Assembly: GCA_001873285.1 (NCBI GenBank)
Contig: MNYV01000157.1
Coordinates: 1-15,082 of the forward strand
Direction of reading: 5' to 3'
DNA: 15,082 nucleotides
From: Nitrospirae bacterium CG2_30_53_67
GTDB lineage: Bacteria > CG2-30-53-67
Part shown: in pieces, positions 1 through 15,082 of the stretch
How positions within the stretch are numbered: position 1 is the stretch's first letter
Layout of the letters: each line of letters begins with the position of its first letter
Made by a program: the position numbers and the translations under genes
The notes under the pieces: generated by a model
Database searches by the model: none
What the model was told of the DNA's origin: nothing
What the model saw: only the letters and a program-made list of their open reading frames with translations

Positions 1-2
1 CT

Positions 3-1850
3 TATGGGTTTCTTTCTGGCCTGATTGTGGGAAAAAACAGCTTTTTCCCGTCATCGCTGCTGAACTATTCGTCCTTCATGGATACGGTGGGCATTCCCGT
101 CCAGGTCTTTCGCGCCGTCTGCGCTGTGATGATCGCGTACAACATGACCCGAATTCTGAAAATATTCGACTGGGAAACCAGAGAGAGCTTACGGGAAGCC
201 CGGGACTCCCTGGAGATCCGCATCAGGGAAAGGACGGAAGAACTCGAGGAATCCAATAAGGCGCTAAAGATGGAGATGGCCGAGCGCAGGCTGACCGAAG
301 AAAGGGTCAAGAAATCTGAAGATTTTATCAAAAACATCCTCGAGAGCGTGGACCAGGGGTTCGTCGTGATCGACCCTGAATACAGAATCGTCACCGCGAA
401 TAAGGCCTATTGCAGACAGATGAAGCGGTCAGTGGAGGAGATGATCGGCAGACACTGTTATGAGGTATCGCACCGTATCGACAGGCCATGCTACGAAAAT
501 GGAGAAACGTGCACGGCAAGGAGCGTCTTTGACACGGGAGAGTCTCATTCGGCCGTTCATACCCACCATGATAAAGACGGTAGACCCGTTTATGTTGAAA
601 CAGCCTCTTATCCCATGAAAGATAAGTCCGGAAGAACCGTATCGGTCATCGAAACCCTTTCCGACATCACCGAGAAAAGAAAACTTGAAGAAGAGCTCCT
701 TCAGGCGCAGAAGATGGAATCCATCGGCCGTTTTGCCGGCGGGGTGGCCCATGATTTCAACAACATCCTGTCGGCGATTCTCGGCTACAGCGATCTGGCG
801 CTGAGCGATCTTCCCGGAGACCACCCGCTGGCCGAGACCCTTGGAATCATCAAGGATTCCGCTGTAAAAGCGGCGGCGCTTACAGGACAGATTCTGGCCT
901 TCAGCCGAAAGCAGGTGCTCGACAAGAAAGCGGTCAGCATGAATACCCTCATCGAAAACACGGCCAAGATGCTCCGCAGGATGATCGGCGAGGACATTGT
1001 GCTTGAGCTCAAACTCAAGTCCCCGATCATGAATATCACGGCTGATCCCAACTCCATGGAACAGGTCCTGATGAACCTTGCGGTCAATGCACGGGACGCC
1101 ATGCCGTCAGGGGGCCGTCTCATGATTGAGACGGAGGATGTCATACTGAATGAAGACGATTCAGATCGGGGAGATGGGATCAAACCGGGCGCATACGTGA
1201 TGCTCTCCATAACCGATACGGGGGAAGGGATGAGTCCTGATGTCCAGAAAAAGATATTCGAGCCCTTCTTTACGACCAAGGAAAAAGGCAAAGGAACCGG
1301 CCTTGGACTGGCCATGATCTACGGCATCGTGAAACAGCATAACGGACATATTTCCGTATACAGCGAACCCGGAAATGGAACAACCTTCAAGATCTATCTG
1401 CCGGTTTCGGAGGAGGATGTCATAGAGGAAGATCCGAATCCATCGGACGAAATACCCCGCGGGAAAGAGACCATCATGATCGTGGATGATGACGCATCGG
1501 TTCGAAGGCTGGTGGTGGACATGCTTGAACCGCTGGGCTATCGGCTCTTCGGCGCCTCAAGCGGATCTGAGGCCATGCAAATCCTGAATACCTTTGCAGG
1601 GGATATTGACCTTTTGCTGACGGATGTCATCATGCCCGGTATGAACGGTAAACAACTGGCCGATGCCTTCCGATCCATGCATCCCGGGGCCAAGGTGATC
1701 TTCATGTCGGGTTACACGGCAGAAATGATTGACCGTCACGGGGCATTCCCCCCGGGAGTCGCACTGTTTCAAAAACCCCTGACCATGAAAAAACTGGCGA
1801 AAAAACTAAGAGAGATTCTGGATCAGGAAACCACGAAAGCAAAACATTAA
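3..1850 (+). CDS. Hybrid sensor histidine kinase (PAS-HisKA-HATPase-REC), 5' end missing
   Basis: Membrane-linked two-component kinase that should autophosphorylate and pass the phosphate to its own receiver. The frame is open to the left edge, so the first possible internal start (GTG at 27) is probably not the real one; residues below count from that GTG. A hydrophobic segment at about 20-43 looks like the last helix of a membrane sensor. A coiled coil (about 50-95) and a PAS domain (about 97-222, cysteines 144, 155 and 162) follow. The HisKA H-box has His242 in the GGVAHDFNN context. The ATPase shows an N-box (NLAVNARDAM), a G1 box (DTGEGM), FEPFFTTK and a G2 box (GKGTGLGLAM). The C-terminal receiver keeps acidic DDD residues, phosphoacceptor Asp533 (LLTDVIMPGMNG) and the late Lys in FQKPLT. 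The signal sensed cannot be told. The 135-base gap and a promoter separate it from rpiB, so functional linkage is unlikely. Confidence 0.93.
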   Translation, partial: YGFLSGLIVGKNSFFPSSLLNYSSFMDTVGIPVQVFRAVCAVMIAYNMTRILKIFDWETRESLREARDSLEIRIRERTEELEESNKALKMEMAERRLTEERVKKSEDFIKNILESVDQGFVVIDPEYRIVTANKAYCRQMKRSVEEMIGRHCYEVSHRIDRPCYENGETCTARSVFDTGESHSAVHTHHDKDGRPVYVETASYPMKDKSGRTVSVIETLSDITEKRKLEEELLQAQKMESIGRFAGGVAHDFNNILSAILGYSDLALSDLPGDHPLAETLGIIKDSAVKAAALTGQILAFSRKQVLDKKAVSMNTLIENTAKMLRRMIGEDIVLELKLKSPIMNITADPNSMEQVLMNLAVNARDAMPSGGRLMIETEDVILNEDDSDRGDGIKPGAYVMLSITDTGEGMSPDVQKKIFEPFFTTKEKGKGTGLGLAMIYGIVKQHNGHISVYSEPGNGTTFKIYLPVSEEDVIEEDPNPSDEIPRGKETIMIVDDDASVRRLVVDMLEPLGYRLFGASSGSEAMQILNTFAGDIDLLLTDVIMPGMNGKQLADAFRSMHPGAKVIFMSGYTAEMIDRHGAFPPGVALFQKPLTMKKLAKKLREILDQETTKAKH

Positions 1851-1921
1851 ACAACCTGCATCCGGCCCCATTCATTTTAACCTGAAATGATTTCGTAAAA
1901 ACACAGAAGACCTCTTTTTCC

Positions 1922-1951
1922 TTGACATAAACAAATGAAATTCAGTAACAT
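1922..1951 (+). promoter_or_regulatory. Candidate sigma70-type promoter for the rpiB-glyA block
   Basis: A perfect TTGACA -35 hexamer (1922-1927) is followed after 18 bases by TAACAT (1946-1951, four of six matches to TATAAT). The surrounding gap is clearly more A+T-rich than the flanking genes. Transcription would begin near 1958, leaving a leader of roughly 28 bases with an AGGA at 1972-1975 before the rpiB ATG. It is the only intergenic promoter in the window I would call. The weak -10 is the main doubt. Confidence 0.5.
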
Positions 1952-1985
1952 TACAAAGTTTTAAATGCATTAGGAATGTTTTTAC

Positions 1986-2444
1986 ATGAAAATAGCCATC
2001 GGCGCCGATCACGGCGGTTTTGAGTTGAAAAAAACCCTCCTGGAGACCCTGAGAGGACTCGGGTATCCTGTGACGGATTTCGGGTGTCACAGCACGGAGT
2101 CCGTGGACTACCCGGATTTTGCCGAAAAGGTGGCTCGGGGCGTCTCCGAAGGGCTCTTTGACCGGGGAATCCTGATCTGCGGGACCGGCATCGGGATGTC
2201 CATCGCCGCGAACAAGTTCCCGAATGTCCGGTGCGCCCTCTGCCATAATCTCTATACGGCCCGCCTCTCCAGAGAACATAACGATGCCAACATTCTCGCC
2301 ATGGGTGAACGGGTGATCGGGGCCGGGATCGCAAGAGAAATGGTCAAGATCTTCCTGGAGACGGCGTTTGAAGGGGGGAGACATATGAGACGCGTGGATA
2401 AAATCAAGGCCTTGGATAAATATTCGGAGAGATCGTGTCCTTAG
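1986..2444 (+). CDS. rpiB: Ribose-5-phosphate isomerase B
   Basis: Cytosolic enzyme interconverting ribose-5-phosphate and ribulose-5-phosphate in the non-oxidative pentose phosphate pathway, linking sugar metabolism to nucleotide precursors. The 152 residues match the usual length of the RpiB/LacAB family. The start reads [11 protein letters not shown] (Asp8, His9, phosphate/ring-binding region). The hallmark ICGTGIGMS loop follows with Cys65, the expected catalytic base, then [26 protein letters not shown] with His97, the residue implicated in ring opening. An AGGA at 1972-1975 lies 10 bases before the ATG. The coding sequence overlaps the glyA start by 10 bases, so the two are probably translationally coupled. 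RpiB next to glyA is a common arrangement in bacteria. An allose- or galactose-6-phosphate isomerase role is possible within the family but less likely here. Confidence 0.95.
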
Positions 2445-3688
2445 ATTTTCTACGGGAAGCGGATCCTGAAGTGGCGGATGCCCTGCAAAACGAGGCGATC
2501 CGGGAGAATGAACAGATCGTCCTGATCGCCTCGGAGAACTATGTCAGTGAAAACGTGCTTTCCGTTCAGGGCTCGATCATGACCAACAAGTATGCCGAAG
2601 GCTATCCCGGAAAGCGGTACTACGGCGGCTGTGATTACGTGGATCGTGTGGAAGATCTGGCCAGGGAACGAGCCAAAGAGATCTTCGGCGCCGAGCATGC
2701 GAATGTCCAGCCCCATTCGGGGACATCGGCCAACCTGGCCGTTTATCTCACCGTATTGAAACCGGGCGACAGAATTCTCGGGATGTCGCTCGCCCACGGC
2801 GGCCACCTGAGCCACGGCGCCGCGGTCAATGTTTCCGGACAGCTTTACGAGCCCTTCACCTACGGGGTTTCCAGGGAGACGGGCCGGATCGACTACGATG
2901 AACTCAGACAGATCGCACGTTCCTTCAAGCCGAAGATGATCGTGGCCGGGGCATCGGCCTATTCCAGGACCATCGACTTTGAAAAGTTCCGAGAGATCGC
3001 AGACGAGGTCGGCGCCTACCTGATGGCGGATATCGCCCATATCGCCGGACTCATCGCCGCAGGTCTGCATCCCAACCCCGCACCCTATGCGGATTTCGTC
3101 ACCAGCACCACCCATAAGACCCTGCGCGGCCCGAGGGGCGGGCTGATCCTCTGCAAAGAGCGGTATGCCAAATCCATAGACCGGATGATCTTCCCGGGAC
3201 TTCAGGGCGGCCCCCTCATGCATATCATCGCCGCCAAGGCCGTGGCCTTCAAGGAGGCCATGACACCCGCCTTCAAAGAGTACCAGGCACAGATCATCCG
3301 GAATGCAAAGGCCATGGCATCGGAATTCACGGAAAAGGGATACCGGATCGTCTCAGGAGGCACGGACAACCATCTGATGCTTGTGGACTTGAGCGGCAAC
3401 GGGATGACCGGAGACCGGGCGGAGAAGGTCCTCGACCGGACGGGGATCTCCCTGAATAAAAACGTGATCCCCTTCGACACGGCCCCGCCGGCGGTCACCA
3501 GCGGGATCCGGGTCGGCGCCCCCATCATCACCACCCGGGGGATGAAGGAAAATGAGGCCCGTCAAATCGTGGGATTCATCGACCGGGTCCTTAAGAACAT
3601 GGATCATGAAAAAGTTTTGAAGGAGGTTCATGAGGATGTCAGACAGCTCTGCAAGAAGTTCCCTGTCTATAGCGGCAGACTCAATTAG
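2435..3688 (+). CDS. glyA: Serine hydroxymethyltransferase
   Basis: PLP enzyme converting serine and tetrahydrofolate to glycine and 5,10-methylene-THF, the main source of one-carbon units for thymidylate, purines and methionine. Length (417 aa) is that of typical bacterial SHMT. Family signatures appear in order: [12 protein letters not shown] near 33, [20 protein letters not shown] near 53, QPHSGTSAN near 93, GGHLSHGA near 122, [15 protein letters not shown] near 198, and the PLP-lysine loop [12 protein letters not shown] with Lys228. The start is GTG at 2435, inside the end of rpiB; it fits the usual N terminus ([12 protein letters not shown]), but the GGAGAG at 2426-2431 is only three bases upstream, which suggests dependence on rpiB translation. 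The stop is followed by the dCMP deaminase gene after 31 bases. Methylene-THF made here is the co-substrate for turning the neighbour's product dUMP into dTMP. Confidence 0.97.
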
Positions 3689-3704
3689 CGGTCTATCCGC
3701 CGCC

Positions 3705-3712
3705 GGGAGGAG
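3705..3712 (+). promoter_or_regulatory. Shine-Dalgarno fixing the dCMP deaminase start
   Basis: GGGAGGAG lies 7 bases before the ATG at 3720. The frame is open further upstream to an ATG at 3630, but that start would sit 59 bases inside glyA and adds 30 residues with no deaminase similarity. This strong site therefore decides for 3720. Confidence 0.75.
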
Positions 3713-3719
3713 CCGGATC

Positions 3720-4178
3720 ATGAAACGCCCGTCCTGGGAAGAGTATTTTATGGACATCACCCACATGGTCAAGAGCCGCTCGACCTGCCTTCGAAGGCAT
3801 ATCGGGGCCGTCATCGTGAAGGATAAGAATATCCTGGCCACCGGCTATAACGGCGCGCCGTCCGGGACTCGGCACTGCCTGGATATCGGCTGCCTCAGGG
3901 AAAAAATGAACATTCCCTCCGGGGAGCGGCACGAACTCTGCAGGGCCCTGCATGCGGAACAGAACGCCATTATCCAGGCCGCGAAGCACGGGGTCAGCAT
4001 CGACGGGGCCGACTTGTACTGCACAAACCTCCCCTGTCTCATCTGCTCCAAGATGATCATCAATGCAGGGATCAGGAGAATCTTTTACGAAGGGGACTAC
4101 CCGGATCCTCTGTCCAGGGAAATGCTCATGGAAGCCGGAGTGGAATTAATTCAATGTCAGGAGAGCGGCACGGAATAA
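3720..4178 (+). CDS. Deoxycytidylate (dCMP) deaminase, ComEB family
   Basis: Zinc enzyme of the cytidine deaminase fold that converts dCMP to dUMP, the substrate of thymidylate synthase. The 152 residues from the ATG at 3720 fit the ComEB/dCMP deaminase family. The active site is complete: HAEQNAI gives zinc ligand His78 and catalytic Glu80, and LPCLIC gives Cys106 and Cys109. The [10 protein letters not shown] segment between the two motifs resembles the extra metal-binding insertion of dCMP deaminases, separating this protein from plain cytidine or tRNA adenosine deaminases. The N-terminal [29 protein letters not shown] stretch is also typical. It sits 31 bases after glyA and before nrdR, a context of deoxynucleotide supply. 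Allosteric control by dCTP and dTTP is known for the family but cannot be read here. The names comEB and dcd are both used for such genes, so no symbol is given. Confidence 0.92.
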
Positions 4179-4184
4179 AATTGA

Positions 4185-4243
4185 GAGACGAAACCACAGA
4201 GTGCACAGAGCAATACTCTGTGTTCTCTGTGGTTAGATTTTAA
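4185..4243 (+). repeat. Dispersed palindromic element, copy 1 (full length)
   Basis: Near-perfect hairpin with 19-base arms: AACCACAGAGTGCACAGAG (4192-4210), loop CAATA (4211-4215), and CTCTGTGTTCTCTGTGGTT (4216-4234). Only two central positions fail to pair, one of them a possible G-T. Each arm holds CACAGAG twice at a 9-base period. The stem is preceded by GAGACGA and followed by AGATTTTAA. It starts six bases after the dCMP deaminase stop and ends about 30 bases before the nrdR ATG. The same element occurs at 8009-8044 and 13339-13398. A T-rich tail after the stem could give weak termination or mRNA processing between the two genes; that role is inference. Confidence 0.85.
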
Positions 4244-4273
4244 CAATACGAAAACGACCCCAAGGAGGCCTCT

Positions 4274-4774
4274 ATGAAATGTCCTTTTTGCGGCCATGTG
4301 GAAGACAAGGTCGTGGACTCGAGACTGAGGCGTGAAGGGGATGCAATCCGGCGGCGGAGGGAGTGCCTTTCCTGCCGGCGGCGATTCACCACCCATGAAC
4401 GGGTGGAGGACATCCTCCCCATGGTGATCAAGAAAGACAACCGGCGGGAGCCCTTCGACCGGAAAAAGATCATGGACGGCATGGTCAGGGCCTGCGAAAA
4501 ACGCAGCGTGAGCATGGATACCATCGAGGCCATCGTGGACCGGATTGAGCGGAAATTCCAGGACAGGATGGAAAAAGAGATCCGGAGTGAGGAGATCGGT
4601 GAAGAAGTCATGAGAGCGCTCCATGAAACCGATGACGTGGCCTATGTGCGGTTTGCATCCGTCTATCGCTCGTTCAAGGACCTGAATGACTTTATGAATG
4701 AGCTGGAAGAAATCCTGAAGCTCCGGGAGCAGGGAAAAACCAAGACCGTGGACAACAAAGAGGCCGTGCCTTGA
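4274..4774 (+). CDS. nrdR: Transcriptional repressor NrdR
   Basis: Nucleotide-sensing repressor of ribonucleotide reductase operons; binding of ATP/dATP sets its oligomer state and DNA binding. Domains are classic: an N-terminal zinc ribbon with Cys3, Cys6, Cys31 and Cys34 (CPFC and CLSC) and the [18 protein letters not shown] signature, then an ATP-cone from about residue 48 ([16 protein letters not shown]) to about 140 ([17 protein letters not shown]). Length (166 aa) is slightly above the usual 150-160. An AAGGAGG Shine-Dalgarno (4262-4268) lies five bases before the ATG. I saw no obvious NrdR box in the intergenic regions here, so its targets are presumably elsewhere. In many relatives nrdR is followed by riboflavin biosynthesis genes; here the next genes are rnf. 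Confidence 0.96.
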
Positions 4775-4822
4775 ACTGGATTGGAGAGGCCTGATCCACA
4801 GGGTTGAAGAGAGAGTTCTTTC

Positions 4823-6145
4823 GTGAAAACATTAACCTTTCCTGCCGGGGGAATACACCCCCCTGAAGAAAAGCGCTATACGGAACACAAGGCTATCGAG
4901 GATGCGCCCCTTCCCCGCCGGGCCGTGGTCCCCATGCAGCAGCATATCGGGGCCCCCTGTGTGCCCTTGGTCAAGGCCAAGGACCAGGTCCTCAAGGGAC
5001 AGCGGATCGGCGAGCCCAAGGGATTTGTCTCCGCGCCGGTCCATGCCCCTGTCTCCGGCACGGTGACCGCCGTCACCGAAATGCCGCATCCCATCGGACG
5101 GGAGGTTCTCTCCGTGGTCATCGAATCAGACGGAGAAGACCGCTGGGTCCCGGGGATCACCGAAACCACGGATTTCCTCTCCCTCACACCCGATCAGTTG
5201 AAGACCAGGATCTTCGAAGCCGGGATCGTGGGCATGGGCGGAGCCACATTCCCCACGCACGTGAAGCTCTCTCCGCCCAAGGAGAAACCCATTGACGCCG
5301 TGATCGTCAACGGCGTGGAATGCGAACCCTTTCTCACGGCCGACCACCGGCTGATGCTCGAATATCCCGAGGAGATCCTGGGGGGATTGCGCATCCTGAT
5401 GGCCGTCCTTGGAGTCAAGAAGGGGTTCATCGGAATTGAATCGAACAAACCGGATGCGATAGAGAAATTTGAAAAGATCACGGCTTCTATTGAAGCGATC
5501 CAGGTCTGCCCCCTGAAGGTCAAGTATCCCCAGGGAGCCGAGAAACAGTTGATCAAGGCCGTGCTCGGGAGAGAGGTCCCCTCCGGAGGTCTCCCCATGG
5601 ACGTGGGTGTGGTGGTCCACAATGTGGGGACCGCAGCGGCCGTCTATAGGGCGGTCCGGTTCGGGGTTCCCATGATCGAACGGATCACTACGGTCTCCGG
5701 GCCCGGAATCAACAGCCCAAAAAATCTGCGGGTGAGGATCGGGACCCCCTTCTCGGATATCATGGCGTTCTGCGGCGGGATCAAGGGGAAGGCCGGAAAG
5801 GTCCTTGCCGGAGGCCCCATGATGGGGATCGCGCAATATACCCTGGACGTCCCTGTCATCAAGGGGACATCCGGTATCCTGGTCTTCCGTGAAGAGGACC
5901 TCAGTCTCTCGGATTCCAACACCTGCATACGCTGCGGGAGATGCCTGGAGGCATGCCCCATGCAGATCAACCCGAGCCTCCTGGGAATCTATGTGGAGGC
6001 CGGAGAAATGAATGAGCTTGAGATCCATCACGTGCTCGACTGCATTGAATGCGGTTGCTGCGCCTTTGTCTGTCCTGCCAGGCGGCCCTTGGTTCATCTG
6101 CTTCGCTACGGCAAGACCGAGGTTCTGGCCGGAAAGAAAAAATAG
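4823..6145 (+). CDS. rnfC: Rnf complex subunit RnfC (iron-sulfur, NADH-side)
   Basis: Peripheral cytoplasmic subunit of the Rnf ferredoxin:NAD+ oxidoreductase, which couples electron flow between ferredoxin and NAD to Na+ or H+ movement; RnfC is the site of NAD(H) contact. The N-terminal region starts TFPAGGIHPPEEK and has a lipoyl-like barrel with HAPVSGTV near 75. The glycine-rich GIVGMGGATFPTHVKL segment (about 135) and VNGVECEPFLTADHRLML (about 158) belong to the Nqo1-like FMN/NADH fold. Two 4Fe-4S motifs close the protein: Cys368, 371, 374, 378 (CIRCGRCLEACP) and Cys407, 410, 413, 417 (CIECGCCAFVCP). Its 440 aa is the short form, lacking the long Ala/Lys-rich tail of enterobacterial RsxC. 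The start is GTG with a weak GAGAG site; it lies 48 bases after nrdR with no terminator seen. rnfD follows after 59 bases. Confidence 0.95.
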   Translation: MKTLTFPAGGIHPPEEKRYTEHKAIEDAPLPRRAVVPMQQHIGAPCVPLVKAKDQVLKGQRIGEPKGFVSAPVHAPVSGTVTAVTEMPHPIGREVLSVVIESDGEDRWVPGITETTDFLSLTPDQLKTRIFEAGIVGMGGATFPTHVKLSPPKEKPIDAVIVNGVECEPFLTADHRLMLEYPEEILGGLRILMAVLGVKKGFIGIESNKPDAIEKFEKITASIEAIQVCPLKVKYPQGAEKQLIKAVLGREVPSGGLPMDVGVVVHNVGTAAAVYRAVRFGVPMIERITTVSGPGINSPKNLRVRIGTPFSDIMAFCGGIKGKAGKVLAGGPMMGIAQYTLDVPVIKGTSGILVFREEDLSLSDSNTCIRCGRCLEACPMQINPSLLGIYVEAGEMNELEIHHVLDCIECGCCAFVCPARRPLVHLLRYGKTEVLAGKKK

Positions 6146-6204
6146 GGGATGAAAATCGGCCTTAACCGGACAGGCCCCCAACGCGGACAGGAAAACACAA
6201 ATCC

Positions 6205-7302
6205 ATGGAAGAGAACACACAAGAACCGACAAGCGGACAAGAGGCAAAAAAAACAGAAGGAAAAAAATCTGCGGATAAGGTCCCGAAAAAACCCGAGGCT
6301 CCGGCCGAGCCCATGGTCCTTGCCTCCTCTCCTCACATCACAAGCGGCGAGACCATTCCATACCTGATGACCCAGGTCATCCTGGCCCTGATCCCCGGGC
6401 TCCTCGTTGGAATTTATTTCTTCGGCATGGATGCGCTCCGGGTGCTGGCCATCACCACGGCCTCGGCTGTGGGCTTTGAGGCCCTGATCCAGCGGCTCAT
6501 GAAGAAGAAAATCACGATTAGGGACCGAAGCGCCGCAGTCACCGGGATCCTCCTTGCGATGAACCTCCCGTCCGGCGCCCCGTGGTGGCTCTGCATGATC
6601 GGAAGCGCCTTCGCCATCCTGATCTGCAAGCATCTCTACGGCGGACTCGGCTACAATCCCTTCAACCCGGCCTTGGCGGCCCGTGTCTTTCTCCTCATCT
6701 CCTGGCCTATTCAGATGACCCGATGGCCCGTTCCTCACCCTGCATTCGAACACGCGGTTGACGCTGTGACCGGGGCCACCCCTCTGGGAAGAATGAAGGA
6801 ATCTCTGCTCATGCACGGGAACCTCTCCGGCATAGCCGACATCCCATGGATGGATCCCTTCCTGGGGTACGTGGGGGGAAGCCTCGGGGAAATTTCGGCC
6901 CTGGCCTTGATCGTCGGGGGCCTTTACCTGATCGCAAGGCGCGTGATCACCTGGCACATCCCGGCCGGCTTCCTGGGCACGGTGGCCGTCACCGCCGCAA
7001 TATTTCATCAGATCGACCCGGCAAGGTACGCCTCTCCGCTGTTTCATCTCGTAACCGGAGGGCTGATCCTGGGCGCCTTCTTTATGGCCACGGACCTGGT
7101 CACCAGCCCTGTGACGCGCCGGGGGATGGTGATCTTCGGCATCGGATGCGGCCTGATCACCATGATGATCCGGTACTGGGGCGGGTATCCCGAGGGGGTC
7201 TCTTTCTCCATCCTCCTCATGAATGCCGCGACCCCTCTGATCGACCGATGGGTGAAACCGAGGATATTCGGAACCGTCCGTGGAAAAAAGGCCCGGGAAT
7301 AG
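6205..7302 (+). CDS. rnfD: Rnf complex subunit RnfD (FMN-bearing membrane subunit)
   Basis: Integral membrane subunit related to NqrB/RnfD, carrying a covalently bound FMN in the ion-pumping electron path. From about residue 37 the family pattern begins (MVLASSPHITSGETIPYLMTQVILALIPG), followed by many hydrophobic helices. The flavinylation motif VTGATPL places the expected FMN-carrying Thr at 192; ApbE would attach it, but no apbE is in view. GYNPFNPALAARVFLL is a further hallmark. The first 36 residues are a hydrophilic Lys/Glu/Pro-rich extension that most RnfD proteins lack. An ATG at 6313 would remove it but has no ribosome-binding site, whereas the chosen ATG at 6205 has AGGA 12 bases upstream. 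The gap to rnfG is 89 bases with no clear element. Confidence 0.93.
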   Translation: MEENTQEPTSGQEAKKTEGKKSADKVPKKPEAPAEPMVLASSPHITSGETIPYLMTQVILALIPGLLVGIYFFGMDALRVLAITTASAVGFEALIQRLMKKKITIRDRSAAVTGILLAMNLPSGAPWWLCMIGSAFAILICKHLYGGLGYNPFNPALAARVFLLISWPIQMTRWPVPHPAFEHAVDAVTGATPLGRMKESLLMHGNLSGIADIPWMDPFLGYVGGSLGEISALALIVGGLYLIARRVITWHIPAGFLGTVAVTAAIFHQIDPARYASPLFHLVTGGLILGAFFMATDLVTSPVTRRGMVIFGIGCGLITMMIRYWGGYPEGVSFSILLMNAATPLIDRWVKPRIFGTVRGKKARE

Positions 7303-7391
7303 GTCATTAAAAACGGATCATCTCCAAAAGAGCGGATGAAAACATCAGGACTCAAATCCCGGGGTCCCGAATAAGCAAAAGGGAAGAGACG

Positions 7392-7991
7392 ATGCGCAAT
7401 GAGATGTTCAAGATGGTTCTGGTTCTGACCCTTTTCTGCGTGGTGGCTGCCGGCCTTCTGGCCAAGGTCAATGACATCACCAGGGCGCCCATTGCCGAGG
7501 CCAAGGCCGAGGAGACGCGGCAGGCCCTCCGCGGTGTGCTCCCTCCCTTTGACAACAAGGTCGACGAAGAATTTGTTGAAAAGAAGATCGGCATAGACAA
7601 GAAAGGAAACGATGTCATGACAAAGGTCTATACCGCCAAACAGCAAGGAAAGATCATCGGAAGGGCCTTTGTGGTGGTAGCGCACGACGGCTATGGCGGA
7701 GATATTGAAATCATGATGGGCGTCAGCCCGGAAGGAAAGATCACCGGTATCGAGATTCTCAGCCTGAGTGAAACCCCCGGCCTGGGCGCCAAGATTGCAA
7801 GTGTTGAGACCTGGCCAGGGAGGGGAAGCGGCCCCGGAGGACTGATAGGCAAGTCCCTGGAAAATAACCTGAAGGTCAAAAAAGACGGCGGTGAGATCGA
7901 TCAGATCACCGGGGCCACCATCTCGCCGAGGGCCGTGGTCAGCGCGGTAAAAAAAGGGCTTGAATTTCACAAACATGAGTTTCAGGGATAA
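7392..7991 (+). CDS. rnfG: Rnf complex subunit RnfG (covalent FMN, periplasmic)
   Basis: Single-span membrane protein whose FMN-binding domain faces the periplasm and relays electrons in Rnf. One hydrophobic helix (about residues 6-25) is followed by a soluble FMN-binding domain. It contains GYGGDIEIMMGVSPEGKITGIEILSLSETPGLGAKI and the flavinylation motif ITGATISPRAVV, with the expected FMN-carrying Thr at 176. Length (199 aa) is usual. A GGGAAGAG site lies just upstream of the ATG. It lies between rnfD and rnfE, the standard order, with 89- and 81-base gaps; the second gap holds a copy of the dispersed palindrome. NqrC is the related alternative, but the neighbours are Rnf and not Nqr genes. 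Confidence 0.94.
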   Translation: MRNEMFKMVLVLTLFCVVAAGLLAKVNDITRAPIAEAKAEETRQALRGVLPPFDNKVDEEFVEKKIGIDKKGNDVMTKVYTAKQQGKIIGRAFVVVAHDGYGGDIEIMMGVSPEGKITGIEILSLSETPGLGAKIASVETWPGRGSGPGGLIGKSLENNLKVKKDGGEIDQITGATISPRAVVSAVKKGLEFHKHEFQG

Positions 7992-8008
7992 GCCCTGGTT
8001 CCGGCAAG

Positions 8009-8044
8009 AGATGAAACCACAGCTCTGTGGTTAGGTTTTTAAAA
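8009..8044 (+). repeat. Dispersed palindromic element, copy 2 (centre-deleted)
   Basis: Short hairpin AACCACAG (8016-8023), CT, CTGTGGTT (8026-8033), preceded by GAGATGA and followed by AGGTTTTTAAAA. Compared with copy 1 it keeps both outer ends and flanks but lacks the inner CACAGAG units and loop. It begins 17 bases after the rnfG stop and ends about 28 bases before the rnfE ATG, in the direction of transcription. Perfect outer stem plus a T-run makes it terminator-like although short. Confidence 0.75.
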
Positions 8045-8072
8045 CACACCTGCTGAGGGAAAAGAGGAGACC

Positions 8073-8672
8073 ATGAAACTGATTCAGGAATTCACCAAAG
8101 GACTCTGGAAGGAAAATCCGATTCTCAGGCTGGTGCTCGGGACATGCCCCACCCTGGCAACCACCACCAGCGCGTTGAACGGCATGGGCATGGGGCTCGC
8201 AACTCTTGCGGTGCTCATCGGTTCGAACATGGCTGTGGCCCTCTTGAGAAATTTTATTCCCAGCAAAGTACGGATCCCCGCCTTTATCGTGCTGATCGCC
8301 ACCTTTGTGACCGTGGTGGACCTTCTCATGAACGCCTTCAGCCATAACCTGCATAAGTCTCTGGGTCTCTTTATCCCTCTGATTGTGGTCAACTGCATCA
8401 TCCTCGGCCGAGCGGAAGCCTTTGCGTCCAGAAACACCGTCCTCTACTCGATGATCGACGGTCTCGGCATGGGACTCGGCTTCACCCTGGCCCTGACGAC
8501 CTTGGGAAGCATCCGGGAGATCCTGGGGAACGGGACCCTCTTCGGCATGGTCCTCTTCGGCAAGGGGTATCTCCCCATGATCGTGATGATCCTTCCTCCC
8601 GGCGCATTCCTCATGCTCGGCTTTATGATGGCCGCTATGAACTGGATGGAAGACCGGTTGAAGATCCGATAG
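8073..8672 (+). CDS. rnfE: Rnf complex subunit RnfE
   Basis: Integral membrane subunit that, with RnfA, forms the ion-translocating core and holds an intramembrane 2Fe-2S cluster. Six hydrophobic segments fill the 199 residues. Family features are GLWKENPILRLVLGTCP with Cys25, FIPLIVVNCIILGRAEAFASRN with Cys108, GSIREILGNGTLFG and the PPGAF stretch. The GRAEAF and REILGNGTLF motifs mark it as RnfE and not RnfA; the two cysteines are those known in the family to bind the shared cluster together with RnfA. AGAGGAG precedes the ATG by three bases. It is the last rnf gene here: only 39 bases separate it from an unrelated TPR gene, where rnfA and rnfB would be expected. Confidence 0.95.
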   Translation: MKLIQEFTKGLWKENPILRLVLGTCPTLATTTSALNGMGMGLATLAVLIGSNMAVALLRNFIPSKVRIPAFIVLIATFVTVVDLLMNAFSHNLHKSLGLFIPLIVVNCIILGRAEAFASRNTVLYSMIDGLGMGLGFTLALTTLGSIREILGNGTLFGMVLFGKGYLPMIVMILPPGAFLMLGFMMAAMNWMEDRLKIR

Positions 8673-8711
8673 TTTGTCTTTTGCCGGAAACAATTTTTTA
8701 TACGGGGGAAC

Positions 8712-11096
8712 ATGATGGCCAAATTAAGGATCCGGAAAATTTCTTACCTGCTGCTGTGGTTTTTCATCCTGACGTCGGCGGCCTGCGGCAGTCTGGAACA
8801 GAGAAGAAACAAATATCTGGAACAGGGGAAGAAGTATTACGCGGAAGAAAAATACAAGGAGGCGCTGATTGAATTCAAAAATACCGTACAGATCGATCAG
8901 AAATATGCGGAGGGATATTACCAGTTGGGACTCACCTATCTCAAGCTCCAGGATATCAACAATGCCTATGGGAGTCTGATGAAGACCGTGGAACTGGATC
9001 CGAATCACCTCAAGGCGCAGCTTGCCGTCGGAGAGATCCTGCTTCTCGCACGACAGCCCGACCAGGCCCTGGAGAAGGCTGACCTGATTCTGGGGAAAGA
9101 TCCGGAAAACCAAGAGGCCCTTCAATTAAAAGGGAATTGTCTGCTGATCAAAAAAGATCTGGACGGCGCCATGGAACAGGCCAGGAAAGTCCTCGTGAAG
9201 AAGCCGGATTCTGTGGACGTCAGGATCTTTATGGCGCAGATCTACGACATGAAAAAAGAAATTGCGGAAGCGGAAAAGGTCCTGCTCGAAGCCCTGAATA
9301 TGGATAAAAAGAATATCAAGACCTATACCACCCTTGCACGGTTTTACCAGGCCCATGAGAACCCGGACAAGGCCGAAGAAGCCCTGAAGCAGGCCATGGA
9401 GATTGAACCGAAAAACAGCGGCCTGGTTCTGTCCCTTGCCGAGCTTTACCTTGTCCAAGGCAAGAAAAAAGAGGCCGAGGCCGTCCTCCTGCAGGGGACC
9501 GAACGGTTTCCGGAGACCATGGATTTCCGTGCCGGCCTGGTCAAGTACTACCTGTCCGGAGGAAACAAGGAGGAAGCCGAAGGGATCATTGCAAAACTGG
9601 TCAAAGACTATCCGCAGGATCTCCAGAAAAAGATTCTTGCAGGAGACCTCTATCTCCTCATCAACCAGCCTGACAAAGCCATGGAAACCTATCAGGCCTG
9701 CCTGAAGATCGACCCGGAGTCCCTCGAACCCAAACGGAGGCTCGCCGCACTGGCTATCGAAAAAAAGGAGCTTGACAAGGCCTCCGGATACATCAACGAA
9801 ATCTTAAAGAAGAATCCCAAGGATACACAGGCCCATTACCTTAACGCACGCCTCAGCATGGAGAAGAATGACCCCAAGGCGGCCATTGACGAATACCGGG
9901 TCGTGCTCAAGGACCAGCCGGATAACGCCGAGGTCCATGTCCTGCTCGGCCTGGCGCATCTGGCCAATAACGAGACCCTCCTTGGGGAGGAATCCATCAA
10001 GAAAGCCCTTCAGATCAATCCAGGGATGGTCAAGGCCCGCATGGCCCTGGCCGGCGTTTACCTCAAAGAAAAGAAATACCAGGAGACCAAGGACCTGATG
10101 AAGGAACTGCTGGATAAGGAGCCGAAGTTCTTCGAGGCCTACCCAGTCCTGGAAGAGGCCTGCCGGATGACCGGGGATGCGGATGGGGCGGAGGCTGCGG
10201 CCCAGAAGATGATTGATCTGAAGCCTGAACTGCCGGACGGATATTTCAGACGCGGGTTCATCTACCAGGCGCTGAACAAGGACGACCTCGCCCTCAAGGA
10301 TTACGAAAAGGCGGTTTCCATCAATCCGAACCTCGCCGACGTCATGAAACAGATTCTCTCCGTCTATGTGAAAAAGAAGGACGTGGACGGCGCCATTGCC
10401 CGGATACAAACCCAGATCAAGCGCTCGCCCGAGAACCCGTTCTTCTACGAAGCGCTGGCGCAGGTCTACCTCCTGAAACAGGATAGTACCGCGGCTGAAA
10501 AAAACCTCAAAAAGGCTTTGGAGATCAACCCCGGCCACGTGACCGCCCTCTTGACCTTGGGGGACTTGGCCTTGCAGTCCGGCAGCCAGGACCAGGCCAT
10601 GGCGTATTATAAAAACGCGGCGGAAAAGAATCCGAAGTTTACAGAGGCCCTCTTCCGTATCGCCTCGCTCCAGGAACGCAGCGGAAAATACCAGGATGCC
10701 ATTCAAAGCTATGAGAAGATCCTTGAGATCAGCCCGAAGAATCCTGTTGTTTCCAACAACCTCGCGTTTCTTTATGTGGAGTATGGAAACAACATGGACC
10801 GCGCCTTGACACTGGCGCAGGACGCCATGGAGAAGAGCCCGGAGAACCCCTACATCAAGGACACCCTCGGCTGGGTCTATTATAAAAAGGGCCTTTATGA
10901 CAAGGCCGTCAATCTGTTTGAAGAGAGCATCGAAAAAGCAGGCAAAGAACCGAGGATCTATTATCACCTCGGCCTGGCCCATCTGAAACAGGGGAACAAA
11001 GAGAAGTCAAAAGAGGCCTTTAAAAAGGCCCTTGATCTCGGAACGGACTTTCCTGAAAAGAAAGAGGTTGAAAAGACGCTCAAAGAGATGGGATAG
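8712..11096 (+). CDS. Large TPR-repeat lipoprotein
   Basis: Probably a lipid-anchored scaffold for protein assembly at a membrane; partners unknown. The N terminus is a basic stretch, a hydrophobic run (about 10-23) and a likely lipobox ending at Cys25 (TSAAC; Ser at -3 is not ideal). The rest, about residues 37-790, is a nearly continuous array of about 20-22 TPR units, recognisable as repeated YxxLGxxYLxxxxxxxAxxxxxxAxxxxPxN patterns. Overall style resembles the PrsT/PEP-CTERM-type TPR lipoproteins, but no exosortase, PEP-CTERM or polysaccharide gene is in view, so I do not adopt that name. ATGs at 8712 and 8715 are both possible starts after the G-rich site at 8704-8708. It follows rnfE by 39 bases and so may be co-transcribed. 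Codon use looks like its neighbours. Confidence 0.85.
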   Translation: MMAKLRIRKISYLLLWFFILTSAACGSLEQRRNKYLEQGKKYYAEEKYKEALIEFKNTVQIDQKYAEGYYQLGLTYLKLQDINNAYGSLMKTVELDPNHLKAQLAVGEILLLARQPDQALEKADLILGKDPENQEALQLKGNCLLIKKDLDGAMEQARKVLVKKPDSVDVRIFMAQIYDMKKEIAEAEKVLLEALNMDKKNIKTYTTLARFYQAHENPDKAEEALKQAMEIEPKNSGLVLSLAELYLVQGKKKEAEAVLLQGTERFPETMDFRAGLVKYYLSGGNKEEAEGIIAKLVKDYPQDLQKKILAGDLYLLINQPDKAMETYQACLKIDPESLEPKRRLAALAIEKKELDKASGYINEILKKNPKDTQAHYLNARLSMEKNDPKAAIDEYRVVLKDQPDNAEVHVLLGLAHLANNETLLGEESIKKALQINPGMVKARMALAGVYLKEKKYQETKDLMKELLDKEPKFFEAYPVLEEACRMTGDADGAEAAAQKMIDLKPELPDGYFRRGFIYQALNKDDLALKDYEKAVSINPNLADVMKQILSVYVKKKDVDGAIARIQTQIKRSPENPFFYEALAQVYLLKQDSTAAEKNLKKALEINPGHVTALLTLGDLALQSGSQDQAMAYYKNAAEKNPKFTEALFRIASLQERSGKYQDAIQSYEKILEISPKNPVVSNNLAFLYVEYGNNMDRALTLAQDAMEKSPENPYIKDTLGWVYYKKGLYDKAVNLFEESIEKAGKEPRIYYHLGLAHLKQGNKEKSKEAFKKALDLGTDFPEKKEVEKTLKEMG

Positions 11097-11115
11097 CGGG
11101 ATTTTGGGGAAAACA

Positions 11116-11281
11116 GAAGGGTTCGAGGGTTCAAGGATTCCAGGGGCCAAGTGAAATGCTAAAAACATAAGGGGCCGAGGGTCATAGGGGTCAAGGGTTC
11201 AAGGGTTTTTCTCTGGAGATTTTGCTTTCTTTGAAGTATTTCACTTGACCCCTCGAACCCTGGAATCCTCGAACCCTTTTT
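11116..11281. repeat. Long imperfect inverted repeat in a convergent gap (MITE/REP-like)
   Basis: The left arm (11116-11160) and right arm (11235-11281, read in reverse) share GGGTTCGAGG, ATTCCAGGG and an AAGTGAAATRCT inner end. The order of the inner modules differs: the left arm has GTTCAAGG before ATTCCAGG, while the right arm has TTCGAGGGG after it. The 74-base middle carries more of the same words (GGGGCCGAGGGTCATAGGGG, TCAAGGGTTCAAGGG). No protein is encoded. It lies between the stops of two convergent TPR lipoprotein genes (11096 and 11306), so it could also end transcription from both sides, but there is no clean hairpin plus T-run. It is unrelated in sequence to the CACAGAG palindromes. 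Confidence 0.75.
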
Positions 11282-11305
11282 ACCTCCTCTTAACCTGAGG
11301 ATATC

Positions 11306-12292
11306 TTAAGGCTTCAGTCCCAGCGCCGACTCCGCTGTCTCTATGTTCTTGTACAGATCCTTGCTGTCTTCGTGCCCCTTGAGCATCTCTTCGGCGCGAT
11401 TCAGCGTTTCACGAACCTTTGGATCATCTCCCTTTTCATGGTAGATCCTGGCAAGAATCAGCAGATCCTGCACGGCGCCGGAAAGATCATCCGAAGCCGT
11501 ATGCGAGAGAAAGGAACGCCCGGCATATTCCTCAGCCAGGGAGCTTTGGCCTCGGCTGAGATGAAACCGGGCGAGCCTTTGCAGGTCCAGAGAGACGCCG
11601 GATGGAATTTCCAACTTGCGGTGCCTCTTTAGGGCGGAGGTAAGAAGCGCCAGCGCCTCTTCAGGGCGGTCCCGGTTCATGGCCAGAACGCCGAGGCCGC
11701 TCTCTCTCGAGGCCATGCCGGGCTCGTCCCCGGCCTCCTGGTCCAGACGGTAGGCCTCCCTGAGATATGCCTCGGCATCCTCCCATGCCTGAAGGGTGAT
11801 CTTCAGCCCGCCGAGCCTTCCGAGGGCCGTTTTCCTTGATCGGGTGTCACGATTCTCAAGAGAAATATTCTCAGCCGATTCGTAAGCGGAACGCGCCTTT
11901 TCATATTCCTCTTTCATGACGTAGGCATCGCCCATATGGATGAGGATGTCGGCCTCTGCGGCCCGGTCGGATACGGCCCTGGACAGCTTGAGCGCCTCTT
12001 GAAAAAACTCCAGCGCGCCGTCCGGGTCAGAGTGTTTCAGCCGGATAGCCCCCAGGTTGTTCAGATCAATCAATGCCCCTTCCCGGTAATCGATGCTCCG
12101 GTTCAGCCGAAGGGCCCGTTCAAATTCCGATTGGGCGGCGCTGAGGTTGCCGAGGGAGAACTGTTTCATTCCGGCTTGGTTGGCCTCGGCGGAGAGGCCG
12201 CGAACCGGACCGAGAACCGCGCGGCGCGGCGCACAAGCCGAATTCAGAACCAGACAAAAAATCATCGGCAGGAAAAACCAAAATCTCATCAT
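11306..12292 (-). CDS. TPR-repeat lipoprotein at the end of the mla operon
   Basis: Probable membrane-anchored TPR protein of 328 aa, function unknown. The start MMRFWFFLPMIFCLVLNSAC is a compact lipoprotein signal with lipobox Cys20. Residues from about 36 to 310 form roughly seven TPR-like units of the longer tetratricopeptide kind (ALxFFQEALKLSRAVSDRAAEADILIHMGDAY, EDAEAYLREAYRLDQEAGDEPGMASRESGLGVLAM). The ATG at 12292 overlaps the mlaD stop by four bases (ATGA), with AGGAG about seven bases upstream, so it is translated with the transporter. It stands where a transporter-specific lipoprotein (PqiC/LetB-partner type) or MlaC might be found, yet it shows no such fold. A role in linking the MCE protein to the outer membrane is possible but unproven. 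Confidence 0.85.
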   Translation of the reverse strand: MMRFWFFLPMIFCLVLNSACAPRRAVLGPVRGLSAEANQAGMKQFSLGNLSAAQSEFERALRLNRSIDYREGALIDLNNLGAIRLKHSDPDGALEFFQEALKLSRAVSDRAAEADILIHMGDAYVMKEEYEKARSAYESAENISLENRDTRSRKTALGRLGGLKITLQAWEDAEAYLREAYRLDQEAGDEPGMASRESGLGVLAMNRDRPEEALALLTSALKRHRKLEIPSGVSLDLQRLARFHLSRGQSSLAEEYAGRSFLSHTASDDLSGAVQDLLILARIYHEKGDDPKVRETLNRAEEMLKGHEDSKDLYKNIETAESALGLKP

Positions 12293-13314
12293 GGCTCGGT
12301 CTCCTGATCATGAAATGGAGAAGCCTCCAGCAGGATTCTCTCTTCAGCCGTGGGACGTTCCGGGAGGTTGCCGCGTATCAGCCAGTTCCGTTTGGCCGAC
12401 TCCATCACGTCCTCGGCCCCCCGTGCCGCGTTCCGGAATGATCCTGAAATGGCCGGGAGGTCTCTGGATGCTGTCAGGAGATTTTTCGTGGTTTCGTCCA
12501 CTCGGAGGGTGATCTCGGGAAAATGCTCCGAGCTTTTAAGCAGGTCCCTTGAGACAGCGCTGATGTCTTCCATGGCCTTTCTCGTAGAGTCCATCAAAGC
12601 CGGTAGATCCGCTGAAGCCGGCTCGATCCCGGCCATTGTTTTTTTCAAGGCTTCTGCAGCTTCACTGCCGGAACGAACCAGTGAGACGAATTCATTATAG
12701 AGCGCCGGGTCGTTCACGGCCGAACCGATGGATCCTTTTCCCTGGTCTACCTTCTTCAAGATATTATCGGCATGCTCCAGAGCGGCTGCCATGGGAATTT
12801 TTTCCATGGAGAACTCCCCGGTGATCCTGGAGAGATGGGTGAGAATTTGATCCACCTTGGCCACCATGGGCGACAACTGGTCCACAACGCCGGCAATATC
12901 GAAGGGGTCCTTGGATGGGATACCGGCCCCGTTCGGGATGATCATCTTCTCTTTGGAACCGATCATAATCTCTACGCTCTTATCCCCCAGGATCCCGACC
13001 GAACTGATGGTGGCCACCGAGTCTCCCCGGATCTGTTCCTGATACCTCGTCTGTATGGAGAGGACGGCCAGAACCTTCCCGTCCGCAGTAAAATCCAACG
13101 ACTCGACGTTCCCCACCTCAAGCCCTGCCAGACGGACCGGCGAGCCCACCTTGAGTCCGCCGACTTGGGAAAAGAGGGCGGTCAACCGGTAGCGGGGCTC
13201 AAACAGCTTCTGCTTCCCGGCGATGGTAAACACCAGGACCGAGATCACGGCCAGCCCAATCAGGATAAACAGCCCGACAATGGTTTCAGTGGTTCTCGAT
13301 TCCGGCTTTGACAT
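12289..13314 (-). CDS. mlaD: MCE-domain protein, MlaD family
   Basis: Periplasmic substrate-handling subunit of a phospholipid ABC transporter of the Mla/MCE class. Residues about 12-32 form one membrane anchor (VGLFILIGLAVISVLVFTIAG). The MCE domain spans about 38-118 (RLTALFSQVGGLKVGSPVRLAGLEVGNVESLDF, then SSVGILGDKSVEIMIG). A long, largely helical C-terminal half follows (about 140-310), longer than in E. coli MlaD (183 aa) and typical of single-MCE proteins in other phyla, where helices form a tunnel or needle. The ATG at 13314 has a strong AAGGAGGAG site. The 82-base gap from mlaF contains copy 3 of the dispersed palindrome. The downstream TPR lipoprotein overlaps the stop. Confidence 0.92.
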   Translation of the reverse strand: MSKPESRTTETIVGLFILIGLAVISVLVFTIAGKQKLFEPRYRLTALFSQVGGLKVGSPVRLAGLEVGNVESLDFTADGKVLAVLSIQTRYQEQIRGDSVATISSVGILGDKSVEIMIGSKEKMIIPNGAGIPSKDPFDIAGVVDQLSPMVAKVDQILTHLSRITGEFSMEKIPMAAALEHADNILKKVDQGKGSIGSAVNDPALYNEFVSLVRSGSEAAEALKKTMAGIEPASADLPALMDSTRKAMEDISAVSRDLLKSSEHFPEITLRVDETTKNLLTASRDLPAISGSFRNAARGAEDVMESAKRNWLIRGNLPERPTAEERILLEASPFHDQETEP

Positions 13315-13338
13315 ATCCTCCTCCTTATCCGACGAATT

Positions 13339-13398
13339 TCAAAAACTAACCGGTAGAGAACACAGAGTATTTCTCTGTGGACTCTGTGGTTTCATCTT
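13339..13398 (-). repeat. Dispersed palindromic element, copy 3 (reverse orientation)
   Basis: Read on the minus strand it starts AAGATGA, then AACCACAGAGTCCACAGAG, loop AAATA, CTCTGTGTTCTCTACCGGTT and AGTTTTTGAAA. It aligns with copy 1 throughout; differences lie mainly in the outer right arm, where ACCGG replaces the pairing bases and weakens the outer stem. The inner stem of CACAGAG with CTCTGTG is perfect. The element begins at the mlaF stop codon itself, which it supplies or abuts, and ends about 24 bases before the mlaD start. Like the other copies it runs in the direction of transcription. Confidence 0.82.
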
Positions 13399-14149
13399 AC
13401 CCATAAAGGAACTCCCTGACTTTGGGATCGGGGTTCCCCTTGATTTCTTCAAGAGAATCCGTAAGCAAAATCTTCCCATCATGGAGCATGGACACCCTGT
13501 CCGCCACCTTGAAGGCCAGACGGATGTCGTGCGTCACCACCAGGGAGGTGATCGTCAGCCTCTTCTGAAGATCCCGGATCAGACCTCCGATGGTGTCCGA
13601 GGTAATCGGATCGAGCCCTGTGGTCGGCTCATCGTAAAAAACAATCTCCGGCTCGAGGGCGATGGTCCTGGCCAGAGCGACTCGTTTCTGCATGCCCCCG
13701 GAAAGCTCCGACGGCATCTTATCCTGGATCTCTCCGAGACCCGCCATGGCAAGGAGCCTTGACACCTTTTCATCAATCTCGGGCCGATCCAGTTTTGTAT
13801 GGATCTCCAAAGGGAAAGCGATGTTGTCCCTCACATTCATGGAGTCAAAGAGCGCCGCCCCCTGAAACAGGAACCCCACTCGGGTCCAGATCTCCTTCCA
13901 TTCCGATTCCGTGCGGAAGGCCGTGACCTCTCTGCCTTGAATCATCACGCGGCCTCGATCGGGCTTCAAAAGTCCGATCAGGATGCCGAGCAGGACCGAT
14001 TTCCCTGAACCGCTCCCGCCAAGAAGGACCAGGGTTTCTCCTTTGTGCACCATGAGGTCGATGCCGCTTAAGACCTCCATATCTCCGAATGACTTCCCGA
14101 CACCCTCGACACGGATGACCGGTTCCTCTCCATTCCCTCCATCACTCAT
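13397..14149 (-). CDS. mlaF: ABC transporter ATP-binding protein, MlaF family
   Basis: Cytoplasmic ATPase driving the Mla-type lipid transporter. All motifs are intact: Walker A GGSGSGKS (44-51), Q-loop Gln96, signature LSGGMQKR (149-156), Walker B IVFYDEP with catalytic Glu174, D-loop TTGLDP, and H-loop His207 (VVTHD). GFLFQGAALFDSMNVRDNIAFPL after the Q-loop is a hallmark of the MlaF/TtgA2 subfamily. Length (250 aa) is close to the usual 270, without the C-terminal tail seen in E. coli. The ATG is preceded by GGAGGA seven bases upstream and lies three bases after the mlaE stop. The stop codon adjoins palindromic element copy 3. Confidence 0.95.
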   Translation of the reverse strand: MSDGGNGEEPVIRVEGVGKSFGDMEVLSGIDLMVHKGETLVLLGGSGSGKSVLLGILIGLLKPDRGRVMIQGREVTAFRTESEWKEIWTRVGFLFQGAALFDSMNVRDNIAFPLEIHTKLDRPEIDEKVSRLLAMAGLGEIQDKMPSELSGGMQKRVALARTIALEPEIVFYDEPTTGLDPITSDTIGGLIRDLQKRLTITSLVVTHDIRLAFKVADRVSMLHDGKILLTDSLEEIKGNPDPKVREFLYG

Positions 14150-14152
14150 GCA

Positions 14153-14935
14153 TCATCCTCCGAAGACCACGATAAAGGCCTGGGTCAGAAACACATCGGA
14201 TATGAAGATCATCAGAAAATTGACCACCACGGTCCGGGTGGTGGCCAGGCCTACCCCGGTCGTGCCTCCTTTCGCTCGGAAGCCCCCATGGGTGCTCACC
14301 ACGCCGACCAGGAGGCCGAAGAAGACCCCCTTGAGCAGTCCCGGAATGAGATCATTCAACTGTACGAACTGGAAGGTGATATCCATATAGAGATCCGGGC
14401 TGATCCCCCCCTGTGTAACCCCCATGAGCATCCCGCCGGCCATGCCGATCAGGTCCGCAAAGGCGGTCAGGATGGGGATCGCGATCATACAGGCCAGTAT
14501 CCGGGTCACCACAAGATATTTCATGGGGTTCACGGCAAGCACCTGGAGGGCATCAATCTGCCTCGTCACGCGCATGGAACCGAGTTCCGCGCTGATCCCG
14601 GAACCGGACCGGCCGGCCACCATCAGCGCCGTAATCACAGGCCCCAGCTCCTTAACCACGGAGAGCCCCACGGCCGCAGCCACGTAATGGACCGCGCCGA
14701 ACTTCTTCAAGAGGTGGATGGAATGCATGGAAAGCACCACCCCGATTGCGAAAGACGAGATCGCGGTCAGGGGGAAAGAGCGGATCCCGATCTCGAGGAC
14801 CTGGCGGACCATGAGCCTGAAAAAAAGAGGTCTTTGGAAGAGGTTGCGGATCGCCGAAAAGGCAAAGAGCGTGAGGTCGCCCATGTAGCGCGCTAAATCC
14901 ATCACGGGCCTTCCGGTCTTCTCAAGGATATTCAA
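14153..14935 (-). CDS. mlaE: MlaE-family ABC transporter permease
   Basis: Inner-membrane permease of the Mla phospholipid transporter. The 260 residues match E. coli MlaE in length. Family features include an N-terminal amphipathic stretch (about 1-50), then GVVLSMHSIHLLKKFGAVHYVAAAVGLSVVKELGPVITALMVAGRSGSGISAELGSM (the conserved permease signature near 95-125), and NPMKYLVVTRILACMIAIPILT. About five to six hydrophobic helices are visible. The start is TTG at 14935: the frame runs upstream only to a TGA near 14974 and offers no ATG or GTG, and GGAGAGAAG lies just before the TTG. An internal ATG at residue 12 would be the alternative. No mlaB (STAS) gene follows; mlaF comes directly after. 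Confidence 0.94.
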   Translation of the reverse strand: MNILEKTGRPVMDLARYMGDLTLFAFSAIRNLFQRPLFFRLMVRQVLEIGIRSFPLTAISSFAIGVVLSMHSIHLLKKFGAVHYVAAAVGLSVVKELGPVITALMVAGRSGSGISAELGSMRVTRQIDALQVLAVNPMKYLVVTRILACMIAIPILTAFADLIGMAGGMLMGVTQGGISPDLYMDITFQFVQLNDLIPGLLKGVFFGLLVGVVSTHGGFRAKGGTTGVGLATTRTVVVNFLMIFISDVFLTQAFIVVFGG

Positions 14936-15021
14936 TCGTCTTCTCTCCGCTTCAGGTCTTGCATGTTCAGATCAAGATATATGAAAACGAGCTGAAGAAA
15001 CAAGGACAAGCGCGCCGGGAT

Positions 15022-15081
15022 TCACTTCTTCTGCATATAAACCGATTTATCCCCGATATCCAGATCCACTCGCATGATCAC
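15022..15081 (-). CDS. 3' end of an unrecognised gene (right-edge fragment)
   Basis: The minus-strand frame open to the right edge reads VIMRVDLDIGDKSVYMQKK and stops at TGA (15024-15022), 86 bases before the mlaE start. The composition looks coding and the position fits an upstream gene on the same strand, but nineteen residues are too few to identify a family. It could be the last codons of a gene co-transcribed with mlaE. The 86 bases between show no clear terminator or promoter. Confidence 0.4.
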   Translation of the reverse strand: MIMRVDLDIGDKSVYMQKK

Positions 15082-15082
15082 C

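Follow-up and report, generated by a model that had tools for sequence, protein, structure and literature searches.

By sequence comparison, the three hairpins of the window (the whole stretch of 15,082 nt of Nitrospirae bacterium CG2_30_53_67 DNA that was analysed) are the most reduced, MITE-like form of a small gene-carrying cassette. The reading that we prefer, with a probability of roughly 70%, is that they are non-autonomous, internally deleted cassette remnants in sense placement, and that the GxxExxY protein encoded by the intact cassette most likely cuts or mobilises them via CRCNRAG words.

Window hairpins and the parent cassette

Reading the sequence at each place confirmed the coordinates and orientation that the first-pass annotation had given for the three hairpins (Table 1), all of which lie in the sense direction on either strand, and Pfam matches agree with its naming of the downstream genes as nrdR, rnfE and mlaD. 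As it had described, the left edges are 0–17 nt past the upstream stop and the right edges 24–30 nt short of the next start. By sequence reading, copy 1 follows a TAA stop at 4176–4178 and copy 2 the rnfG stop at 7989–7991, copy 3 overlaps the mlaF stop at 13397–13399, and the next ATGs are at 4274, 8073 and 13314, respectively. The arm, loop and tail architecture that it considered common to all three holds for copy 1, but copy 2 is without the inner CACAGAG arms and loop and consists of AAACCACAG/CTCTGTGGTT only, and in copy 3 the outer arm on the right is broken (CTCTACCGGTT). With up to one mismatch, the word AACCACAGAG occurs six times in the window (0.7 expected). A second dispersed repeat family (the AAGGGTTCGAGGGTTCAAGGATTCC inverted repeat) lies between convergent genes at window positions 11117–11278 and again at L068:2870–3110; L306 has it at the cdaA/ybbR junction, a place that is occupied by a CACAGAG element in the sister species introduced below.

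Table 1 Hairpin remnants in the window, their right-end tails and the genes that follow them.
Feature	Position	Strand	Remarks
Hairpin remnant 1	4185..4243	+	both CACAGAG arm pairs retained; 5' of nrdR
Copy 1 right-end tail TTTTAACAATACG	4238..4250	+	begins 36 nt ahead of nrdR ATG
Hairpin remnant 2	8009..8044	+	most reduced, AAACCACAG/CTCTGTGGTT; 5' of rnfE
Copy 2 right-end tail, degenerate	8036..8048	+	about 37 nt ahead of rnfE ATG (sister species: 36)
Hairpin remnant 3	13339..13398	-	outer right arm broken; 5' of mlaD
Copy 3 right-end tail TTTTGAAATTCG	13333..13345	-	31 nt ahead of mlaD ATG
nrdR, 3' of copy 1	4274..4774	+	PF03477 + PF22811
rnfE-type subunit gene, 3' of copy 2	8073..8672	+	PF02508
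mlaD, 3' of copy 3	12289..13314	-	PF02470

The window's assembly (G000; 2.36 Mb in 183 contigs, 95% complete) has about 25 such sites. Searching it by blastn with copy 1 gave 31 matches, and ACCACAGAG words numbered 57, compared with 12 for a reversed control. In agreement with the dispersed element that had been proposed, a covariance model gave 31 hits in G000 and 29 in a sister species of the same genus (G001, Hainich groundwater bin143), counts in which a palindrome may appear on both strands. The same model had 0 hits in four genomes of the same family, so within the family the hairpins look restricted to this genus. Similar full elements, whose proteins are 74–77% identical, were found in two Nitrospira/Nitrospirae MAGs and one deltaproteobacterial MAG. 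There is also a third repeat family (CATTCCCCGACTCGATCGGGGAATCC / GGTCAAGCCGGACAATGAC), whose copies are nested in CACAGAG elements or inserted next to them (L044 and L057, on G000 contigs C92 and C16).

A complete element of about 0.55 kb, which shares its ends with the hairpins, was found in G001 (L141:2029–2534). It begins with a left end (ATGTCAAAAGTTT...AAAAGGATGAGAG-ATG) in which both the Shine-Dalgarno and the start codon of the single gene are located, and continues through CACAGAG arms, a GxxExxY ORF (2031–2447) and inverted CACAGAG arms to the right end GGTTAGGTTTTGACAATACG. The ORF starts at the ATG of GAGATGAAACC inside the left end, has its own Shine-Dalgarno (AAGGATGAGAG) and encodes a GxxExxY protein of 138 aa (TIGR04256, 3.2e-42; PF13366, 1.2e-40), a member of this family with scores above the curated cut-offs (143.6 bits vs 35 and 138.9 vs 22). 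The same full-element region is present twice in G001 (L141 and L142, contigs C2 and C107), probably through assembly duplication, and was counted once.

Copy 1 aligns with both ends of this element (window 4182–4227 and 4209–4252), and copy 3 with its left end. At the rnfG/rnfE junction, G001 carries a version of about 250 bp that has the same ends and keeps the final part of the GxxExxY ORF (L134:1595–1840). When the full element was compared with all copies by blastn, both ends were present at most sites. The interior pieces vary: L134 matches element positions 42–115 and 386–548, L055 matches 50–117 and 427–558, and L139, L144 and L145 likewise retain other interior pieces, with breakpoints that differ from copy to copy. 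Considering the common ends and differing interior pieces, the short hairpins are best read as internal-deletion products; comparison with G001 shows that deletion between the inverted CACAGAG arms removed the gene and left the hairpin. G000 yielded a single GxxExxY gene (L071), and this sits in a cassette of another repeat type (CGCAGAG), so that the window copies are orphans in this 95%-complete assembly.

G003 and G004 lack the element at the orthologous sites that allow comparison, as does G001 at several of them. At site C64, for instance, the element lies between ...agaatg and acccatcagaaggag, and the element-free sequence is gcaatgacccatcagaaggag. At site C16b, the upstream stop region is doubled around a composite insert (ATCCTGTAGTCACGG, ATACTGTAGTCACGA; 11–15 bp) and single in G001. 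This is the sole convincing target duplication, with a weaker one at C123c. A test over 14 sites gave no significant signal of target-site duplication as a general rule.

Placement relative to the start codon

The first-pass annotation placed the element between co-directional genes, which is correct for the three window copies but not genome-wide, as at least two copies (C93/L061 and C123/L059) are in divergent intergenic regions. What is regular genome-wide is instead that the copies lie in sense and at a constant spacing from the start codon of the gene that follows. The tail TTTTGACAATACG begins 35.5 ± 2.0 nt (s.d.) 5' of the start codon across 25 independent sites, with 25/25 at 31–39 nt and 19 at 35–37 nt, and every tail-bearing copy faces the gene it precedes except at site C166, where the tail faces away. 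Under uniform insertion in the available gaps, 4.9 of 16 sites would be expected within the band actually occupied, and 16/16 were found there, although the gaps are approximate (simple gene finder) and the band was picked after the data were seen. The spread is slightly larger for the distance to the Shine-Dalgarno than for that to the start codon (s.d. 3.0 vs 2.2), and the better reference point may thus be the start codon or a feature that scales with it.

Random orientation or position, which had been named as the sign of neutral repeats, was not seen for the tail-bearing family. The proposal of a mobile palindrome with strict insertion preference agrees with the dispersed copies, the empty orthologous sites, the sense-only orientation and the fixed start distance; mobility itself we infer. 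Upstream of genes lacking the element, the 13-nt tail was not found (0/108), which rules out a motif native to every gene. A promoter at the TTGACA of the tail was also rejected on sequence inspection, because its -10 position would coincide with the Shine-Dalgarno. Other CACAGAG repeats are irregular in orientation and distance (12 stretches of genome G054 and seven of G250), which rules out one fixed placement for all of them, and we therefore claim the placement rule for the tail-bearing family only. In G054 itself (L345, L340), there is one intact GxxExxY cassette. The roughly 90 tandem CACAGAG words of this genome follow no evident start-codon rule, and many of them are single arms in G/A-rich arrays.

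The insertions are in sense, and their right end lies about 23 nt 5' of a start codon. This is beyond the Shine-Dalgarno and outside the footprint usual for the 30S subunit, which is probably why the next gene would remain translatable.

The GxxExxY protein and its bracketing repeats

The GxxExxY protein is a predicted RecB/Cas4-like PD-(D/E)XK nuclease, considering that its conserved D, ExK and QxxxY residues correspond to the active site of that type. Across 32 sequences, H34, D82, E92-x-K94 and Q106 never vary, and Y110 hardly does. The predicted structure model is confident (mean pLDDT 90), and its first Foldseek matches are lambda exonuclease and Cas4 SSO0001, both modest (E about 1e-3, TM about 0.5). 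The match to a Cas4 profile is weak, and a sequence search for relatives of solved structure found none. There was no GxxExxY match in phages, and the matches in eight plasmid records are all below 60% identity.

To sample the family widely, we scanned genome contigs and used the best 80 of 582 confirmed GxxExxY loci, from many phyla. Among these best 80, inverted-repeat flanks (score of at least 18) were present at 45/70 GxxExxY loci vs 0/88 control genes from the same contigs, and tandem CRCNNAG words on both sides at 39/70 vs 1/88. Across distant phyla, the inverted repeats that bracket GxxExxY are made of tandem CRCNRAG words in lineage-specific forms (CACAGAG, CGCAGAG, CGCCAAG, CACGAAG, CACAAAG, CACGGAG). 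Mapped on a weakly resolved protein tree, repeat type changes 15 times vs 25 when shuffled (as low in 0/200 shuffles), a tracking that common descent alone could produce. The next gene is co-stranded at 43/53 GxxExxY loci (background 38/54), and the median gap is 10 nt on the side of the upstream stop and 36 nt on that of the next start, all by rough automatic gene calls. Across 290 genomes, uncorrected for relatedness, GxxExxY is present in 31/38 of those with tandem CACAGAG words vs 41/252 of the others (p = 1.7e-15), leaving 7/38 repeat-bearing genomes with no GxxExxY hit. Many annotated GxxExxY proteins have N-termini that resemble translated repeats, and the upstream reading frames in our scan agree with this.

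Together, the conserved active site, the association of repeat and gene, and the tracking of the protein tree by repeat type point to the nuclease as the agent of repeat recognition, and we infer that it drives mobility. It would most likely recognise the tandem CRCNRAG words, cut, and mobilise or copy the cassette, and it would act in trans on the gene-less copies too.

Alternative explanations and related systems

The placement might reflect selection rather than targeting, if translation suffers from insertions closer than about 23 nt and more distant ones run into the preceding gene, so that one slot survives in packed operons. Most gaps are indeed short, most left edges lie within 0–20 nt of the upstream stop, and in other phyla the spacing between GxxExxY loci and the next start is looser (the median of 36 nt given above, with a wide range). 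We consider this explanation rather unlikely, however, as the tail-to-start distance is the same in long gaps (48, 58, 197 and 330 nt, the latter two being divergent regions), the observed narrow spread was never reproduced by simulated uniform insertion, and no tail-bearing copy was found between convergent genes, unlike the repeat family at 11117–11278. A different enzyme, such as a REP-associated tyrosine transposase or an IS transposase, could instead have moved the palindromes, with GxxExxY as a passenger or parasite of the same ends. G000 does encode a REP-associated tyrosine transposase (just above the NCBIfam cut-off), G054 combines its roughly 90 repeat words with one GxxExxY gene, and seven repeat-bearing genomes are without GxxExxY, but no CACAGAG lies within 1.5 kb of the G000 tyrosine transposase locus, and in many phyla the repeats tightly bracket GxxExxY and not the 23S rRNA intervening-sequence protein (IVP) control genes, which makes another mover improbable.

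We give still less credit to a retained RNA element (an attenuator, terminator, or processing or stability hairpin) that spread or persisted for the sake of regulation, the other proposal of the first-pass annotation. The exclusively sense orientation, the fixed start-codon distance, the retention of several sites in two species and the strong fold of copy 1 (z-score -7.1; copies 2 and 3 have -2.0 and -2.8) are what such an element would predict. Although 84% of stem cells pair across 14 hairpins from both species, the compensatory stem changes that would support an RNA role were not found: changes were two-sided in 1/17 pairs, and 383/500 shuffles were as high. With stem changes uncompensated, a retained RNA structure is unsupported. 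Orthologous hairpins also decay by deletion or stem loss (C123a and the mlaD copy of G001, L135, which is shorter than its ortholog, copy 3), the downstream genes are unrelated to each other, the interior of longer copies is an ORF remnant, and the hairpins were not found in the four same-family genomes. Rfam had no match in the window, and an RNA family was rejected on this and the missing covariation. An effect of the hairpins on the host transcript is nevertheless possible.

The REP-associated transposase (RAYT) was set aside as partner, as its Y1 gene has no adjoining repeats, and 23S rRNA IVP (four-helix-bundle) ORFs were set aside as the cassette gene, as they are present without CACAGAG brackets. 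The REP-associated tyrosine transposase-like protein at L068:883–1863 (-) has a stretch resembling the DnaA C-terminal helix-turn-helix in the same ORF. In the unrelated genome G015 (L154, L156, L159, L161 and others), there are 19 partial IVP (PF05635) matches, many in close opposite-strand pairs, as if long palindromes.

The cassette remnants resemble MITEs in being short, gene-less, palindromic copies that have both ends of a longer gene-carrying element and originate by internal deletion. Unlike MITEs, the parent encodes a predicted PD-(D/E)XK nuclease and no known transposase, the arms are built of 7-bp words in tandem, copies lie only in sense and at a constant spacing from start codons, and target duplication is convincing at one site (C16b) with no general signal. 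With REP/REPIN sequences and their RAYTs they share dispersed intergenic palindromes tied to one small nuclease-like protein, but here no Y1 tyrosine transposase adjoins the repeats and the partner is a predicted RecB/Cas4-like nuclease. According to PMC3733652, most REPs have a GTAG or CGTC tag at the palindrome end. Neither tag is in the consensus ends GATGAAACC and GGTTAGGTTTT. The cassette also resembles free-standing homing endonuclease genes, which are generally known as lone small nuclease genes sitting harmlessly between other genes, and there is one weak fold match of this kind (3r3p). Unlike one-site homing, there are many insertion sites per genome, repeated ends and gene-less derivatives.

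The open-access literature, which is the part that our search covered, had no report of GxxExxY with bracketing repeats, deletion derivatives, start-anchored placement or mobility, and nothing relevant for the repeat sequence strings; two of its papers mention GxxExxY, and neither deals with repeats or mobility. CACAGAG-type repeats and the "GxxExxY protein" are both common in environmental genomes and have no accepted function. Linking them makes both testable, as there is now a nuclease gene, binding-site-like repeats, gene-less derivatives and a start-codon placement rule. More tentatively, and at less than even odds, GxxExxY-CRCNRAG cassettes could be a widespread and apparently undescribed class of mobile element that goes in between genes in sense, at a distance measured from the next start codon, with the translation start region as a safe target and the CACAGAG repeats of environmental genomes largely its debris. 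If insertion is indeed measured in this way, it would be an unusual means for a selfish element to spare its host's operons, and measuring from the start codon may be a useful targeting principle.
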